Positions 1-64,000 of a DNA stretch of 64,000 bases are shown here, one piece after another. The notes below the pieces were generated by a model. The model did no database searches. It saw only the letters and a list, made by a program, of their open reading frames with translations, and was not told the origin of the DNA. Position numbers and translations under genes: made by a program. The stretch covers positions 124,001 to 188,000 of the forward strand of contig NZ_JBBMQM010000001.1 of assembly GCF_038900055.1 (NCBI RefSeq), written 5' to 3'. Each line of letters begins with the position of its first letter. Position 1 is the stretch's first letter. The DNA comes from Henriciella sp. AS95 (GTDB lineage Bacteria; Pseudomonadota; Alphaproteobacteria; Caulobacterales; Hyphomonadaceae).

Positions 1-436
1 TGAGCTTGCCGCGGCGCACACGTTTGATGTCGATCACATATTTCACGAGCTTCTTGTCCGGCGTGATTTCGCCGGTGAACTTCACTTCGCCCACGCCGAG
101 CGCGCGGCCCTTGCCGGGCGAACCTGACCAGCCGAGCCAGTAGCCAACGGCCTGCCACATCGCATCGAGGCCGAGGCAGCCCGGCATCACCGGATCACCC
201 GGGAAGTGGCACTGGAAGAACCAGAGTTCAGGATTGATGTCGTATTCGCCGACCACACTGCCCTTGCCGAACTCGCCGCCATCAAGCGTGATCTCAGTGA
301 TCCGGTCCATCATAAGCATGGGCGGAATGGGCAGCTGCGCATTACCGGGACCAAACAGCTGTCCCTGTCCGGAGGTGAGAAGGTCTTCACGGGTGTAGGA
401 AGACTTTGGCGTGTGGAAGTCGTGCGGTCCGCTCAT
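1..436 (-). CDS. fabA: 3-hydroxydecanoyl-ACP dehydratase FabA (C-terminus cut by window start)
   Basis: FabA dehydrates 3-hydroxyacyl-ACP and isomerises trans-2- to cis-3-decenoyl-ACP, the branch point of unsaturated fatty acid synthesis in the cytoplasm. The reverse strand from the ATG at 436 reads without a stop to the window edge (145 codons). It contains [11 protein letters not shown] followed by LGLDAMWQ, placing the catalytic pair at His77 and Asp91, the same 14-residue spacing as E. coli His70/Asp84. An AGGACGAG ribosome-binding site precedes the start. The last roughly 25 residues lie outside the window. The gene follows the SH3-domain gene on the same strand after a 108-base gap. fabB and fabI commonly follow in alphaproteobacteria but cannot be seen here. 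Confidence 0.95.
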
Positions 437-544
437 TTAACTCGTCCTGAATCGCTTACCGAAATTGGAAAGTGCGCATCAGCCTGCCCTGATCCTCAAT
501 GTCAAGCAAACGGGGTGATCAGCAGGCTTGCAGGAATGGAGGAG

Positions 545-1060
545 CTAGAGACCGTCAGTACGCGTCTCGATCCCCCATAGCGACTGCTGCGGAACCCAGC
601 CCTTGAACTTCTCCGCCTTGAGACGGCACCAGCCATCCTCGCATTGCTCAAGCTCTGCAACGACGCCCTGCTGCAGTGAAGCGATGCCGCGAGACAGCTC
701 CGCCGGGCGTTTTCTCAGGACCGACTTTTCCAGCAGCACGACATGACGCGTCTCGGTGAGCATGCGCGCCTGCACCCAGGTCTCATCACCGTCAGCATCG
801 CGGACCTGTCGCCAGTTGCGCGTTTCCTTGACCACCAGGACAGGCAGTCCCTGTCGTTCATAGCGCCAGACGATCTCATGATCGGTCGACGGACCCTTGC
901 GGCCGTGCACCGCCGTGTATCGCAACGACTCGAAGCGAGGCACAGGTTTTCCTGAAAATTGACTGATCTTGACCGCTTCGGGTTCAGCCGAAGCAGTTGC
1001 AAATTGTGGTCCGCTCAGGATAAGGCAGACCGAACTGAGAAGACAGGCAAACCGTTTCAT
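545..1060 (-). CDS. SH3-domain exported protein
   Basis: A 171-residue protein beginning with a clear Sec signal peptide (MKRFACLLSSVCLILSG, then ATASAEP near residue 26). The mature part contains two bacterial SH3-like stretches. The first, about residues 45-100, has RYTAVHGRKGPSTDHEIVWR and WRQVRDADGDETWVQ. The second, about 105-165, has SVLRKRPAELSRGIASLQQG and WCRLKAEKFKGWVPQQSLWG. Such domains usually bind peptidoglycan or partner proteins in the periplasm. This family of double-SH3 exported proteins is common in alphaproteobacteria and its exact role is unknown. It is divergent from the 2-hydroxyacid dehydrogenase gene, with about 100 bases between the starts. Confidence 0.85.
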   Translation of the reverse strand: MKRFACLLSSVCLILSGPQFATASAEPEAVKISQFSGKPVPRFESLRYTAVHGRKGPSTDHEIVWRYERQGLPVLVVKETRNWRQVRDADGDETWVQARMLTETRHVVLLEKSVLRKRPAELSRGIASLQQGVVAELEQCEDGWCRLKAEKFKGWVPQQSLWGIETRTDGL

Positions 1061-1161
1061 GACGACAGTTTCACCTGAACGGGTGAATCGCGCGTAAAGC
1101 GCGCATTGGCGAGGCGGGAATGCTCTGCTATTCGACTTGGCAAGAATAAAGGGATGGATGA

Positions 1162-2148
1162 ATGACCGCAGAGCGGCTGAAGGTAATTGTCACGCGGCGC
1201 CTGCCCGACCCCGTCGAGCTGAGGCTGAAAGAACTGTTCGATACAGAGCTTAACGAAACCGACGTCCCCTTCTCAGACGCGCAGATGATCGATGCGGTCA
1301 AACGCGCCGATGTTCTGGTCCCGACCGTCACCGACAAGGTTGATGGCCGCCTCCTGGCGCAGGCCGGTCCGCAGCTGCGCCACATCGCCCAGTTCGGGGC
1401 TGGCGTCGACAATCTCGATATCGAAAGCGCCGTGCAGCGCGGCATCACCGTGACCAATACACCAGGCGTCCTGACCGATGACACCGCTGACGTCACCATG
1501 GCGCTGATCCTCGGCGTTCCGCGCCGCCTGCATGAAGGCATCCAGCTGCTCGAGGCCGGGAAATTCGATGGCTGGGCACCGACCTGGATGCTTGGCCGTC
1601 GCCTGTCAGGCAAACGGCTCGGCATTATCGGCATGGGCCGGATCGGCCAGGCGGTCGCGCGCCGCGCCAAGGCTTTCGGCCTGCAGATTCATTATCACAA
1701 CCGCAAGCCGGTGAACCGTCAGGTCACTGAGGAGCTTGGGGCGACCTATTGGGAAAGCCTCGACCAGATGCTGGCCCGCATGGACATCATCTCCGTCAAC
1801 TGCCCGCACACGCCGGCAACCTTTCACCTTCTCAGCGCGCGGCGCCTTGATCTGATCAAGCCCGATGCTTTCATCGTGAACACCGCCCGCGGGGAAGTCA
1901 TCGACGAGGCCGCCCTGGCGCGGGCCTTGAAATCTGGCAAGATCGCCGGCGCCGGTCTCGACGTCTTCGAGCGCGAACCGGTTGTGAATCCGGAGCTGAA
2001 GGGCCTGCCGAACGTGATCCTGCTGCCGCATATGGGCTCGGCGACCGTCGAGGGCCGGATCGAGATGGGCGAGAAGGTCATCATCAATATCAAGACCTTC
2101 GCGGATGGTCACAGGCCACCGGACCGGGTCATTCCGGCAATCCTTTAG
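1162..2148 (+). CDS. D-isomer-specific 2-hydroxyacid dehydrogenase (glyoxylate/hydroxypyruvate reductase-like)
   Basis: A cytoplasmic NAD(P)H-dependent reductase of 328 residues, the usual length for the family. The Rossmann motif GxGxxG is Gly157-Met-Gly159-Arg-Ile-Gly162. The active-site signatures follow in order: NTARG with Arg243, an acidic residue near Glu272, and LLPHMGSAT with His290. The N-terminal segment QFGAGVDNLD is typical of glyoxylate reductase (GyaR) and D-glycerate dehydrogenase homologues. The substrate (glyoxylate, hydroxypyruvate or another 2-keto acid) cannot be decided from sequence. The gene is monocistronic, divergent from the SH3 gene and ended by the hairpin at 2155-2183. 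Confidence 0.88.
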   Translation: MTAERLKVIVTRRLPDPVELRLKELFDTELNETDVPFSDAQMIDAVKRADVLVPTVTDKVDGRLLAQAGPQLRHIAQFGAGVDNLDIESAVQRGITVTNTPGVLTDDTADVTMALILGVPRRLHEGIQLLEAGKFDGWAPTWMLGRRLSGKRLGIIGMGRIGQAVARRAKAFGLQIHYHNRKPVNRQVTEELGATYWESLDQMLARMDIISVNCPHTPATFHLLSARRLDLIKPDAFIVNTARGEVIDEAALARALKSGKIAGAGLDVFEREPVVNPELKGLPNVILLPHMGSATVEGRIEMGEKVIINIKTFADGHRPPDRVIPAIL

Positions 2149-2154
2149 AGCATC

Positions 2155-2183
2155 AAAAAAGCCCGGCATCTCTGCCGGGCTTT
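2155..2183. terminator. Bidirectional intrinsic terminator
   Basis: An 8-bp perfect stem, GCCCGGCA (2161-2168) and TGCCGGGC (2173-2180), closes a TCTC loop. It is preceded by six A and followed by TTT, so it can end the 2-hydroxyacid dehydrogenase transcript on the plus strand and the DUF1150 transcript on the minus strand, which converge here. Confidence 0.8.
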
Positions 2184-2217
2184 CCGTTACTTTCAATCTC
2201 TCGACCCTTATGCGTGT

Positions 2218-2463
2218 CTAGTGCACGCTGACGGGGCGCATTTCGTGGGCGCGGGCGGCTGCAAAGGCAGCGTCACGGCCCTCAATGATTGCAAGCTGCA
2301 AGCCTTCACCATTGGCCAGCACGAAGAGCGAGTCTGTATCGCTCACGGCGTCGAGGGCTTCTGGTGCCAGTTCGGCCAGCTCGTCTTCCGCAATGCGGCG
2401 GACATAGACGAGGTCTTTCGCCGAAAACAGCTTCACAGCTTTGGTTTCAAGTTCTGTCGTCAT
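2218..2463 (-). CDS. DUF1150 family protein
   Basis: An 81-residue acidic cytoplasmic protein. The middle matches the DUF1150 family as I recall it: VYVRRIAEDELAELAPEAL, then LFVLANGEGLQLAIIEGRD, then AFAAARAHEMRPVSVH at the end. The family is almost confined to alphaproteobacteria and often sits beside a small heat-shock gene (Hsp20), but none is present here. The start at 2463 was chosen because AAGGAAGG lies seven or so bases upstream. A longer reading frame to 2658 has no ribosome-binding site and no family similarity. Function unknown. Confidence 0.8.
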   Translation of the reverse strand: MTTELETKAVKLFSAKDLVYVRRIAEDELAELAPEALDAVSDTDSLFVLANGEGLQLAIIEGRDAAFAAARAHEMRPVSVH

Positions 2464-2673
2464 GGCATGTTCCTTCCTTTCAAAGACAGGACCACGACAC
2501 TCCATCCCGGCAGAAGCCCCGTTAGCGGCAGCTCCTCTAACCGCCGGGTCTTGTGTCATGATGAATCTGGGGTCCGAAAGGGACCGGTTCAAGCCTGACA
2601 AACGGCGATATTGGGGCAATTGACCGCCAAAACCGTCCGGGGCTGAACAGGTGTTCATATTGGAGGCTGAAAC

Positions 2674-3348
2674 CTAGATAAAATCCTCAACGATGATGTC
2701 GTCCTCGCCAACGCCGATTTCTTTCAGGGCCAGCACGATGTCATCGATCATCGGTTCGGGGCCACAGATATAGCACTTGCCGGCTCCAGGTTTGACCCTG
2801 TCCTCCAGCAGCCCTTTATCGATCTGACCGGTGTGGACGTCGGCTGATTTATCGTCGGTGACCGTGAAATAGGTCTTCAGGCCCGGCATGGACTCAAATT
2901 CCTCGCGGTTGATGATGTCGGCCTCTGTGGAATTGGAAAAGATAAGCTCGCACCCCTCAAGCGTGCCGTGCGTCTCGAGGCGCTTGCGCAGGATAGCGAT
3001 GAAGGGCGTGACGCCGGCGCCGCCGGCGATAAACCAACCCTTGCCTTCGTCCTGAATCGCGCCCCAGGGATCATTGACGATAATTGTCTCGCCGGGCTTC
3101 AGGGTCGGGATCTGCTCGGTCACGCCATCATGATCCGGATAGGATTTGATGGTGAATTCGAGGAAGCCATCCGACGGCAGGCTGGTCGGTGTGAACGGGC
3201 GCGTCTCGTTTCGCCAGCCATCGCGATCAAGCGCGATATCGACCGCTTGACCCGGCTCAACGCCAAGGCCGTCCGGCTTGTCGAAGCGCAGGCGAAAGAC
3301 GTCGTGCGTCACCGGTTCGATTTCTTGCAGTGTCAGGGTGTGGGGCAT
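2674..3348 (-). CDS. Ferredoxin-reductase-like FAD/NAD(P)-binding oxidoreductase
   Basis: A 224-residue flavoprotein of the ferredoxin-NADP reductase superfamily. In order: a beta-barrel FAD domain with the flavin-binding signature RPFTPTS near residue 50 and GETIIVNDPWG near 90, then the NAD(P)-binding motif GGAGVTPFIAILRKR near 110, and the C-terminal CGPEPMIDDIV near 195. There is no 2Fe-2S domain, so it must pass electrons to a separate partner, which is not encoded nearby. AAAGGAGAC stands just before the ATG. Its physiological acceptor is unknown. Confidence 0.82.
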   Translation of the reverse strand: MPHTLTLQEIEPVTHDVFRLRFDKPDGLGVEPGQAVDIALDRDGWRNETRPFTPTSLPSDGFLEFTIKSYPDHDGVTEQIPTLKPGETIIVNDPWGAIQDEGKGWFIAGGAGVTPFIAILRKRLETHGTLEGCELIFSNSTEADIINREEFESMPGLKTYFTVTDDKSADVHTGQIDKGLLEDRVKPGAGKCYICGPEPMIDDIVLALKEIGVGEDDIIVEDFI

Positions 3349-3541
3349 GGTTGTCTCCTTTTCAGGAGATCAACGGAGCAGTGCTGGAACGAGTTCCGGT
3401 CTGACCCTGCGCCCGGAAGCGAGCGGTCCGCCGGATCGAATTTTTTTCGGAGCGAACTGGTTCAGCCTTGAGCCGCATCCATCGCGAAGCGTAGCGAAGC
3501 GGGGATAAACCGGAAGACGCTGCCGCGTCATTCGCATGCCT

Positions 3542-3567
3542 AAAATCGATCCACTGGATCGATTTTT
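3542..3567. terminator. Hairpin downstream of tRNA-Ala
   Basis: An 11-bp perfect inverted repeat, AAAATCGATCC (3542-3552) and GGATCGATTTT (3556-3566), around a 3-base ACT loop. On the minus strand it begins 26 bases after the 3' end of the tRNA and its stem ends in four T, so it probably terminates the tRNA transcript. The symmetric A/T ends would also allow termination in the other direction. Confidence 0.6.
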
Positions 3568-3592
3568 CGAACGACGTTCGACCGGCAGCGAA

Positions 3593-3668
3593 TGGTGGAG
3601 CCTAGCGGGATCGAACCGCTGACCTCCTGCATGCCATGCAGGCGCTCTCCCAGCTGAGCTAAGGCCCC
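3593..3668 (-). tRNA. tRNA-Ala (GGC anticodon)
   Basis: The reverse strand folds into a complete 76-base cloverleaf with an encoded CCA end. The acceptor stem GGGGCCT pairs with AGGCTCC (one G-U pair), followed by discriminator A and CCA. The D-arm contains AGCTCAGCTGGGAGAGC. The anticodon stem CCTGC/GCAGG closes loop ATGGCAT, with anticodon GGC at 3633-3635. The T-arm contains GGTTCGATCCC. GGC reads GCC and GCU alanine codons; GCC is heavily used in this GC-rich window. Confidence 0.97.
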
Positions 3669-3723
3669 ATCTTCAGGGAAGGCGTGAGATATAAAGTCCT
3701 GACCGTCTGATCAAGCCTCTTTA

Positions 3724-4329
3724 TCAGCCTTTCTTGTCTTCATCCTCGTCTTCGGCGTCGTCATCATCGTCGATGTCATCGTCATCATCGTCGTCGATCG
3801 CCAGATCGTCATCCAGGTCGATGTCGTCATCGAGGTCGAAATCCTCTTCATCATCGTCGAGGTCGACATCGTCATCATCGTCGTCGAGGCCCTCTTCGGT
3901 GAAGCCGGCTGGCACCTTGCCAGGCGCCGCTTCCTCGTCGTCCTCATCATCGCCGCCTTCGAGCACGACTTCATCGGCATCGGCGCCGAGTTCGCGCGAG
4001 GTTTCATCATCGTCCTCGTCTTCGTCCTCGTCGTCATCATCCTCTTCATCATCTTCGATGTCATCATCGTCATCGATGTCGGACTTGGTGGCTTTTTTCT
4101 TTTTGCGCTTTTTCTCTTCCTCTTCGAGGTCGTCTTCGTCCTCATCTTTCGGAACGGCAGACTTTGCGCGTTTGGCTTTCAGCTTTGCACTGGTCGTGCG
4201 GACCTCATCATCTTCGGGGTCGAACTCGGTCTTGCATTTGGGGCAAACCGCCGGGCGCTTGTTGAGGTCGTAAAATTTCGCTTCGCAGCTTGGGCAGATC
4301 TGTTTGGTGCCAAGATCGGAATCGGCCAT
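3724..4329 (-). CDS. TIGR02300 family protein (FYDLN zinc-ribbon with long acidic tail)
   Basis: A 201-residue protein. The N-terminal 45 residues hold LGTKQICPSCEAKFYDLNKR and CPKCKTEFDPED: two CxxC pairs forming a likely zinc ribbon plus the FYDLN signature that defines the family. A short basic stretch follows (AKLKAKRAKSAVPK, then KKRKKKKATK), and then about 120 residues that are mostly Asp and Glu. The family is nearly restricted to alphaproteobacteria and its function is unknown; the tail could mimic nucleic acid or bind cations. Start at 4329 was chosen because GGAG lies about 9 bases upstream; an in-frame TTG at 4344 overlaps that site. It is divergent from aroA, a common arrangement in this class. 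Confidence 0.88.
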   Translation of the reverse strand: MADSDLGTKQICPSCEAKFYDLNKRPAVCPKCKTEFDPEDDEVRTTSAKLKAKRAKSAVPKDEDEDDLEEEEKKRKKKKATKSDIDDDDDIEDDEEDDDDEDEDEDDDETSRELGADADEVVLEGGDDEDDEEAAPGKVPAGFTEEGLDDDDDDVDLDDDEEDFDLDDDIDLDDDLAIDDDDDDDIDDDDDAEDEDEDKKG

Positions 4330-4431
4330 GTCGTGGGTCTCCAAACCTGAATGTTTTGTTGCGGGGGCGCTTGCCAGAAACGTTCGCCGCTGTCAAAGCG
4401 CTTTTCGCGTGCTTTAGCAGAGGAAAATCAT

Positions 4432-5754
4432 TTGGCCTGGACTTCGTTCCCCGTCAGCAAGCTTCAAGGTGCCATTCGGGCGCCCGGCGACAAGTCTTGC
4501 TCGCACCGTGCGCTCATGTTTGCAGGCATTGCAGAAGGCACCTCTGACATCTCTGGATTGCTGGAGGGAGAGGACGTCATCAATACCGCCAAAGCCATGG
4601 CAGCCCTGGGCGCAGACGCCGAACAGAAGGGCGGTGGGCGCTGGACTGTCAAAGGTGTGGGTAAGGCCGGTCTGACCTCTCCGCGAGCCCCGCTCGACTT
4701 CGGCAATTCCGGCACCGGCTCGCGCCTGATGATGGGTCTGATGGCGGGCTATCCGATCGAGGCCAGGCTCATCGGCGATGAGAGCCTGTCGAAGCGGCCA
4801 ATGAACCGCGTCATCAATCCCCTTGAGCGGATGGGCGCGAAGTTTGATCATGACGGGCGCGGCATGCTGCCGATTACATTGCACGGCTCGTCGAAGCTGA
4901 AACCCATCGACTATGTGCCTGAGCACGCCTCGGCCCAGGTTAAATCATGTGTTCTGCTCGCCGGCCTCAATGCTGATGGCACCACCCGCGTTACCGAGCA
5001 CCGCCCGACGCGCGACCATACAGAGAAGATGCTGCGCGGCTTCGGGGTTGATCTCGACGTGGTCAACGCTGACGGCGCTCGCTCCATCGTGTCTATCGAT
5101 GGCGGTCAGACGCTTCAGGCCGTCGACACGCAGATCCCGGGCGACCCGTCTTCTGCCGCCTTCCTCATCGCAGCCGGCCTTATTTCGCCGGCCGGCGGTG
5201 TGCTTGTCGAAGGCGTCATGTCCAACGAAACGCGCGACGGCTTCTTCCGGGCCGCTTCGATGATGGGGGCTGACATTGGCGCAGAGGAACTGGGCGATGC
5301 TGCGGGTGAACGCCTGATCGACATGCAGGCTGTTGGAAGCCCCCTGAAGGGGTGCGCCATCCCGGATTATCTCGTCCCCGCCATGATCGACGAGTTCCCG
5401 ATCCTTGCTGTCCTGGCCGCCTTCGCTGAAGGCGAGACCAAGGTCACGGGCGCGCATGAGCTGCGCGTAAAAGAGAGCGACCGGATTGCAGCAGTCGTCG
5501 CCATGCTGAGAGTCAACGGCGTTGACGTTGAAGAGCACGAGGACGGCTTTATCGTTCAGGGCTGCGGCGGGCCACCGCCGGGCGGCGGCCTGGTCGAAAC
5601 CCATCATGATCACCGCATCGCGATGAGTGCCCTTGTTATGGGAACGGCCAGCCAGAAACCGGTCTCCATCGACGACGCGGCCATGATCGCAACCTCCTAT
5701 CCGGACTTCATGGCCCACATGGCGTCCATAGGGGCCGATATCCGTCAGGCCTGA
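4432..5754 (+). CDS. aroA: 3-phosphoshikimate 1-carboxyvinyltransferase (EPSP synthase)
   Basis: AroA joins shikimate-3-phosphate and phosphoenolpyruvate in the shikimate pathway. Near the N-terminus APGDKSCSHRALM is the substrate-binding lysine motif. LDFGNSGTGSRLMMGLMAG is the loop that contacts phosphoenolpyruvate and glyphosate. RPMNRVINPLERMGA, DPSSAAFLIAAGL and RVKESDRIAA follow. The loop and the RPMNRV element resemble class II enzymes such as CP4, but the position of CP4's tolerance-giving alanine appears to be glycine here. I chose TTG at 4432 (440 residues) because AGAGGAAAA precedes it; an in-frame ATG at 4351 would add 27 residues unlike AroA. cmk, its usual downstream neighbour, is about 6.5 kb away. 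Confidence 0.92.
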   Translation: MAWTSFPVSKLQGAIRAPGDKSCSHRALMFAGIAEGTSDISGLLEGEDVINTAKAMAALGADAEQKGGGRWTVKGVGKAGLTSPRAPLDFGNSGTGSRLMMGLMAGYPIEARLIGDESLSKRPMNRVINPLERMGAKFDHDGRGMLPITLHGSSKLKPIDYVPEHASAQVKSCVLLAGLNADGTTRVTEHRPTRDHTEKMLRGFGVDLDVVNADGARSIVSIDGGQTLQAVDTQIPGDPSSAAFLIAAGLISPAGGVLVEGVMSNETRDGFFRAASMMGADIGAEELGDAAGERLIDMQAVGSPLKGCAIPDYLVPAMIDEFPILAVLAAFAEGETKVTGAHELRVKESDRIAAVVAMLRVNGVDVEEHEDGFIVQGCGGPPPGGGLVETHHDHRIAMSALVMGTASQKPVSIDDAAMIATSYPDFMAHMASIGADIRQA

Positions 5755-5811
5755 CGCCTAAGAGACCTCAAATATCTTTTCTACCAGACCTTGCTTTTCC
5801 CGTGCGAGGAG

Positions 5812-5823
5812 AATATCGATATT
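5812..5823. promoter_or_regulatory. AT-rich palindrome before the S9 peptidase
   Basis: A perfect 12-base palindrome, AATATCGATATT, followed immediately by CGATATATATAA. It stands 29-40 bases upstream of the peptidase start in an otherwise GC-rich stretch. It could be an operator or part of the promoter. No known regulator consensus is recognised. Confidence 0.35.
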
Positions 5824-5851
5824 CGATATATATAAATTGGGAGAAGACATA

Positions 5852-7975
5852 ATGAGAAACCTATTGATTGGTGGCGTGGCTCTCACAGTCCTGGCGGCCT
5901 GCGCAACGCAGGAAACGCCGGAAACAAATCTTGATGCGACCCCCGCAACCGCCGAGGCGGACGTAGAAACCGAAGCGCCAGCGGCGACGGCGAGTCTTGA
6001 AGACTTCGCGCTGATCGACAGATCAGCAATCTTCGGAAACGCGGAGAAGACGCAGGGACGGATCAGCCCTGACGGCCAGTATGTCAGCTGGATTGCGCCG
6101 GTTGATGGCGTGACCAATGTCTGGGTGGCGCCAGCCGATAATCCTGATGCGGCGAAACCCATCACCAACGACACTTATCGAGGCATAAGCGGCCATTTCT
6201 GGTCGCCGGGCTCGGACTATATTTACTACTCACAGGACAAGGGCGGGGACGAGAATTTCCATGTCTATGCGTCCGACGTTGCGACCGGCGAAGTTCGCGA
6301 CCTTACCCCGGTCGAGGATGGCACGCGCGCGGTGATCCAGGGCGTGTCGCGCGATGAGCCGGGCAAACTGCTCATCGGCATCAATGACCGCAATCCCCAG
6401 CTCTTCGATCTCTATCTCGTTGATGTCGCGACGGGCGAGATGGAGCTTGCGGCGGAAAACCCCGGCTATGCCGGCTGGGTCGTCGACAACACGCTGACGC
6501 CCCGCTTCGGCTACATGCAGACGCCAGGCGGCGGCGCATCCATCGTCGACATGGACGGCAATGAACTGCTCTCGATCCCGGCAGAAGATTTCATGACGAC
6601 CAATCCCATCGGGTTCAACGGCGCAAATGATGCCATTTACATGGTCGAAAGCCGCGGCCGCGATACCGCTGCCCTGGTCGAGGTCGATGCCGAGACGGGC
6701 GAAACAACCCTGATTGCTGAAAACGACAAGGCGGACATCAGCGATGCCCTGCTGCATCCGACGACCTATGAGCCATTGGCCTATGCGTCGGAGTATCTTC
6801 GCAGCGAGTGGGAGCCGCTGACCGATGAGGCGGCTGCTGATCTTGAATTCCTGGAAAGCGAACTCGACGGCGATATCCAGATCCTGTCGGCCACCGACGA
6901 CTTGTCGCGCATGGTTGTCTATTCGGAATCGGCTGTCGCGCCCGGCGTATATTATGTCTACGACCGGGACGCGAAAACGCTGACCGAGATGTTCAAGACA
7001 CGGCCCGACCTCGCTGAGGCACCGCTCCAGCCGATGTATCCGCTCGAGATCACCTCGCGCGATGGCAAGACGCTCGTTTCCTATCTGACTCTGCCGCCGG
7101 GCAGCGATGCCGATGGCGATGGCCGCCCGGAAGCGCCGGTGCCGATGGTACTGAATGTCCATGGTGGCCCTTGGTCACGCGACTCCTATGGTTATAATTC
7201 CTGGCATCAGTGGCTGGCGAACCGTGGCTATGGCGTCCTGTCAGTCAATTATCGCGGCTCGACCGGCTTCGGGAAGACTTTCGTCAATGCAGCCGTCGGC
7301 GAGTTTGCCGGGGCGATGCATGACGATCTGATCGATGCGGTGAACTGGACGGTGGCTGAGGGCATCGCAGATGAGGACGAAATCGCTATCGCGGGCGGCT
7401 CCTATGGCGGCTATGCGACATTGATTGGCGTGACCTTTACCCCCGACACCTTCGCCTGCGGCGTGGATCTTGTCGGACCATCGAGCCTCGCCACGCTGAT
7501 CGAGAGTTTCCCGGAATACTGGAAGCCGGTGCTTGAAGGCTCGTGGTACAAATTTGTGGGTGACCCGACCGTGCCTGAAGAGCGCGAGGACATGTTGAAC
7601 CGCTCGGCGATCAGCCGTGTCGACGCCATCTCGGTCCCACTTCTCATTGGTCAGGGCGAGAACGATCCTCGCGTGACCAAGCTTGAGTCCGACCAGCTGG
7701 TCGAGACGATGAAGGAGAAGGGCCTGCCGGTCACCTATGTGAACTTCCCCGATGAAGGACACGGCTTTGCCCGCCCGGAAAACCGGCTCGCCTTCTACTC
7801 TGTGATGGAAGGTTTCCTGTCAGAGTGCCTTGGTGGGCGCGTAGAGGACTTCGGAAACGCTTTCGACGGCTCAACGGTCGAGGTTCTTGAAGGCGCAGCT
7901 TATGTCGATGGCCTGGAACCGGCCCTCGCGGCTCATGCGGCCAGGCAGGCTGATGAAGAGGCCAGCGGCGAGTAG
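5852..7975 (+). CDS. S9 family (prolyl oligopeptidase-type) peptidase, lipoprotein
   Basis: A 707-residue serine peptidase. The N-terminus MRNLLIGGVALTVLAAC is a lipoprotein signal with lipobox Cys17, so it is probably anchored facing the periplasm or exported. Residues about 60-400 form a beta-propeller (repeats such as RISPDGQYVSWIAPVDG and FWSPGSDYIYYSQDKGG). The C-terminal alpha/beta-hydrolase domain has nucleophile Ser517 in GGSYGGY, Asp605 in ENDPRV and His637 in DEGHGF. Such enzymes trim short peptides, often dipeptidyl- or acylaminoacyl-peptidase-like. Start at 5852 was chosen over a TTG at 5837 because GGGAG sits 9 bases before it. The gene lies between aroA and cmk, where most relatives have nothing. 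Confidence 0.9.
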   Translation: MRNLLIGGVALTVLAACATQETPETNLDATPATAEADVETEAPAATASLEDFALIDRSAIFGNAEKTQGRISPDGQYVSWIAPVDGVTNVWVAPADNPDAAKPITNDTYRGISGHFWSPGSDYIYYSQDKGGDENFHVYASDVATGEVRDLTPVEDGTRAVIQGVSRDEPGKLLIGINDRNPQLFDLYLVDVATGEMELAAENPGYAGWVVDNTLTPRFGYMQTPGGGASIVDMDGNELLSIPAEDFMTTNPIGFNGANDAIYMVESRGRDTAALVEVDAETGETTLIAENDKADISDALLHPTTYEPLAYASEYLRSEWEPLTDEAAADLEFLESELDGDIQILSATDDLSRMVVYSESAVAPGVYYVYDRDAKTLTEMFKTRPDLAEAPLQPMYPLEITSRDGKTLVSYLTLPPGSDADGDGRPEAPVPMVLNVHGGPWSRDSYGYNSWHQWLANRGYGVLSVNYRGSTGFGKTFVNAAVGEFAGAMHDDLIDAVNWTVAEGIADEDEIAIAGGSYGGYATLIGVTFTPDTFACGVDLVGPSSLATLIESFPEYWKPVLEGSWYKFVGDPTVPEEREDMLNRSAISRVDAISVPLLIGQGENDPRVTKLESDQLVETMKEKGLPVTYVNFPDEGHGFARPENRLAFYSVMEGFLSECLGGRVEDFGNAFDGSTVEVLEGAAYVDGLEPALAAHAARQADEEASGE

Positions 7976-7995
7976 GCCGACACCACGACTTAGAT

Positions 7996-8036
7996 TTTAT
8001 TGGCCGCTCCATAGAACGGGGCGGCCAATTTCGTTT
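7996..8036 (+). terminator. Intrinsic terminator after the S9 peptidase
   Basis: An 11-bp stem with one G-U pair, TTGGCCGCTCC (8000-8010) and GGGGCGGCCAA (8018-8028), followed by TTTCGTTT. It separates the peptidase transcript from the siderophore-receptor gene. Confidence 0.75.
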
Positions 8037-8146
8037 CGACGTGACTGTTGCTCAATCAGCACGAACTTTACCCGGCCCAGCCGACAAAAACATTTATCCG
8101 CCTACAGCACTTGCGAGTTATTCGCATTTGCAATACAGGCCTCCTG

Positions 8147-8165
8147 CGAATGAGAATACGTCTTA
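8147..8165. promoter_or_regulatory. Possible Fur-like site upstream of the siderophore receptor
   Basis: GCGAATGAGAATACGTCTT matches the classical 19-base Fur box at 11 positions by eye, with the left half (AATGAGAAT) much better than the right. A nearby inverted repeat TGCGA (8112-8116)/TCGCA (8122-8126) and a further TGCGA at 8145 could belong to the same control region. Iron control of a catecholate-type receptor gene is expected from the family; the site itself is weak evidence. Confidence 0.35.
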
Positions 8166-8181
8166 TTAACAGGAGATATGG

Positions 8182-10398
8182 ATGAGCTCTGCGATTCGGA
8201 AACCAAAAAGCCTGAGGATGCAGGCGGCTGTCTACTCAGCCGCAGCGCTGACGGCGGCCCTGCCGGCGACGGCCCGAGAGCCCGAGGCTGAACTGCGCAA
8301 TGATACGGTCGTGGTGACTGGCCAGGATGCCGACACGAACCCCTATGCCGATCCGGAAGCCCCATACCGCGCCATCAAATCAGCGAGCGGCCTGCTCACC
8401 GAAGACCTTCTGGACACGCCCAAGACCATCAGCGTCCTGACCGATGAGACCCTCAAGGACCTCGGCGCGAACTCCTTCCGCGAAGTTTTCCGCCAGCAGC
8501 CCGGCATTACGCTCGGCACAGGCGAGGGCGGCAACGCCTTTGGCGACCGAATTTTCATCCGCGGTTATGACGCCCGCAACGACGTCTATGTCGATGGCGT
8601 CCGCGACCCCGGTGTTGGCTCCCGCGAGACTTTTGCCGTCCAGCAGATCGAAATCCTGAAAGGCCCGTCCTCCACCTTCGGGGGACGCGGCACGACCGGC
8701 GGCGCGGTCAGCCTCGTCTCGAAACGGCCGGGCGAAGGCGACTGGGGCGATGCGGAATTCACCCTCGGCAGCGACGACACGCGGCGGGCCACGATCGACC
8801 TCAATGAGCAGGTCACCGACACGTTTGCCGTGCGTTTCAACGGCATGCTGCACGAATCCGGCGTGGCAGGCCGTGACCATGTCTTCAATGATCGCTGGGG
8901 TGCAGCGTTCGCGGCCGAATGGCAGCCGGCGGACAATTTCGAGCTGGGCTTTGATTATTATCACCTGTCGACCGACTTCCTGCCTGACTGGGGCCACCCA
9001 TATGACACGGCCAAAAACGAGCCATTCAATGTCCGCAGGGACAATTTCTATGGCGTGCTTTCACGCGATGAAGGCGAAACGTTTGCGGATATCTATACCG
9101 GTCGCCTGTCCTGGGCCTTCGCCGAGAATGTGCAGTTCGACACGGTGCTTCGCTATGGCCAGTCGAAGAACAAGTACACCGCTTCGGCGCCAGAGCGTCC
9201 GGACGCTGTCGCGCGCACGGTTAGTGCCAATGCCAAACGCCGCGACGCGATCACCGATTACTGGACCAACCAGTCCTACTTCACGATCGACTTTGCGACG
9301 GGCGGTGTTGCGCACACGCTGGTGACGGGTATCGAGCTTTCGAAAGAAGAGATCCTCAACCGCCAGCGCGCCTTTACCGAATGCGCCACCCTGCCCTGCA
9401 CCGGCACGGCCGCGAACCCGGTCCTCGACCTCGATAATCCCGACAATGGCATTCCATTCGGCAATGAGACGGCGGTGACCTCCCGACCGCTGATAACCAC
9501 GGAAACGGCGGCGCTCTACGCTGTCGACACGATGGAATTCTCGCCGCAATGGAAGGCCTTTGTCGGGGTGCGCCTGGACGATTATTCCGCAGAAGCCACG
9601 AACATCTCAGGCCGGAGCGGACCACAGCCTGACCGCAGCGCGGATAGCCAGTTTCTCAACTGGCATGGCGGCCTGGTTTACAAGCCGGTCGAGAACGCGT
9701 CGATCTATGGCTCGGTCTCTTCTGCCAAGAACCCGCCCTGTGAGCAGCTGGATGCCTTTGCGCTGGATTATGGTGGCTGCGACGTTCGGATCACCGCGCT
9801 CGACCCCGTCGATAACCTCTCTTACGAAATCGGCGCAAAGTATAACCTGTTTGGCCATTTCGACCTGACCGGCGCGCTCTTCCTTATTGAACGTGAAGGG
9901 GTTCCGATCTCCCAGGGCCGCGGCGCTTCGGCGACCCTCGGCACGCAGGACCAGGAAGTGTCCGGCTTCGAGATCGGCATGGCTGGCAACATCACCGATG
10001 CCTGGAGCGTGTTCGGCGGCGTCACTGTGTTCGAAACGGAAATCACCGACAGCACAGATCCGTCACAGATCGGCGAAGGGTTCCCGAACGTTTCAGAGGA
10101 AAGCCTGTCGATCACGTCCCGCTACCAGATTACCGACCGCATCCATATTGGCGGCACGGCTGGCTATAATAGTGAGAAGTATGGCGGCACGCTGACGGCC
10201 GGAACGACGCAGGTGCCGGACTATTGGCGCTTCGACGTGTTCGGCGGCGTGCAGCTGACCGACACACTCAGCCTGTCCTTCAACGTGCTGAACGCAACCG
10301 ATGAGCTCTACTATGATGCGCTCTACCGGTCCGGCACACCGTTCAGCTATGTCGCACCGGGGCGCTCGGCTCTGGTCACGCTGGACGTCGACTTCTAG
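8182..10398 (+). CDS. TonB-dependent siderophore receptor (Fiu-like)
   Basis: An outer-membrane iron-siderophore transporter of 738 residues. After a basic N-terminus and signal peptide (about residues 1-33) come the TonB-box-like NDTVVVTGQ and a plug domain with [46 protein letters not shown] and [15 protein letters not shown], the classic siderophore-receptor pattern. The remaining roughly 550 residues are the 22-strand barrel, ending in DVDF with the C-terminal Phe needed for membrane insertion. GGAG precedes the start. The next gene is a PiuC/YbiX-like dioxygenase, the usual partner of Fiu/PiuA receptors for catecholate siderophores. Confidence 0.92.
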
Positions 10399-10460
10399 GA
10401 CATACTTATTCGGGAAGGGCGGCGCGTTCGCCCTTCCCCCCATTATCGACGGGGCACGCC

Positions 10461-11138
10461 ATGCTGATCTGTATTCCGCAACTGCTGAGCAAGGCCCAGG
10501 TTGCCGACATTCGCACACTGATCGATGCGGCTGACTGGGTTGATGGCCGCGAGACGGCGGGCGCTCAATCGGCGAAAGCCAAGAAGAATACGCAGCTTCC
10601 AGCTGGCAGCCCGCAGGGCATCGAAGCGCAGAAGATCATCAGCGCCGAGCTTGGCAGTCATCCCCTGTTTCTGGCGGCCGCCCTTCCCCTCAAGGTTTTC
10701 CCGCCGCTTTTCAATCGCTATTCCGTCGGCGACCGGTTCGGCGCGCATGTCGACAACGCGATCCGGTCCGGACCAACAACCCGTATCCGCACAGATCTTT
10801 CAGCGACGCTGTTCCTGACGGAGGCTGAAGACTATGATGGCGGCGAGCTGCTAATCGAGACGCAGTTCGGCGCGCAGGAGGTCAAACTCGAAGCCGGCGA
10901 CATGGTGCTTTATCCATCGTCCAGCCTGCACCGGGTCACAGAGGTGACGCGAGGCGCGCGGGTCTCGAGCTTCTTCTGGCTGCAAAGCATGGTCCGCGAT
11001 GATGGTGAGCGCAGCCTTTTGTTCGACATGGACCAGTCAATCCAGACGCTGGCGAGCGAACGTGGCCATGAAGATGGCGAAGTCATCCGGCTCACGGGCG
11101 TCTACCACAATCTCATTCGCCGCTGGGCCGACGCCTAA
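10461..11138 (+). CDS. Fe(II)/2-oxoglutarate dioxygenase, PKHD-type hydroxylase (PiuC/YbiX family)
   Basis: A 225-residue cytoplasmic dioxygenase, matching the family length of about 226. The iron ligands are readable as His96 and Asp98 in GAHVDN and His157 in SSLHRVTEV, with Arg167 in [11 protein letters not shown] as the likely 2-oxoglutarate anchor. The C-terminal half of the family is also present ([20 protein letters not shown]). It follows the TonB siderophore receptor by 62 bases on the same strand, as in fiu-ybiX and piuA-piuC pairs, so it is probably co-expressed under iron limitation. Its physiological substrate is unknown. Confidence 0.92.
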
Positions 11139-12202
11139 CCGGCCATCGCTTTCAGCGTTGCAAGGTGCGGTTCGATATCGAGGTCCTGCGCCGCGAGCCA
11201 TTCCGGGCTATAATAAGTATCAAGATAGCGTTCCCCGCCATCGCAGATGAGTGTCGCGACACTGCCGGGACGGCTGGCCCGGCGCATTTCATCCATCAGA
11301 TGGAGCGCAGCCCAGACATTTGTTCCGGTCGAGCCGCCGCATTTGCGGCCAAGAATATCTTCAAGCCAGTGAATGGTCGCGATGGAGGCCGCATCCGGCA
11401 CCTGGACCATGCGGTCGATGACCTGCGGCTGGAAGGAGGCCTCGACGCGCGGCCGGCCGATGCCTTCGATCCTTGAGCGTGTCGCAAGGCGAAGGAACGG
11501 ATCGCCTGACACGAAGTGGTCATAAAAAACGGAGTTTTCCGGATCCGCCACACATAGCTGCGTCTTGGCCGCAAGGTCCCCGCGATAGCGGATATAGCGT
11601 CCAATCGTGGCTGATGTCCCGCCGGTGCCCGCACTCATGACGACCCAGTCGGGCAGTTTATGCTCTTCCAGCTCCAGCTGCGCGAACAGGCTCTCGGCGA
11701 TATTGTTATTGCCGCGCCAGTCGGTGGCGCGCTCGGCATAGGTGAACTGGTCCATATAGTGCCCGCCCAGTTCGTGCGCGGTCCGCTCGGCCTCAGCGTA
11801 AATGTCGGCGGCTTCGACGGCGCGCGTTTCACCGCCATAGAAGCGAATCTGATCAAGCTTGCTCTGCGCGGTGCCTTTTGGAACGACCGCGATGAAGCGC
11901 AGCCCCAGTATCTTTGCGAAATAGGCTTCCGACACGGCGGTCGACCCAGACGAGCTTTCGACAATGGCCGTGTCAGGGCCAATCTTTCCGTTGCACAAGC
12001 CATAGAGATAGAGTGAGCGTGCCAGGCGGTGCTTCAGGCTGCCGGAGGGGTGGATCGACTCGTCCTTGAGATAGAGTGTCTGATCTTTGAACCCGGGGAG
12101 TTCCGCCTTGATAAGATGCGTGTCGGCCGAGCGATTGAAATCAGCCTGGATCCGGCGCATGGCTTCGCACACCCAGAGGCGATCTGCGCAAATCTCATCC
12201 AT
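11135..12202 (-). CDS. PLP-dependent cysteine synthase-like enzyme
   Basis: A 355-residue fold-type II pyridoxal-phosphate enzyme. The PLP lysine is Lys57 in [31 protein letters not shown] is the substrate loop; [20 protein letters not shown] is the phosphate-binding loop; and the C-terminal segment around [11 protein letters not shown] resembles the region that closes the site. It is more divergent than housekeeping CysK or CysM, so it may be a cysteine synthase, a desulfhydrase or a specialised beta-replacement enzyme. ATG at 12202 is preceded by GAGGAGGA; an in-frame TTG at 12217 would sit on that site. The gene converges on the dioxygenase gene with a 4-base overlap. Confidence 0.85.
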
Positions 12203-12286
12203 CTCTGTCCTCCTCAACCGCTCTGGCCCTTGGCAGTGGCAGGAGATGCTTGACGGCGCAAGACCGTTCGACCATCACCCAGTGCC

Positions 12287-12919
12287 ATGATTATTGCTAT
12301 TGATGGCACACTTGCATCGGGCAAGGGCACAATCGCCCGGCGCATCGCCGCCTGGTTTGGCCTGCCCCATATGGATACCGGCCGCCTGTATCGGGCCACA
12401 GGCGTTGCCGCGCTCAAGGAGCAGGTCGACCTCGCCGATGGCGAACTGGTGGCGGCTGTCGCCGCCTCGCTTGATCTCAATGATTTCGAAGAGAGCGAGC
12501 TGCGCACGGCCGAGGCGGGCACCGCGGCGTCGAAAGTCGCCGTCCTTCCTGAGGTGCGGGCGGCATTGCTACAATTGCAGAGAGATTTCGCCCATCAGGA
12601 AATGGGGGCGGTTCTGGACGGCCGGGATATCGGCACTGTGGTGTGCCCTGAAGCCGAGGTGAAGCTCTGGATCGACGCTGATGTGGAGGTTCGCGCGCAG
12701 CGCCGCCATCTGGAACTGCGCAAGGCTGGCGACACGATCTCACTCGACGCCCTGACGCAGCAGCTGCGCGAACGCGACGAGCGCGATGCCAATCGCAAGG
12801 ATGCCCCAATGAAGAAGGCCGCAGATGCGGTCTTGATCGACACGACTGATCTGACTATAGACGCGGCTGTGGATAAGGCACGAGCTGTGATTGAAGACGT
12901 CATGGCCCGCAACGAGTAG
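12287..12919 (+). CDS. cmk: (d)CMP kinase
   Basis: Cytidylate kinase phosphorylates CMP and dCMP with ATP. The 210-residue protein starts MIIAIDGTLASGKGT, with the P-loop at residues 7-15 and its lysine at 13. HMDTGRLYRATG is the nucleotide-monophosphate site, VLDGRDIGTVVCPEAEVKLW is the hallmark of the family (DGRDIGT), and RDERDANRKDAPMKKAADA is the lid region. cmk-rpsA-ihfB is an ancient gene order also seen in E. coli. The gene usually directly upstream, aroA, is displaced here by a four-gene block. Confidence 0.96.
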   Translation: MIIAIDGTLASGKGTIARRIAAWFGLPHMDTGRLYRATGVAALKEQVDLADGELVAAVAASLDLNDFEESELRTAEAGTAASKVAVLPEVRAALLQLQRDFAHQEMGAVLDGRDIGTVVCPEAEVKLWIDADVEVRAQRRHLELRKAGDTISLDALTQQLRERDERDANRKDAPMKKAADAVLIDTTDLTIDAAVDKARAVIEDVMARNE

Positions 12920-13050
12920 CCGGCTCTGAAGTTTAGCGCTTCAAATCCAAAAGCCAGCCTCCGCCCGTTCCGATCTTACCTGACAGCGTATAGACGCCGG
13001 CAATCCCGCTCGGCGCATGAACCTGCGTTCGTCAGTCATCTGGAGTAAAA

Positions 13051-14955
13051 ATGTCAACTGAAACCATGAACCCGAGCACCGACGACTTCGCAGCAATGTT
13101 CGAAGAGAGCACCGGTGCCTCAACCCTGCAGGAAGGCCGCGTGGTCCCTGCAACCGTTATCGGCGTCGCCGGTGACTTTCTCACGCTGGACGTCGGCCTG
13201 AAGGTCGAAGGCCGCGTGCCGATGAAAGAATTCCTCCTCGAGGACGAAAAGCCAAAGGCTGGCGATATCGTCGAAGTCTATCTCGACCGTATCGAAAACC
13301 TGATGGGCGAAGCTGTTCTTTCGCGCGACAAGGCTCGCCGCGAAGAAAGCTGGATCAAGCTCGAGGACAGCCACAACAAGGACGAGCCGGTCAAAGGCGC
13401 GATCTCTGGCCGCGTCAAAGGCGGTTTCACCGTCGATCTTGGCGGCGTGAACGCCTTCCTTCCTGGCAGCCAAGTGGACATCCGTCCGGTTCGCGACGTT
13501 GGCCCGCTTATGGGCGAAGTCCAGCCATTCCAGATCCTCAAGCTCGACCGCGCCCGCGGCAACATCGTTGTCTCGCGCCGTGCGATCCTTGAAGAGAGCC
13601 GCGCCGAACAGCGTGCTGAAATCGTCGATGCAATGAATGAAGGCGATACCCGTGAGGGCGTCGTCAAGAACATCACCGATTACGGTGCGTTCGTTGATCT
13701 CGGCGGCATCGATGGCCTGCTTCACGTCACTGACATGAGCTGGAAGCGCATCAACCACCCAAGCCAGGTCGTCAATGTTGGCGACACGGTCAAAGTCCAG
13801 ATCATCAAGATTAACCAGGACACCCAGCGCATCTCGCTCGGCATGAAGCAACTCGAAGCCGATCCTTGGGAAGGCGTCGAAAGCAAGTACATGGTTGGCA
13901 CGCGCCTTAACGGCCAGGTCACGAACATCACCGATTACGGTGCTTTCGTTGAGCTGGAAGACGGCGTCGAAGGCCTGATCCACGTCTCCGAAATGAGCTG
14001 GACCAAGAAGAACGTCCATCCGGGCAAGATCGTCTCGACCTCTCAGGAAGTCACCGTCGAAGTTCTCGACGTCGATTCCGAGAAGCGCCGCATCTCTCTC
14101 GGCCTGAAGCAGACCCAGGACAATCCATGGTCGGCCTTCATGGCAGATCATCCGGTCGGCACCGAAGTCGAAGGCGAAGTCCGTGGCATCACGGAGTTCG
14201 GTCTGTTCATCGGTCTTGGACCGGAACTCGACGGCATGGTGCACATCAACGACATCGCATGGGACGTCCCGGGCGAGCAGGCGATTGCCAACTTCAACAA
14301 GGGCGACGTTGTCCGCGCGAAAGTGCTGGACGTCGACACCGAGAAAGAGCGTATCTCGCTCGGCATCAAGCAGCTTGCTGGTGATCCGATGTCCGATATG
14401 GCGCTTCGCCGCGGTGAAATCGTCACCTGTACGGTCTCTGAGGTCACCTCCGGTGGCATCGAAGTTTCCTTCGGCGAGCCGGCCATGACGGCCTTCATCC
14501 GCCGTTCGGACCTCTCGCGTGACCGTTCCGAGCAGCGCCCAGAGCGTTTCTCTGTCGGTGACAAGATCGACGCCAAAGTGACCCAGCTCGACACCAAGTC
14601 GCGCCGCGTCTCGGTTTCGATCAAGGCCCTGGAGATCTCCGAAGAGCAGGAAGCCGTCAAGCAGTACGGTTCTGCAGACAGCGGTGCATCGCTCGGCGAT
14701 ATCCTCGGTGCAGCCCTCAGCGGTGGCGAGAGCGAAGCTCCAGAAGCCGAAGAGAAGCCGAAGGCCAAGAAGACCACGGCAAAAGCCAAGAAGGCTGACG
14801 AAGCGGACGCTGAAGAAGCCGAAGCAGAGGCAGAGGTAGAGGCAGACACAGAGGAAGCCGAAAAGGCTCCGAAGAAAGCTGCCGCCAAGAAGCCCGCAGC
14901 CAAGAAAACAACCGCCAAGAAAACGACCAAGAAAAAGGACGACGACGGCGAGTAA
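13051..14955 (+). CDS. rpsA: 30S ribosomal protein S1
   Basis: S1 binds mRNA and helps load it on the 30S subunit. The 634-residue protein carries six S1/OB-fold repeats between about residues 28 and 530. The most conserved middle repeats both carry ITDYGAFV followed by EGLIHVSEMSW or DGLLHVTDMSW, each ending in RISLGMKQ-type strands. After residue about 550 comes a low-complexity Glu/Ala/Lys tail (KPKAKKTTAKAKK, PKKAAAKKPAAKKTTAKKTT) making it about 65 residues longer than typical alphaproteobacterial S1. GGAG lies 8 bases before the ATG. Two hairpins follow the stop codon. Confidence 0.97.
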   Translation: MSTETMNPSTDDFAAMFEESTGASTLQEGRVVPATVIGVAGDFLTLDVGLKVEGRVPMKEFLLEDEKPKAGDIVEVYLDRIENLMGEAVLSRDKARREESWIKLEDSHNKDEPVKGAISGRVKGGFTVDLGGVNAFLPGSQVDIRPVRDVGPLMGEVQPFQILKLDRARGNIVVSRRAILEESRAEQRAEIVDAMNEGDTREGVVKNITDYGAFVDLGGIDGLLHVTDMSWKRINHPSQVVNVGDTVKVQIIKINQDTQRISLGMKQLEADPWEGVESKYMVGTRLNGQVTNITDYGAFVELEDGVEGLIHVSEMSWTKKNVHPGKIVSTSQEVTVEVLDVDSEKRRISLGLKQTQDNPWSAFMADHPVGTEVEGEVRGITEFGLFIGLGPELDGMVHINDIAWDVPGEQAIANFNKGDVVRAKVLDVDTEKERISLGIKQLAGDPMSDMALRRGEIVTCTVSEVTSGGIEVSFGEPAMTAFIRRSDLSRDRSEQRPERFSVGDKIDAKVTQLDTKSRRVSVSIKALEISEEQEAVKQYGSADSGASLGDILGAALSGGESEAPEAEEKPKAKKTTAKAKKADEADAEEAEAEAEVEADTEEAEKAPKKAAAKKPAAKKTTAKKTTKKKDDDGE

Positions 14956-14961
14956 AGGCTG

Positions 14962-14986
14962 AATTTTCTACACAGCGTAGAAAATT
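14962..14986 (+). terminator. Hairpin just after rpsA
   Basis: A perfect 10-bp AT-rich stem, AATTTTCTAC (14962-14971) and GTAGAAAATT (14977-14986), with loop ACAGC. It starts 7 bases after the rpsA stop. There is no clear T-run, so it may be an RNA-stability or processing element rather than a terminator. Confidence 0.5.
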
Positions 14987-15005
14987 ACAAAAATTCAAGA
15001 CTCTA

Positions 15006-15045
15006 TTTGGGGCGAAGACACTGGTTTTCGCCCCAAATTTCGTTT
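15006..15045 (+). terminator. Intrinsic terminator between rpsA and ihfB
   Basis: An 11-bp perfect stem, TTTGGGGCGAA (15006-15016) and TTCGCCCCAAA (15027-15037), followed by TTTCGTTT. It ends 13 bases before the ihfB start, so ihfB either depends on read-through or has a promoter overlapping this hairpin. Confidence 0.75.
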
Positions 15046-15057
15046 ACATTCAAAGTC

Positions 15058-15357
15058 ATGCTCAGATCGGAACTGATATCCCGCCTTGCGGTTGAGTACG
15101 CCCACCTGAAACACGACGATCTGGAGAAGATCGTCGCGGTGATTCTGGATGAGATTGCAGAAGCACTCGCCAATGGTGACCGCGTTGAATTGCGAGGCTT
15201 CGGCGCCTTCTCCGTGCGGGAGAGGAAGCCGCGCGTCGGCCGCAACCCCAGAACGGGTGAGAAGGTCATGGTGGAAGCGAAATCGGTTCCCTTCTTCCGG
15301 CCAGGCAAGGAATTGCGGGCACGCGTAAACGGCGGTGTCGACCCCGAAGCGCGGTAA
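15058..15357 (+). CDS. ihfB: Integration host factor beta subunit
   Basis: A 99-residue DNA-bending protein of the HU/IHF family, forming a heterodimer with IHF-alpha. The DNA-binding arm is visible in [16 protein letters not shown] and [13 protein letters not shown], where the proline of RNPRTG intercalates between base pairs. [15 protein letters not shown] is the family C-terminus. I start at ATG 15058 ([11 protein letters not shown]), the usual N-terminus; the frame upstream runs into the terminator hairpin and is not coding. The position after rpsA matches E. coli and many proteobacteria. Confidence 0.94.
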
Positions 15358-15481
15358 CACCCAGCCGGGTTATTCTCGCCGACTGCACGACCTGTACTTG
15401 TTTTATATTGACCCTAGTCGGGAAGCGAACGATTGTCGCTGCGCGGTCGGTCAGGGCCGCGACCTTGCAAGGAGGGGCAAA

Positions 15482-15901
15482 ATGCTCAAGGAATTCAAAG
15501 AGTTTGCGGTGAAGGGCAATCTCGTCGACCTCGCCGTCGGCTTCATCCTCGGCGGAGCGTTCTCGACCATCGTCCAGTCGCTGGTCAACGACATCATGAT
15601 GCCGCCGCTAGGCCTTGCGCTGGGCGGCGTGGATTTTACAGACCTGTTCGTTCCACTTGATGGTGGCACTTACGAATCACTCGCTGCAGCCACCGAAGCA
15701 GGCGCGCCGGTGATTGCATGGGGCAAGTTTGTCAATTCCTGCATCTCCTTTCTGATCATGGCGCTGGCGCTCTTCTTTGTGGTGAAGGGCATCAACAATC
15801 TCAAGCGCAAGCAGGAAGAGGCCCCGGCCGAAGCACCGCCGCCACCGCGTCAGGAAGTTCTACTGGAAGAAATTCGCAATCTACTCGCCAAGCAGTCGTA
15901 A
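15482..15901 (+). CDS. mscL: Large-conductance mechanosensitive channel
   Basis: MscL opens a wide inner-membrane pore when membrane tension rises on sudden osmotic downshift. The 139-residue protein starts [20 protein letters not shown], the amphipathic N-helix and first half of TM1. TM1 continues [20 protein letters not shown], followed by [12 protein letters not shown], a periplasmic loop (about residues 50-75), TM2 ([19 protein letters not shown]) and a cytoplasmic helix ending in EEIRNLL. GGAGGGG precedes the ATG. Longer in-frame upstream codons lack similarity and were not used. Confidence 0.95.
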
Positions 15902-15953
15902 ACTTTTAACCAATCCACGCGACAAGCTCTCTTTAGTAGAGTTAGTTGCGTAT

Positions 15954-15990
15954 GGGGCGACACCTTCCTGGTGCCGCCCCTTTATTTTTG
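15954..15990 (+). terminator. Intrinsic terminator after mscL
   Basis: An 11-bp stem with one mismatch, GGGGCGACACC (15954-15964) and GGTGCCGCCCC (15970-15980), followed by TTTATTTTT. Confidence 0.8.
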
Positions 15991-16024
15991 CACATGACTC
16001 GGGCGCAAAAGCGCACCTAGGTGC

Positions 16025-16768
16025 CTAGTACTCGTAGATTTCCCAGTCCGTCATCTCGATCGTATAGGCCGCGTCGGCAAGATCTGACGTCTGGGTTTGC
16101 GTGCGTAGAGTGCCCTCGATCCAGACCGCCTGAGACAGATCCCTGAGCTTGATCTCCTTGTCCGTTTTCACAAACACAGTCTGGTTTGGCGGCGGCGGCG
16201 GCGCGTGCAGGCAGGCCCCATAATATGGCACCAGAAGGAATTCGCGGATGTTCGCGTCCTTGCCGTATTCGAAAGGCACCGTGTAGCCCGGCAAGCGGAC
16301 TTTCATGCCGTCCATGTCCTTGACGGTGTTGAACGTTCCGATCTGGATCGCCTGGTCAGCCGAAGACCCTTCTGCGACCCCGGACCCGGAATAGAGCATC
16401 GCCATCTGGGCCTGGTACATCTCGGCGAGGCGTTCTTCTTCGCCTTCAGGCATCAGCTCTTCCCAGCCGATTTCCGTAACACCGCGCGCTGCGACAGCGT
16501 CGGCCTTGGCTTTCTCGTCAGCGCCGGCCTGCGCTATGGAGCTATCGTCGCTCGACGCCTCCGGCTCGGGGATCTTATCGCCGATCTGCGGGCCGTCACC
16601 GCTTTCAGCCTTGATCAGAATCGCATCCTTGGCTGCGTCAATGTCGGACGTGTCCGTCTGCTCCGGGATCGCTGGATCTGGCAGATCATCCTGGGGACCG
16701 CCGCAGCCGGCGAGAGCGAGTAGGCCAAATGCGCTGGCGCTGAAAAATAGAGTTTTCATACAGTCCAT
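16025..16768 (-). CDS. DUF3299 lipoprotein, last gene of a Zrg-like metal operon
   Basis: A 247-residue lipoprotein: the signal segment KTLFFSASAFGLLALAGC places the lipobox Cys at about residue 22. Residues 23-110 are an Asp/Ala/Glu-rich linker. The C-terminal half is DUF3299, recognised from VRLPGYTVPFEYG, FLLVPYYGACLHAPPPPPNQ and AVWIEGTLRT. Cys-Leu-His and the poly-Pro loop suggest a metal- or ligand-binding face in the periplasm, but no activity is established. It lies 46 bases behind the FtsX-like permease in the same operon. The start could equally be the ATG at 16759, three codons in. Confidence 0.82.
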   Translation of the reverse strand: MDCMKTLFFSASAFGLLALAGCGGPQDDLPDPAIPEQTDTSDIDAAKDAILIKAESGDGPQIGDKIPEPEASSDDSSIAQAGADEKAKADAVAARGVTEIGWEELMPEGEEERLAEMYQAQMAMLYSGSGVAEGSSADQAIQIGTFNTVKDMDGMKVRLPGYTVPFEYGKDANIREFLLVPYYGACLHAPPPPPNQTVFVKTDKEIKLRDLSQAVWIEGTLRTQTQTSDLADAAYTIEMTDWEIYEY

Positions 16769-16814
16769 TTAAGGCGTCTACCGTCCTGCATCCATGTCTT
16801 TTTCACAAACGTGT

Positions 16815-18086
16815 CTAAACCTTCACGGTCAACCCATCAGCCAGGGACCGCCGAAGGGCCGTCACAGCGGGTATGACACCGATCAGAGTGGCCGCGCCGG
16901 TGACGGCGAGAATGGTCCAGAGGTCAATCATCGCCAGACCCAGGCCTTGAAGCTGCACACCGTAGCTGGAGGAGAGGACGGGTCCCAGCATCAGCAGGCC
17001 AAGCTGTACGACGACAACACCGAACACCGCGCCGATAAAGCCGAGAAGCGCCGCTTCAGCGACCATCAAAAAGAAGATATGTCCCGGTCTCGCGCCGGTC
17101 GCGCGCAGGATCGACATTTCGCGGCGGCGCTCATTGAGGCTGGTCAGAATACTGATCAGGACAGAGACTAGACCGACAGCGATCACGAAGATCGACACAG
17201 CAATCAGAGCGCGCTCAACCACGCCTGTGACCTGCCACAACTCACCGAGCGCTACGCCGGGAATGATCGCCAGCAAAGGCTCGCCAGCCTGGGTGTTCAG
17301 GGCCCGCTGGGTTGAGAGGATGGATCCGCGCCGCTCAAGGCCAAGGAAGACCGCCGTGATCGTCTTCGGCGTCAGGTCGAAACTACGGATCATGTCTTCG
17401 GTGATGGTATCGGCGAGCGGGCTCTTGGTACCCGATTCCCAGCCGACATGGATCGCGGTCATGCCCTCCAGCGGAATATGAATGGTCTGGTCCACAGGCG
17501 TGCCGGTCGGCGCCAGAATACCGGTAACAATGAAGGGTTTGTCGTCATGGTCGGTCAGCCCGCCCGCACCGAGACCGTGGGTGAGCACAATCTCGCTGCC
17601 AAGCCCATAACCAAGCTCTCGCGCCACCCCCGCGCCGAGTACGGCCTGATAGATATCATCGAACTTTCGTCCCTCGGCGACCTCAAGAGCGGTGCCATTG
17701 CCATACTTGTAATGGGTGAAATAGGCGTCATTGGTGCCCATCACGCGGAAACCACGGTGGCTGTCACCGAGCGACACGGGGATGGTCCAGGCCACGTCGC
17801 TGCGGTTCGCGATCTCCTGATAGGTCGGCCAGCTGATTTCCGCCGTCGCATTGCCCAGCCGGAACACCGAATACAGCAAAAGGTTGATCTGGCCTGTTGG
17901 CGCGCCGACGATCAGGTCCGTGCCGGAAATCGTATTGTCGAAACCGGCACGGGCGCCATTGCGCGCCTTGTCGACCCCAAGGAAAAGAGCGACTGAGAGG
18001 GCGACCGCGAGGATCGTCAGAAGGGCAGATCCCTTCCGGTTCATCAGGCTTCGCCAGGCCAGTCCGAGGATCGATCCACCGCTCAT
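16815..18086 (-). CDS. ABC transporter permease, FtsX/MacB type
   Basis: A 423-residue inner-membrane permease. One TM helix near the N-terminus (ALLTILAVALSVALFLGVD) is followed by a large periplasmic MacB-core-like domain (residues about 45-285). Three TM helices lie towards the C-terminus: ALIAVSIFVIAVGLVSVLIS, then AALLGFIGAVFGVVVVQLGL, then WTILAVTGAATLIGVIP. RRREMSILRATGARPGHIFF between them is the cytoplasmic loop that contacts the ATPase, the FtsX signature. This class does not form a classical import pore; it is mechanotransmissive. Its ATG overlaps the stop of the ATPase gene by 4 bases, so the two are translationally coupled. Confidence 0.9.
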   Translation of the reverse strand: MSGGSILGLAWRSLMNRKGSALLTILAVALSVALFLGVDKARNGARAGFDNTISGTDLIVGAPTGQINLLLYSVFRLGNATAEISWPTYQEIANRSDVAWTIPVSLGDSHRGFRVMGTNDAYFTHYKYGNGTALEVAEGRKFDDIYQAVLGAGVARELGYGLGSEIVLTHGLGAGGLTDHDDKPFIVTGILAPTGTPVDQTIHIPLEGMTAIHVGWESGTKSPLADTITEDMIRSFDLTPKTITAVFLGLERRGSILSTQRALNTQAGEPLLAIIPGVALGELWQVTGVVERALIAVSIFVIAVGLVSVLISILTSLNERRREMSILRATGARPGHIFFLMVAEAALLGFIGAVFGVVVVQLGLLMLGPVLSSSYGVQLQGLGLAMIDLWTILAVTGAATLIGVIPAVTALRRSLADGLTVKV

Positions 18087-18790
18087 GCCGGAACCCTCGC
18101 CGTATTCAGCTCTGTCAGATCGACGCTTCGGTCGAAATGAGAGGCCAGCGCGCCATCATGACTGACGAAAAGCAGGGCGGCGCCCGATCGGGACGCTTCC
18201 TCATTCAGCAACGCAATGAAGCGGTCACGCGCATCGGCGTCGAGGGCCGATGTGGGCTCATCTGCGATCAGCAAGCTCGGCCCGCCAATCAACGCACGCG
18301 CGACGGCAACCCGCTGCTGCTGGCCGACTGAAAGCTCTGTCACGGGGCGGGCGAGCAGCTTTTCATCTGTCAGGCCAAGGCGTGCAAGCAAGCGCCGAGC
18401 CTCCTCAACTGGGCCGCCGCCTTCAGCCACCACAGCGCGCCGCGCTTTGGAGAACCGGCAGGGCAGCGTCACGTTCTGCACAACGGAAAGATACGGCACC
18501 AGATTGAACATCTGGAAGATGACCCCGAGATGATCGGCGCGAACCCGGTCCCGCTTCGCGCTGCCGAGCGCCGACATCTCTTCACCCAGAACCCGAATGT
18601 GACCAGCCTGCGGCTCAAGAACCCCTGCGATCAAGCCAAGCAGCGTTGACTTGCCCGACCCGCTTGGCCCGCGCAGAAAGAGCCGCTCACGGCTCGCCAT
18701 ATTGAAAGCGGCGATGTCGAGAAGCGGAGTATCGGCGCCATCCCAGGCAAAGCGCAGATCGCGAATTTCAATGGCAGGCTGGTCAGACAA
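18083..18790 (-). CDS. ABC transporter ATP-binding protein (LolD/MacB type)
   Basis: A 235-residue ATPase pairing with the FtsX-like permease whose gene it overlaps. Walker A is GPSGSGKST at residues 41-49, the signature motif is LSVGQQQRVAVARAL, Walker B is LLIADEPTSALD, and the H-loop is LFVSHDG. The residues around the Q-loop (LGVIFQMFNLVPYLSV) are typical of the MacB/LolD branch. It follows the ZrgA-like lipoprotein gene after 3 bases. The four genes together resemble the zinc-regulated zrgABCDE-type cluster described in Vibrio. Confidence 0.92.
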   Translation of the reverse strand: MSDQPAIEIRDLRFAWDGADTPLLDIAAFNMASRERLFLRGPSGSGKSTLLGLIAGVLEPQAGHIRVLGEEMSALGSAKRDRVRADHLGVIFQMFNLVPYLSVVQNVTLPCRFSKARRAVVAEGGGPVEEARRLLARLGLTDEKLLARPVTELSVGQQQRVAVARALIGGPSLLIADEPTSALDADARDRFIALLNEEASRSGAALLFVSHDGALASHFDRSVDLTELNTARVPA

Positions 18791-18793
18791 GGA

Positions 18794-19432
18794 CTAGCGA
18801 AGCTCCAAAACTGAATTCGATTGCGTCAGCTCTCCGGCAACCTGGTCGGTATCGGAAACAAAGACAGCATCAATCGTCTCCAGTCCCGGATAGTCAGCCA
18901 TTTTGATGAAATCGATGCGACTGATCTCATCAGCGTTTTCGCACGTGTAGACATGCTCGACATCGAGATCAGCATGGCCGTTTGCGAAATGCGTCTCGGT
19001 GGTGGTCATCAGAGGAAGACAACCGGATTCGCGATTAATCTCGACCATTCCGCCGGGCACGGTGAAAGCATCCTTCAGCGCGTTGATCGCTTCGGTTTGC
19101 TCGTCGGTTTCTGCTTCATGCTCAAACCCGATCAAGGACATCAGGGGCGCTTCGAAGGTAATGGTCAATGCGTCGCCGTCGACGCCGGCTGCCAGCGTGC
19201 CGGAGCCGTGAACATGAGCTTCCATGCGCTCGGATTGGCTCGGGTCGTTCGCCGTTCCCTCTGGCGGCAATGTCCGGTCCATGTCGGCGTCGGCGGCCTC
19301 TGTATCCTCGGATGCCTCGTCTGTAGCGGCCGGCGCCGCGACTTCCTTGTCCGCCAGTTCGGTTTTCTCGCAGCCGGCAAGCGACACAAGGCCGACAAGC
19401 GCTACGCCTGCAATAATTATTGAAGCTTTCAT
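18794..19432 (-). CDS. DUF2796 (ZrgA-type) zinc-associated lipoprotein
   Basis: A 212-residue lipoprotein: MKASIIIAGVALVGLVSLAG precedes lipobox Cys21. After an acidic linker, the DUF2796 domain begins with the family hallmark AHVHGSGTLAAGVDGDALTI and continues ITFEAPLMSLIGFEHEA, then LPLMTTTETHFANGHADLDV. The His residues of AHVHG, FEHEA and NGHADLDVEH are plausible zinc ligands. The Vibrio member, ZrgA, has been linked to zinc uptake. Start 19432 was chosen for AAAGGA 8 bases upstream and the good lipoprotein signal; the longer frame crosses the predicted Zur site. It is the first gene of a four-gene operon. Confidence 0.88.
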   Translation of the reverse strand: MKASIIIAGVALVGLVSLAGCEKTELADKEVAAPAATDEASEDTEAADADMDRTLPPEGTANDPSQSERMEAHVHGSGTLAAGVDGDALTITFEAPLMSLIGFEHEAETDEQTEAINALKDAFTVPGGMVEINRESGCLPLMTTTETHFANGHADLDVEHVYTCENADEISRIDFIKMADYPGLETIDAVFVSDTDQVAGELTQSNSVLELR

Positions 19433-19495
19433 GGGAGGGGTCCTTTCAGGACAGAGAATACCGTACGACCAGAAAAAAACGGGTCGCAATCTCGT

Positions 19496-19516
19496 AAATG
19501 CGATACTATAACGTTT
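19496..19516. promoter_or_regulatory. Predicted Zur operator in the divergent zinc-gene promoter
   Basis: The two 10-base arms AAATGCGATA and TATAACGTTT flank a central C. Against the alphaproteobacterial Zur consensus half-site AAATGTTATA (from memory), the left arm matches 8 of 10 and the right arm, read inverted, 9 of 10. The site is 63 bases from the ZrgA-like start and 79 bases from the ZIP start, so one operator could repress both directions under zinc sufficiency. Confidence 0.75.
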
Positions 19517-19595
19517 CCATTCAGGCAATTCGTATTGCGCTAGATATTAACTGCACAAAACTCAGCGCAACACAAAGCAGGGCGGCATCCGATCT

Positions 19596-20423
19596 ATGTG
19601 GTCATCGATTCAGGCACCGCTTTTCTTCGGGCTGATTGCCTGTTTCTGCACGACAGTTGGTCTGATTGTGGTGGCACAGCGTGCCATCTGGAGCGAGCGC
19701 AATGCATCCCTCTTTGGTCTTGCTGCGGCGGGCATGCTGACGACGCTTACATTTCTGCACATCATCCCTGAAGCCTTCCACTTTTCGCTGAATGCGCCTG
19801 TCTGGCTGGCTGTTGGCTTTTTCAGCGGGCTTTTACTGCACAATGGCGTGAAAACCGCTTTTCCAAGCGAAGATGGCATCGCGCATCGCCATGAAGCACT
19901 GACACCGATCATCGCCATCGCGGTCCATTCCTTTCTGGACGGGGTTATCTATGCCGTGACATTCGCCGCGAGTTTCTCTGCCGGTGTCTATGCGGCGGTG
20001 GGACTGACGCTGCATGAATTCCCGGAAGGCGTTATCGCTTTCGCAATCCTGCGCCGGTACGGTATTTCTAACGTCCAGGCGTTCTGGCTGGCCTTTCTGG
20101 CTGCCGCTGCAACGACGCCGCTCGGTGTGATTGTCGCTGGCCCCTTTATGTATGGGCTCGATAATGACACGATCGGTTCACTGTTTGCGGTGTCGGCAGG
20201 CCTGCTGATCTTTGTGGCGACAGGCCCTCTGATGGCCCCGCTCAAGGAGATGCAACCCGTACGCGGACTGACAGCCATTGCCGCTGGTGCCGGGGCCGCG
20301 ATCCTGCTGGTTCTCGCTCCAATCCAGGGCCATGGCCACGAAGACGGTCATGATGACGAGCATACCTTGCCGGCATCTGGCCATGCGAGTGAGGGTTCGC
20401 ATGATGAGATACGCCCAATCTGA
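19596..20423 (+). CDS. ZIP family divalent metal (zinc) transporter
   Basis: A 275-residue inner-membrane protein with about eight TM helices. The paired metal-site motifs of ZIP proteins are present: HSFLDG at residues 111-116 in TM4 and HEFPEG at 140-145 in TM5. A further histidine cluster, LTFLHIIPEAFH, lies near residues 51-62. The C-terminus is a short His/Asp-rich tail (HGHEDGHDDEH, then SGHASEGSHDE), as in many zinc transporters. ZIP proteins move Zn(II) and sometimes Fe(II) or Mn(II) into the cytoplasm. It is divergent from the ZrgA-like operon with a Zur-like site between, and overlaps the HupE gene by 23 bases. Confidence 0.93.
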   Translation: MWSSIQAPLFFGLIACFCTTVGLIVVAQRAIWSERNASLFGLAAAGMLTTLTFLHIIPEAFHFSLNAPVWLAVGFFSGLLLHNGVKTAFPSEDGIAHRHEALTPIIAIAVHSFLDGVIYAVTFAASFSAGVYAAVGLTLHEFPEGVIAFAILRRYGISNVQAFWLAFLAAAATTPLGVIVAGPFMYGLDNDTIGSLFAVSAGLLIFVATGPLMAPLKEMQPVRGLTAIAAGAGAAILLVLAPIQGHGHEDGHDDEHTLPASGHASEGSHDEIRPI

Positions 20424-21258
20424 TGGTGCGCGGTCACGCCTGACCATCTGGCGCCGTGCCGGGCTGGCCCTTGTGCTCGGCCTCCTGGCGCTGAGCCTGT
20501 TCCAGCAACTTGCCGCTGCTCATCCGGCAGATGAGTTCTGCACGCCCGGCGGCGGGCTCGACCCGGAACTCTGCCGCGCCTTGTCAGAAATGGACCGCTC
20601 GTCCACGGCTGACGGCACGATCGAAACAGCCCAGCCCACACAGTATTCCGGCATGGAGAATGTTGACCTCGACCGTTCCGGGTTCGAGACCTTCTTTGTC
20701 TATGTCTCCGGGGGCGTGCGCCACATCCTGCCCGGCGGCTATGACCACATTCTGTTTATCCTCGCCATTTTCCTCGCTTCGCCGCGGATGAAGCCGCTGC
20801 TTATCCAGATTTCTTGCTTTACCGTCGCGCACACAATCACGCTGGCTGTGGTGGCAGCGGGCGTTTTCGACCCGGACCCGGACATCGTGGAGCCATTGAT
20901 CGCAGGCACCATCGCTATCGCCGCCTTCGAGAACATCCTGTTCGGACGCATGACGCGGCTCCGTCCAATTCTCGTTTTCGCATTCGGTCTCATCCACGGC
21001 ATGGGCTTTGCCGATTATTTCCTGAGCCAGGGCCTGCCCGACGGCATGTTCTGGACCGCGCTGATCGGCTTCAATATCGGCGTCGAGATCGGCCAGCTCG
21101 CTGTCGTCGGCCTGGCTTTCGCCGCCTCGCTTTATTTCCGCGGCGTGCTGAAACAGGCGTCCCGAATGGACCTCTATCGCCCGATGATCGTCATTCCAGT
21201 GTCACTAGCCATCGGTGTGACCGGTCTCGTCTGGACCTTACAGCGCCTCTACGGCTAG
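20401..21258 (+). CDS. HupE/UreJ family membrane protein
   Basis: A 285-residue membrane protein. An N-terminal signal-anchor (LALVLGLLALSLFQQLAAAH) leads to a periplasmic segment of about 85 residues with CTPGGGLDPELC. The HupE/UreJ core has HILPGGYDHILFILAIF, SCFTVAHTITL, FENILFGRM and FGLIHGMGFADYF over six TM helices. HupE/UreJ proteins are regarded as nickel or cobalt permeases; related proteins in zinc-regulated operons are suspected of carrying zinc. GYDH, VAHT and GLIHGMG supply likely metal ligands. The start overlaps the end of the ZIP gene by 23 bases, so the two are translationally linked and share the Zur-like promoter. Confidence 0.88.
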   Translation: MMRYAQSDGARSRLTIWRRAGLALVLGLLALSLFQQLAAAHPADEFCTPGGGLDPELCRALSEMDRSSTADGTIETAQPTQYSGMENVDLDRSGFETFFVYVSGGVRHILPGGYDHILFILAIFLASPRMKPLLIQISCFTVAHTITLAVVAAGVFDPDPDIVEPLIAGTIAIAAFENILFGRMTRLRPILVFAFGLIHGMGFADYFLSQGLPDGMFWTALIGFNIGVEIGQLAVVGLAFAASLYFRGVLKQASRMDLYRPMIVIPVSLAIGVTGLVWTLQRLYG

Positions 21259-21330
21259 GGGTCGCCCCGCCGACCGGCACCAGTTTTGCAACCCAGCTTG
21301 GTTATCAAAAGGTAACCAGCAGGGTCAGCC

Positions 21331-22197
21331 ATGAAAAAACGGCTTCTTCGATATCTGAGCGCGCTGACGGTTTCGATCATCTGCACCTATTCGGGGCTTC
21401 AACGCGTCGCCTTCGCAGACACGGCTCAAGTGCCAGCTTGCGGAATGAACGATGTTTTTGCCTGGCAGGACAGGCTGGAGAACCCCACGGAAGAAGCAAC
21501 GCCCGCCTACGTCCAGCGCGTCAGCGAAGCCTTCATCACCGATTGCCCGAACCGCCCGGAAGTCGCCGAGGCCCATCGGATTGCCGCCCTCGCTGCGGGT
21601 TGGGGAAATGACGCAGAAGCGTCTGCAGTCCACTTTGAACAGGCCGGCTATGTCACGGACGTCGAGTCGCTATTCATGAACGCCGCAGTGCTTTTAGCCA
21701 CCGGCGAAAATGAGAGAGCCTGGCGCATGCGCGACCAGGCGATTGAATTCTGGCTCGCCCGGATGACCCGCCGCGGCATTGCCGACGTGGAAGTTGATGA
21801 GCTGAAAGGCGGCGACCTCATCTCGCTGCGGTTCCGCGAGACCGATGCAGACCTGCGCCAGTCCCGCCTATGGATCGTCAAACCGGATGGCGCTGGCTGG
21901 CCGGCGGCCCTCAGCATATCTTCGGATCGCCAGCTCAATGCCTTTCACAAGATGCGGGCTGGGCAGGACGCCAGCGACCTTCAGCTGATCCGTCTCTATC
22001 GATGCACCAGCCGCAAATTGCTCGGACGTGGGAGCAAGCCGGTTTCAGATGAAGAGATCTCCGCAACGGCCACCGCCGCTCTGCAGGCCTATCTTTTTGC
22101 CCCTGACATTCCGAAATCCGGCGAGTTCGAAACCTGCCTGTTTGCGCAACGCATGTTGCCGGACATGACGTCCGGCAACGCGATTGCAATCCAGTAG
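21331..22197 (+). CDS. Exported protein of unknown function
   Basis: A 288-residue protein with a signal peptide (MKKRLLRYLSALTVSIICTY, cleavage likely after FADTA near residue 32). The mature N-terminal half is alanine- and glutamate-rich and predicted helical (AEAHRIAALAAGWGNDAEAS, then LFMNAAVLLATGENERAWRM), reading like tetratricopeptide-type repeats. The C-terminal half has a strand-rich stretch (SRLWIVKPDGAGWPAALSIS) and two cysteines. I do not recognise a family. It has its own AGGG ribosome site 73 bases after the HupE gene and could be an extra member of the metal operon or an unrelated gene. Confidence 0.7.
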   Translation: MKKRLLRYLSALTVSIICTYSGLQRVAFADTAQVPACGMNDVFAWQDRLENPTEEATPAYVQRVSEAFITDCPNRPEVAEAHRIAALAAGWGNDAEASAVHFEQAGYVTDVESLFMNAAVLLATGENERAWRMRDQAIEFWLARMTRRGIADVEVDELKGGDLISLRFRETDADLRQSRLWIVKPDGAGWPAALSISSDRQLNAFHKMRAGQDASDLQLIRLYRCTSRKLLGRGSKPVSDEEISATATAALQAYLFAPDIPKSGEFETCLFAQRMLPDMTSGNAIAIQ

Positions 22198-22208
22198 GCT
22201 CCGGCCTC

Positions 22209-23678
22209 TCAGCTCGCCCGGCGGCGACGATAAGGTCTGACCTTCTTGCGCTCATCCTGCATGAGCCTCCAAGGCTTGTACGCCTCCAGCGGAAACAGTG
22301 TGCACTGGCGCTCATCGTTTGACGCATCTCCGTCGCTCTGGGCCGGACGCCGGCTCTCACCCGGCACCTCGTCTCCGAAAAAAGGATTCTGCTGAGCCAG
22401 TCTGGAGAGGATGCGATCTTCCAGATAACTCGGCCGGTGGCAGAGCTTCGGGTCATCGCCATTCATCGCGACCACCATCTGGTCGCGGCTGAGATCACGA
22501 AAGATGGTCGGATTGTCGATGCCTAGCGCCTCGGCGGCACCCTTGGCGCTTCCCGCACCAAGCCGCCCGAAAATCTGCACCGCCTGGCAATTGCTGATCA
22601 GCGTCTCCCAGTCAGGGTAGAGCCGCTTGATCTGCGCCGGGTCCTGCCAGAAGCTCCAGGTGCGCACGCCATAGCCCCTGAGCAGGGTCAGCGAGGACCT
22701 CAGCGGATCGAATGTGCCAAGCTGAGCGGCTTCATCGATCAGGAAGAGCGTATGCATGTCAGGCCGCTTGCGGCGCCGGCACATCAGTGAAAACAGCGCC
22801 CCGACCCACATGCGCAGCACCGAGCCGTGCGACTGCATCATATGCGGTGGCAGGACGAGGTAGATCGTCATCGGGTCGCCGCGGGTGACGGCGTTCAGGT
22901 CAAAGGACGAGGTGTAGAGACTGTTCATCATCGAGTCGCCACGAAACACGTCCAGCGCATCGGCCGCGATCGAAACGATGGACTGGCGCGTCCGCTCGGC
23001 CGGACCACTGATGCCGGCATGGGTCATGCGAACCTCATTGTGCCGGGACGTGCGCAGCGCCTCGATCACCGATTCCTCCTCCAGAGAGGCCCTGTGCAGG
23101 ATCTCACGCACCTTGAGCAGGTTTCGATCTCCGGCTGGCATGTCGTGGCACACGTGCAGGATCAGGCCTGTGATGAGCTGCGTCGCGCGGTTCGACCAAT
23201 AGGGGTCCGTTTTCAGCACAGGCGTGATCATGCTGGCGATCATCGCCGCATCATCGGTACAGTCGGCATATTGCGGATCGACCAGTTCAAGCGGGTTAAA
23301 CCGGGAGGGTTCCTGACCGCTGATACCGAATGGATCAATGACGTGGACATCCTGTCCCATCTGGCGGCGCCGCTCTGCTGTGACCGCAGCGTTCTCGCCC
23401 TTGGGGTCAATCACAATGACCGGACCAGCATAGGTCAACAATGTCGGGATGATGCAGCTCACGCCCTTGCCCGACCCGGTCGGGGCGATTGTCAGGATGT
23501 GGCCGTCGCCGCCCATTTCGATCGGCTCAACAGGCCTGCCCCCGGTATCGCCTGGCGGCTGGGAGAAGCCCATACCGGTCGCCTGATCGGACGGCGTCTG
23601 CCACCCCAGAACGATGGTCTCTCCATCATGGTCGCGAAAAGGACTATAGGTGTTTGGCAGCGTGTCGTTTCTCGACAT
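22209..23678 (-). CDS. TraG/VirD4-like coupling ATPase without membrane anchor
   Basis: A 489-residue ATPase related to type IV secretion coupling proteins, which bring DNA-protein substrates to the secretion channel. Walker A is APTGSGKG at residues 65-72; IVIDPKGENAAVTAERRR follows; Walker B is LFLIDEAAQLG near residue 300, then SFWQDPAQIKRLYPDWETLI, as in TraG. The usual two N-terminal TM helices are missing: the protein starts MSRNDTLPNTYSPFRDHDGE and is soluble throughout. GGGAG precedes ATG 23678. No relaxase, VirB genes, integrase or repeats occur nearby, so it is an orphan copy. Confidence 0.82.
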   Translation of the reverse strand: MSRNDTLPNTYSPFRDHDGETIVLGWQTPSDQATGMGFSQPPGDTGGRPVEPIEMGGDGHILTIAPTGSGKGVSCIIPTLLTYAGPVIVIDPKGENAAVTAERRRQMGQDVHVIDPFGISGQEPSRFNPLELVDPQYADCTDDAAMIASMITPVLKTDPYWSNRATQLITGLILHVCHDMPAGDRNLLKVREILHRASLEEESVIEALRTSRHNEVRMTHAGISGPAERTRQSIVSIAADALDVFRGDSMMNSLYTSSFDLNAVTRGDPMTIYLVLPPHMMQSHGSVLRMWVGALFSLMCRRRKRPDMHTLFLIDEAAQLGTFDPLRSSLTLLRGYGVRTWSFWQDPAQIKRLYPDWETLISNCQAVQIFGRLGAGSAKGAAEALGIDNPTIFRDLSRDQMVVAMNGDDPKLCHRPSYLEDRILSRLAQQNPFFGDEVPGESRRPAQSDGDASNDERQCTLFPLEAYKPWRLMQDERKKVRPYRRRRAS

Positions 23679-23791
23679 TTGGAACTCCCTGTTGATTGCC
23701 GGACCTGTGGAAAGGCTGGAACAAACAGGGAAATGGAACAACCCAAAACTTCGAGATATTGGCCTTATTCATGGCGGCGATTCCCGCCATA

Positions 23792-23825
23792 GAAAAAGCC
23801 TCCCGAACGGCGAGGTCCGGGAGGC
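23792..23825 (-). terminator. Intrinsic terminator after the M3 peptidase
   Basis: An 11-bp stem with one mismatch, 23798-23808 (GCCTCCCGAAC) and 23815-23825 (GTCCGGGAGGC), followed on the minus strand by TTTTT. It ends the peptidase transcript before the TraG-like gene's promoter region. Confidence 0.78.
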
Positions 23826-23853
23826 TTCTGATCGTATACTGACGATAGCGGGT

Positions 23854-26097
23854 CTAGCCGTCGCCCTGCTCTGTCACCTCAAAGCCGCGATTACGAAGGA
23901 GCGGTTCGATGGTTGGGTCTGATCCGCGGAAGTTGCGGTACAGCTCATCGGCCTCACGCAGACCACCGCTTTCATACACCCACTGCTTCAGTTTCGCCGC
24001 GAGCTCCGGATTGAAGATATCGCCGGTTTCCTTGAATGCTTCATACCCGTCAGCATCCAGAATTTCGGACCAGAGATAAGCGTAGTATCCTGCAGAATAT
24101 CCACCAGCGAAGATGTGGCTGAAATAGTTGGAACGGTAACGCGGCTCGATCTCTTCAATCAGTCCATATTTGTCGAGTACAGACTTTTCGAACGCCCGCG
24201 CATCCTCGATTTCCATGGCTTCGTCATAGGACAGCATGTGCCAGTTCAGGTCGAGTAGCGAGGCGGCGATATACTCCGTGGTCGAGAAGCCCTGATTGTG
24301 GTTCGACGCTTCATTCATCCGCTCAATGAGCTCCAGAGGAATCGTCTCTCCGGTCTCATAGTGCTTGGCATATTCCTCGAGCACTTCAGGCGCACCAGCC
24401 CAGTGCTCGAGAATCTGCGCCGGGAACTCGGTATAGTCCCTTGGTCCGTCTACGCCCGAAAAATTCTTGTACCGAATCTGGGTGAGAAGGCCGTGCAGAC
24501 CGTGGCCGAATTCGTGAAACAGCGTCGTCACCTCATCGAACCGCATCAGCGTGGGCTGGCCTTCGGGCGGCTGGATCAGATTGAGATTGTTGCTGACGAT
24601 CGGCCGAATGTCCTCGCCATCGACATCAGAAGCGACACGGAAGGTGCTCATCCATGCCCCGCCGCGCTTGGAATCGCGGGCATACATGTCTGACATGAAC
24701 AGGCCGAGGAATTCGCCGGTCTCAGCATCGGTCACCTCAAAAGAGTTGACGACCGGGTTCCAGCCTTCGACGTCAACCGGCGTGATCTCGATATTGAAAA
24801 GCCGGCTGGCGACATCGAAGGCCCCCTGCTGGACGGCGCCGAGTTCGAAATACGGCTTCAGCGCATTGTCATCGAAGGCATATTTGTTCTGGCGGACCTT
24901 TTCTGAATAATACCACCAGTCCTGACCTTCAAAAGTGAACTCGTCGCCAATTAGCTCCTGCATTTCGGCGCGTTCTGCCTTGGCCTGGGCGAGGCCCGGA
25001 CGCCAGACACGGAGCAGGAATTCCTCAGCCCCTTCCGGCGTTTTGGCCATATTGGTTTCCAGCACATAAGCGGCATGGTTGGGATAGCCCATCAGCTCGG
25101 CGCGTTTGGCCCGAAGCTGGGCGATCTCGATCGCGATGGGACCATTGTCGAACTCGCCTTCGGAGGCGCGCAGGCGATAGCCGTCAAACATCTTCTTGCG
25201 AAGGTCACGGTTTTCCGACTGCGTCATGAAGGTCTCATAGACGGACCGATCGACCGTCAGCAGCCATTTGTCCTCATCGCCATCCATCTTGATGGCGTCC
25301 TTGAAGTCCTGCGACAGGCCTGCCAGCTCGGCTTCATCGGTGACTTCGATACGGAATGCCTTGGTCGAGCGCAGCAGGTTCTGCCCGAACTTGGTCGTGA
25401 GTGACGAGATCTGGGAGTTGATATCCGCAACCTGGTCTTTGACGTCCTGCGGCAGGTCGGCCCCGGCGCGGGTGAACTGACGATGGGTCAGCTCAAGCAG
25501 ACGGGCATCCTGCTCATCGAGGTCCAGCGTATCGCGCTGTTCGTAGACCGTCTTGACGCGCTGCCAGAGATCCTGATTGAAAACCATCGCATCCTGTTCA
25601 CGCGTGAGCATCGGATAGATGACGCCTTCAAGCTCGCGCAGGCGATCATTGGTATCGGTGCCCGTAATGTTGCTGAAGACCAGGACGACCTTCGTGACCA
25701 GGGGCGCGGTTTCATCGAGGGCGACGATCGTGTTCTCGAAGGTCGGCTCCTCTTCATTTTCGATGATCGCTTCAACCTCGGCGCGGGCATCGAGGATGCC
25801 CTTCTTGATGGCCGGCAAATACTCTTCGTCATCAATCTCGGAGAATGGCGGCACACCGAATGGTGTGTCCCACTCCTCAAGGAAGGGATTTCCCTCCAGT
25901 TCCTCATCAGTGACGCTGATTTCCTGCAAGGCGCCGGGCTCTGCCGTGGCCGCCTCAGCGCCAGCCGCTGCCGGAGTATCAGCCTCCAAGGTCGCATCCT
26001 TCGAAGCAGAGTTTGCACTGTCTTCGGCGGGCGAGCACGCGCTGATGGCGACTGCAAGCATGGCCGCGCCCCCCATGAGAATGGTCTTGAGAGTCAT
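23854..26097 (-). CDS. M3 family metallopeptidase (peptidyl-dipeptidase Dcp-like), lipoprotein
   Basis: A 747-residue zinc peptidase. The N-terminus MTLKTILMGGAAMLAVAISA is followed by the lipobox Cys, so unlike E. coli Dcp it is probably membrane-anchored in the periplasm. The long helical N-terminal part contains PLVTKVVLVFSNITGTDTND and DIRPIVSNNLNLIQPPEGQP, typical of Dcp. The zinc motif HEFGH lies at His528-Glu529-His532 in LFHEFGHGLHG, and the C-terminal SNYFSHIFAGGYSAGYYAYL carries the substrate-binding tyrosines. M3 dipeptidases release C-terminal dipeptides from short peptides. AGGA lies 6 bases before ATG 26097. Confidence 0.93.
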   Translation of the reverse strand: MTLKTILMGGAAMLAVAISACSPAEDSANSASKDATLEADTPAAAGAEAATAEPGALQEISVTDEELEGNPFLEEWDTPFGVPPFSEIDDEEYLPAIKKGILDARAEVEAIIENEEEPTFENTIVALDETAPLVTKVVLVFSNITGTDTNDRLRELEGVIYPMLTREQDAMVFNQDLWQRVKTVYEQRDTLDLDEQDARLLELTHRQFTRAGADLPQDVKDQVADINSQISSLTTKFGQNLLRSTKAFRIEVTDEAELAGLSQDFKDAIKMDGDEDKWLLTVDRSVYETFMTQSENRDLRKKMFDGYRLRASEGEFDNGPIAIEIAQLRAKRAELMGYPNHAAYVLETNMAKTPEGAEEFLLRVWRPGLAQAKAERAEMQELIGDEFTFEGQDWWYYSEKVRQNKYAFDDNALKPYFELGAVQQGAFDVASRLFNIEITPVDVEGWNPVVNSFEVTDAETGEFLGLFMSDMYARDSKRGGAWMSTFRVASDVDGEDIRPIVSNNLNLIQPPEGQPTLMRFDEVTTLFHEFGHGLHGLLTQIRYKNFSGVDGPRDYTEFPAQILEHWAGAPEVLEEYAKHYETGETIPLELIERMNEASNHNQGFSTTEYIAASLLDLNWHMLSYDEAMEIEDARAFEKSVLDKYGLIEEIEPRYRSNYFSHIFAGGYSAGYYAYLWSEILDADGYEAFKETGDIFNPELAAKLKQWVYESGGLREADELYRNFRGSDPTIEPLLRNRGFEVTEQGDG

Positions 26098-26267
26098 GAT
26101 GATCCTTTCAGGAACTGATTTGCCCCGTTTTTGCCGGTGAACAGCAAGAGTGTCCAGACTTTCACAAATGAGGCGGCGTTTTTTGCCGCACGACATTCCA
26201 TCTTCTGGGCAGAACCGCCCAATCCCTCTACATCGGAGCGAATCGCGTCCTGTCGCGTTCTGGAGAG

Positions 26268-26543
26268 ATGATGACCCGTGTCGATAACAGTTTGCTGATC
26301 CTGGGCGCCGCTCTCATTTGCGCGCCGCTTGTCATGTATGTCGTGGACTCACTGATTGGGCTTGGGCGGTATGATCCGCTAACCCTGTCTACGCTTCTTG
26401 GCGGAACCGGGGCAGGGCTTCTCGCTCTCAGCCAACGGGGTAGCTGGATCGGTTTCTTTCTGTCGTTCGCTGCCGGGCTGTTGCTGGTCGCGCTTCAGGT
26501 CTACGGGATCGCATTCCTCGTCCTGCATGTGACCGGCCTTTAG
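26268..26543 (+). CDS. Small membrane protein of unknown function
   Basis: A 91-residue protein with three predicted TM helices: LLILGAALICAPLVMYVVDS, PLTLSTLLGGTGAGLLALS and WIGFFLSFAAGLLLVALQVY. GGAG directly precedes tandem ATG codons at 26268 and 26271. It belongs to no family I recognise; it is shorter than GtrA-type flippases (about 120 residues, four TM) and lacks their motifs. Its neighbours face other ways, so it is probably monocistronic. Confidence 0.65.
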   Translation: MMTRVDNSLLILGAALICAPLVMYVVDSLIGLGRYDPLTLSTLLGGTGAGLLALSQRGSWIGFFLSFAAGLLLVALQVYGIAFLVLHVTGL

Positions 26544-26604
26544 GCCCCGCGGATCGCACGCTTTCCGACTTCGAATTTGGGCGGACGCCCGGGCTGCGGG
26601 CGCC

Positions 26605-27585
26605 TCACTTGGACCAGTCACCTGCCGGATAGGACAGGAAGACGGACCGTTTCGCCTCCACGCGAGAGCGCGCAAGGCTGTCCAGGATAAGCCCGCACAC
26701 AGCCGTCACCGTCGCAACCAGAACCAGACCAACTGAAAGGATAGCGGTCGGCACGCGTGGAACCAGCCCGGTTTCGAGATAGGTGAACACAAGCGGCACA
26801 GATAGCCCCACCGCCAGCAAGGTCAGCACCAGGCCAATCATGCCGAAAAAGGCCGCTGGGCGGGTTTCCTTGGCCAGCATGAGAAACATGCCCAGAATAC
26901 GAAAACCATCGCGGAAGGTTCGCAGTTTTGAGTCCGAATCCTCAGGCCGAATCCCATAAGGCGTCGGGCGCTCGAGAGTTGGTATCCCAAGCTGGCAGGA
27001 ATGGACCGACATTTCGGTCTCGATTTCAAACCCTCCCGAGACAGCGGGAAAGGATTTGGCGAAGCGCCGCGAGAAAACGCGATAGCCTGAAAAGATGTCT
27101 GTAAACTGTCGCCCGAACATCGCGCTGAAGAGGGAGTTGAAAATCTTGTTTCCAAAGGCATGCCCCCCGCGTCCGGCATCCTTTGTGACATCAGCACGTG
27201 TGCCAACGACCATATCGACATGGTTGCGCTTCATCAGCTCGATCAGCGTTGGTGCAAGTGAGGCGTCATATGTGCCGTCGCCATCGGCCATGACGTAGAT
27301 GTCAGCCTCAACGTCGGCAAACATTCTGCGCACGACATGGCCTTTTCCCTGCCGCATCTCGGTGCGGACGATGGCCCCTGCCCGCCGCGCAATATCGGCT
27401 GTGCCGTCGGTGGAATTATTGTCGAAGACATAGATCGCAGCGCTCGGAAGCGCGCGCCGAAAGTTCTCGATGACGGATGCGATCGTGGCGGCTTCATTGT
27501 GGCATGGCAGGACGACGGCAATCCGGGTCTCGGCCACGTCGCTCTGCTGCCCAGAATTAATTGCACCGAGGGACAAGCTACTCAT
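26605..27585 (-). CDS. Family 2 glycosyltransferase (dolichyl/undecaprenyl-phosphate sugar synthase-like)
   Basis: A 326-residue membrane-bound GT2 enzyme. The catalytic GT-A domain is residues about 20-230: VVLPCHNEAATIASVIENF, IYVFDNNSTDGTADIARRAG, RQGKGHVVRRMF and the DxD-type YVMADGDGTYDA. Two C-terminal TM helices follow (FFGMIGLVLTLLAVGLSVPL and AILSVGLVLVATVTAVCGLI). This layout is that of DPG/GtrB/ArnC-like enzymes that load a sugar onto a polyprenyl phosphate for later transfer outside the membrane. It is divergent from a large GT-C-like membrane protein 66 bases away, a plausible acceptor-side partner. Confidence 0.88.
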   Translation of the reverse strand: MSSLSLGAINSGQQSDVAETRIAVVLPCHNEAATIASVIENFRRALPSAAIYVFDNNSTDGTADIARRAGAIVRTEMRQGKGHVVRRMFADVEADIYVMADGDGTYDASLAPTLIELMKRNHVDMVVGTRADVTKDAGRGGHAFGNKIFNSLFSAMFGRQFTDIFSGYRVFSRRFAKSFPAVSGGFEIETEMSVHSCQLGIPTLERPTPYGIRPEDSDSKLRTFRDGFRILGMFLMLAKETRPAAFFGMIGLVLTLLAVGLSVPLVFTYLETGLVPRVPTAILSVGLVLVATVTAVCGLILDSLARSRVEAKRSVFLSYPAGDWSK

Positions 27586-27651
27586 CCAGTCAGCCTTTCA
27601 GTAACCACATTCTGGCCATAACAGGGTCTGGTGAACGACGAGTTACGAACG

Positions 27652-29457
27652 ATGAGCTTTCAGAGGAATGCAGGAGCGGTGACGGCGCCGCATGCGCAGA
27701 CGCCCGTGTGGCCTCTGTTTGCTTTCGGCTGTGTTGCCATCCTGCGGACCTTGCTGAATGCAGGACCCGCCTTTGGCGGCGACTTGCTGGGCCCCGACGA
27801 CATGATGCGCATGCAGCAAGTGCGCGACCTCATTACCGGGCAGAACGGCTGGTACGATGTAAATCAGGTCCGCCTGCTCACGCCAGAAGGCGGCGCCATG
27901 CACTGGTCACGTCTGCCTGACCTTTTCCTGGCCGGCACTGTATGGATGCTGCAGCCCCTGTTCGGCCGGGAGATGGCGGAAGGTATTGCGGTGACGGCGT
28001 GGCCGGCCTTTCTGCTCGCCTGGGCGTTCACCGCCATTACGGTCTGCCTGCGCCGCCTGAATGCGCCCCTCAGCGGCCAGATCGCCGCGCTCTTCTTCTT
28101 TTTGACGTCGTATTCAGCCGCCAACTTCATGCCCGGGCGGGTCGATCATCATGGCCTGGGACTCGTGCTGACGCTGACGGCCCTGGCCTGTCTGCTCTCA
28201 CCGAAGATGACCATCCGTTCCGGCCTTGTCGCGGGCGTCTGCGTCGCGGCGATGCTGACCGTTGCCATCGAGAACCTTCCTGCTGCCATGCTGACCATTG
28301 CGGGGTTCGCCATGGCGTGGATCATCCGGGGCGAACCGGAAGCTCCGCGGCTGCGCGCCTTCGGGGCGACGCTGATTATTGCCGGCCTCATTACGTACAT
28401 CTTCGATGCGCCCGGCGTCGGCGGGGTCCGCAATATCTGCGATGCATTCGGCCAGTCGCACTTCGTCGCCTTGCTGGTCGCTGGCACTGGCCTCTCGGCC
28501 ATCGGAACCGCCATGCCGCGCACGCCAGACTGGAAGATGCGCATCGCGGCCATGGCGATCGCCGGAGCGGTCACGTCTATCAGCTTCGTGGTCATCAATC
28601 CTAGCTGTGTTGGCGATCCCTATACACGCCTCTCGGGCGATGTTCAGGCGGGCTGGCTGAGCGTGGTTTCGGAAGCGCGCAGTCTGCCGACGGTTTTATC
28701 CTCCGACCGGGCGAACGGTGCCTATTATTACGGTTTCGGCCTTGCTGGCCTCGTTGCGGCGGCGATAGCCGTCTACACATCCAGGAAGGGCGAACGGTTT
28801 TCGCGGGTGAGTCTGCTGGTGCTTTGTGCGGTCGGTTTCCTGCTGTCTGCATGGCAGGTTCGCGGGACAACACTGGCGCATGCCGGCGCATCAATTGCGG
28901 CTGGTTGGCTCTTCGGCGTGCTTTTCTCCACCTGGCTCACCAAGCGCGGCGCCATGCCGGCGCTCGCCCTCTTTGTCGGGGCTCTCATTCTGTCGCCAGC
29001 GATCTGGAAGTCGCCGACCTATCTATTCAGCAAGCCAGACTCAGACAGTGAGGCCGCAATCGACTGTAAATCCGGCGAAGCCTTCCAGGCGATCGCCGCA
29101 GCGCCTCGCATGATCGTGTTCACGCCCATCGATCTCGGTGCGCCGCTCATCTATCACACGCGCCATTATGCCAGCGCGGCGCCGTACCACCGCAACCCGT
29201 CATCCATAGAGATGACCATGTCAGTGTTCGGCGGATCGACCGATACCGCCCGCCGGAAGATATCCATGACAGGCGCGACGCACCTGTTGTACTGCCCCGG
29301 GCTCGGGGAGCTCGAAACCTATGCCGCCCGGTCTCCGGACGGGTTCGCGGCGGATATTGAGAATGGAAACCTGCCCGATTGGCTGGTGCCGCTGACGGCT
29401 CCGGTGAACGGCGAAAGTGGACCGATCATTTACACCATCCTCTTCGAGCAGAATTGA
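27652..29457 (+). CDS. GT-C-fold-like polytopic membrane protein (putative glycosyltransferase)
   Basis: A roughly 601-residue integral membrane protein with about 10-12 TM helices and a periplasmic C-terminal domain (from about residue 470). GPDDMMRMQQVRDL in the first periplasmic loop provides the acidic pair typical of GT-C transferases; QVRLLTPEGGAMHWSRLPDL and MPGRVDHHGLGLVLTL follow. I recognise this pattern from alphaproteobacterial STT3/PMT-like membrane proteins without a proven substrate. Start at ATG 27652 was preferred to a GTG at 27631. The divergent GT2 gene could supply the polyprenyl-linked sugar. Confidence 0.72.
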   Translation: MSFQRNAGAVTAPHAQTPVWPLFAFGCVAILRTLLNAGPAFGGDLLGPDDMMRMQQVRDLITGQNGWYDVNQVRLLTPEGGAMHWSRLPDLFLAGTVWMLQPLFGREMAEGIAVTAWPAFLLAWAFTAITVCLRRLNAPLSGQIAALFFFLTSYSAANFMPGRVDHHGLGLVLTLTALACLLSPKMTIRSGLVAGVCVAAMLTVAIENLPAAMLTIAGFAMAWIIRGEPEAPRLRAFGATLIIAGLITYIFDAPGVGGVRNICDAFGQSHFVALLVAGTGLSAIGTAMPRTPDWKMRIAAMAIAGAVTSISFVVINPSCVGDPYTRLSGDVQAGWLSVVSEARSLPTVLSSDRANGAYYYGFGLAGLVAAAIAVYTSRKGERFSRVSLLVLCAVGFLLSAWQVRGTTLAHAGASIAAGWLFGVLFSTWLTKRGAMPALALFVGALILSPAIWKSPTYLFSKPDSDSEAAIDCKSGEAFQAIAAAPRMIVFTPIDLGAPLIYHTRHYASAAPYHRNPSSIEMTMSVFGGSTDTARRKISMTGATHLLYCPGLGELETYAARSPDGFAADIENGNLPDWLVPLTAPVNGESGPIIYTILFEQN

Positions 29458-29487
29458 CGAGCGAGCCGCTTTGCGGCAACGGAGGGC

Positions 29488-30939
29488 ATGTCAAAACTGG
29501 ATACTCCCGAAAAAGTCGTTGATGCGCTGGAAACGCTGTACAGCAATGCTGTCGAGGCGTTGACCAATAGCCTTGAACTCTACCTCGAAGACGGCACGCC
29601 GCCGACACTGGAAACGCGCACGGCGCGAACCTTCTGTTACCCGGCGCTGATCATCCGGTACGATCCGGAAGGTCCGCCCCCTCCGATCTCCAGAGCTTTC
29701 GGCAAGATGTCAGAGCCAGGAACCTATATTTCCACAATTACCAGGCCCGATTATTTCCGCGCCTATCTGGTCGAACAGCTCGCGCCGCTCATGCGCGATT
29801 ACCCGGTTGAGGTTGAAGTTCGCCCTTCGGGTTCGGAAATTCCTTATGCCTATGTCTGGGATCAGGCCGAGGCCAAAGGGCTGGACGAGGTCAGCCCGGC
29901 TGAACTTGCAAAATGGTTCCCCGCGCCGTCGCTCAGCGCGATTGGCGACGAGATCGCCGATGGCGAACTATACGAGCCGGGCGCCAATCGCCCGCTTTCG
30001 CTGTTCGACGCGCCGCGCACGGACTTCTCATTGAAGCGGCTTGCTCACTATACCGGCACGCCTATCGACCACATGCAGCGCTATGTGCTGTTCACCAACT
30101 ACCATCGATATGTCGATGCGTTTTGTGACTGGGGCGTTGAGCAGCTTCGCAAGGGTGGCCGCTATACCGGGCTGTCCGTCGCGGGTGGATTGCTCGTGGA
30201 CGGCGACACATCAAATGCCAAAGCGGCCATCGATGCAGCCCCGTGGCGGCGCTTCCAGATGCCCGCCTATCACCTGATGGCGGAGAACCGCACTGGCATC
30301 ACACTGGTCAATATCGGTGTCGGCCCGTCCAATGCCAAGACGATCACCGACCACCTCGCCGTGCTGCGTCCCGAATGCTGGCTGATGGTCGGCCATTGCG
30401 GCGGCCTGCGTCACTCCCAGCAGATTGGTGATTATGTGCTGGCCCACGCTTATCTGCGCGATGATCATGTTCTGGACGCCGTCCTGCCACCTGACATTCC
30501 TGTCCCGCCCATTGCCGAAGTACAGATTGCGCTTCAGCAGGCTGCGGCTGACGTGACGGGCGAAGAAGGCGACGCGCTCAAGAAGCGCCTTCGCACCGGC
30601 ACGGTGGTCACGACGGATGATCGCAATTGGGAGCTGCGCTTCCGCGAGACGGCGAAACGCTTCAACCAGTCCCGCGCAATCGGCATCGATATGGAGAGCG
30701 CAACGATCGCGGCCAATGGGTACCGGTTGCGGGTGCCATATGGTGTGCTGCTTTGCGTGTCAGACAAGCCGCTTCACGGCGAGATCAAGCTGCCCGGCGC
30801 GGCCAATCGCTTCTATGAGCGGGCCATTGGCGAGCACATCCGCATCGGCATCGAGACGCTGGAACGGCTGGCCCGCGACGGCGGCGCAGCGCTGCATTCC
30901 CGCAAACTACGGGCGTTCGACGAGCCGCCTTTCCGCTAG
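29488..30939 (+). CDS. amn: AMP nucleosidase
   Basis: Amn hydrolyses AMP to adenine and ribose 5-phosphate, helping to control the adenylate pool. The 483-residue length fits the E. coli enzyme (484). The N-terminal domain (residues 1-170) has TFCYPALIIRYDPEGPPPPI and TRPDYFRAYLVEQL. The C-terminal nucleosidase domain has MPAYHLMAENRTGITLVNIG, VGPSNAKTITDHLAVLRPE, MVGHCGGLRHSQQIGDYVLA, IDMESATIAANGYRLRVPYG and VSDKPLHGEIKLPG. GAGGG precedes the ATG. It follows the GT-C-like gene by 30 bases without obvious functional link. Confidence 0.94.
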   Translation: MSKLDTPEKVVDALETLYSNAVEALTNSLELYLEDGTPPTLETRTARTFCYPALIIRYDPEGPPPPISRAFGKMSEPGTYISTITRPDYFRAYLVEQLAPLMRDYPVEVEVRPSGSEIPYAYVWDQAEAKGLDEVSPAELAKWFPAPSLSAIGDEIADGELYEPGANRPLSLFDAPRTDFSLKRLAHYTGTPIDHMQRYVLFTNYHRYVDAFCDWGVEQLRKGGRYTGLSVAGGLLVDGDTSNAKAAIDAAPWRRFQMPAYHLMAENRTGITLVNIGVGPSNAKTITDHLAVLRPECWLMVGHCGGLRHSQQIGDYVLAHAYLRDDHVLDAVLPPDIPVPPIAEVQIALQQAAADVTGEEGDALKKRLRTGTVVTTDDRNWELRFRETAKRFNQSRAIGIDMESATIAANGYRLRVPYGVLLCVSDKPLHGEIKLPGAANRFYERAIGEHIRIGIETLERLARDGGAALHSRKLRAFDEPPFR

Positions 30940-31043
30940 ATTCGAATGTCCACAATCGGCGTTTCATCCTGAAAAGTTCGCCCCGGGCGAGCCTGGAGGC
31001 GGTTTTTGTGTTACCAAACTTCCGATTCAACGGGGGACAACAT

Positions 31044-32303
31044 GTGGCCATTCGAATTTTCATAAGTGTCGGCGCGGCTCTATTGTTCGCTATGTTTTTG
31101 GCAAGCGCAAATGCCCAAACGGTAGAGTTCAATTCTGACCGGCTGGGCAAGGATTTTGATCGGGTCACGCTGCACGTTGACGACTACAAGCTCTGCCAGC
31201 GGATTTGCAGCGATACCGAACAGTGCAAGGCCTGGACGTATACACCCGCCGGTTTCAACCAGTATGAAACGCCTCAGTGCTGGCTGAAGGATGGAATCTC
31301 CCGCGGGTTTGAACGCGAAAGCGCCGTCTCGGGCACGTTCCCGGACCGCGTCGCGCCCGATGAGGAGGTCGGCGAACGTCCCCCCTCAGACGCCGCCGCA
31401 GCGGCCTGGGAAGCCTGCAAGGACGAGAAATTCGGTAAGCATGATTATAGCGATTTGTGTCTTGTAAACAAAGCGGTAGAAGAGTTCGATGCAAGCTTCT
31501 GCGATGCTCATCAAGGCCCGCTAAGGGACAGCTGCAAAGACTCTGTCGCGTGGAGCGTCAAGAACAAATGCAATGAATTGCAGGACGCCGACAAGAAGGA
31601 CCTGTGCCTGCGAGCCGTGTTTGTCGAGTTTCCGAGCAACACTGTCTGCATGGATGAAGAAAACCTCGGAGGCCTGGAGCTGGAGTGTCATCTTTCTCTC
31701 GCACATGAGACCGGTGACCGGTCTGCGTTCCTGAGCAAAATCCGAAATATGGAGACCGAAGACAGGGACGTCTGGATTGCAGCCCTTGCGGCAATGGAAC
31801 TGGACTATGACCTGCTTGAACTGATCGAAGACAACCGGACACATGACCAGCTGCTTACGATGATCTCTGCTAACCGGATTGGCGCTGGCAGGCATGTCGA
31901 ACCGGGCGTATGCGCGGCTGTAGTGGGCGGTTACACCGACGCGGATGGCGGCCTGAATGCAAGTAGTTGGGCTGACTTGTGCGTCCAGACCGTGGCGATG
32001 GCACGTGTGGTGGCCGACTGGGCAGACGGGCGGAGTATCCAGGAAGTTCTGGAGCTACAAGAGCAGATGGAGGACTATTTCGAGTCCGGCGACCCAGCAG
32101 GCGATTTCTCAGATTTTCCGATGGGGCTTGGCCAGGCCATGCGCGACGAGATTGCGATCGCCCGGTCAGATTTGCGGGTTGCGGCTGTCACGCAATCGGG
32201 ATCGACGAATGCGGAGGCTCCGCTGGGCCCGGTACTCGATCTTGATTTCGATAATGTTGAAGACATTCCCAGCACCAGCAATTGCGTCTTCGGCACCTGC
32301 TGA
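31044..32303 (+). CDS. Exported PAN/Apple-domain protein of unknown function
   Basis: A 419-residue protein with signal peptide AIRIFISVGAALLFAMFLAS ending ANA-Q near residue 26. Residues about 30-95 form a PAN/Apple domain: LHVDDYKLCQRICSDTEQCK, AWTYTPAG and CWLKD, whose paired cysteines fit the fold. PAN domains bind protein or carbohydrate. The rest is Cys-containing and helical (CKDEKFGKHDYSDLCLVNKA, DLCLRAVFVEF, ending CVFGTC) with no family I recognise. I chose the GTG at 31044 because GGGGGACAAC stands before it; an ATG overlapping it at 31042 is out of frame. Confidence 0.72.
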   Translation: MAIRIFISVGAALLFAMFLASANAQTVEFNSDRLGKDFDRVTLHVDDYKLCQRICSDTEQCKAWTYTPAGFNQYETPQCWLKDGISRGFERESAVSGTFPDRVAPDEEVGERPPSDAAAAAWEACKDEKFGKHDYSDLCLVNKAVEEFDASFCDAHQGPLRDSCKDSVAWSVKNKCNELQDADKKDLCLRAVFVEFPSNTVCMDEENLGGLELECHLSLAHETGDRSAFLSKIRNMETEDRDVWIAALAAMELDYDLLELIEDNRTHDQLLTMISANRIGAGRHVEPGVCAAVVGGYTDADGGLNASSWADLCVQTVAMARVVADWADGRSIQEVLELQEQMEDYFESGDPAGDFSDFPMGLGQAMRDEIAIARSDLRVAAVTQSGSTNAEAPLGPVLDLDFDNVEDIPSTSNCVFGTC

Positions 32304-32397
32304 GCCTGAGCCACCTTTCCGTTAGGGTGCCGGTGGACCTTGCCCTTCAAACGCCCTAGCTCATGGCGCAATCGGCAAGCAGAAGGCAGTGACACTT

Positions 32398-33180
32398 ATG
32401 GACGACCGGGTGAAGCCATTTGAAGGCGTACGTAATTTTCGCGATTTCGGCGGATATGAAGGCCTAGACGGTGCACGCATCAAAAGCGGAAAGCTCTACC
32501 GGTCGGGCCATTTCGGTGAAGCCACGGATCAGGATCTGACCGGCATCGAGCTGCTGAACATCAAGGTTCAGGCGGACCTTCGCCGTCCGGACGAGCGCGA
32601 ACGTCATGGCGACAAATGGCCGGTCAAAGGCGTTGCGAAGCTGTTTTCCGACCATGGCCGCGAAACAGAAGCGCCGCACGTCAACTTCCTCAAGCAGGTT
32701 GCGGTCGATGCAGAAGCCTCAAAAGGCTGGATGCGCGCCTATTATACCGAAGCGCCGTACCGCCAGTCTCTGGTCCCAACCTACAGTGCATGGTTTGAGC
32801 GCCTGGAGACCCTTCCGGAGGACGAGGCCGGGCTGGTCAACTGTGCGGCCGGCAAGGACCGGACGGGTATTCTCTGCGCGTTGACCCACCACCTGCTCGG
32901 CGTGTCGATGGACGACATTTTTACCGACTACGAGCTGACCAATACAGCCGCCCGGGCCGATGAGCGCCTGCCTGAAGCGACCGAGTATTTCAACTCCATG
33001 CTGGGCAAGAGTTATGATGGCGAGGTCTATAAGCCCTTCCTCGGTGTCGAGCGCCAATTCCTGGAGGCCGCTTTGGCGTCAATCCAGTCCGAGTCAGGAT
33101 CGCTCGACACCTACCTGGAAGACACGCTGGGCGTCGGGCCGGGGCGCCGCGAGGCGATCAGGAGTAAACTGCTCGTCTGA
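32398..33180 (+). CDS. Tyrosine-protein phosphatase (Y_phosphatase3 family)
   Basis: A 260-residue cytoplasmic phosphatase. The N-terminal NFRDFGGYEG and YRSGHFGEA are hallmarks of the family, as is ADLRRPDERERHG. The catalytic CX5R loop is Cys149-AAGKD-Arg155 followed by TG, where the Lys in the loop resembles phosphoinositide-active members such as MptpB. Substrates may be phosphotyrosine proteins or lipids; sequence cannot decide. Start at ATG 32398 with AGAAGG upstream; a GTG at 32389 is too close to that site. Confidence 0.88.
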   Translation: MDDRVKPFEGVRNFRDFGGYEGLDGARIKSGKLYRSGHFGEATDQDLTGIELLNIKVQADLRRPDERERHGDKWPVKGVAKLFSDHGRETEAPHVNFLKQVAVDAEASKGWMRAYYTEAPYRQSLVPTYSAWFERLETLPEDEAGLVNCAAGKDRTGILCALTHHLLGVSMDDIFTDYELTNTAARADERLPEATEYFNSMLGKSYDGEVYKPFLGVERQFLEAALASIQSESGSLDTYLEDTLGVGPGRREAIRSKLLV

Positions 33181-33243
33181 TCCAACACCGGTGGCAGCAT
33201 GACGTTAGGGCAATACAGCGAAGCTCTTTCCCTTCGAACATTT

Positions 33244-33278
33244 TTGTTGGACGCTTGTTGACGCGAAGCGTCCAACAA
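33244..33278. other. 13-bp perfect hairpin ahead of the MFS gene
   Basis: TTGTTGGACGCTT (33244-33256) and AAGCGTCCAACAA (33266-33278) form a perfect 13-bp stem with a 9-base loop. It ends 22 bases before the MFS start and just before its ribosome-binding site. Neither strand has a T-run after the stem, so it is not an ordinary terminator. It could be an operator dyad or a 5'-leader structure. Confidence 0.55.
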
Positions 33279-33300
33279 GAGCGCCGCAGGGAGAAAACGT

Positions 33301-34782
33301 ATGAGCGATGCCACCCCAGCGCCAGCCGAACCCATTGTCGAACCGAGAATCGACCTTGGCGGCGCGCTAGATCGACGAGGCTTTGCCTGGGCCGTTTTCG
33401 AATGGGCTCGCAATCCATACTACATCCTGATCGTCATTTACGTCTTTCCGGTCTATTTTGGCAGTGTGATCGGCGCGGATTTGCTGGCGAGCGGCGCCCT
33501 TGATGGTCTCGCCCCGGAGGCAGCCCAGAAAGCTGCCAATGCGAAGGGACAGGCGACCATCGCCTCGATCGTCAAGATGGCCGGTTTTGTTGCTGCGTTG
33601 ACGGCCCCGTTCCTCGGCGCCGCGCTCGACAAGGGCGGCAGGCGCAAACCGCTTCTGGCCGTTTTCCTCTTCATCATCGTCATCACGTCGTGGTCGCTCT
33701 GGTACGCCAAACCCGACGGTAGCGGTCTCTCCATCCCGCAGACGATGGGGGCGCTGGTCGTTGCCTATGTCGCCTACACCTATTCCGAAGTCACTCATAA
33801 CTCGATGCTGAACGTGAATGGCAGGCGAGCGGCATTGCCAGCGATTTCCGGCCTCGGTCTGGCACTCGGAAATCTGGCTGGCGGGCTGTTGATGCTATTC
33901 ATCGTCGTGGCATTCGCCATGCCAGAGCTCATTCAGTGGCCATTTGCCGAACCGCTTTTCGGCCTCGATGTCGGCGCTGCCGAGCACTATCGTCTGGCCG
34001 GTCCACTGTGCGCTGTGTGGCTGGCCGTCTTTTCGATCCATTTCTTTTTGAGAAGCGAGGATGGCGGCACGCACGGCGCAAGCTGGCCAATGGCAATGAA
34101 GCGCGGGGCGGCGAGCCTTTTCCAGACATTCAGGCGCGCCAGAGAGAACTACAACATTCTCAAATATCTTGGGGCACGCATGCTCTACGCAGATGCGATG
34201 GCCGCGCTCCTGACGCTCGGGGCCGTCTATATCGGCCTGTTCTTGCAGTGGAATCTGGTGGAGCTCTCAGCCTATGCCATTCTGGCTTCGCTGTTTGCCT
34301 TTGTCGGCGGTCTGGTCGGTGGCTGGCTCGATGGACAGGTTGGCCCAAAGCGTGCGCTGATGATTGAGATTACCGGGATGATCGCGACGCTGGTGTTCCA
34401 GCTATCGATCACACAGCAATCCATCTTCTATGGCACCATCCAGAATGTGGCGCTGTGGGACGGGCCGATCTTCAATACGCTGTCCGATCTGGTTTATCTC
34501 TCATCGGCGGCCTTTATCGCAATCACCGCCACGGCAAGCATATCGTCCAGCCGGTCCATGCTTGTCCATCTGGCGCCCGCCGAACGGGTCGGCGAGTTTT
34601 TCGGGCTATACGCGATTGCAGGGACAGTGACCGTATGGCTTGGGCCGCTATTGGTTGAGCTGGTGACGAAGTGGACCGATGATCAGCGGATCGGAATGAC
34701 ACCGATCGGCGCGCTTTTCCTGCTCGGACTCGCCGTGCTGTCCACGGTCAAATCAGGCAAGCATCCGGCGACTGAAACCTGA
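33301..34782 (+). CDS. MFS transporter, UMF1/Atg22-like
   Basis: A 493-residue polytopic inner-membrane protein of the major facilitator superfamily. The N-terminal RRGFAWAVFEWARNPYYILI and YVAYTYSEVTHNSMLNVNG match the UMF1 (Atg22-like) branch as I recall it, and APFLGAALDKGGRRKPLL is the cytoplasmic loop 2-3 basic motif. Eleven or twelve TM helices can be counted, including LGLALGNLAGGLLMLFIVVA and the C-terminal IGALFLLGLAVLSTVKSG. Substrate unknown; eukaryotic relatives export amino acids from vacuoles. GGGAGAAA precedes the ATG. A strong hairpin lies in the upstream region. Confidence 0.85.
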   Translation: MSDATPAPAEPIVEPRIDLGGALDRRGFAWAVFEWARNPYYILIVIYVFPVYFGSVIGADLLASGALDGLAPEAAQKAANAKGQATIASIVKMAGFVAALTAPFLGAALDKGGRRKPLLAVFLFIIVITSWSLWYAKPDGSGLSIPQTMGALVVAYVAYTYSEVTHNSMLNVNGRRAALPAISGLGLALGNLAGGLLMLFIVVAFAMPELIQWPFAEPLFGLDVGAAEHYRLAGPLCAVWLAVFSIHFFLRSEDGGTHGASWPMAMKRGAASLFQTFRRARENYNILKYLGARMLYADAMAALLTLGAVYIGLFLQWNLVELSAYAILASLFAFVGGLVGGWLDGQVGPKRALMIEITGMIATLVFQLSITQQSIFYGTIQNVALWDGPIFNTLSDLVYLSSAAFIAITATASISSSRSMLVHLAPAERVGEFFGLYAIAGTVTVWLGPLLVELVTKWTDDQRIGMTPIGALFLLGLAVLSTVKSGKHPATET

Positions 34783-34795
34783 TCAGGCGACAAGC

Positions 34796-35335
34796 CTAGT
34801 CGCGAACCCGGGCGACATAATCGGCACGACGTGGGCGCAGGTAAAATTCGTCAGACAGCGTTTTCTTTGTCGTGAAGAGGTAGCCGAGCGTCGACTCATA
34901 GTCGTATTCGACTTCAGCAAAGATGACTGAACCACCATCCGGCACGAGGTCTTCTGGGACGACTTTCACATCGTCCTCGCCATAAGCCGTCAAGTTATAC
35001 CCGTCGCTCCAGGCAACTTTCACAGTGCCATCATCATCATAAAGGCTCGAGATGCGCATGCGGGCATCCACGATCGGGTTCGGCTGAAAGATCATCCGTG
35101 TCGCCTGGAAGATGTCATCGAGCTCATCATCATCGATGGTCGAGGCACGCGCGACGAGGTCACCGAGGGACGCGGCGGATGTCGTCACCTTGCGGTCGAG
35201 CACCATCATGAAAGACAGTTCGATACAGGCAAAGTAGATGAGGATCATCAGCGGCGCGATAAGCGCAAATTCGACGGCCGAAATGCCTTTATTGGCGCGG
35301 CGAAACTGGCGGAGGCGGCGGGAAAGATAAGTCAT
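34796..35335 (-). CDS. TadE/TadG-like pseudopilin protein
   Basis: A 179-residue protein whose N-terminus has the TadE-type pattern: a basic stretch (SRRLRQFRRANKGISAVEFA) followed by a TM helix (LIAPLMILIYFACIELSFMM). The G-x-S-A-V-E-F motif before the hydrophobic segment fits prepilin-peptidase processing. The remaining 130 residues are periplasmic (VTTSAASLGDLVARASTIDD, SLYDDDGTVKVAWSDGYNL). It follows its paralogue with a 2-base gap. TadE-like proteins help assemble Flp/Tad adhesive pili, but no other tad gene is within the window. Confidence 0.83.
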   Translation of the reverse strand: MTYLSRRLRQFRRANKGISAVEFALIAPLMILIYFACIELSFMMVLDRKVTTSAASLGDLVARASTIDDDELDDIFQATRMIFQPNPIVDARMRISSLYDDDGTVKVAWSDGYNLTAYGEDDVKVVPEDLVPDGGSVIFAEVEYDYESTLGYLFTTKKTLSDEFYLRPRRADYVARVRD

Positions 35336-35337
35336 GG

Positions 35338-35904
35338 CTAGTTCCCGAAAGGCTCGTTGCGGAAGACAACAGTCGACTGGAGCAGGCGCTTATTGTCCTT
35401 GAGATTGGCCAGTGGCGCGCTCAGGATAGGCGTCATGAGTTCCCACTCATAGAACACACGCACGACGACAATATCGTTCGCGCCGCCCGGGTCAAAATCG
35501 AAGCTGGTCGTATCCAGTTCGCCATCGCCATTGATCGGGCTGGGGCTGCTGGTCGAGGAGAAGCTGTCAAACGTCTTCACATCGATCTGGATCTTGCCCT
35601 CGCACTGAAACATGTCGAAGATTTCGTCGCAGATCACCTTTTCGAAATCGTCACGTTCAAAGTCGGCCGTTTGCTGCAGCTGGCCGGTCCGAATGCCGCG
35701 CGCCGCTTCGTTAATGCCGTGCTCGAGAACAGAAGACATGATGAAGATCACGCAGATTTCGAGAAGGCCGAAGATGAGAAAGAAGAAAGGAACGGCGATC
35801 ATCGCGAACTCAACCGCCGCAACGCCGCGCCTGTCTTCAGCCCAGGACGTCAGCCGACGAAAATAGATCGGCGCTAGCACGCCCGGAAAGAAATGATCTG
35901 ACAT
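35338..35904 (-). CDS. TadE-like pseudopilin protein
   Basis: A 188-residue paralogue of the next gene in the operon. WAEDRRGVAAVEFAMIAVPF is the TadE processing region, followed by FFLIFGLLEICVIFIMSSVL as the TM helix; EHGINEAARGIRTGQLQQ is the conserved segment after the membrane. The rest is periplasmic, with two cysteines (VICDEIFDMFQCEGK). Together they look like the TadE/TadF pair of a Tad pilus system whose ATPase, secretin and prepilin must be elsewhere. Confidence 0.85.
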   Translation of the reverse strand: MSDHFFPGVLAPIYFRRLTSWAEDRRGVAAVEFAMIAVPFFFLIFGLLEICVIFIMSSVLEHGINEAARGIRTGQLQQTADFERDDFEKVICDEIFDMFQCEGKIQIDVKTFDSFSSTSSPSPINGDGELDTTSFDFDPGGANDIVVVRVFYEWELMTPILSAPLANLKDNKRLLQSTVVFRNEPFGN

Positions 35905-36108
35905 ATTTTCTCACGCGCTCCCACGTGGCACGCCTCTCTTGAGTTTGCTGGTTAACAGAACAGCGTTTCAACGCCGTTCAGGCGATGTGTGAAATTTCAT
36001 CTATCGGTAAGACCCGCCTCGTGCGTGACATGGCGTCTGCCTCAGCGGCCTTTACCTCGCCAAACTGTGACGCCACATGCTATGAAGACGCGAGTTCAGA
36101 GGTGTTGC

Positions 36109-37242
36109 ATGAGCCACAATCCGGTCAGACCCTGGCGGTCAATTGAGCGCAGACAGTCGCGAAAAATCCGTGTCGGCGACGTCGAGATTGGCGGCGATGC
36201 CCCAATCGCCGTGCAAACGATGACAAACACGCCGACTGAAGATGCCGCCGCGACGATCGAGCAGATCAACCGCGCTGCCGAAGCGGGCGCCGATATCGTG
36301 CGTGTGTCCTGCCCGACCGAGGAATCCACGGCGGCCATGCCAGATATTTGCCGTGAAAGCCCGGTGCCGATCGTGGCCGACATCCATTTTCACTATAAGC
36401 GCGGCATAGAGGCGGCTGACGCCGGCGCCGCCTGCCTGCGGATCAATCCTGGCAATATCGGCAGCCATGACAGGGTAAAGGAAGTTGTTGCCGCGGCCCG
36501 CGCAAATGGCTGCTCAATGCGGATCGGGGTGAATGGCGGCTCCCTGGAGCGCCACCTCCTTGAAAAGTATGGCGAGCCCTGCCCCGAAGCCATGGTCGAG
36601 AGCGCGCTTAACCATGCTCGCATTCTCGATGATCTCGGTTTCCACGAATACAAGATTTCGGTGAAGGCCTCGGACATGTTCCTGACGGTCGCAGCCTATC
36701 AGCAGCTGGCTGAAGCAACGGATGCACCCCTCCATCTCGGCATTACAGAGGCCGGCGGACTTCGCACCGGGACCGTCAAATCCTCGATAGGCATGGGTAA
36801 TCTCCTCTGGATGGGTATCGGCGACACAATCCGTGTCTCACTGTCCGCCGATCCGGTTGAGGAAGTGAAAGTCGGCTTCGAAATGTTGAAGTCTCTGGGG
36901 CTGAGAACGCGCGGCGTGAACATTGTCGCCTGCCCGAGTTGCGCGCGTCAGGGCTTTGACGTCATCAAGACGGTCGAAATCCTGGAACAGCGGCTGGCTC
37001 ACATTTCTGAGCCTATTTCCCTGTCGATCATCGGATGCGTCGTTAACGGACCCGGCGAGGCAGCACTGACCGATCTCGGCTTCACCGGCGGCGGCAAGGA
37101 AAGCGGCAAGATGTTCGTCTCAGGCAAGGCGGACCATAATGTCTCCAATGCCGACATGATCGAGCACATTGTCGATCTTGTCGAGCAAAAGGCCGAACGG
37201 CTTCGCGCTGAGCGTGAAGCTGAAACTGTGGCGGCTGAGTAA
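36109..37242 (+). CDS. ispG: 4-hydroxy-3-methylbut-2-en-1-yl diphosphate synthase
   Basis: IspG (GcpE) carries out the sixth step of the MEP isoprenoid pathway and holds a [4Fe-4S] cluster. The 377-residue protein begins its TIM-barrel with [39 protein letters not shown] and [10 protein letters not shown] follow. The cluster ligands are Cys275 and Cys278 in CPSC, Cys310 in GCVVNGPGE, with Glu317 as the fourth. I start at ATG 36109 because AGAGG is 6 bases upstream and the protein then matches the family length; codons upstream to 35989 are noncoding. Confidence 0.95.
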
Positions 37243-37403
37243 GATCAGCCATCAATCCTGGACGTATTGTTCCGTGCCCGGCTCGCGCGGATATCGCGGC
37301 CGCTTGCCGGCGGCGACGGCGGATTCTGTTGAAACGGGGCTTTGAGCCCTGTGCCAAAGGGGAAACTGCTGCTATCGACGTCTCCAGACATGAGGACAGG
37401 TAA

Positions 37404-38723
37404 ATGAACATCGTACTTGGCATTCTGAGCTGGATTGGCCGACTTGCGGTGCTCGGTGTCCTGCTCCTCGGTATGGCCAATTGCACGCAGCTCGGGCTGA
37501 ACTATGCCAGCCTTGATGTTGAGGGAAAGCCCGCCGCCTATCCGCCCATCGCCGATGACCCGGAAGGGTTTCTGATTGATCGCGAGCGCTGGATTGACCG
37601 GTTGGAAACTCATATTACCGGCCCCATCCCCGAAGGCGTGACCGGGCGTCTGATCGAACACCGGATCGTCGATGAAGAATACTGGGAGGGGCACGGCGTC
37701 CTGGAAGAATACGTGATCGCGATTGAAGGGTCTGGCAAGCAACGTGACTTCGTGCTGGCCGTCGCCTGGCCAAAGACGGACGGACCGCACCCGATCATCA
37801 TCAGCCAGTCCTTTTGTGGAAACCAGACCGCCTTCGACTATCCTGCGCTCACCCCGCCCCTGCCGGACAATGTCGACGATTTTTGCGGCGGCGGCGAGCC
37901 ATCCTTCATGGGCAGCATGGTGATGAAAGTCTTTGGTCGGTACATTTCGACCCCGCCGATGCAACAGGTGCTCGATCGCGGCTATGCCTATGCCAGCTAT
38001 TATACGTCTGAAGTCATCCCGGATTCGACAGAACCGGCGCGCGCGCTGATGCCGGATTTTCCGCACGGGCCTCGCGGTGAGATCACCGGCGCCGTTTCCG
38101 GATGGGCCGCCGCATGGAGCGCTGCACTGGACGTGCTGGAAGCCGATCCGCGCGTCGATACCAGCCGCGAAGCGATTATGGGCCATTCGCGCTCAGCCAA
38201 GTCAGCCCTGGTCGCGGGCGTCTATGACACCCGTATTGATGCCATCGTCGCGCATCAGGCAGGCACCGGCGGTAGCGCGCTCAGCCGCGACAAGCCCGGC
38301 GAAACCGTCGATGGCATGCTGAAGAGCTATCCTCACTGGTTCGACCCTGCATATGCCCGCTTCGACGCTGACGGGACCAATACGACGCCCGTCGACATGC
38401 ACGTTCTCATTGCGCTCAATGCGCCGACGCCGCTGCTGATCGGCAATGGACGCCGCGATGTCTGGTCTGACCCGAACGGTTCCTGGCGCGCGACGCTTGA
38501 AGCCGCGCCGATCTATGCAGCCTCCGGTGCGGGTGGTCTCAAGCAGGACGGGATGCAGGACGCCCCTGATGACGCCAATCTGGTTTTCTGGATGCGCCCC
38601 GGCGGCCATTCCATCACCCAGCGTGACTGGGATTTCTGGCTCGACTGGCTGGATAATGTCATGCCGCAAAGTGATGAGGTGCCAGGCAGCTCAAATGAGG
38701 CTAGTGTCACCCCATCCAAATAG
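37404..38723 (+). CDS. Alpha/beta-hydrolase, glucuronoyl esterase (CE15)-like, exported or anchored
   Basis: A 439-residue protein with an N-terminal hydrophobic segment (IGRLAVLGVLLLGMANC); the Cys24 context is not a canonical lipobox, so either anchoring or cleavage is possible. The hydrolase core has GHSRSAKSALVAGVYDTRID, giving a nucleophile Ser in GHSRxxK. IVAHQAGTGGSALSRD and SYPHWFDPAYARF are features I associate with CE15 glucuronoyl methylesterases. The catalytic histidine is probably in GGHSITQRDWDFWLDWL. CE15 enzymes cut lignin-carbohydrate esters; here the substrate is only inferred. AGGACAGG precedes the ATG. Confidence 0.72.
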   Translation: MNIVLGILSWIGRLAVLGVLLLGMANCTQLGLNYASLDVEGKPAAYPPIADDPEGFLIDRERWIDRLETHITGPIPEGVTGRLIEHRIVDEEYWEGHGVLEEYVIAIEGSGKQRDFVLAVAWPKTDGPHPIIISQSFCGNQTAFDYPALTPPLPDNVDDFCGGGEPSFMGSMVMKVFGRYISTPPMQQVLDRGYAYASYYTSEVIPDSTEPARALMPDFPHGPRGEITGAVSGWAAAWSAALDVLEADPRVDTSREAIMGHSRSAKSALVAGVYDTRIDAIVAHQAGTGGSALSRDKPGETVDGMLKSYPHWFDPAYARFDADGTNTTPVDMHVLIALNAPTPLLIGNGRRDVWSDPNGSWRATLEAAPIYAASGAGGLKQDGMQDAPDDANLVFWMRPGGHSITQRDWDFWLDWLDNVMPQSDEVPGSSNEASVTPSK

Positions 38724-38741
38724 GTCTGGGAGGCTTAGACA

Positions 38742-39188
38742 ATGACATATCAAATGCAGGATCTGCTGCCGGTTCTGGCGCTCGTCGTCTGGACGCTAAT
38801 CATGTTGCTCTGGATGTATGCGACCCGCATTCCGGCCATGCAGAGGCTGAAAATCAATCCCGATGATGCCCGCCATCCCGGAACGCATGCCGACAAGCTT
38901 CCTGCGAATGTCCGCTCGGTTGCCGATAACTATAATCACCTGCACGAACAGCCGACCATCTTCTATGCGCTGGTCTTCTTCTCAGCGCTGACAGGCGGCG
39001 GCGACAATGTCTTCATGTATATGGCCTGGGCTTATGTCGGACTGCGAGTGATACACTCTCTGGTCCAGGTGCTGTCACCCAAGGTGATCCATCGCTTTTT
39101 CGTCTTTATGCTCGCCTCAATCGTGCTGATTGTGATGGCCAGCAAGGAAGTGATCCGCATTTTGACCAATCCGCTGATTACAGGCTGA
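38742..39188 (+). CDS. MAPEG family membrane protein
   Basis: A 148-residue protein with four TM helices, the layout of the MAPEG family (microsomal glutathione S-transferase-like). LLPVLALVVWTLIMLLWMYA is TM1, followed by a polar loop. NYNHLHEQPTIFYALVFFSA holds the conserved Asn/Glu region and TM2, YMAWAYVGLRVIHSLVQVL is TM3, and FVFMLASIVLIVMASKEVI is TM4. Bacterial members are rarely characterised; glutathione transfer is possible. GGGAGG precedes the start, 18 bases behind the hydrolase gene, so the two may be co-transcribed. Confidence 0.87.
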   Translation: MTYQMQDLLPVLALVVWTLIMLLWMYATRIPAMQRLKINPDDARHPGTHADKLPANVRSVADNYNHLHEQPTIFYALVFFSALTGGGDNVFMYMAWAYVGLRVIHSLVQVLSPKVIHRFFVFMLASIVLIVMASKEVIRILTNPLITG

Positions 39189-39248
39189 ACAGCCGGACAC
39201 GGCGCGAGGGTTCTTCCCCCGCTCGCCATTCCGGTTTAGAGGCGGGAC

Positions 39249-40325
39249 ATGGCCAATATTCCAATTTCCCGCCTTGAACAGGTCATCGACCGGTTTGACG
39301 AAGTCGAAGCCCGTATGGGGTCTGTTACCGATAGCGACGAGATCGTCGCGCTGTCGCGTGAGCATGCCGACCTCAAGCCCGTTGCCGACAAGGCAAAAGA
39401 GCTCGCTGATCTGAGACAGCAGCTCAAAGACGCCGAAACGATGATGAACGGGCCGGACAAGGATATGGCGGAGCTCGCCTCGGAAGAGTTCTACGAGATC
39501 AAGGAACAGCTTCCGGCGCTGGAGAAAGAAGTCCAGCTGCTCCTCATCCCCAAGGATGCCGACGACAAGGCGAACATCGTCCTTGAAGTGCGCGCAGGAA
39601 CAGGCGGAGACGAGGCGGCGCTTTTTGCTGGTGACCTCTTCCGCATGTATTCGCGCTACGCCCAGCTGGAAGGCTGGAAAGTGGATGTGGTGTCTGTCTC
39701 CGAGGGCGATGTCGGCGGCTATAAGGAAATCATCGCGAACATCGAAGGCGACGGCGTGTTCGGGCGCATGAAATGGGAAAGCGGTGTTCACCGCGTCCAG
39801 CGCGTTCCGGAAACCGAAAGCGGCGGGCGTATTCACACCTCTGCGGCCACAGTCGCGGTTCTGCCGGCACCGGAAAACATCGAGATCGAAGTGCGCCAGG
39901 AAGACATCCGGATTGATACGATGCGGTCATCCGGCGCGGGCGGCCAGCACGTGAACACGACAGACTCGGCCGTGCGGATCACTCACCTGCCGACAGGAAT
40001 TGTGACGACCAGCTCGGAGAAGTCCCAGCATGTGAACCGCGACAAGGCGATGCAACAGCTGAAAATCCGCCTCTATGAGCGCGAGCGCGAAGAAAAAGAT
40101 GCCGCGCGCGCCGAAGCCCGGGCCGAACAGATCGGATCGGGTGACCGCTCGCAGAAGGTTCGCACTTACAACTATCCGGAAAACCGGGTCAGCGACCATC
40201 GCATCAATCTGACACTCTACTCGCTCGACAAGATCATTACCGGCGACAAGCTGGATGATGTCATCAAGGCGCTGATTGCAGAAGATCAGGCCCGCAAACT
40301 TGCCGCGATGGGCGAAGATGCATGA
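39249..40325 (+). CDS. prfA: Peptide chain release factor 1
   Basis: RF1 ends translation at UAA and UAG. The 358-residue length is normal. The GGQ catalytic motif is Gly231-Gly232-Gln233 in [19 protein letters not shown]. The stop-codon recognition PxT motif of RF1 appears as Pro-Glu-Thr at 187-189 (VPETES), where E. coli has Pro-Ala-Thr. GAGGCGGG precedes the ATG. It overlaps prmC, which encodes the methyltransferase that modifies Gln233, by 8 bases. Confidence 0.96.
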
Positions 40326-41172
40326 GGATGGCTCATACAAGACCGCGATCGCGATCGCATCGCGCCGCCTGAAATCGGCCGGTGTCGATCATCCCGCACG
40401 CGAAGCGCGGCATCTGATGCAGCATGTGAGCGGTCGATCGGCGGCCGAACTCATTCGCGACGAGATCGAGGAGATGCCTGCTCCATTCCGCGCTGAGTTC
40501 TTTGACCTCGTCGAGCGTCTTGCTGCTGGTGAACCCTTCGAACACCTGACAGGCGAGGCGCATTTCTACGGGCTCGACTTCCGGGTCACCAAGGATACGC
40601 TCATCCCTCGCGCCGATAGTGAAGTCGTTGTGGACGAGGCGTTGGCGCGCCTGCCACTTGGGCGCGACGTCCGAATTGGCGACCTGGGCACGGGGACGGG
40701 CTGTCTTCTGATTGCGATTCTCGCCAACCAGCCGGGAGCGACCGGCATTGGCGTTGAACTTTCAAAAAGGGCCGCTGAAGTCGCCTACTTGAACCTCCGC
40801 CGTCACGACCTCGAGGGCCGAGCGGCGTTCAGGGTTCAAAGCTGGGAAGGCTGGCGGGGCTGGGAAATGGCCGACCTGATCGTTTCAAACCCGCCCTATA
40901 TCGCGACCGATGTCATCGCGACACTGGACCCAAGCGTACGAAGCTTCGAGCCGCATTCGGCCCTTGATGGCGGGACTGACGGTCTCGACGCCTATCGAAG
41001 CATCATTGGAGTTGCTGCACAGCGGATGAAGGACGGGGCGTGGATCGTCCTCGAGATCGGATTCGATCAGCGCGAAGCTGTAACAGGCCTGCTGGAACAG
41101 GCCGGATTCGGCTCCATTTCCTGTGGACAGGACCATGGACAACGCGACCGGGTGGTCTCTGCCAGACGCTGA
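40318..41172 (+). CDS. prmC: Release factor glutamine methyltransferase
   Basis: PrmC methylates the glutamine of the GGQ motif in release factors, using S-adenosylmethionine. Residues 1-85 are the helical substrate-binding domain ([16 protein letters not shown]). The Rossmann methyltransferase domain has [15 protein letters not shown], the SAM loop DLGTGTGCL at 122-130, and NPPY at 191-194, which holds the target amide. I start at ATG 40318, inside the end of prfA; the 14 in-frame codons before it lie fully within prfA and are unlikely to be used. Start overlap with prfA supports translational coupling. Confidence 0.93.
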
Positions 41173-41350
41173 AGCGCAGCAAGGGGCTTGGCGAAGCGGC
41201 AAATGCGCGCTACAGCAGTCATCAGGCAGGCGGCTCCGTTCTTTCTGGAGCCCCGCCAGGAGCAAGCGATACATTACCGAATTTCCCGATTGGGGTGTGA
41301 CGCGCAGGGTCTGACACAACGGACAAAATACGGGATCAGGAATTTAGCGT

Positions 41351-41974
41351 ATGCAACGCAAGCGCGGACGTGGACGCCGATCAGGCGGAAACAATAACAG
41401 CAACAACCCTAACCGGCACTATGAGAGCACCGGTCCGGACGTAAAAATCCGCGGCTCGGCGCAGCAGATTCTGGACAAGTACCAGCAATATGCCCGCGAC
41501 GCTCTGACGGCCGGCGACAGAGTGAAAGCTGAGGCGCACTTCCAGCACGCCGAACACTATGCGCGCATCGTGGCGTCCTTCCAGAAGGACAAGCAGCGCA
41601 ACAAGAATGACGACAATAATTCCGACGATAATGACAATGAGTCGGATAATGACGCGTCGGACGACAATAACGATCAGTCCAATGACAATTCGTCTGGAAA
41701 TGACAACAACCAGACCGAAAAGAAACCGCGCCGCAATTCCCGGAAACAGCGCGACAACAAGGATGACGACAAGGACAAGGTCGCTGCCTCATCCGATGGA
41801 GAAGACAAAAAGGGCAAGTCTGAGGACTCCTCTGCCACGGACGGCGAAGAGCAGCCCAAAACGCGTCGGCGCACCTATCGCAAGAAGGCTGATACGGCGA
41901 ACGAGAATGAGGGCGTTATGTCGACCCTGTCTCGCGGCCGGGAAGATACCAGCCCCAAGGAAGCGGCTGAGTAA
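41351..41974 (+). CDS. DUF4167 domain protein with Asn/Asp-rich tail
   Basis: A 207-residue protein. The N-terminus is basic and Arg/Gly-rich (MQRKRGRGRRSGGNNNSNN). The DUF4167 domain, about residues 25-80, reads RGSAQQILDKYQQYARDALT and AEAHFQHAEHYARIVASFQK. From residue about 85 the sequence is a low-complexity Asp/Asn/Lys/Ser tail. The family is alphaproteobacterial, typically placed after prmC as here; an RNA-related role is suggested by the basic N-terminus but unproven. It has its own ribosome site (CAGGAA) 178 bases after prmC and ends before the terminator at 42001. Confidence 0.88.
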   Translation: MQRKRGRGRRSGGNNNSNNPNRHYESTGPDVKIRGSAQQILDKYQQYARDALTAGDRVKAEAHFQHAEHYARIVASFQKDKQRNKNDDNNSDDNDNESDNDASDDNNDQSNDNSSGNDNNQTEKKPRRNSRKQRDNKDDDKDKVAASSDGEDKKGKSEDSSATDGEEQPKTRRRTYRKKADTANENEGVMSTLSRGREDTSPKEAAE

Positions 41975-42000
41975 GCCTTCCTCATTATCCCGATACGAAT

Positions 42001-42033
42001 AAGGGCGCCCCGGAAGGCGCCCTTTTCTTTTCT
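42001..42033 (+). terminator. Intrinsic terminator after DUF4167 gene
   Basis: A 9-bp perfect stem, AAGGGCGCC (42001-42009) and GGCGCCCTT (42016-42024), followed by TTCTTTTCT. It lies between the converging DUF4167 and nrdB genes. Confidence 0.85.
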
Positions 42034-42059
42034 CCTAGTCTGGCATTCAGCCCGGACTA

Positions 42060-43085
42060 TTACTCCGCAGCGACAGTTTTCTTTTGCTTGTCGAACATCG
42101 ACCAGACACCGTCGTCGCCGTGCCAGTCACCCAGCGTTGCGCCCTTGGAATACTCCGTCGCGCGCGCCTCGAAGAAGTTGGCGTGCTCAACACCATTCAG
42201 GATTTCGGTCAGCCACGGGATCGGGTGCTTGTCGACACCGTAGATCGGGTCAAGCTTCAGCTGCCCCATGCGCCAGTCGGCGATGTAACGGATATAATTC
42301 TTGATGTCCTGCGGAGTCATCCCCTGCACTTCGCCGGCCTCGAAGGCGAGATCGATGAACTTGTCTTCGAGCTTCACCACCGTCTGGCAGCAATCGGCGA
42401 TATCGTCCTTCACCGATTTGGTCAGCGCGCCGGTCTCTTCAGCGAAGGTGTGAAACATCTTCATCATGCCTTCGCAGTGCAGCGACTCGTCGCGCACCGA
42501 CCAGGAGACGATCTGGCCCATGCCCTTCATCTTGTTGAAGCGCGGGAAATTCATCAGCATGGCGAAGGATGCAAACAGTTGCAGGCCTTCGGTGAAACCG
42601 CCGAACACGGCCATACTGGTCAGGATATCCTTGTCGGATTCGCAACCGAACTGTCCGAGATAGTCGTGCTTTGCGGCCATCTCCTCATATTCCATGAAGG
42701 CGCCAAACTCGGAGTCCGGCATGCCGATCGTTTCCAGCAGCAGCGCATAAGCCGCAATGTGTACGGTCTCCATATTGGAAAATGCCGCGAGCATCATGCG
42801 CACTTCAACCGGTTTGAAGAGCGGCATGTAGTTTTCCATATAGTTCGCGCCGACCTCGACATCGGACTGCGTGAAGAAACGGAAAATCTGTGTAAGGAGG
42901 TTGCGCTCCTTGTCGGTCAGCTTGTTCGACCAGTCCTTGCAGTCCTCGCCAAGCGGAACTTCTTCCGGCAGCCAATGGACCTGTTGCTGGATCTTCCAGA
43001 AATCATACGCCCACGGATAACGAAACGGCTTATAAGCCTTGCTCGGTTTCAGAAGGCCGGGGACCTGGATGATTCCGTCTGCCAT
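42060..43085 (-). CDS. nrdB: Class Ia ribonucleotide reductase, small (radical) subunit
   Basis: NrdB carries the metal-tyrosyl radical that starts each reduction of ribonucleotides by NrdA. The 341-residue protein has the di-metal ligands in the expected spacing: Asp75, Glu106 and His109, with the radical Tyr113 in HIAAYALLLETIG (E. coli Asp84, Glu115, His118, Tyr122). The second ligand set is in VRDESLHCEGMM. There is no N-terminal ATP-cone: it begins MADGIIQVPGLLKPSKAYKP, directly before the ferritin-like fold. Two NrdR-box-like sites lie upstream. Its partner nrdA is about 10 kb away on the same strand. Confidence 0.95.
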   Translation of the reverse strand: MADGIIQVPGLLKPSKAYKPFRYPWAYDFWKIQQQVHWLPEEVPLGEDCKDWSNKLTDKERNLLTQIFRFFTQSDVEVGANYMENYMPLFKPVEVRMMLAAFSNMETVHIAAYALLLETIGMPDSEFGAFMEYEEMAAKHDYLGQFGCESDKDILTSMAVFGGFTEGLQLFASFAMLMNFPRFNKMKGMGQIVSWSVRDESLHCEGMMKMFHTFAEETGALTKSVKDDIADCCQTVVKLEDKFIDLAFEAGEVQGMTPQDIKNYIRYIADWRMGQLKLDPIYGVDKHPIPWLTEILNGVEHANFFEARATEYSKGATLGDWHGDDGVWSMFDKQKKTVAAE

Positions 43086-43109
43086 GGGGATGCCCTTTCT
43101 GTCTCATCA

Positions 43110-43125
43110 GCACCACATATAGTGC
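43110..43125. promoter_or_regulatory. NrdR-box-like site 1 upstream of nrdB
   Basis: GCACCACATATAGTGC matches the NrdR box ACACWATATATWGTGT at 13 of 16 positions (consensus from memory). It lies 25-40 bases before the nrdB start. Its start is 34 bases from that of the second site, about three helical turns, the usual pairing for NrdR. Confidence 0.65.
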
Positions 43126-43143
43126 CGAAACATTGCGTCAGAC

Positions 43144-43159
43144 GCAAGATATATACTGT
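43144..43159. promoter_or_regulatory. NrdR-box-like site 2 upstream of nrdB
   Basis: GCAAGATATATACTGT matches the NrdR consensus at 12 of 16 positions, with the ATATATA core intact. It pairs with site 1 at 43110-43125. NrdR represses ribonucleotide reductase genes when bound to dATP and ATP. Confidence 0.55.
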
Positions 43160-43174
43160 CGCAGGTTAACGCTT

Positions 43175-43200
43175 TCCACAGCCAATGGGCGGGCTGTGGA
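43175..43200 (-). terminator. Hairpin directly after the LpxR-like gene
   Basis: A 9-bp stem, TCCACAGCC (43175-43183) and GGCTGTGGA (43192-43200), begins at the base next to the LpxR-like stop codon. There is no T-run behind it on the minus strand, so termination is only likely, not certain. It also separates that transcript from the nrdB promoter. Confidence 0.4.
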
Positions 43201-44259
43201 CTAATAGGCGATCGAGACTGAGACCGCTCCAAATCGCTGCGCGCCGTCCTGGCGGGCGAACTCTTCGGTGCGATGCACATAGGTAAACGCCCACTGCACA
43301 TTGTAGATATGCACGGCGGCGCCGGCCTGGATGTCACCGACAATCTTGTTTCGGTCAGCCACGCGCGGGCCATCCCGAAAGGCATTTCCGTCCAGAAACA
43401 TGTCTCGCAGGACGAATCGCGAATCGACACCCGCGAAGAGGTAGCCGCCCAGGTTTTGCGCCGGAGAGAACGTCCCCGCGCCGGTCAGGGCCGGCCGGAT
43501 ACGCGGCGGTCCGAAGTCGGACTCCAGATCCCAGCCAATCCGCCCGACAAGGCCGGTCCCAGCATAGGTGCGAACATTACCGAGCGCGCCGCCTGCATAG
43601 ACGCCGTAGTCAGTTTCGAGGCCCAGCGGCAAATTCGGCCCGTCAAACATCGCCATGCGCTGGGCGACAAGTTCAACGCCGATCTCGTCTTTTAACTGGT
43701 AGTCCCAACCCATTGGCTTCTGTTCATTGATGAGATCGTGCCACTGGCTCTGAACATAGTCGCCTGCAGCAGACGGCCCGACAACGCCGAGGTTCAATTG
43801 CAGGATGTCCTGAATATGATCGTCCGCAGCGACGGCGGTACCAGATATGTAAAGCCAGCCCGCATACGGCCTGTCATTCGGGTCGGGCACCGTCGTGGTA
43901 ATGTCTTCAGGCGTAAAGATCGCGTGGGACAGGGCGAGCCCCTGGCGCAACCGCTTACGATTGAGATCAAGGAAGGGCAGCTTGTCGGCGGCCCAGGTCA
44001 GCACTGGCGAGACGTGATTCGCCGGCGACACCCGCTCAATACGAATACCATTCGTGTAATTGCGGTCCGTGCCGCCGAACAGGTCATTTTCCGACGTCAC
44101 CGACCACACGCCCCTGTTCAGGAGGTAAGACGGCGCATCGTCCGGCACCTCGACACCTTGCGCATGGGCCGCGGGTCGCTCGGCGCTCAGCGCGCCCAGA
44201 GCAAGAACGGACACGATAAGCGAGCGCGAAAAAACTGGCGATGCGGACGAAGATGACAT
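43201..44259 (-). CDS. Outer-membrane lipid A deacylase LpxR-like (DUF2219)
   Basis: A roughly 352-residue beta-barrel protein with a signal peptide (FSRSLIVSVLALGALSAERP, cleavage near AHAQG). The DUF2219/LpxR markers are WSVTSENDLFGGTDRNYTNG, FTPEDITTTVPDPNDRPYAG, LQLNLGVVGPSA and the C-terminal YLFAGVDSRFVLRDMFLDG with VGDIQAGAAVH. LpxR removes the 3'-acyloxyacyl chain from lipid A; whether this homologue keeps that activity is open. The start at 44259 (AGGG about 8 bases before) is preferred to ATG codons at 44280 and 44283, which lack a ribosome site. Confidence 0.85.
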   Translation of the reverse strand: MSSSSASPVFSRSLIVSVLALGALSAERPAAHAQGVEVPDDAPSYLLNRGVWSVTSENDLFGGTDRNYTNGIRIERVSPANHVSPVLTWAADKLPFLDLNRKRLRQGLALSHAIFTPEDITTTVPDPNDRPYAGWLYISGTAVAADDHIQDILQLNLGVVGPSAAGDYVQSQWHDLINEQKPMGWDYQLKDEIGVELVAQRMAMFDGPNLPLGLETDYGVYAGGALGNVRTYAGTGLVGRIGWDLESDFGPPRIRPALTGAGTFSPAQNLGGYLFAGVDSRFVLRDMFLDGNAFRDGPRVADRNKIVGDIQAGAAVHIYNVQWAFTYVHRTEEFARQDGAQRFGAVSVSIAY

Positions 44260-44368
44260 GCTGCGCCCTATATCGCTCATCATGGCGGTTCGTCAGCTTA
44301 AAATGCTGACAGAGCGCGTGATTATTTTGTGTCGGAAAGGGGTCAGAGGTGCGATGGACGCGGCTCTC

Positions 44369-45175
44369 TTACTTGCGGACAGTGAAGCTCACGCCAGCAA
44401 AGTCTTCGGTTTCCTGCCCACGTACGCCACGTTCGCGATATTCCACTTCGCGGCGGATATAGCTCAGCGAAAGCTGCCCGGCGCCGCGCGTGAATGAAAC
44501 GCCGGCCTGCATGTCACCAACCGTGACCTGATCGCGGAGCGCCATGCGGTTTGTGAACTTACGGTCCTGATCCGGCTCATACACCAGGGCTTCGCCGTCA
44601 GCACCGGCAAACAGGTACCAGCCAGTCGCCTCAACGTCTTTGCCACGCTGGTCGAAATTCTGACCGATGCGCAGTTCACCACCGACGCGGCGTTGCTCGA
44701 ATTCACCGTCTTTCGTGACGCTGACGCGCGGGATGAAACCGAGGTCGAAGCCAAGGCCTGTCTGGGCATCAGCCGCAGAGAAAGCCATCGTCGCGCCGAA
44801 ATCCCGGACATTGCGAACCGGATTTGTCAGATTGGACGCGGCGCGGCGGCCTTCAAAATTACGGACACCCTGCGTGTTCGAGATACGCATGGTCGACAGC
44901 TGACCGGCGGACGCAAAATCAATGTTGAGCGGCGGGGTCGTTGTCGAACGAACCGGCGTAAGCGCCAGGCCCTCGACATTGGATGTTTCGCTTTTCTGGA
45001 ATGACAGCGCTGCTGAAGCATCCACCAAGGGGAGTGGCTCATTGCGCGCAGAGACATTTTCGAACCGGTTGACGGGAGCATGGGCACGCAACTCGGGAAC
45101 CTGCTGGCACCCTTGGCAGCCTACGAATGCAAGTGTTGAAGCAGCTATGAACATGCTCTTTCTGACACCTCTCAC
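44369..45175 (-). CDS. LpxR-related outer-membrane protein with divergent N-terminus
   Basis: A 268-residue exported protein. The signal is MRGVRKSMFIAASTLAFVGC, with Cys20 a possible lipobox cysteine. The first 100 mature residues match nothing I know. The last 90 residues align with the end of the LpxR-like neighbour: GWYLFAGADGEALVYEPDQD, then VTVGDMQAGVSFTRGAGQLS, then YIRREVEYRERG. This suggests a partial or remodelled DUF2219 barrel. I start at GTG 45175 because GGGGAG lies 9 bases upstream and it gives the signal its positive charge; ATG 45154 is the alternative. Confidence 0.72.
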   Translation of the reverse strand: MRGVRKSMFIAASTLAFVGCQGCQQVPELRAHAPVNRFENVSARNEPLPLVDASAALSFQKSETSNVEGLALTPVRSTTTPPLNIDFASAGQLSTMRISNTQGVRNFEGRRAASNLTNPVRNVRDFGATMAFSAADAQTGLGFDLGFIPRVSVTKDGEFEQRRVGGELRIGQNFDQRGKDVEATGWYLFAGADGEALVYEPDQDRKFTNRMALRDQVTVGDMQAGVSFTRGAGQLSLSYIRREVEYRERGVRGQETEDFAGVSFTVRK

Positions 45176-45473
45176 GGTCGCTTTCTCCCCAGAACTCAGG
45201 GGTAAATCGTGACCTCAGACCTTTAACTTAACATGAACGCGAACCGCTTCCGAGTCCCATATTCGCCATTCATGCTTAACTCACATAGTTTTAATTCCAG
45301 AAGCGCATTTTGGTTCCGCACTGTTGTATTTTAGCCGTTTTTTGGCCTCAGAAGCCGGTGCCCAATACGTTAACGCGATCACTTTTTTCTTTAACTTTCA
45401 TTCCTAAAGCGCAATTGCGGTTTCTTTTTGCTGAGACTAGTTTTTCCACTTCGATCAGATTCGAGGGGACAAA
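45176..45473. other. Divergent intergenic region, AT-rich, no gene seen
   Basis: About 298 bases between the divergent LpxR-related gene and a small lipoprotein gene. It is markedly more AT-rich than its surroundings, with T-runs (TTTTTTGG, CACTTTTTTCTTTAAC). It presumably holds both promoters. I find no ORF, strong hairpin or known operator in it. Confidence 0.5.
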
Positions 45474-45854
45474 ATGAAACTCTACCTGCCCGCCATTCTC
45501 GCGGCATCAGCCTGCCTTGCGGCGAGTTGTGCAAGCACTGAGCCAGAGCGCCTTGCCGATATTCAGGCCAGAGCTCTGTCCGGCTGCCCCGGATCAATCC
45601 AGCGCTCACGCGCCGCCGGCGACTATGACTACGACCTCGACACGTGCGAGTGCGTCGCTAAACGCATCACCACACCGCTCTGGTCAGATGAAGAGTCGTC
45701 ATACTCGGGAGACCCGATGCCGATAAAGGATGCCAGGGCGATCGCGGGCGCGATCAATAAAGGCGCAACCTTCGCCGAAGGTCTGGAGACCGCACGCAGC
45801 AAGATCAGCGTCCCGGCCTCCAATTCGGTCAATACGTGTTTCGCCAAGCGTTAG
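45474..45854 (+). CDS. Small lipoprotein of unknown function
   Basis: A 126-residue protein starting MKLYLPAILAASACLAASCA, with lipobox ending at Cys19. The mature part has four further cysteines (SGCPG, DTCECVAK, NTCFAK), likely in disulfides in the periplasm. DYDYDLDTCECVAKRITTPL looks like a conserved core, but I do not recognise the family. GAGGGG precedes the ATG. Its stop overlaps the GTG proposed for the next gene, so the two may be translationally coupled. Confidence 0.68.
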   Translation: MKLYLPAILAASACLAASCASTEPERLADIQARALSGCPGSIQRSRAAGDYDYDLDTCECVAKRITTPLWSDEESSYSGDPMPIKDARAIAGAINKGATFAEGLETARSKISVPASNSVNTCFAKR

Positions 45855-46471
45855 CCTCTATGGCCCTGATGGCCATTGCTGCGTCAGCGGAGGCCGAACC
45901 GGCCATCGATCGCGGGCAAGAAATGACGGATGCGATCTCACCCTATATTCAGCCGGGAGATCTCATCTTCAAAGGGGCGAGCACGGCGGTTTGGACAGAA
46001 CTGGCGGCGCGCTGGTCCACGGGCGACAAGCGATGGGGCCATGTCGGCATCGTCGTGTCCGTTCCGGAGACATGCTGTGATCCGATCTCAGTTGTTCACG
46101 CCGACACTGGCGGCGGCGCGCCCGGCGAGACGATCGGTGAAGTTCGATCTGTTTCCCTTGAAGGTTTTCTGAGTGATGTCGATCAGGCCGGTGTCTTCCG
46201 CCTGAACATCGACCAGGCCGCCCTTGCGCGGATGATCGCGTACGCCGATGGCCAAGCCCGCGCGCACACGCCATTCGACCGCGGCTATTCCATTGAAAGC
46301 GAAAACAATCTCTATTGCACGGAGCTGATCTGGCGCGCGATGACCGCTGGTCTCGGGCACGATCCCATAGGCAAAAAGAGCACATCACTGGGCCGGGTCT
46401 ACATCGCCCTGTCGGACCTCTCGCTTCATCCGCTCGCGCAGGAAGTCAGAGTTGTGGAGGCGCGCAATTAG
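45836..46471 (+). CDS. YiiX/YebB-like NlpC/P60-fold exported hydrolase
   Basis: A 211-residue protein with signal peptide FRQALASMALMAIAASAEAE. It resembles the permuted papain-like amidases of the YiiX family. GDLIFKGAST precedes the histidine of WGHVGIVVS (His69), and the nucleophile Cys161 lies in NLYCTELIW after FDRGYSIES. Such enzymes cut amide or ester bonds in cell-wall peptides or lipids; the substrate here is unknown. The GTG at 45836 overlaps the previous gene; the ATG at 45860 would leave a shorter signal. Neither has a good ribosome site. Confidence 0.8.
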   Translation: MFRQALASMALMAIAASAEAEPAIDRGQEMTDAISPYIQPGDLIFKGASTAVWTELAARWSTGDKRWGHVGIVVSVPETCCDPISVVHADTGGGAPGETIGEVRSVSLEGFLSDVDQAGVFRLNIDQAALARMIAYADGQARAHTPFDRGYSIESENNLYCTELIWRAMTAGLGHDPIGKKSTSLGRVYIALSDLSLHPLAQEVRVVEARN

Positions 46472-47529
46472 GCCCCGGGGATATCAGCTTCCTTGCCGAG
46501 CGTACCGTTGACGTAGAGCTTCGTCACGAAAACCATCAACACGACAAGCATCGGCGTGGCGAGGAGGACGCCAAGCGGCCCCAGCAGCATGCCGAAGGCG
46601 AGGATGGCGATCAGGGTCAGGGCTGGCGGGATGGAAACCGCTTTCTTCTGGATCATCGGATAGATGAGGTTCGCTTCCAGCTGCGAGATGCCGAGATAGG
46701 CGATCGCGGTCCAGAGCGCGGTCATCGGCCCGACGGTAAAGGCGAGCAGGATACCGGGAATCGCCGACACTAACGGGCCCACGGTCGGCACGAACTGGGC
46801 GATCCCGGCGATCAGGGCCAGCCCCATAAAGGCCGGTACGCCGAGCAGCCAGAGCGCGATACCGATCAGGACAGTGATGACGACCATGTCCACCGTGATC
46901 CCGAGCAGCCATTTCCTGAGCGCCCGGCCGGACGCGATGAGCGCGTCGTCGATCTTCTCATCGATGCCCGAGGGAAAGAGCATCAAGAAACCCTTCCGGT
47001 AAGCATCGCTGGACGTGGTGATGAACGCGGCCGCGAAGAAGACGAGCAGCGCCGTGGTCAGACCTGACGCGAATGGGAAAGCAAATCCGCCTGCACTTGC
47101 CGCAAAGTCACGGACCGACCCGCCATTTGAATCGCCGGATGTGAACTTTTCGATCTCGTTGACGATGGCGGCGCCGAGCGGATTGCTTTCCAGCGCGTCT
47201 CTTGCCCGATCCACCGCTTCTGGTAGCCGGTCGACGACGCCGGAGAGGGCGGAGGCCAATTGTGCACCGAACAGGGTCAGCGTGGCCGCCAGCACGGTAA
47301 AGATGGCAAGGGCTCCGAGCGCTAGCGACAGCCCTTTCGGCATCGATACCAGTTTTCTGATCGCAACGGCGACGCCATGAACGGCGATGGCGAGCAAAAT
47401 GGCCGCAAAGCCGAGAAGCAGCGCATCGCGCACGGCCCAGACCAGCAATGCCAGCCCGATGATGAGCACGATTTGAAGCAACCGTGCAGTGAAGGAGGAT
47501 GCGACCTGGATTTCGCTGGATTTACTCAA
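46468..47529 (-). CDS. AI-2E family transporter
   Basis: A roughly 353-residue polytopic protein of the AI-2E/YdgG/PerM family, with seven or eight TM helices. LLQIVLIIGLALLVWAVRDA and FAAILLAIAVHGVAVAIRKL form the first pair; GLALIAGIAQFVPTVGPLVS and AYLGISQLEANLIYPMIQKK are family hallmarks near the C-terminus, with ILAFGMLLGPLGVLLATPML after. Members export small solutes or couple Na+/H+; the autoinducer name is historical. The proposed TTG start at 47529 overlaps the DUF1328 stop as TTGA, indicating translational coupling; there is no ATG before residue about 70. Confidence 0.88.
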   Translation of the reverse strand: MSKSSEIQVASSFTARLLQIVLIIGLALLVWAVRDALLLGFAAILLAIAVHGVAVAIRKLVSMPKGLSLALGALAIFTVLAATLTLFGAQLASALSGVVDRLPEAVDRARDALESNPLGAAIVNEIEKFTSGDSNGGSVRDFAASAGGFAFPFASGLTTALLVFFAAAFITTSSDAYRKGFLMLFPSGIDEKIDDALIASGRALRKWLLGITVDMVVITVLIGIALWLLGVPAFMGLALIAGIAQFVPTVGPLVSAIPGILLAFTVGPMTALWTAIAYLGISQLEANLIYPMIQKKAVSIPPALTLIAILAFGMLLGPLGVLLATPMLVVLMVFVTKLYVNGTLGKEADIPGA

Positions 47530-47699
47530 GTTATTTTCTTGAAGACGGTGAAACCGAGAACCAGCAGAACAATGAAGATGACGAGCGCCAGACCAAACAG
47601 GAAGAAGGCGATATTGGCAGCCGCCCCGGCGATGCCTGTAAGGCCCACTAGTCCGGCTATCAGCGCGATAATAAGAAAGACAAAAGCAAGCTTGATCAT
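47526..47699 (-). CDS. DUF1328 small membrane protein
   Basis: A 57-residue protein of two TM helices: IKLAFVFLIIALIAGLVGLT, then GIAGAAANIAFFLFGLALVI with FIVLLVLGFTVFKK. The GLTGIAGAAANIA hinge is the signature of DUF1328 (YtjA-like) proteins, which are 50-60 residues long and often stress-associated. ATG 47699 gives the family length; ATG 47708 is an alternative start three codons upstream. It overlaps the AI-2E gene. Confidence 0.85.
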   Translation of the reverse strand: MIKLAFVFLIIALIAGLVGLTGIAGAAANIAFFLFGLALVIFIVLLVLGFTVFKKIT

Positions 47700-47792
47700 G
47701 GGGCCCATCCAGTGTGTCGAAACATTTCCAGAACAACAGGCCGCACAGGCGATTGTTCCGAACAACATAAGCTGGCTTGATTTCACAACCGC

Positions 47793-47813
47793 AATTGTTA
47801 CTTGGTAACATCA
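47793..47813. promoter_or_regulatory. Predicted Zur operator before the ZnuD-like receptor operon
   Basis: A perfect inverted repeat TGTTAC (47796-47801) and GTAACA (47805-47810) around TTG, set in a wider AATTGTTAC/GTAACATCA context. This corresponds to the TGTTA...TAACA core of the Zur consensus. It touches the start codon of the 101-residue protein at 47813, so bound repressor would sit over the transcription start. Confidence 0.62.
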
Positions 47814-48118
47814 TGCGTAGCGCCACCTCCTCCCTGTCGATCAAGGTGATCCTTGCGGCCCTGTTTATCTGGGTTCAGGGCGCTGCCTTGTTTGATGCGG
47901 CCGCACATGGCGAAGCGCCTCACGATCACTATGGTGTCGCCTGTGAGCTGACCAAGGCGGTTGCGACCAAGGTCGCCCCGGTCCCGGTCTGCAATGTCCT
48001 TCCGGCGCCGCCCGTCTCAGTGGTTACTGCGACGCCTTTCGTGCAAAACTTTCGGTCCTGGTCGCGCCCGCCCGGCCAAGCCCCGCCTCCGCGAAGTCCG
48101 CCCACCTTCCATCAATAG
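47813..48118 (+). CDS. Small exported His/Cys-containing protein upstream of ZnuD-like receptor
   Basis: A 101-residue protein with signal peptide RSATSSLSIKVILAALFIWV ending around AALFDAAA. The mature N-terminus HGEAPHDHYGVACELTKA clusters three histidines and a cysteine, a plausible metal site; a second cysteine follows at PVCN. The C-terminus is Pro/Arg-rich (PPGQAPPPRSPPTFHQ). I know similar short proteins in front of zinc-type TonB receptors but no named family. No ribosome-binding site is visible and the Zur-like dyad reaches the ATG, so the mRNA may be leaderless. It lies 63 bases before the receptor gene. Confidence 0.7.
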   Translation: MRSATSSLSIKVILAALFIWVQGAALFDAAAHGEAPHDHYGVACELTKAVATKVAPVPVCNVLPAPPVSVVTATPFVQNFRSWSRPPGQAPPPRSPPTFHQ

Positions 48119-48181
48119 ACGCTGAACAGCCCTGCCATCTGGCACGGGCAACCTACCTATTGATCGAAGGATACCTTCAAC

Positions 48182-50350
48182 ATGCCATCCCAAACCTTTC
48201 GCCGCACGCTTGCGGCAACCCTGCTGCTGGGTAGTTGCCCACTCGCATTCGCACAGCAGGCAACCAGCGAAGCCCCCGAAGAAACCCCGGAACGGCTTTC
48301 CACCGTCATCGTCAGCGGCGTCGGCCCGCAGCGCGAGACCGACGAAATGATCGGCAATGCAACCGCCGTCACGCGTGAGGATATCGTCCAGAACCTGCAG
48401 GCCTCCCTTGGCAACACCCTCGACAGCCAGCCGGGCGTATCGACCACCCACTTCGGACAGGCTGCAAGCCGCCCCGTACTCCGCGGCCTTGGCGCTGAGC
48501 GCGTCCTGGTCCTGACCAATGGTATCGGCGTCATCGACGCCTCGGCCGCTTCGCCAGACCACCAGGTCGCCGCGGACGGGATCGATGCCGAGAAGATCGA
48601 AATCCTGCGCGGACCAGCGGCACTTGCCTATGGCGGCCAGGCAATTGGCGGTGTCGTCAATGTGATTGACGGCCTGATCGCCGAAGAGCTTCCGGACGAG
48701 CCTGTCTCGGGCGAAGCCTATGGCGCGCTGAACAGCGTCAATGATGGCGGCACCGAAGGCGGCGCAAAAGGCAAGTTCGTGGCCGGCCCGTTCGTCCTGT
48801 CACTCTCGGCCAGCACGCGCGATTTTGACAATTATGACATTCCTGACTTCGCAGAGTCCTCCAGACTGCGCGCGCTTGAGGATGCAGACCATGAGGAAGA
48901 GGAAGGCGAAGAAGAAGAGCATGAAGAGCACGAGGAAGTGCGCGATACGCTCGAGAACTCCTTCGTGGAAACCGACTCCCTTGCGGCAGGCCTGTCATGG
49001 GTCGGCGATTCGGCCTTTGTCGGCATAGCGGTGCGCCAGCAGACAGCGCTTTACGGCCTGCCGGGCCACAGCCACGAGCATGAGCACGAGGAAGAAGAAG
49101 GAGAAGGGCCAGGAGAGGAAGAAGGTGAAGAGCACGAAGAAGAAATGCCCTTCATCGACCTCGAGCAGACCCGTTACGACATCCGCGCTGGCGCTGATAT
49201 AGACTTCGGGCCATTCACGCGGATCGCCGGTAATGCGTCCTTCGCAGACTATGAACACACCGAATTCGAAGCCCCGGGCGAACCTGGCACCGTCTATGAA
49301 AGTGATGGCGCAGAGGGCCGGGTAGAACTCGGCACAGCCTTTGGCGAGTTTGACGGTGCAATCGGTCTGCAGGTCCTCGATAAGTCGCTCGACGCTTTTG
49401 GCGATGAAGCCTTCATCACCAAGACCGACACCAAATCGACTGGCCTTTTCCTCTATCAGACACGCGAATGGGACAGTGGTTTCGGCGTCGAAGGCGGCCT
49501 GCGCTACGATTCGACAGAATTGGAAAACATTAACGCTGGCACGCGCACATTCGACCTCTATTCCAGCTCATTCGGCATTCACCAGCATTGGGACAATGGT
49601 CTGTTTGTTGGTGGCCAGATCAGCCTGACGGATCGCGCGCCTACAGAGAGCGAACTCTTCGCAGATGGCGCTCACCTTGCAACGGAGCAGTACGAGGTTG
49701 GCGATACGTCCCTCGATAAGGAACGCGGCCTGAACCTTGAGGGAACCGTGCGCTGGCGCGGCGACAACGGCTTCGGTGTCGGCGCAAACCTTTTCCGCTC
49801 AGAGTTTGACGGCTTCATTTATCTCGCCCCGGGTACAACCGTGGAAGAGGGCGCTATCGTCGACGAGGTTGATGAGCTGCCGGTTTACACCTTCGTTCAG
49901 CGTGATGCGACATTCACCGGCGGCGAGATCTATGCCGACTATGAAATCGATGACGGCGCTCTGGGGGCAGACTGGCGCGCGAAAGCGAATGTCGACTTTG
50001 TGTCGGCTGACCTTGATGAAGGCGGCAATCTACCGCTGATCCCGCCCCTGACCTTCAATGCGTCGCTTGATGCTGACTGGGGCCTGTGGAGTGCAGGCGC
50101 AAGCGTGACCGTCGCGGCCGAGCAGGACGACACAGGTGAGGGCGAATTGCCGACTGACGGCTACACCACGCTCGACCTCAGGACTGCGTTCTCGCTGGCT
50201 GATGTCGGAATGGGCCAGGAAGGCACTGAGCTCTTCCTTGAAGCCCGCAATGTGACCGATGAAGAGGTCCGCTATGCGACCTCTGTCCTGAAGGACACCG
50301 TTCCGGCTCCGGGACGCAATATTCGCGGCGGCGTTCGCCTCGTTTTCTGA
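48182..50350 (+). CDS. TonB-dependent receptor, ZnuD-like (putative zinc uptake)
   Basis: A 722-residue outer-membrane receptor: signal peptide to AFAQ near residue 25, then a plug with RLSTVIVSGVGPQRETDEMI, SQPGVSTTHFGQAASRPVLR and IEILRGPAALAYGGQAIGGV, and a barrel ending in LVF with terminal Phe. Two extracellular-type loops are extremely Glu/His-rich: about residues 237-256 (EEEEGEEEEHEEHEE) and about 296-323 (GHSHEHEHEEEE, then EEEGEEHEEE). Neisserial ZnuD uses comparable His-rich loops to capture zinc. The preceding Zur-like dyad and small His-bearing gene support zinc; copper or nickel cannot be excluded. Confidence 0.88.
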   Translation: MPSQTFRRTLAATLLLGSCPLAFAQQATSEAPEETPERLSTVIVSGVGPQRETDEMIGNATAVTREDIVQNLQASLGNTLDSQPGVSTTHFGQAASRPVLRGLGAERVLVLTNGIGVIDASAASPDHQVAADGIDAEKIEILRGPAALAYGGQAIGGVVNVIDGLIAEELPDEPVSGEAYGALNSVNDGGTEGGAKGKFVAGPFVLSLSASTRDFDNYDIPDFAESSRLRALEDADHEEEEGEEEEHEEHEEVRDTLENSFVETDSLAAGLSWVGDSAFVGIAVRQQTALYGLPGHSHEHEHEEEEGEGPGEEEGEEHEEEMPFIDLEQTRYDIRAGADIDFGPFTRIAGNASFADYEHTEFEAPGEPGTVYESDGAEGRVELGTAFGEFDGAIGLQVLDKSLDAFGDEAFITKTDTKSTGLFLYQTREWDSGFGVEGGLRYDSTELENINAGTRTFDLYSSSFGIHQHWDNGLFVGGQISLTDRAPTESELFADGAHLATEQYEVGDTSLDKERGLNLEGTVRWRGDNGFGVGANLFRSEFDGFIYLAPGTTVEEGAIVDEVDELPVYTFVQRDATFTGGEIYADYEIDDGALGADWRAKANVDFVSADLDEGGNLPLIPPLTFNASLDADWGLWSAGASVTVAAEQDDTGEGELPTDGYTTLDLRTAFSLADVGMGQEGTELFLEARNVTDEEVRYATSVLKDTVPAPGRNIRGGVRLVF

Positions 50351-50359
50351 TCCGGCGAG

Positions 50360-50389
50360 ATCCCCTCCTCAATGCTGAGGAGGGGATTT
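50360..50389 (+). terminator. Intrinsic terminator after the ZnuD-like receptor
   Basis: A 12-bp perfect stem, ATCCCCTCCTCA (50360-50371) and TGAGGAGGGGAT (50376-50387), with loop ATGC, followed by TT. The T-tract is short but the stem is very strong. Confidence 0.75.
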
Positions 50390-50505
50390 CCCGCAACACT
50401 CATTAATTCTTTCCCTGCCCGCCTTGCCCAAGGCACGGCTGACACGTAGTGAACCTGATCCTTCGCGCCACAAGCGCCAACCGAACCGAGGAAAGGAGAC
50501 GTCGA

Positions 50506-50586
50506 ATGACCCATTGCGAATGCAAGCTCACCATCGTCGGCTACCGTTCCACCGGCCCGGATTATCGCTCTTCTGCGCAAGGCTGA
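50506..50586 (+). CDS. Possible 26-residue small ORF / leader peptide
   Basis: ATG at 50506 is preceded by GGAAAGGAGACGTCGA, an unusually strong ribosome-binding site. The peptide begins MTHCECKLTIVGYRSTG and ends QG before TGA at 50584. It may be a real small protein (His3, Cys4 and Cys6 are close) or a leader peptide coupled to the hairpins that follow. No family recognised; length alone makes it uncertain. Confidence 0.4.
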   Translation: MTHCECKLTIVGYRSTGPDYRSSAQG

Positions 50587-50606
50587 GACCCAGCTGAGCT
50601 GAAATG

Positions 50607-50649
50607 ATGCGTCATCCGTGACGCATGGAGCGGTGGCCCTGCCCCCGCT
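50607..50649 (+). other. Tandem hairpins in the 50.4-50.7 kb leader-like region
   Basis: First stem: ATGCGTCA (50607-50614) and TGACGCAT (50619-50626), 8 bp perfect, loop TCCG. Second stem: AGCGGTGG (50629-50636) and CCCCCGCT (50642-50649), 7 of 8 paired. They lie between two small ORFs and are not followed by T-runs, so they look like RNA structure rather than terminators. Confidence 0.45.
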
Positions 50650-50682
50650 TCCCGCTATCCATTTCAAATCATTCAGGTTCCC

Positions 50683-50847
50683 ATGAAACCGTTCAAATGG
50701 CTGGCGCGATGCGCCGGCAAACGCTTGCGGCGTGGCCGAAAGGTTGCGCCCGCACCCAATCCTCAACAGCATCGCGATGCGGTGCGTAAATCGCTCTCCG
50801 GCCGCCTCTCAGATCATCTGATCAAGGATGTCGGCGGCGAGCCCTAG
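50683..50847 (+). CDS. Possible 54-residue basic small protein
   Basis: ATG at 50683 opens 54 codons beginning MKPFKWLARCAGKRLRRGRK and ending DHLIKDVGGEP. The N-terminal third is strongly basic. The segment GRLSDHLIKDVGG faintly recalls DUF1127 proteins (RLSDxxLxDIG), but this is too short to assign. CAGG precedes the start. It overlaps the end of the convergent carboxylesterase gene by 4 bases. A reading frame across it on the other strand is a weaker candidate. Confidence 0.42.
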   Translation: MKPFKWLARCAGKRLRRGRKVAPAPNPQQHRDAVRKSLSGRLSDHLIKDVGGEP

Positions 50848-52460
50848 AGGCTTTGCCAGAAGGCTCTGATATCGGCGCGTGGGTCATTCTCGACCCGCGT
50901 GTCGACGTCAAAGATCATCGTGGCGCGCTCATCCTGCGTGTAGGCTGGCCAGTCTGGCAGCCGCTCATTATTGGGATCACCCGTGGCCGCAAACGAAGCC
51001 CAGGCTGACGAGATGCGGTCCGCCATCAGCTGGCTTTCGGCGCTTGCGCCCGTCAGACCACCCCGAACACTGTTGAGGCTGAGCCCCACATCGATTCCGT
51101 GGACGGCGCCATAGCGACCGCCATAGGCCGGGCTCGGCCATGTCCAGAGATAGGTCCAGACCGGAGCGCCGCCGTCTGCCGCTTGCGCAGCTTTGAGTTC
51201 GGCCTGCCGGAAGGCGCTCTTGCGGAAGGACAGATCTGTGTCCATCCGCGCCTTGAGCATGTGCGGCGAGGCGTCTGGATCCTCGGCCTTGTACAGCGCG
51301 ACGGCGGCTTCTGCCTCATCGCCAGCCCGTTTTTCGGCGTAGGCCAGCAGCCCGGCCTCATCGAGATCGAAATCGGCCATTCGATAAGTGCGCTCATCAA
51401 GGGCCGTTGAAATTATCATCGGCACGTCTTTGGAGACCGCCGGCGCATCCGGGCTGAACGGATCGCGTGGGATAGCCGTCCCGTCCACGACCGGGCCGAA
51501 GCTGCGCGGCGCTTCGCCCTTTGCGCGGTCAGCCGCCTCCAGCTTGGCTTGAGCCTCCAGGATGGTGGTGAATGGCAAGGCCTGCATCTTGCCGATCTCG
51601 CCTGGCTCAAGGTCGAGGGCGGCCATGAGGCGTTCGGCGGTCTTCGTCGCAGCGTCGGGGTCACCAGCCGTCAGCATGGAGCCGCTCATCACGCCGGCTG
51701 CATGCATCTTGCCTTTCGCCGACGGCATGGCGAGCAGGGTCGAGACTTTTGCGCCGCCACCGGACTGGCCATAGACCATGACCCGCGACGGGTCGCCGCC
51801 AAACTGCGCGACGTTTTCCTGAATCCAGTCGAGGGCCGCGACGATATCCAACATCCCGACCGCGCCCGATTGCGCGAAGTCATCGCCACCCAGCTCAGCC
51901 AGGTTGGCGAAACCGAACGCGCCGAGGCGGTGATTGACGGCGATCACGACGCTATCGGCAAAGCGCGCCATGCGGTCACCGTCCATGCCGAACGAATTGC
52001 CGGAGCCGCCATAGAAACCGCCGCCATGCAGCACGACGATGACGGGCTTTTTCGCGTCCTTGTCGAGGGTTGGGGTCCAGAGATTAAGAGCCAGGCAATC
52101 CTCGCCAAGGCCGGAGGGGTGGCGGTCAAAAACGATGAGGTCGCCATAGTCAAAGGCGCGATTGTTCGGCATTTGCGGGGCTGCATCGCTAAAGGCGAGC
52201 GCTTCCTTCACGCCGGACCATTTCTCGACGGGCTGTGGCGGCATGAAACGGTTCGATCCACCGGTCGGCGCGCCATAGCGAATGCCCTTGAAGCTGTTCA
52301 TGCCACCGGATTTTGCGCCCATGAGCTTGCCATTCGAGGTCTCGACGACCGGCCAGAGCGCGCGCCGGCCCCAGGCCGGAAGCGCCAATCCTGTTGCACC
52401 TGTTGCAGAAGCAGCCGACAGCAGAAAAAGGCGTCGACTGGGGGCAAATGTGCGCGTCAT
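50844..52460 (-). CDS. Type B carboxylesterase, Tat-exported
   Basis: A 538-residue alpha/beta-hydrolase. TRTFAPSRRLFLLSAASATG contains a twin-arginine-type SRRLFL motif, so it is probably exported folded by the Tat pathway. FKGIRYGAPTGGSNRFMPPQ and EDCLALNLWTP are type B markers, and VIVVLHGGGFYGGSG is the oxyanion hole. The nucleophile is Ser233 in GQSGGG, and the active histidine is likely in YGAVHGIDVGLSL. Family members hydrolyse carboxylic esters such as aromatic or lipid esters. ATG 52460 has GGGAGAG upstream; the TTG at 52475 would precede that site. Confidence 0.9.
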   Translation of the reverse strand: MTRTFAPSRRLFLLSAASATGATGLALPAWGRRALWPVVETSNGKLMGAKSGGMNSFKGIRYGAPTGGSNRFMPPQPVEKWSGVKEALAFSDAAPQMPNNRAFDYGDLIVFDRHPSGLGEDCLALNLWTPTLDKDAKKPVIVVLHGGGFYGGSGNSFGMDGDRMARFADSVVIAVNHRLGAFGFANLAELGGDDFAQSGAVGMLDIVAALDWIQENVAQFGGDPSRVMVYGQSGGGAKVSTLLAMPSAKGKMHAAGVMSGSMLTAGDPDAATKTAERLMAALDLEPGEIGKMQALPFTTILEAQAKLEAADRAKGEAPRSFGPVVDGTAIPRDPFSPDAPAVSKDVPMIISTALDERTYRMADFDLDEAGLLAYAEKRAGDEAEAAVALYKAEDPDASPHMLKARMDTDLSFRKSAFRQAELKAAQAADGGAPVWTYLWTWPSPAYGGRYGAVHGIDVGLSLNSVRGGLTGASAESQLMADRISSAWASFAATGDPNNERLPDWPAYTQDERATMIFDVDTRVENDPRADIRAFWQSL

Positions 52461-52558
52461 TGATTTCTCTCCCAAAAAGCAACGTTATAGTTAACTAGCA
52501 CGATAGGGGAGATCGAGACGTCGGACAATCAGGTGCCGATGTCTATTTTCAGGAAATT

Positions 52559-52906
52559 TTAGCGGCCGCCAAGCGCAGAAAATGGATCCGTTTGGGCCTC
52601 GTCGGTAGTGCCCGTTCCAGCAGACGCCTTTTTGGACTCGGCGTCCCCCCGAGCCTTGTCGGCCGAAAGCGCAGCTTCAAGGCCGGCAGCATCAATTTCT
52701 ATATATTTGGTCGGCTTGCCTGACCTTGGCGCCGGTCGAATGACCATAATGGTTTCGACACATTTGTGCGCTGTAAAATTGGCACCATCGAGGTCCTGAT
52801 CTTCGGTCTCGATCGTGTAGTCCCCGGCGGGGCATTCTTCGTCAATCTCATCAAGTGTGAACGGGAATTGAAATGTAACGAGCTTCTTCGAAATGCGGTT
52901 TTCCAT
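52559..52906 (-). CDS. Uncharacterised cytoplasmic protein
   Basis: A 115-residue protein without signal peptide. Residues 1-75 are structured-looking (KLVTFQFPFTLDEIDEECPA, GDYTIETEDQDLDGANFTAH, ETIMVIRPAPRSGKPTKYIE); the last 30 residues are Ala/Lys/Ser-rich and probably disordered. The first part describes a small beta domain but I do not recognise the family. ATG 52906 has AGAAGG upstream, giving a better start than GTG 52957. Confidence 0.62.
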   Translation of the reverse strand: MENRISKKLVTFQFPFTLDEIDEECPAGDYTIETEDQDLDGANFTAHKCVETIMVIRPAPRSGKPTKYIEIDAAGLEAALSADKARGDAESKKASAGTGTTDEAQTDPFSALGGR

Positions 52907-52996
52907 GCTTTGCGCCTTCTGAAACGCGGGGAGGCCGGGGGAAAGTGGGCTGACCACAGGGGAGCCGCATCATAGCGCTCCCCTGTAGCCGATCGG

Positions 52997-53125
52997 CTAC
53001 TTCTTAGGCGCAGAAGCGGGCTTGGACTGGTCCTGCCGCGGTTGCGACTGTTTCGTCTTGTCACCGGCTGTTTGCTGATGGCCTTTATCGTCCTTATTAT
53101 TCTTATCGTTTTTATGATCGGACAT
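52997..53125 (-). CDS. Small hydrophilic protein, probably disordered
   Basis: A 42-residue protein, MSDHKNDKNNKDDKGHQQTA onwards, with no hydrophobic segment and very high Lys/Asp/Gln content, ending SKPASAPKK. GGGAA stands 8 bases before ATG 53125. Such short charged proteins are often stress-induced. No family recognised. Confidence 0.5.
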   Translation of the reverse strand: MSDHKNDKNNKDDKGHQQTAGDKTKQSQPRQDQSKPASAPKK

Positions 53126-53268
53126 AATGTATTCCCTTTGTTTTGCAGAAATAATATTCCGCTGAATACATATGACCCTGTAAAACCGGTTTGTTAGCAG
53201 CATGCTGTTTATTTAATGAAAACAAATATTTAAACGAATGAATACAGGGCGGGCACCTGATCGAATCC

Positions 53269-53302
53269 TAAAAAGAAAACCCCGGCCACTTGGGCCGGGG
53301 TT
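53269..53302 (-). terminator. Intrinsic terminator after nrdA
   Basis: A 10-bp perfect stem, AACCCCGGCC (53278-53287) and GGCCGGGGTT (53293-53302), followed on the minus strand by TTCTTTTTAGG. It ends the nrdA transcript 27 bases after its stop. Confidence 0.85.
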
Positions 53303-53328
53303 CGCAGTCTCATCCCTAAGACTGTTGA

Positions 53329-55200
53329 TTACTGACAGGCGAGGCACTCGTCATAGTCGGTTTGCGGCACGTCCATGCCTTGTGCCTTTTCCTTGTCGGC
53401 GGCGCCGGCAAAGCCTGCACGCTGCACCGATTTGGAGCGGCAGTAATAGAGCGACTTCAGGCCTTTTTCCCATGCCGTCCAGTGCAGCATGTGGAGGTCC
53501 CACTTGTTGATATCAGCCGGCAGGAAGACATTGAGCGACTGGCTCTGGCAGATATATGGCGTGCGATCGGCCGCCAGTTCGATGATCCAGCGCTGGTCGA
53601 GCTCAAAGGCGGTTTTGAACACACCTTTCTCATGCTCATCGAGGCATTCGAGATGCTGGACGGAGCCTTCATTCTCGAGAATCGAGTTCCAGGTCTCTTC
53701 GGTGTCCGCATCCTTGGAGGCGAGCAGCTTCTGGAGCTGCTGGTTCTTCACGGTGAAAGAGCCAGACAGCGTCTTGTGCGTATAGACGTTGGCCGGGATC
53801 GGCTCGATGCCTGCAGACGTACCGCCGCAGATGATCGAGATCGACGCGGTTGGCGCGACGGCCATCTTGTGGCTGAAGCGGGCCATCATACCGGCGTCAC
53901 GGGCATCTTCACAGGGCCCACGTTCCTTGGCGAGCTTGACCGAAGCTGCATCAGCGCCAGCGCGGATGTGCTTGAACATCTTCTCGTTCCAGACTTTCGA
54001 CATCGCGCTTTCGATCGGCACGTTCATCGTCTGCAGGAAGGAGTGGAAGCCCATCAGGCCGAGGCCGACAGAGCGCTCGCGCTGGGCCGAATAGACGGCG
54101 CGGGCCATCTCGTCCGGCGCACGGGAGATGAAGTCTTCAAGGACATTGTCGAGGAAGCGGAAAATGTCTTCCAGGAAGTCGTCATTCTTCGACCATTCAA
54201 GAAACTTCTCGGCATTGACCGAGGAGAGGCAACAGACAGCCGTGCGGTCTTCGCCATTATGGTCGACGCCGGTCGGAAGCGTGATTTCCGAGCAAAGATT
54301 CGACTGGTGGACCTGAAGGCCGAGCTTGCGCTGGTGCGCTGGCATGGCGTTGTTCACCGTATCGGTGAAAAGCAGGTACGGCTCACCGGTCTGGATGCGA
54401 AGCTCAAGGATCTTCTGCCAGATCTTGCGAGCATTGACCGTGCGCAGCACTTCGCCGGACTTCGGCGAACGCAGGCCGAACTCGGCGTCATTGCGAACCG
54501 CTTCCATGAATTCATCGGTGATGTTGATGCCATGGTGCAGGTTGAGAGACTTGCGATTGAAGTCGCCCGAGGCCTTCCGGATTTCCAGGAATTCCTCGAT
54601 TTCCGGGTGGTGGATGTCGAGATAGCAGGCGGCCGATCCGCGGCGCAGCGAGCCCTGGCTGATCGCGAGGGTCAGCGAGTCCATCACACGGATGAATGGA
54701 ATGATGCCGGAGGTCTGTCCGTTCTGGCCGACTTTCTCACCGATGGAGCGGACATGGCCCCAATAGGTGCCGATGCCGCCGCCATTCGAGGCGAGCCAGA
54801 CATTCTCCGTCCAGGTCTCGACGATATCGTCCAGCGAATCACCGACCTGGTTCAGGAAGCAGGAGATTGGCAGGCCGCGATCGGCGCCGCCATTCGACAG
54901 GACAGGCGTCGCGGGCATGAACCAGAGATTCGACATGTAATCATAGATGCGCTGGGCGTGATCCTGGTCATCCGCGAAGGCTTTGGCGACGCGGGCGAAC
55001 ATGCCTTGATAGGTCTCGCCCGGCAGGAGGTAGCGATCTTCGAGCGTCTTCTTGCCAAACTCGGTGAGGTTGGCGTCACGCGACGGATCGGTCTTGATCT
55101 CCATATCCGTGACAAGCTTAAGGTCCGGCTTCATCTGCCCCTTAGGCTTGCCCCGGCGAAGGGCGGCTTTTGTAGTGGTGGCAGCATTGCTCGCAGACAT
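53329..55200 (-). CDS. nrdA: Class I ribonucleotide reductase, large (catalytic) subunit without ATP-cone
   Basis: NrdA reduces ribonucleotides to deoxyribonucleotides. The 623-residue protein has all catalytic residues: Cys114 and Cys324 as the redox pair, Cys303 (the thiyl radical, in NLCSEITLP) with Glu305, and C-terminal Cys619 and Cys622 in DECLACQ for re-reduction. Tyr585 and Tyr586 in LKSLYYCRSKS are the radical-transfer pair. It is about 140 residues shorter than E. coli NrdA because the N-terminal ATP-cone is missing. ATG 55200 is preceded by GAGAGG; a TTG lies two codons upstream. NrdR-like boxes lie upstream. Confidence 0.94.
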   Translation of the reverse strand: MSASNAATTTKAALRRGKPKGQMKPDLKLVTDMEIKTDPSRDANLTEFGKKTLEDRYLLPGETYQGMFARVAKAFADDQDHAQRIYDYMSNLWFMPATPVLSNGGADRGLPISCFLNQVGDSLDDIVETWTENVWLASNGGGIGTYWGHVRSIGEKVGQNGQTSGIIPFIRVMDSLTLAISQGSLRRGSAACYLDIHHPEIEEFLEIRKASGDFNRKSLNLHHGINITDEFMEAVRNDAEFGLRSPKSGEVLRTVNARKIWQKILELRIQTGEPYLLFTDTVNNAMPAHQRKLGLQVHQSNLCSEITLPTGVDHNGEDRTAVCCLSSVNAEKFLEWSKNDDFLEDIFRFLDNVLEDFISRAPDEMARAVYSAQRERSVGLGLMGFHSFLQTMNVPIESAMSKVWNEKMFKHIRAGADAASVKLAKERGPCEDARDAGMMARFSHKMAVAPTASISIICGGTSAGIEPIPANVYTHKTLSGSFTVKNQQLQKLLASKDADTEETWNSILENEGSVQHLECLDEHEKGVFKTAFELDQRWIIELAADRTPYICQSQSLNVFLPADINKWDLHMLHWTAWEKGLKSLYYCRSKSVQRAGFAGAADKEKAQGMDVPQTDYDECLACQ

Positions 55201-55220
55201 AGTCAAAACCTCTCAGACGG

Positions 55221-55236
55221 CCCAATAAATATAGGG
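55221..55236. promoter_or_regulatory. Second, weaker NrdR-like site near nrdA
   Basis: CCCAATAAATATAGGG has the AT-rich core and dyad ends of an NrdR box but poor outer bases. It lies 21-36 bases before the nrdA start and 61 bases from the strong box, near six helical turns. Confidence 0.35.
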
Positions 55237-55245
55237 ATCTAGCCC

Positions 55246-55271
55246 CTGAAGCGCCACATGCGGTGCTTCAG
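55246..55271. other. Hairpin between the nrdA NrdR-like sites
   Basis: CTGAAGCGCC (55246-55255) pairs with GGTGCTTCAG (55262-55271) over 10 positions including one G-U, with loop ACATGC. It may be in the nrdA 5' leader. No T-run follows. Confidence 0.4.
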
Positions 55272-55281
55272 CCCTTCCCCA

Positions 55282-55297
55282 ACACTAGATATAGTGG
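55282..55297. promoter_or_regulatory. NrdR box upstream of nrdA
   Basis: ACACTAGATATAGTGG agrees with the NrdR consensus ACACWATATATWGTGT at nearly every position and is a near-perfect dyad. It lies 82-97 bases before the nrdA start. Together with the nrdB sites it supports common NrdR repression. Confidence 0.75.
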
Positions 55298-55521
55298 TCC
55301 GAAGGTTAATGCTTGGTCAATGGGGGACCCCAGAGATTCAGCATCTAAACCGTGGAAAACCGGTAAACAGATTGTTAACACACCGGCCACACGCCCGCCA
55401 CGATTGGACTTCATCAGTGCACAGAAACTGACCGCTCTGTGGAATAGTCCTGAAAATTTTTTGAGCCGCTTCAACTATTCCAGGGTCGCATTATCGGGAG
55501 TCGATGCGAATCGGTTTTTCG

Positions 55522-56175
55522 TCAGCCTGTCTCACCCGCCGCGCGCTGCCTGGCCTCGTTCAAGGCTGAGTGTCGTTCAAACTGCTCTCGAAGCGCTGAA
55601 GCGAGCTGTCTGGCTAAATCCTCGCGATAAAAGAAGGCTGGCAATGGGCGTGGGCCAACCTTGACCAGCCACACGTCATTCGGCACCGGACCGGCAATCC
55701 TGCGTGGCAGCGACCTGCCGAATGCGCGTGTCCATAGCAGCCAGATCAGCATCATTGGCACCAGAACGAACTTGGCGCGGATGGGGATGCTGCTGCCCAT
55801 TCCCACCACCTGAATTTTTCGGCACTTCTTAAGAACCACCGCTGGTTTGCCATCAATCGACAGACCATCCGGTCCGATACCTGCGACCGTTGAGATCAGT
55901 TCTCCCGGCTCTCCGAAGGTTGCGCGCGCGATGATCAGCGAAATGAGCAGGGCACCGAGGCCGACAAGCACCGAGAACCCGATTGTGAGGGCGGTCTCGT
56001 CAGCAAATCCGGCGTCAAATGCCTGGAGAATCAGACCGAAACTGATGAAGCCTACAGGTATGAAAATGAGAACTGCGAACGCCAAAAACTGCATCACGCT
56101 CAGGGCGCGGCGGCGCGCCACGATCCGGCAATAACCGGTCTTCACCGTGACTGATTCGTCTTCATACACCGGCAT
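55522..56175 (-). CDS. Membrane protein of unknown function
   Basis: A 217-residue protein. Two TM helices lie near the N-terminus (VMQFLAFAVLIFIPVGFISF and ALTIGFSVLVGLGALLISLI) and a third hydrophobic stretch near residue 145 (FVLVPMMLIWLLWTRAF). The other segments are cytoplasmic-looking and basic, ending EARQRAAGETG. VAGIGPDGLSIDGKPAVVLK could be a small beta domain. No family recognised. GGAGGG precedes ATG 56175. It follows the serine hydrolase gene by 56 bases on the same strand. Confidence 0.66.
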   Translation of the reverse strand: MPVYEDESVTVKTGYCRIVARRRALSVMQFLAFAVLIFIPVGFISFGLILQAFDAGFADETALTIGFSVLVGLGALLISLIIARATFGEPGELISTVAGIGPDGLSIDGKPAVVLKKCRKIQVVGMGSSIPIRAKFVLVPMMLIWLLWTRAFGRSLPRRIAGPVPNDVWLVKVGPRPLPAFFYREDLARQLASALREQFERHSALNEARQRAAGETG

Positions 56176-56231
56176 GTCCCTCCACCTCGCTCTACAGGGA
56201 GAGGCGCAGCGAAGTGCGAAAGCGGGTCAGC

Positions 56232-57557
56232 TTATTGTGCGTCCTCCTGACCGGACGTCGACGCGAATCGGGTTTCGGGGAACATGGACGCGAGCGTCTG
56301 ATTCCACTGAAACAGCGCCGGCCAGTTATTCCCGCCATTCGGCATGAGGCCTAAACGGACGATGACGAGGTCCCGCGAAGGCACAACATATAGTGTCTGC
56401 CCTTCATGGCCTTCGGCGGCAAAGCTGTCCCAGGGCGGTGCATTGCGCAGCTGGTATTCGGGCGCAGGATCTTCGCCATAAGTCGTGATCCACCAGCCGG
56501 CGCCGTAGACATTGCCATCATCGCCCTGCGCGCCTGTGCGCGAGAAATCGACCCAGCCTTCCGGCAGCAGGCGCTCGCCCTCCCAGACCCCGTCCCGCAA
56601 ATAGAGATATCCAAACTTCGCAAAATCGCGCGCTGAGGCCCAGACCAGCGAGCCGCCGAGGAAGGTGCCGGCGGCATCGAACTCGGGCTGGGCGTCCATG
56701 CCGAGGGCGTCGAACAACCAAAGATCCATTCGACGCGTCGCAAGAGCTTGGAGACTGACGTTTTCAGAATCGACTAAGGAGCGGTCACATCGCATCCCGT
56801 TTTGGTCCTCATTGCTCACGCATTTTCCGTAGTTGGAGTTCAGCGAGGATATTTCAGCAGCGGAAGCCGCCGAGAGTCCTGCCCCTCCACGGAGAGCCAG
56901 AAATCGTCGGTCGAATTCCTGCAACGCCCACGCGATCAAATGAAACCCTGCCGTCGAATAATTCCAATGCACGCCAGGCTCATGCGCGGGCGGCAGCTCG
57001 TCGACGATGTACTGGATGACATCATACCGCCCCGGCCCGTAAGTCATCTGGATGACGTCATTCTCATCCATGGTCTCGGCGCCGATCTCCAGATAGTCGA
57101 GCCCGTCCGTCATGGTCAGCCACTGGCGCCAGGTGATCTCGCTGCGCGGGTCATCCTCCGCGAAGGGCGAGGGCATCGGATAGTCGATGTCCTCGATCAG
57201 GCCGAGTTGAACCGCTCGGCCCGTCAGCGCGCTGGTGATCGACTTCGCCATCGACCATGACACCTGTTTCGTGTCCGGCCCGAAACCGTCGCGATACGCC
57301 TCCAGTACCAGCTTTCCGTGATGGATGATGACCACAGCCCGTGTCTCGCCCAACTCGTCAGCAAGCTCACGCGACATGGCATCATCGACATGCGCCTGAA
57401 CATCGGCGGCAATGTCTTCCGGCAGCTCGCCCATCTCCCAGCCTTCCGTGGGCCAGGCGACGCCTTCAGGCTGCGGCGGCAGCGGGACAAGCTCCTGCGC
57501 GACCGCCGAGCGGACAAGCATTAAAGCTGCGCCCAAAACCAATGACTTGCCCAACAT
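56232..57557 (-). CDS. Serine hydrolase of the beta-lactamase/PBP fold, exported
   Basis: A 441-residue exported hydrolase (signal peptide to VAQEL near residue 21). The class C beta-lactamase-like active site is readable: Ser102-Met-Ala-Lys105 in VSWSMAKSITSALTG and Tyr200-Ser-Thr in HWNYSTAGFHLIAWAL. The C-terminal HEGQTLYVVPSRDLVIVRLG replaces the KTG-type strand. Such enzymes are esterases, D-amino peptidases or carboxypeptidases more often than true beta-lactamases; antibiotic resistance should not be assumed. GGGAG precedes the ATG. It is divergent from the next small gene (46 bases). Confidence 0.88.
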   Translation of the reverse strand: MLGKSLVLGAALMLVRSAVAQELVPLPPQPEGVAWPTEGWEMGELPEDIAADVQAHVDDAMSRELADELGETRAVVIIHHGKLVLEAYRDGFGPDTKQVSWSMAKSITSALTGRAVQLGLIEDIDYPMPSPFAEDDPRSEITWRQWLTMTDGLDYLEIGAETMDENDVIQMTYGPGRYDVIQYIVDELPPAHEPGVHWNYSTAGFHLIAWALQEFDRRFLALRGGAGLSAASAAEISSLNSNYGKCVSNEDQNGMRCDRSLVDSENVSLQALATRRMDLWLFDALGMDAQPEFDAAGTFLGGSLVWASARDFAKFGYLYLRDGVWEGERLLPEGWVDFSRTGAQGDDGNVYGAGWWITTYGEDPAPEYQLRNAPPWDSFAAEGHEGQTLYVVPSRDLVIVRLGLMPNGGNNWPALFQWNQTLASMFPETRFASTSGQEDAQ

Positions 57558-57603
57558 GGCCGCGCTCCCTAATCATTGCGTCAACGGACACTAGAGGCAG
57601 GTC

Positions 57604-57921
57604 ATGAAACTCGTCAAAGGCTTTGCGGTACTGGTCGTCGCCCTCGGCGTGGTTGCCATCGCGGCATGGCAGTTCTGGCTGAAGGACCAGGTCGCTTTCG
57701 GCGAAGTCGCAACGGCCTATGGCGCGAAGGTCGTCTGCTCCTGCCGCTTTGTGGCGGAACGTGAAATGGCGAGTTGCAAGAACGACTTCACCGAAGACGT
57801 CAGCGCAGTCACGTTCAAGGAAACGGGCAATTCCATTATGGCCAGCGCGGCTGCCGGCCTGGTCAGCGCAACAGCGACTTTTGAACCGGGCCTTGGCTGT
57901 ACACTGGTCGATGCGGATTAG
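57604..57921 (+). CDS. Small signal-anchored Cys-rich protein
   Basis: A 105-residue protein with one N-terminal TM segment (LVKGFAVLVVALGVVAIAAW) and a periplasmic part holding VVCSCRFVAEREMASCKNDF and EPGLGCTLVDAD: four cysteines, likely disulfides. ITG-type motifs are absent. I do not know the family. AGAGG is just before the ATG. It is divergent from the serine hydrolase gene and overlaps the DUF3298 gene's stop by 4 bases at its end, so no operon partner is obvious. Confidence 0.65.
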   Translation: MKLVKGFAVLVVALGVVAIAAWQFWLKDQVAFGEVATAYGAKVVCSCRFVAEREMASCKNDFTEDVSAVTFKETGNSIMASAAAGLVSATATFEPGLGCTLVDAD

Positions 57922-58802
57922 GGCTTGCGCGGCTCTCCGCCAAAACTGCTGCGATAGGTGTCACCAAGAAGGTCCTCGAAGCCGCGATACGGCAACGTCA
58001 CCACATAGACGCCTTCGGCATAGGCACCGACTTCATAGGGCGCAAAGTGATAAACAATACCGCCGGCTTTCTCAGGCTCAGTCGATGCGATGACACTGAA
58101 ATGATCGAACAGGGCGGACTGTGCATCAAGCGCCGGGTCGACCCACGTTTTGAGGATGTCTTCGTCGGTTGACTGCGTGTCGCCAAGACGTTCGCGCTTC
58201 TGCGTCAGCAGGCCTTCCTTCAAAAGCGATGACATGCGCTCGCGCGCCGTGTCCGCATCATCAAAGATGTCGTCGAAGCCGACGGGCTTATCGGACTTGA
58301 GGTCCCAGTTGACCTTGTCAAAGGAGAGGTTTGAGTGCGCCCCGCCTGTATAGATTGTGTAAGTGCCGACGAAACCTGTCAGCCTCCCCTCAGCTGGACC
58401 ACTGCGTTCCCATACGATGTCCAGCGCATGAGGTCGAAATTCAAATCCTTCGCTGCGGGCCGCTTCCTGATCGGCTTCGGCGGCGGCAATGAAAGCTTCC
58501 GTACCGGAGTTGGCCCGGTCACTGAGCTCTGTCTGGAGCTTCTCTGACAGGGAATCGAAATAATCCGGCATTGTGACGTTGATCGTCGCTGCCTGGCTGC
58601 CATTCACGATCGCGATGCCCTTGCCGGGCGGGGCCGAGAAAGCATTATCGAGATCTTGCGTGGTGGCCGGGCGGTCGTCGACCCGCGTTGTTTCAGCGGG
58701 CTTGTCCAGTGTTTCGGCGCCGCAGCCAGCCAGTGCGGCCATACCTGCCGACAGAAACGACGTTGCTGCCGCCCTTCTCGATACGAAAAAACAGTTCAGC
58801 AT
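57918..58802 (-). CDS. DUF4163/DUF3298 (RsiV/PdaC-like) lipoprotein
   Basis: A 294-residue protein starting MLNCFFVSRRAAATSFLSAG, with a lipobox-like MAALAGC near residue 27. DUF4163 covers about residues 65-180 (VTMPDYFDSLSEKLQTELSD, then LTGFVGTYTIYTGGAHSN, where YTGGAHSN is its hallmark). DUF3298 follows with FDDIF, then YHFAPYEVGAYAEGVYVVTL. In RsiV and PdaC relatives this pair binds or works with peptidoglycan or lysozyme. No anti-sigma N-terminus or enzyme domain is present here, so it is a stand-alone periplasmic module. GAGGG lies 6 bases before ATG 58802. Confidence 0.85.
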   Translation of the reverse strand: MLNCFFVSRRAAATSFLSAGMAALAGCGAETLDKPAETTRVDDRPATTQDLDNAFSAPPGKGIAIVNGSQAATINVTMPDYFDSLSEKLQTELSDRANSGTEAFIAAAEADQEAARSEGFEFRPHALDIVWERSGPAEGRLTGFVGTYTIYTGGAHSNLSFDKVNWDLKSDKPVGFDDIFDDADTARERMSSLLKEGLLTQKRERLGDTQSTDEDILKTWVDPALDAQSALFDHFSVIASTEPEKAGGIVYHFAPYEVGAYAEGVYVVTLPYRGFEDLLGDTYRSSFGGEPRKP

Positions 58803-58814
58803 CCAGACCCTCAA

Positions 58815-61800
58815 TCACAGACTCAGCAGTTCCGGATCACCGCCTTGAGCTGTAATGTTCACCGTTAACACACGTTCTGAAGCAAATCGCAACATGTAAT
58901 GCGGACCGCCCGCCTTCGGGCCGGTGCCGGACAATCCTTCACCACCAAATGGCTGCACACCGACCACTGCTCCTGTCATGGACCGGTTAACATATGTATT
59001 ACCGGCATGGACGGCTGCCTGAACCTTCGCGGCAAAGCTCTCCAGGCGGGAATGGACACCAAGCGTCAGTCCATAACCCTTCGCTTCAAGCGCGGCACCG
59101 ACCTCGGCAATATTGTCCGGGTCATAACGAACGATATGAAGGACTGGGCCAAACGTCTCTTTCTCGATCTGCTCGAGCGATTTGAGTTCAACGACCGCGG
59201 GGCCGAAGAAATGGCCACCCGTCGGCGCATCAAGCTGTTTGATAAGGGTCGCGTCTTCTTTCATTCGAGCGACATAATCGGCGAGTGTGCCAAGCGCGTC
59301 ATCATCAATGACGGGGCCGACGTCGGTATCGGCCTGGCCCGGATGGCCGAGTTTCAGCTCATCCATCGCGCCGCAAATGCCTTCGATGATAAAGTCCGCC
59401 GTATCCTTGGGCAGGAAGAGGATGCGCAGCGCCGAACAGCGCTGCCCCGCCGATCCGAAGGCAGACACCAGCACATCATCGATCACCTGCTCGCGAAGGG
59501 CCGTTGTATCGACGAACATGCCATTGAGGCCGCCCGTTTCCGCGATCAGAGGAATGATCGGGCCGTCGCGCCCAGCCAGCGTCTTGTTGATGATACGCGC
59601 CGTATCGGTGCCGCCCGTGAAACAGACGCCAGCCACACGAGGGTCACTTGTCAGCTTGGCGCCAACGGTTTCACCGCGTCCCGGTAGCAGGTGCAACGCT
59701 TCACCCGGCAACCCGGCCGCCTGGAAAATACGGACCGCCTCATAGGCGACAAGCGGCGTCTGTTCAGCCGGTTTGGCAACCACCGTGTTGCCCGCGCCCA
59801 GCGCCGCCGTGATCTGGCCGGTGAAGATGGCGAGCGGGAAGTTCCAGGGTGAGATACAGGCGAACACGCCCCGTCCATGCAATGAGATATGGTTGGTTTC
59901 ACCGGCTGGTCCAGGCAAACGCGTGCGGCCCTCGAATTTTTCTTCAGCCTGCACCGCATAGTAGCGGCAAAAATCGACCGCTTCGCGAACTTCTGCGACA
60001 CCGTCTCCAAACGTCTTGCCGCCCTCTTCGGCCATGATCGCACAGAGCCTGTCCATATTGGCTTCGAGGGCGTCGCCCATGTCAGCGAGGATCTTGGCGC
60101 GCTTGGCACCGCCGAGCTTGTCCCAGGTCGGCTGGAACTTCACCGCTGCGTCGAGCGCGGCATTCACGTCGTCTTCTGTCGCTTCCAGCACGGTGCCGAT
60201 TTTCTGCGCAAGATTGAACGGCGCGAACACGTCTGCGCCACCCTTGGTTTTCGGCTTTCCGGAGATAACCGGCCCGGCCTCGAGCGGGCTGTTCTTCTCC
60301 AGGCGCGTGACATTTTCCTCTAGGATTTCACGCTCGCTCGATTGAGAGAGATCGACGCCGATCGAGTTCTTGCGCATCGGGCCATAGAGACGCGGCGGCG
60401 TCGGTATGCGCGGATGGCGGCGCGGGCCGGCCTCGACCTTGGCGATCGGGTCATCGACGACTTTTTCGACAGGCACATCCGGGTCGAGGAAGGAGTGAAC
60501 GAAGGAGGTATTCGCGCCATTCTCGAGCAGGCGGCGGACGAGATAGGGCAACAAATCCTTATGCGCGCCGACAGGTGCGTAAACCCGCACATTTCCGCCC
60601 TTCTCGGCTGCGCCGTATAGCGGCTCGCCCATGCCGTGAAGGCGCTGGAACTCGTAATTCTCGATGCCTTCTGCTTCTGCCATCATCAGGATCGTGGCGA
60701 GTGAATGGGCATTGTGGGTCGCAAATTGCGGATAGATGCGCGGGCTCGCCATGAGGAGGGCATGCGCGCAGGAAATGTAGTTGAGATCGGTATTGTGCTT
60801 GGTCGTGAAGACCGGGAAGTTCCGCATGCCCTCTTCCTGGGCGTGCTTGATTTCAGTGTCCCAGTAAGCGCCTTTTACGAGCCGCACCATGAGCCGCATG
60901 CCGGTCTCGCCGGCCAGCGCGGAAAGCCGCTCGATCACCTTGTGCGCCCGCTTCTGATAGGCCTGGACGGCAAGACCGAGACCGTCCCATCCCTTGAGGC
61001 CGGGCTCGCACATCAGCCGTTCCAGAAGCTTCAGCGAAATGACGAGCCGGTCTGCCTCTTCGGCGTCGAGACAGAGATTGATGTTATAGCCCGCCGCCTG
61101 CTCGCAGAGCGCATAGAGCTTCGGATAAAGCTCCTCCATGACGCGGGCTTCGTTGACCGCCTCATAGCGCGGATGGAGCGCCGATAGCTTGACCGAAATG
61201 CCATTCTTGCTTTCGGGCGCGGCGGACTTGTCGGCATCCTTGCCGACAGCGTCGATCGCCTGCCTGTAGGCTTCATAATAGCCGTCGGCGTCTTGCGATG
61301 TGCGCGCGCCCTCGCCCAGCATGTCGAAGCTGAAATTGGCCGCATCGCCCGCCTTCACCATCTTGGAGCCGCGCTTCAGCGCTTCCTTCACTGTCCGGCC
61401 CAGAACGAACTGTTCGCCCATAATGCGCATGGCCTGCATCATGGCTGTGCGGATGACCGGTTCGCCGCTCTCGCGGATGAGGCCTGAAATGAAGGTGGAT
61501 GGCCCCTTTTTGGCATCCGCCGGCGTCCCGATCACCTTACCTGTCAGCATCAGTCCCCAGGTCGAGGCATTGACCAGCCAGCTATCGGACTGGCCCTTAT
61601 GGGCGCCCCAGTCACCGGAGCGGATTTTCTCTGCGATGAGGTCGTCGCGCGTTTCGGCATCGGGCACACGCAGCAGCGCTTCGGCGAGGCACATGAGCGC
61701 CAGACCTTCGGAATTCGACAGGCCGAACTCTTCGAGGAAGCTTTCCATCATCCCCTTTGGCCGGCCAGCCGCACGCGCAATCTGGACCAGCTCACGGCCG

Positions 61801-61940
61801 CGCCTCACGGCGGCGGTCCGGGCGCGCTCATCGAGCGGCAGGGCTTTCAGAATATCGGCGACAAGGACTTCCTCGTCAGCGAATTTGAGGGCGTCCAGCT
61901 CGTCCCAGCTGCTCACAAGCGTGTCTCCGAAATCGGGCAT
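58815..61940 (-). CDS. putA: Bifunctional proline dehydrogenase / P5C dehydrogenase
   Basis: PutA oxidises proline to glutamate in two steps with FAD and NAD, channelling the intermediate. The 1041-residue protein has the PRODH domain to about residue 460 (GISVKLSALHPRYE, MRLMVRLVKGAYWDTEIKHA, THNAHSLATI, YEFQRLHGMGEPLY). The P5CDH domain has WNFPLAIFTGQITAALGAGN, Glu801 in AETGGLNG and the nucleophile Cys835 in GQRCSALR. The N-terminal ribbon-helix-helix DNA-binding domain of E. coli PutA is absent, so this is a non-repressor type. ATG 61940 has AGGAG upstream; TTG 61970 is not favoured. Confidence 0.95.
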   Translation of the reverse strand: MPDFGDTLVSSWDELDALKFADEEVLVADILKALPLDERARTAAVRRGRELVQIARAAGRPKGMMESFLEEFGLSNSEGLALMCLAEALLRVPDAETRDDLIAEKIRSGDWGAHKGQSDSWLVNASTWGLMLTGKVIGTPADAKKGPSTFISGLIRESGEPVIRTAMMQAMRIMGEQFVLGRTVKEALKRGSKMVKAGDAANFSFDMLGEGARTSQDADGYYEAYRQAIDAVGKDADKSAAPESKNGISVKLSALHPRYEAVNEARVMEELYPKLYALCEQAAGYNINLCLDAEEADRLVISLKLLERLMCEPGLKGWDGLGLAVQAYQKRAHKVIERLSALAGETGMRLMVRLVKGAYWDTEIKHAQEEGMRNFPVFTTKHNTDLNYISCAHALLMASPRIYPQFATHNAHSLATILMMAEAEGIENYEFQRLHGMGEPLYGAAEKGGNVRVYAPVGAHKDLLPYLVRRLLENGANTSFVHSFLDPDVPVEKVVDDPIAKVEAGPRRHPRIPTPPRLYGPMRKNSIGVDLSQSSEREILEENVTRLEKNSPLEAGPVISGKPKTKGGADVFAPFNLAQKIGTVLEATEDDVNAALDAAVKFQPTWDKLGGAKRAKILADMGDALEANMDRLCAIMAEEGGKTFGDGVAEVREAVDFCRYYAVQAEEKFEGRTRLPGPAGETNHISLHGRGVFACISPWNFPLAIFTGQITAALGAGNTVVAKPAEQTPLVAYEAVRIFQAAGLPGEALHLLPGRGETVGAKLTSDPRVAGVCFTGGTDTARIINKTLAGRDGPIIPLIAETGGLNGMFVDTTALREQVIDDVLVSAFGSAGQRCSALRILFLPKDTADFIIEGICGAMDELKLGHPGQADTDVGPVIDDDALGTLADYVARMKEDATLIKQLDAPTGGHFFGPAVVELKSLEQIEKETFGPVLHIVRYDPDNIAEVGAALEAKGYGLTLGVHSRLESFAAKVQAAVHAGNTYVNRSMTGAVVGVQPFGGEGLSGTGPKAGGPHYMLRFASERVLTVNITAQGGDPELLSL

Positions 61941-62071
61941 GATATAACTCCTGTCGAAAGCCTGCTGCAATATGGTTCCACATACAACGGTCTGGCGGGT
62001 TTACGCCTGCTCGAATACACCTAAAACTGTCGCAAACGGGCCTAGTCTACCGGTTCGATTCAGGAGAGCGA

Positions 62072-63184
62072 ATGCGTATCATGCTTATAACCGACGCTTG
62101 GGAGCCCCAGGTGAATGGCGTCGTACGGACCATGAAGCGCGTCATCCAGGAATGCGAAGAGATGGGCCATGAATGGGAAGTCGTCTCGCCTGCCGATGGC
62201 TTCACCACCGTTCCGCTGCCGACCTATAGCGAGATCAAGCTCGCCCTGTTTGCCCGCAAACAGATCACCGAGCGCTTTGAGAGCTTCCAGCCCGATGCCG
62301 TTCATATCGCAACCGAGGGCACGCTGGGCCTTGCCGGCCGGGCCATGTGCCTGAAGGAAAAGCACCCCTTCTCGACAAGCTACCACACCCGGTTTCCTGA
62401 ATATGTTTCGGCCCGGATTCCGGTGCCCACCGCCTGGGGCTATGGCTATGTCCGCTGGTTCCACAAATATTCCGGCAAGGTGATGGTCGCGACGCCGTCC
62501 ATGCGCAAGGAACTCGAAGAGCACAAATTCAACAATGTCGTCTCATGGACGCGCGGCGTGGATACCAAACTGTTTGATCCGTCCCGCCGCATTGAAGAAG
62601 GCCAGCCGGGCGACCCGTTCGAAGGCTTGCCGCGGCCCATCTTCCTCAATGTTGGCAGGGTCGCCGTGGAAAAGAATATCGAGGCCTTTGTCGAACTCGA
62701 CCTGCCGGGCTCGAAAGTCGTCGTTGGCGAGGGCCCGCAACTCGCCGAACTCAAGAAGAAATATCCCAAGGTGACATTCCTTGGCGCTCGATTTGGCGAA
62801 GACCTTGCGACCTGCTTTGCGAGCGCGGACGTGTTCTGCTTTCCGAGCCTGACCGATACGTTCGGCCTGGTCATTCTGGAGGCGATGGCCGCCGGCACAC
62901 CGGTTGCCGCCTATGATGCGCCGGGTCCCCGCGACATTATTCCGGGGTCAGATGCCGGCGTCATCAGCGAGGACCTGAAACAGGCCTGTCTCGATTGTCT
63001 CGAGCTGTCACGAGAGACAGCGCGGACCTATGCCGAGGGCTATAGCTGGCGCGCTTGCGCGGAAGCCTTCGTTGAAAACCTCGATCCGCTCCCAGTGCCT
63101 GAGCGCAAGCGCTTCTGGCAGAAAATCCGCCTGCGCCGGCGCAAGAAACGCGTCAATCTGGAGTCATCTGAGAAGCGTGAGTGA
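62072..63184 (+). CDS. Family 4 glycosyltransferase
   Basis: A 370-residue cytoplasmic glycosyltransferase of the GT-B fold. The acceptor domain starts RIMLITDAWEPQVNGVVRTM, as in MgtA- and SQD2-type enzymes, with FSTSYHTRFPEYV after. The donor domain has RPIFLNVGRVAVEKNIEAF, VVVGEGPQLAELKKKYPKVT, SADVFCFPSLTDTFGLVILE and AMAAGTPVAAYDAPGPRDII, the retaining EX7E loop. A likely role is glycolipid or sulfo-/glucuronolipid synthesis in the envelope, a guess from family. It is divergent from putA (about 130 bases) and its end overlaps the kinase-like gene by 8 bases. Confidence 0.9.
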   Translation: MRIMLITDAWEPQVNGVVRTMKRVIQECEEMGHEWEVVSPADGFTTVPLPTYSEIKLALFARKQITERFESFQPDAVHIATEGTLGLAGRAMCLKEKHPFSTSYHTRFPEYVSARIPVPTAWGYGYVRWFHKYSGKVMVATPSMRKELEEHKFNNVVSWTRGVDTKLFDPSRRIEEGQPGDPFEGLPRPIFLNVGRVAVEKNIEAFVELDLPGSKVVVGEGPQLAELKKKYPKVTFLGARFGEDLATCFASADVFCFPSLTDTFGLVILEAMAAGTPVAAYDAPGPRDIIPGSDAGVISEDLKQACLDCLELSRETARTYAEGYSWRACAEAFVENLDPLPVPERKRFWQKIRLRRRKKRVNLESSEKRE

Positions 63185-64000
63185 GCGACCTGATATCAAG
63201 CTCATCCGGACGCTGGTCAGAGCCAGCTTTCCAAAACTGTCCAGTGCCAGGATCCGCGCGGTAAGCCAACGCGGCACGGACAATTACATCTACCGGATCG
63301 ATGACGATCTGGCGCTGCGAATCGCCTGCTCCGACGAAACAGCGCCCGCTCTGATCTGCCGCGAGCAAGTCGCCCTGGAAGAGCTTTCGGACCTCTCGCT
63401 TGAGACCCCGAAACTCCTTGCCTATGGCTTTCTGCCCGCGCCGGACACGCGCCCCTGGATGATCTGCAACTGGCTGGAGGGCAAAAGCCTGGAGCTTTCC
63501 GCCCATGTCCCGACAGAAGCAGACGCCCGGCGTCTCGCCCTCTTCCTGCTCGACCTTCAGGGCTGCAGAAAGGAACCGGCCAGCGAGCCCGCCCCGGACA
63601 ATCACTGGCGCGGCATTGGCCTCGCCAAGCGCGATACGCTGACGCGCAAATCGATTGTCACCCTGTCAGATGCGTTCGATGCCGGTAAACTGCGACGCCT
63701 GTGGCACGCATCAGTGAATGCCGCGACATGCCCCCGAAAAGACTACACATGGATCCATGGCGATCTTCACCCCGGCAACCTGATCGTCCGCAGCGGCGCA
63801 CTGACGGGTGTCATCGATTGGGGGCTGGGCGGTCTTGGAGATCCGGCTTGCGATCTGATGGCAGGGTATACGGTCTTTGACGGCGCTGCGCGCGATGCCT
63901 TCGCCGCCGCCATGAATGCAAGCGAGGCCGACTGGCGCCGCGGACGTGGCTGGGCCTTGTCGACGGCAGTGATCGCGCTGGCCCATTACAGAGACGGTGA
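63177..64000 (+). CDS. Aminoglycoside phosphotransferase (APH)-family kinase (cut by window end)
   Basis: An open frame from GTG 63177 to the window end, 274 codons read without a stop. The kinase core shows IYRIDDDLALRIACSD, MICNWLEGKSLEL, the catalytic loop WIHGDLHPGNLIV and the metal-binding GVIDWGLGGLGDPACDLMA. APH-family kinases phosphorylate small molecules (choline, homoserine, sugars, and in some cases aminoglycosides); resistance should not be assumed. It overlaps the glycosyltransferase gene by 8 bases, suggesting coupled synthesis, perhaps of a modified glycolipid. The C-terminus is outside the window. Confidence 0.85.
   Translation, partial: MSERPDIKLIRTLVRASFPKLSSARIRAVSQRGTDNYIYRIDDDLALRIACSDETAPALICREQVALEELSDLSLETPKLLAYGFLPAPDTRPWMICNWLEGKSLELSAHVPTEADARRLALFLLDLQGCRKEPASEPAPDNHWRGIGLAKRDTLTRKSIVTLSDAFDAGKLRRLWHASVNAATCPRKDYTWIHGDLHPGNLIVRSGALTGVIDWGLGGLGDPACDLMAGYTVFDGAARDAFAAAMNASEADWRRGRGWALSTAVIALAHYRDG

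Follow-up and report, generated by a model that had tools for sequence, protein, structure and literature searches.

In Henriciella sp. AS95, the 21 bp palindrome at 19496–19516 of the stretch of DNA that we analysed (the window, 64 000 nt in full) is predicted to be a Zur operator common to two divergent promoters, silencing both operons at high zinc; we give this reading a probability of roughly three in four. The palindrome is the one found in a 163 bp gap from which zrgA-zrgC-zrgB-zrgE run on the minus strand and ZIP-HupE on the plus strand (Table 1), and the distance from its centre to the start of zrgA is 74 bp, and to that of ZIP 90 bp. With one conserved predicted Zur site in a divergent gap, there is probably one switch for both putative import routes.

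When zinc is plentiful, zinc-loaded Zur would occupy the palindrome and cover the ZIP-facing −10 hexamer, perhaps together with the zrgA-facing −10 hexamer, and this occupancy would repress the zrg and ZIP operons jointly. When zinc is scarce, Zur would leave the site, and ZrgA, the MacB/FtsX-like ABC pair and the DUF3299 protein would be made alongside ZIP and HupE. Entry of zinc through the outer membrane may be provided by a ZnuD-like receptor, the operon of which lies 28 kb away and has its own predicted box. If the model is correct, mutating the single 21 bp site should derepress both operons.

Table 1. Genes, predicted promoters and predicted Zur boxes in the window
Feature	Position	Strand	Basis or remark
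zrgA	18794–19432	minus	PF10986, 106.8 bits; zinc-binding protein family; lipoprotein-type signal (LAGC)
zrgC, ABC ATPase (DevA/LolD/FtsE-like)	18083–18790	minus	PF00005
zrgB, MacB/FtsX-type permease (FtsX/MacB_PCD)	16815–18086	minus	PF02687 and PF12704
zrgE, DUF3299 protein, lipoprotein-type signal	16025–16768	minus	PF11736, 147.5 bits
ZIP-family transporter	19596–20423	plus	PF02535, 63.6 bits (cut-off 35.1)
HupE/UreJ_2-family protein (HupE_UreJ_2)	20401–21258	plus	PF13795, 146.8 bits, above cut-off; overlaps ZIP by 23 nt
Predicted Zur operator, 21 bp palindrome AAATGCGATACTATAACGTTT	19496–19516	none	Core 15-mer at 19499–19513, TGCGA-N5-TAACG
Predicted ZIP promoter: TCGCAA (19484–19489), 17 nt, TATAAC (19507–19512)	19484–19512	plus	Recurrence of the TCGC-type hexamer
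Predicted zrgA promoter, weak: TTGCCT (19528–19523), 17 nt, TATCGC (19505–19500)	19500–19528	minus	Window and few relatives
Second predicted Zur box TGTTACTTGGTAACA	47796–47810	none	Two bases upstream of the start codon at 47813
Small 101 aa protein, signal-like N-terminus	47813–48118	plus	Open frame; first gene past the second box
ZnuD-like TonB-dependent receptor, His/Glu-rich stretches	48182–50350	plus	PF00593, PF07715

Pfam agreed with the gene content proposed by a sequence-only reading of this DNA (DUF2796, ABC ATPase, FtsX-like permease and DUF3299, diverging from a ZIP-HupE pair), and all four Zrg components (ZrgA, the ATPase, the MacB-like permease and the DUF3299 protein) scored above their Pfam cut-offs. 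ZrgA matched the solved structure of Vibrio cholerae ZrgA (8ezw, E 2.7e-9) and that of PA4063 (7ahw). As it scored 82.4 bits against an NCBIfam ZrgA equivalog cut-off of 185, it is a distant member, assigned by Pfam family and operon rather than as an equivalog. The top NCBIfam models for zrgC were DevA, LolD and FtsE, each below cut-off, and the DUF3299 protein has a homologue with a solved structure, 4hsp. The ZIP protein, the sole ZIP match in the 3.87 Mb genome, scored 38.8 bits against a ZupT equivalog cut-off of 252, and showed no sequence match to solved structures at E 1.

The 21-base site was found in the divergent gap as described in the sequence-only reading, and a recount of its halves against AAATGTTATA gave the same agreement, 8/10 and 9/10. 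The site was scored with a symmetric 15-base matrix (the literature matrix) built from Zur sites of Caulobacter and Paracoccus, five of each (PMC4176598, Table 1; PMC5387054, Table 7). It reached 8.8 bits and ranked third of the 63 986 window positions. By extrapolation from the window, approximately 180 genome positions would be expected to equal this score, which by itself is therefore little proof. The left half-site matches imperfectly, GCGA sharing only two of four bases with GTTA. A search for a 21-mer that in part copies the site, allowing up to three mismatches, gave two places in the genome, the site itself and a position upstream of a CDF exporter gene, and no control matches. The canonical box pattern was not enriched genome-wide (18 places versus 45 for the reversed control), and a looser pattern matched 38 places versus 21. 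Given the lack of enrichment of the canonical pattern, only the context of the top matches and their conservation are informative. Judged alone, the site argues only moderately for Zur control.

Comparison within the Hyphomonadaceae makes the case strong. ZrgA was matched in 83 of 105 family genomes, from which 90 slices were taken, several genomes giving more than one and some slices stopping at contig ends. Family profiles placed an ABC permease near zrgA in 76 of the 90, and ZIP was divergent from zrgA in 73 of these 76 clusters; the exceptions were L061, which lacks ZIP and retains HupE, L083, and L332, on a 3.7 kb contig. Two further slices (L324 and L337) have the divergent ZIP gene and end before the permease. 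The other 12 have neither a nearby permease nor ZIP; they include the zrgA type without ABC genes, genera g5 and g10, and L352, where ZrgA was not found by profile. The zrg/ZIP pairing was seen in genera g1, g4, g6, g7 and g9, and was not seen in g5 or g10. HupE was detected in only 27 of the 73 clusters with a divergent ZIP gene. ZIP is the constant divergent partner of zrg and HupE an optional one; of the passive ‘ZIP/HupE route’ that had been suggested, neither the HupE half nor the word passive is supported as written.

The predicted box is conserved as well. Of 75 relatives scanned with the literature matrix, which makes no use of window sequence, 74 have a box of at least 8 bits at 56–105 bp upstream of the ZIP start, and the one left over is masked; 3.1 would be expected from dinucleotide shuffles and none from coding controls. 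In a first set that included the window, all 34 loci carried the box (1.8 expected). The loci are related to one another, so these ratios indicate constraint and do not represent independent trials. Although the central five bases vary (TACTA, CATTA, CTATA, CCATA, CAATA, CACTA), 67 of the 74 boxes retain the pattern TGnnA-N5-TnnC(A/G), as expected for the site of a dimer; in the other seven loci, the top-scoring word was out of register or not TGnnA. Where ZIP has been lost (L061), the remnant of the box scores just 3.2 bits, a result that counts against our reading. We regard conservation across the family as the decisive evidence for the predicted box.

A conserved block upstream of ZIP could also be mainly a promoter. 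A plain scan of the gap for Escherichia coli-type promoters found none. However, on the ZIP side, TCGC occurs in the best hexamer 16–18 nt upstream of TATNAC in 55 of 70 distinct contexts, and TTGACA is matched at 4/6 in 24 of 70 (~8 expected). On the zrgA side, 11 of 70 contexts matched at 4/6 (~7 expected), with similar pairs in few relatives only. In the window, the two predicted −10 hexamers would be opposed, one base apart, and together take up the 15-base core of the predicted Zur site. We considered whether the block is essentially the ZIP promoter (a TCGC-type −35, 17 nt, TATAAC), with a partly coincidental likeness to a Zur box and with other regulation or none. The recurrence of TCGC at −35 distance from TATNAC fits this idea, as does the right half of the box, which resembles the ZIP −10 and could owe part of its conservation to it: among 22 distinct unmasked variants, positions 10, 11 and 13, within TATAAC, are invariant and position 9 is kept in 21. 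The left half, however, lies outside the −10, yet position 5 is invariant and T1 and G2 are kept in 21/22 and 20/22 variants. The N5 spacing is constant despite changes in the centre, and the same type of motif occurs at unrelated genes. We therefore consider a promoter-only explanation improbable, and retain the shared Zur operator.

Among the boxes at other genes, that at 47796 ranked first of the 63 986 window positions with the literature matrix and is the sole perfect TGTTA-N5-TAACA in the genome. The 101 aa protein immediately downstream matched nothing in Pfam or NCBIfam at E 0.01. The receptor that follows had NCBIfam ZnuD as its best model (338 bits, E 1.3e-100) and, as this is below the cut-off of 950, is named only ZnuD-like. 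Of 29 genus genomes, 23 carry a box of at least 8 bits upstream of the ZnuD-like receptor (1.8 expected), at 373–396 bp in 14 of those genomes (L245–L258) and nearer elsewhere, overlapping the estimated start in three. A matrix derived from the relatives' zrg/ZIP boxes ranked the 47796 box second in the window, which indicates cross-recognition between the promoters of unrelated genes. A box also lies upstream of a ZitB-like CDF exporter gene (C1:1418092–1419027). With the matrix from the relatives' zrg/ZIP boxes, the exporter box reached 8 bits in 14 of 25 orthologues, our own included (1.6 expected), and with the literature matrix in just 10 of 25 (1.8 expected).

Another DUF3299 gene of this genome forms a divergent pair with a MerC gene (L151), and between the two lies a strong box, at 22 bits. 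The box was present in only two of nine orthologous loci (0.3 expected), so that the pair is a lead rather than a further target.

The genome encodes two FUR-family proteins above cut-off, at loci L002 and L001 (C1:86334). The L002 protein, of 161 aa, scored 37.3 bits with PF01475 (cut-off 23.1). Its closest solved relatives are 7dh7, labelled as Fur family and presumably the Xanthomonas Zur, and 4mtd, labelled as a zinc uptake regulation protein. NCBIfam Zur was by far the best of its six matches, with 128 bits, below the equivalog cut-off of 167. The L002 protein was matched at E ≤1e-12 in 101 of the 105 family genomes; one genome that is 95 % complete (G031) gave no Zur match, though both its zrg/ZIP and receptor boxes are kept, which counts against our reading. 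Binding sites within the Fur regulator family can look alike, and with two members in the genome the main binder could be another one, such as the L001 protein. We think this most unlikely, as the matrix derives from sites studied with Zur in two alphaproteobacterial species, and the genes that carry boxes are of zinc type (ZrgA, ZnuD-like, ZitB-like). The sequence-only reading had named a site scoring no better than random in a genome-wide Zur scan as the outcome that would count against it. Single-genome scans partly gave that outcome, but it does not stand in view of the family conservation, the recurrence of the box at the ZnuD-like receptor and CDF exporter, and the Zur-like gene. What holds of the claim of one operator for two uptake routes is, on the same three grounds, the predicted shared Zur operator, without the HupE half.

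We then asked how far the arrangement extends, using named loci, the best 80 of at least 576 candidates; some of these lie on short contigs, and ZIP proteins of highly divergent sequence could escape detection. ZIP adjoins zrgA in all eight Henriciella/Hyphomonas loci of this set and in none of the other 72, among which are Vibrio, Pseudomonas, one bin labelled Hyphomonadaceae (L174), Glycocaulis, Oceanicaulis and Robiginitomaculum bins. A Zur-like box was found upstream of zrgA in 29 of the 70 loci scored from these best 80 (1.3 expected), including 22 of the 62 outside Henriciella/Hyphomonas. From these box and neighbour counts, Zur control of zrg looks widespread, and a gap common to zrg and ZIP looks particular to part of the Hyphomonadaceae.

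These counts also bear on whether Zur, once bound, strongly controls only one of the operons, most likely ZIP with its overlapped −10, or represses one and barely affects or even activates the other. A promoter conserved across the family is seen on the ZIP side only, and Zur is capable of activation, as at Caulobacter CC2720-26 (PMC4176598). On the other hand, Vibrio parahaemolyticus zrgA is repressed by Zur (PMC9817125), and in the 22 loci just mentioned a Zur-like box precedes zrgA where ZIP is not a neighbour. Control of a single operon is an unlikely reading, and we continue to favour joint repression of both.

The same slices and loci were inspected for lipidation of ZrgA. The 40 Hyphomonadaceae slices taken first include 34 ZrgA proteins accompanied by an ATPase match, 26 of them having a strict lipobox, and four that are not so accompanied, none of which has one; among the named loci (best 80 of at least 576), a lipobox was present in 12 of 70, of which eight are Henriciella/Hyphomonas and two are doubtful (L185, L190). 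A LolCDE-like ABC system moving lipidated ZrgA was rejected as a general mechanism, as most ZrgA proteins of Vibrio and Pseudomonas combine the same ABC with an ordinary signal peptide.

No ZnuA match was found in this genome or in 104 of the 105 family genomes, in a search for ZnuA that matched 11 of 14 control genomes. We tentatively suggest, at slightly less than even odds, that most Hyphomonadaceae, lacking ZnuA, place two unrelated machines for inner-membrane zinc import, the Zrg ABC system and ZIP, under one bidirectional Zur operator made of two opposed −10 hexamers one base apart, so that a single binding event sets both; through the similar box at the ZitB-like exporter, Zur could increase efflux simultaneously. 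The putative shared operator predicts how zinc import is controlled in a marine family nearly devoid of ZnuA, and links the poorly understood MacB-like Zrg machine to a ZIP permease through conserved putative co-regulation. The constant pairing with ZIP leads us to speculate that Zrg feeds or energizes another permease, rather than itself moving zinc across the membrane.

The link of ZrgA-type proteins to zinc, which the sequence-only reading drew from family knowledge, is established in Vibrio. The zrg genes of V. parahaemolyticus are upregulated under zinc limitation (PMC9817125), and Vibrio Zrg is reported to be needed for growth in low zinc (PMC9817125, PMC9820375). The authors of the V. 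cholerae ZrgA study point to the likeness of ZrgB to the exporter MacB (PMC9820375), and zinc import by the MacB/FtsX-like ABC itself is a putative function even in Vibrio. The locus described here is like zrgABCDE of V. cholerae and V. parahaemolyticus in having ZrgA, the ATPase, the MacB-like permease and the DUF3299 protein, with the zinc and Zur link reported there (PMC9817125, PMC9820375). Unlike the Vibrio operon, it begins with zrgA, with no zrgD (DUF2607) ahead. Its ZrgA has a lipoprotein-type signal, whereas nearly all Vibrio and Pseudomonas homologues sampled (best 80 of at least 576) are without one, and its gap holds a divergent ZIP gene, not seen in any of the 72 loci sampled outside Henriciella/Hyphomonas from the same best 80.

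Sharing of Zur sites by divergent zinc genes has precedents. In Caulobacter crescentus, one box serves the divergent znuK and znuGHI, TonB receptors are repressed by Zur and an efflux operon is activated, which we count as a likeness; in Zur-repressed promoters there, the operator overlies the −10 or sits between it and the −35 (PMC4176598). Unlike our locus, that system comprises the ABC-2 type znuGHI and zrpW, and Table 1 of the study lists neither a zrg operon nor ZIP (PMC4176598). In Paracoccus denitrificans, zur and znuA likewise diverge from a common promoter region with Zur motifs, but the motifs are two and the importer is a cluster A-I ZnuABC (PMC5387054). A ZIP-family importer under Zur, as proposed here, is described for zupT of Cupriavidus metallidurans and Francisella in a review, the zupT account of which mentions no pairing with zrg (PMC6103462). 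Among the matches listed from the open-licence PMC literature, none described an operator common to zrg and ZIP or a Zur regulon of the Hyphomonadaceae. The Zrg system, ZIP transporters and Zur boxes were all known before; what is new is the predicted operator common to zrg and ZIP.

The zinc-related loci beyond the divergent zrg and ZIP-HupE operons are collected in the table. Within the window, a perfect Zur-type box lies immediately 5' of a 101-aa small gene, followed by a ZnuD-like TonB receptor that contains His/Glu-rich stretches and has matches in all genus genomes (29/29). In the same genome, a near-perfect Zur-type box, CGTTATAATATAACA, separates divergent DUF3299 and MerC genes, and is present at two of nine orthologous loci.

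Coordinates of the zinc-related and neighbouring features (L, genome slice; G, family genome; C, contig).
Feature	Location	Remarks
Zur-type box, small gene, ZnuD-like receptor	window 47796-50350	
DUF3299/MerC, second divergent pair	L151 645-1987; own genome C1, around 58721	
288-aa protein	window 21331-22197	3' of HupE
ABC-less zrgA type, second zur-like gene	L082 5472-7309 (G074)	also L074, L076, L081
Apparent zur-like remnant	own genome C1:1107102-1107353	minus strand; one in-frame stop
Apparent zur-like remnant	G007 C4:68724-69025	adjoins zrgA fragment
ZitB-like CDF exporter, upstream palindrome	own genome C1:1418092-1419110 (within L004)	
Zur-like palindrome	L004 1501-1521	5' of exporter gene, L004 500-1438

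Downstream of HupE, the 288-aa protein had no matches in Pfam or NCBIfam (E 0.1), and the translation of window 22209-23741 resembles, by a sequence motif, a VirD4/TraG-type coupling protein.

At four family loci, a second zur-like gene directly precedes an ABC-less zrgA whose product carries an ordinary signal peptide, and a further DUF3299 gene comes after this zrgA; zur-zrgA adjacency was also found in family genome G075. Judging from the apparent zur-like remnants, it looks as if this second zur-zrgA island is undergoing decay in Henriciella.

Finally, with a Zur-like palindrome upstream of the ZitB-like CDF exporter gene, Zur may activate efflux through this exporter; activation by Zur is reported for different efflux genes, both in Caulobacter and in Xanthomonas (PMC4176598).
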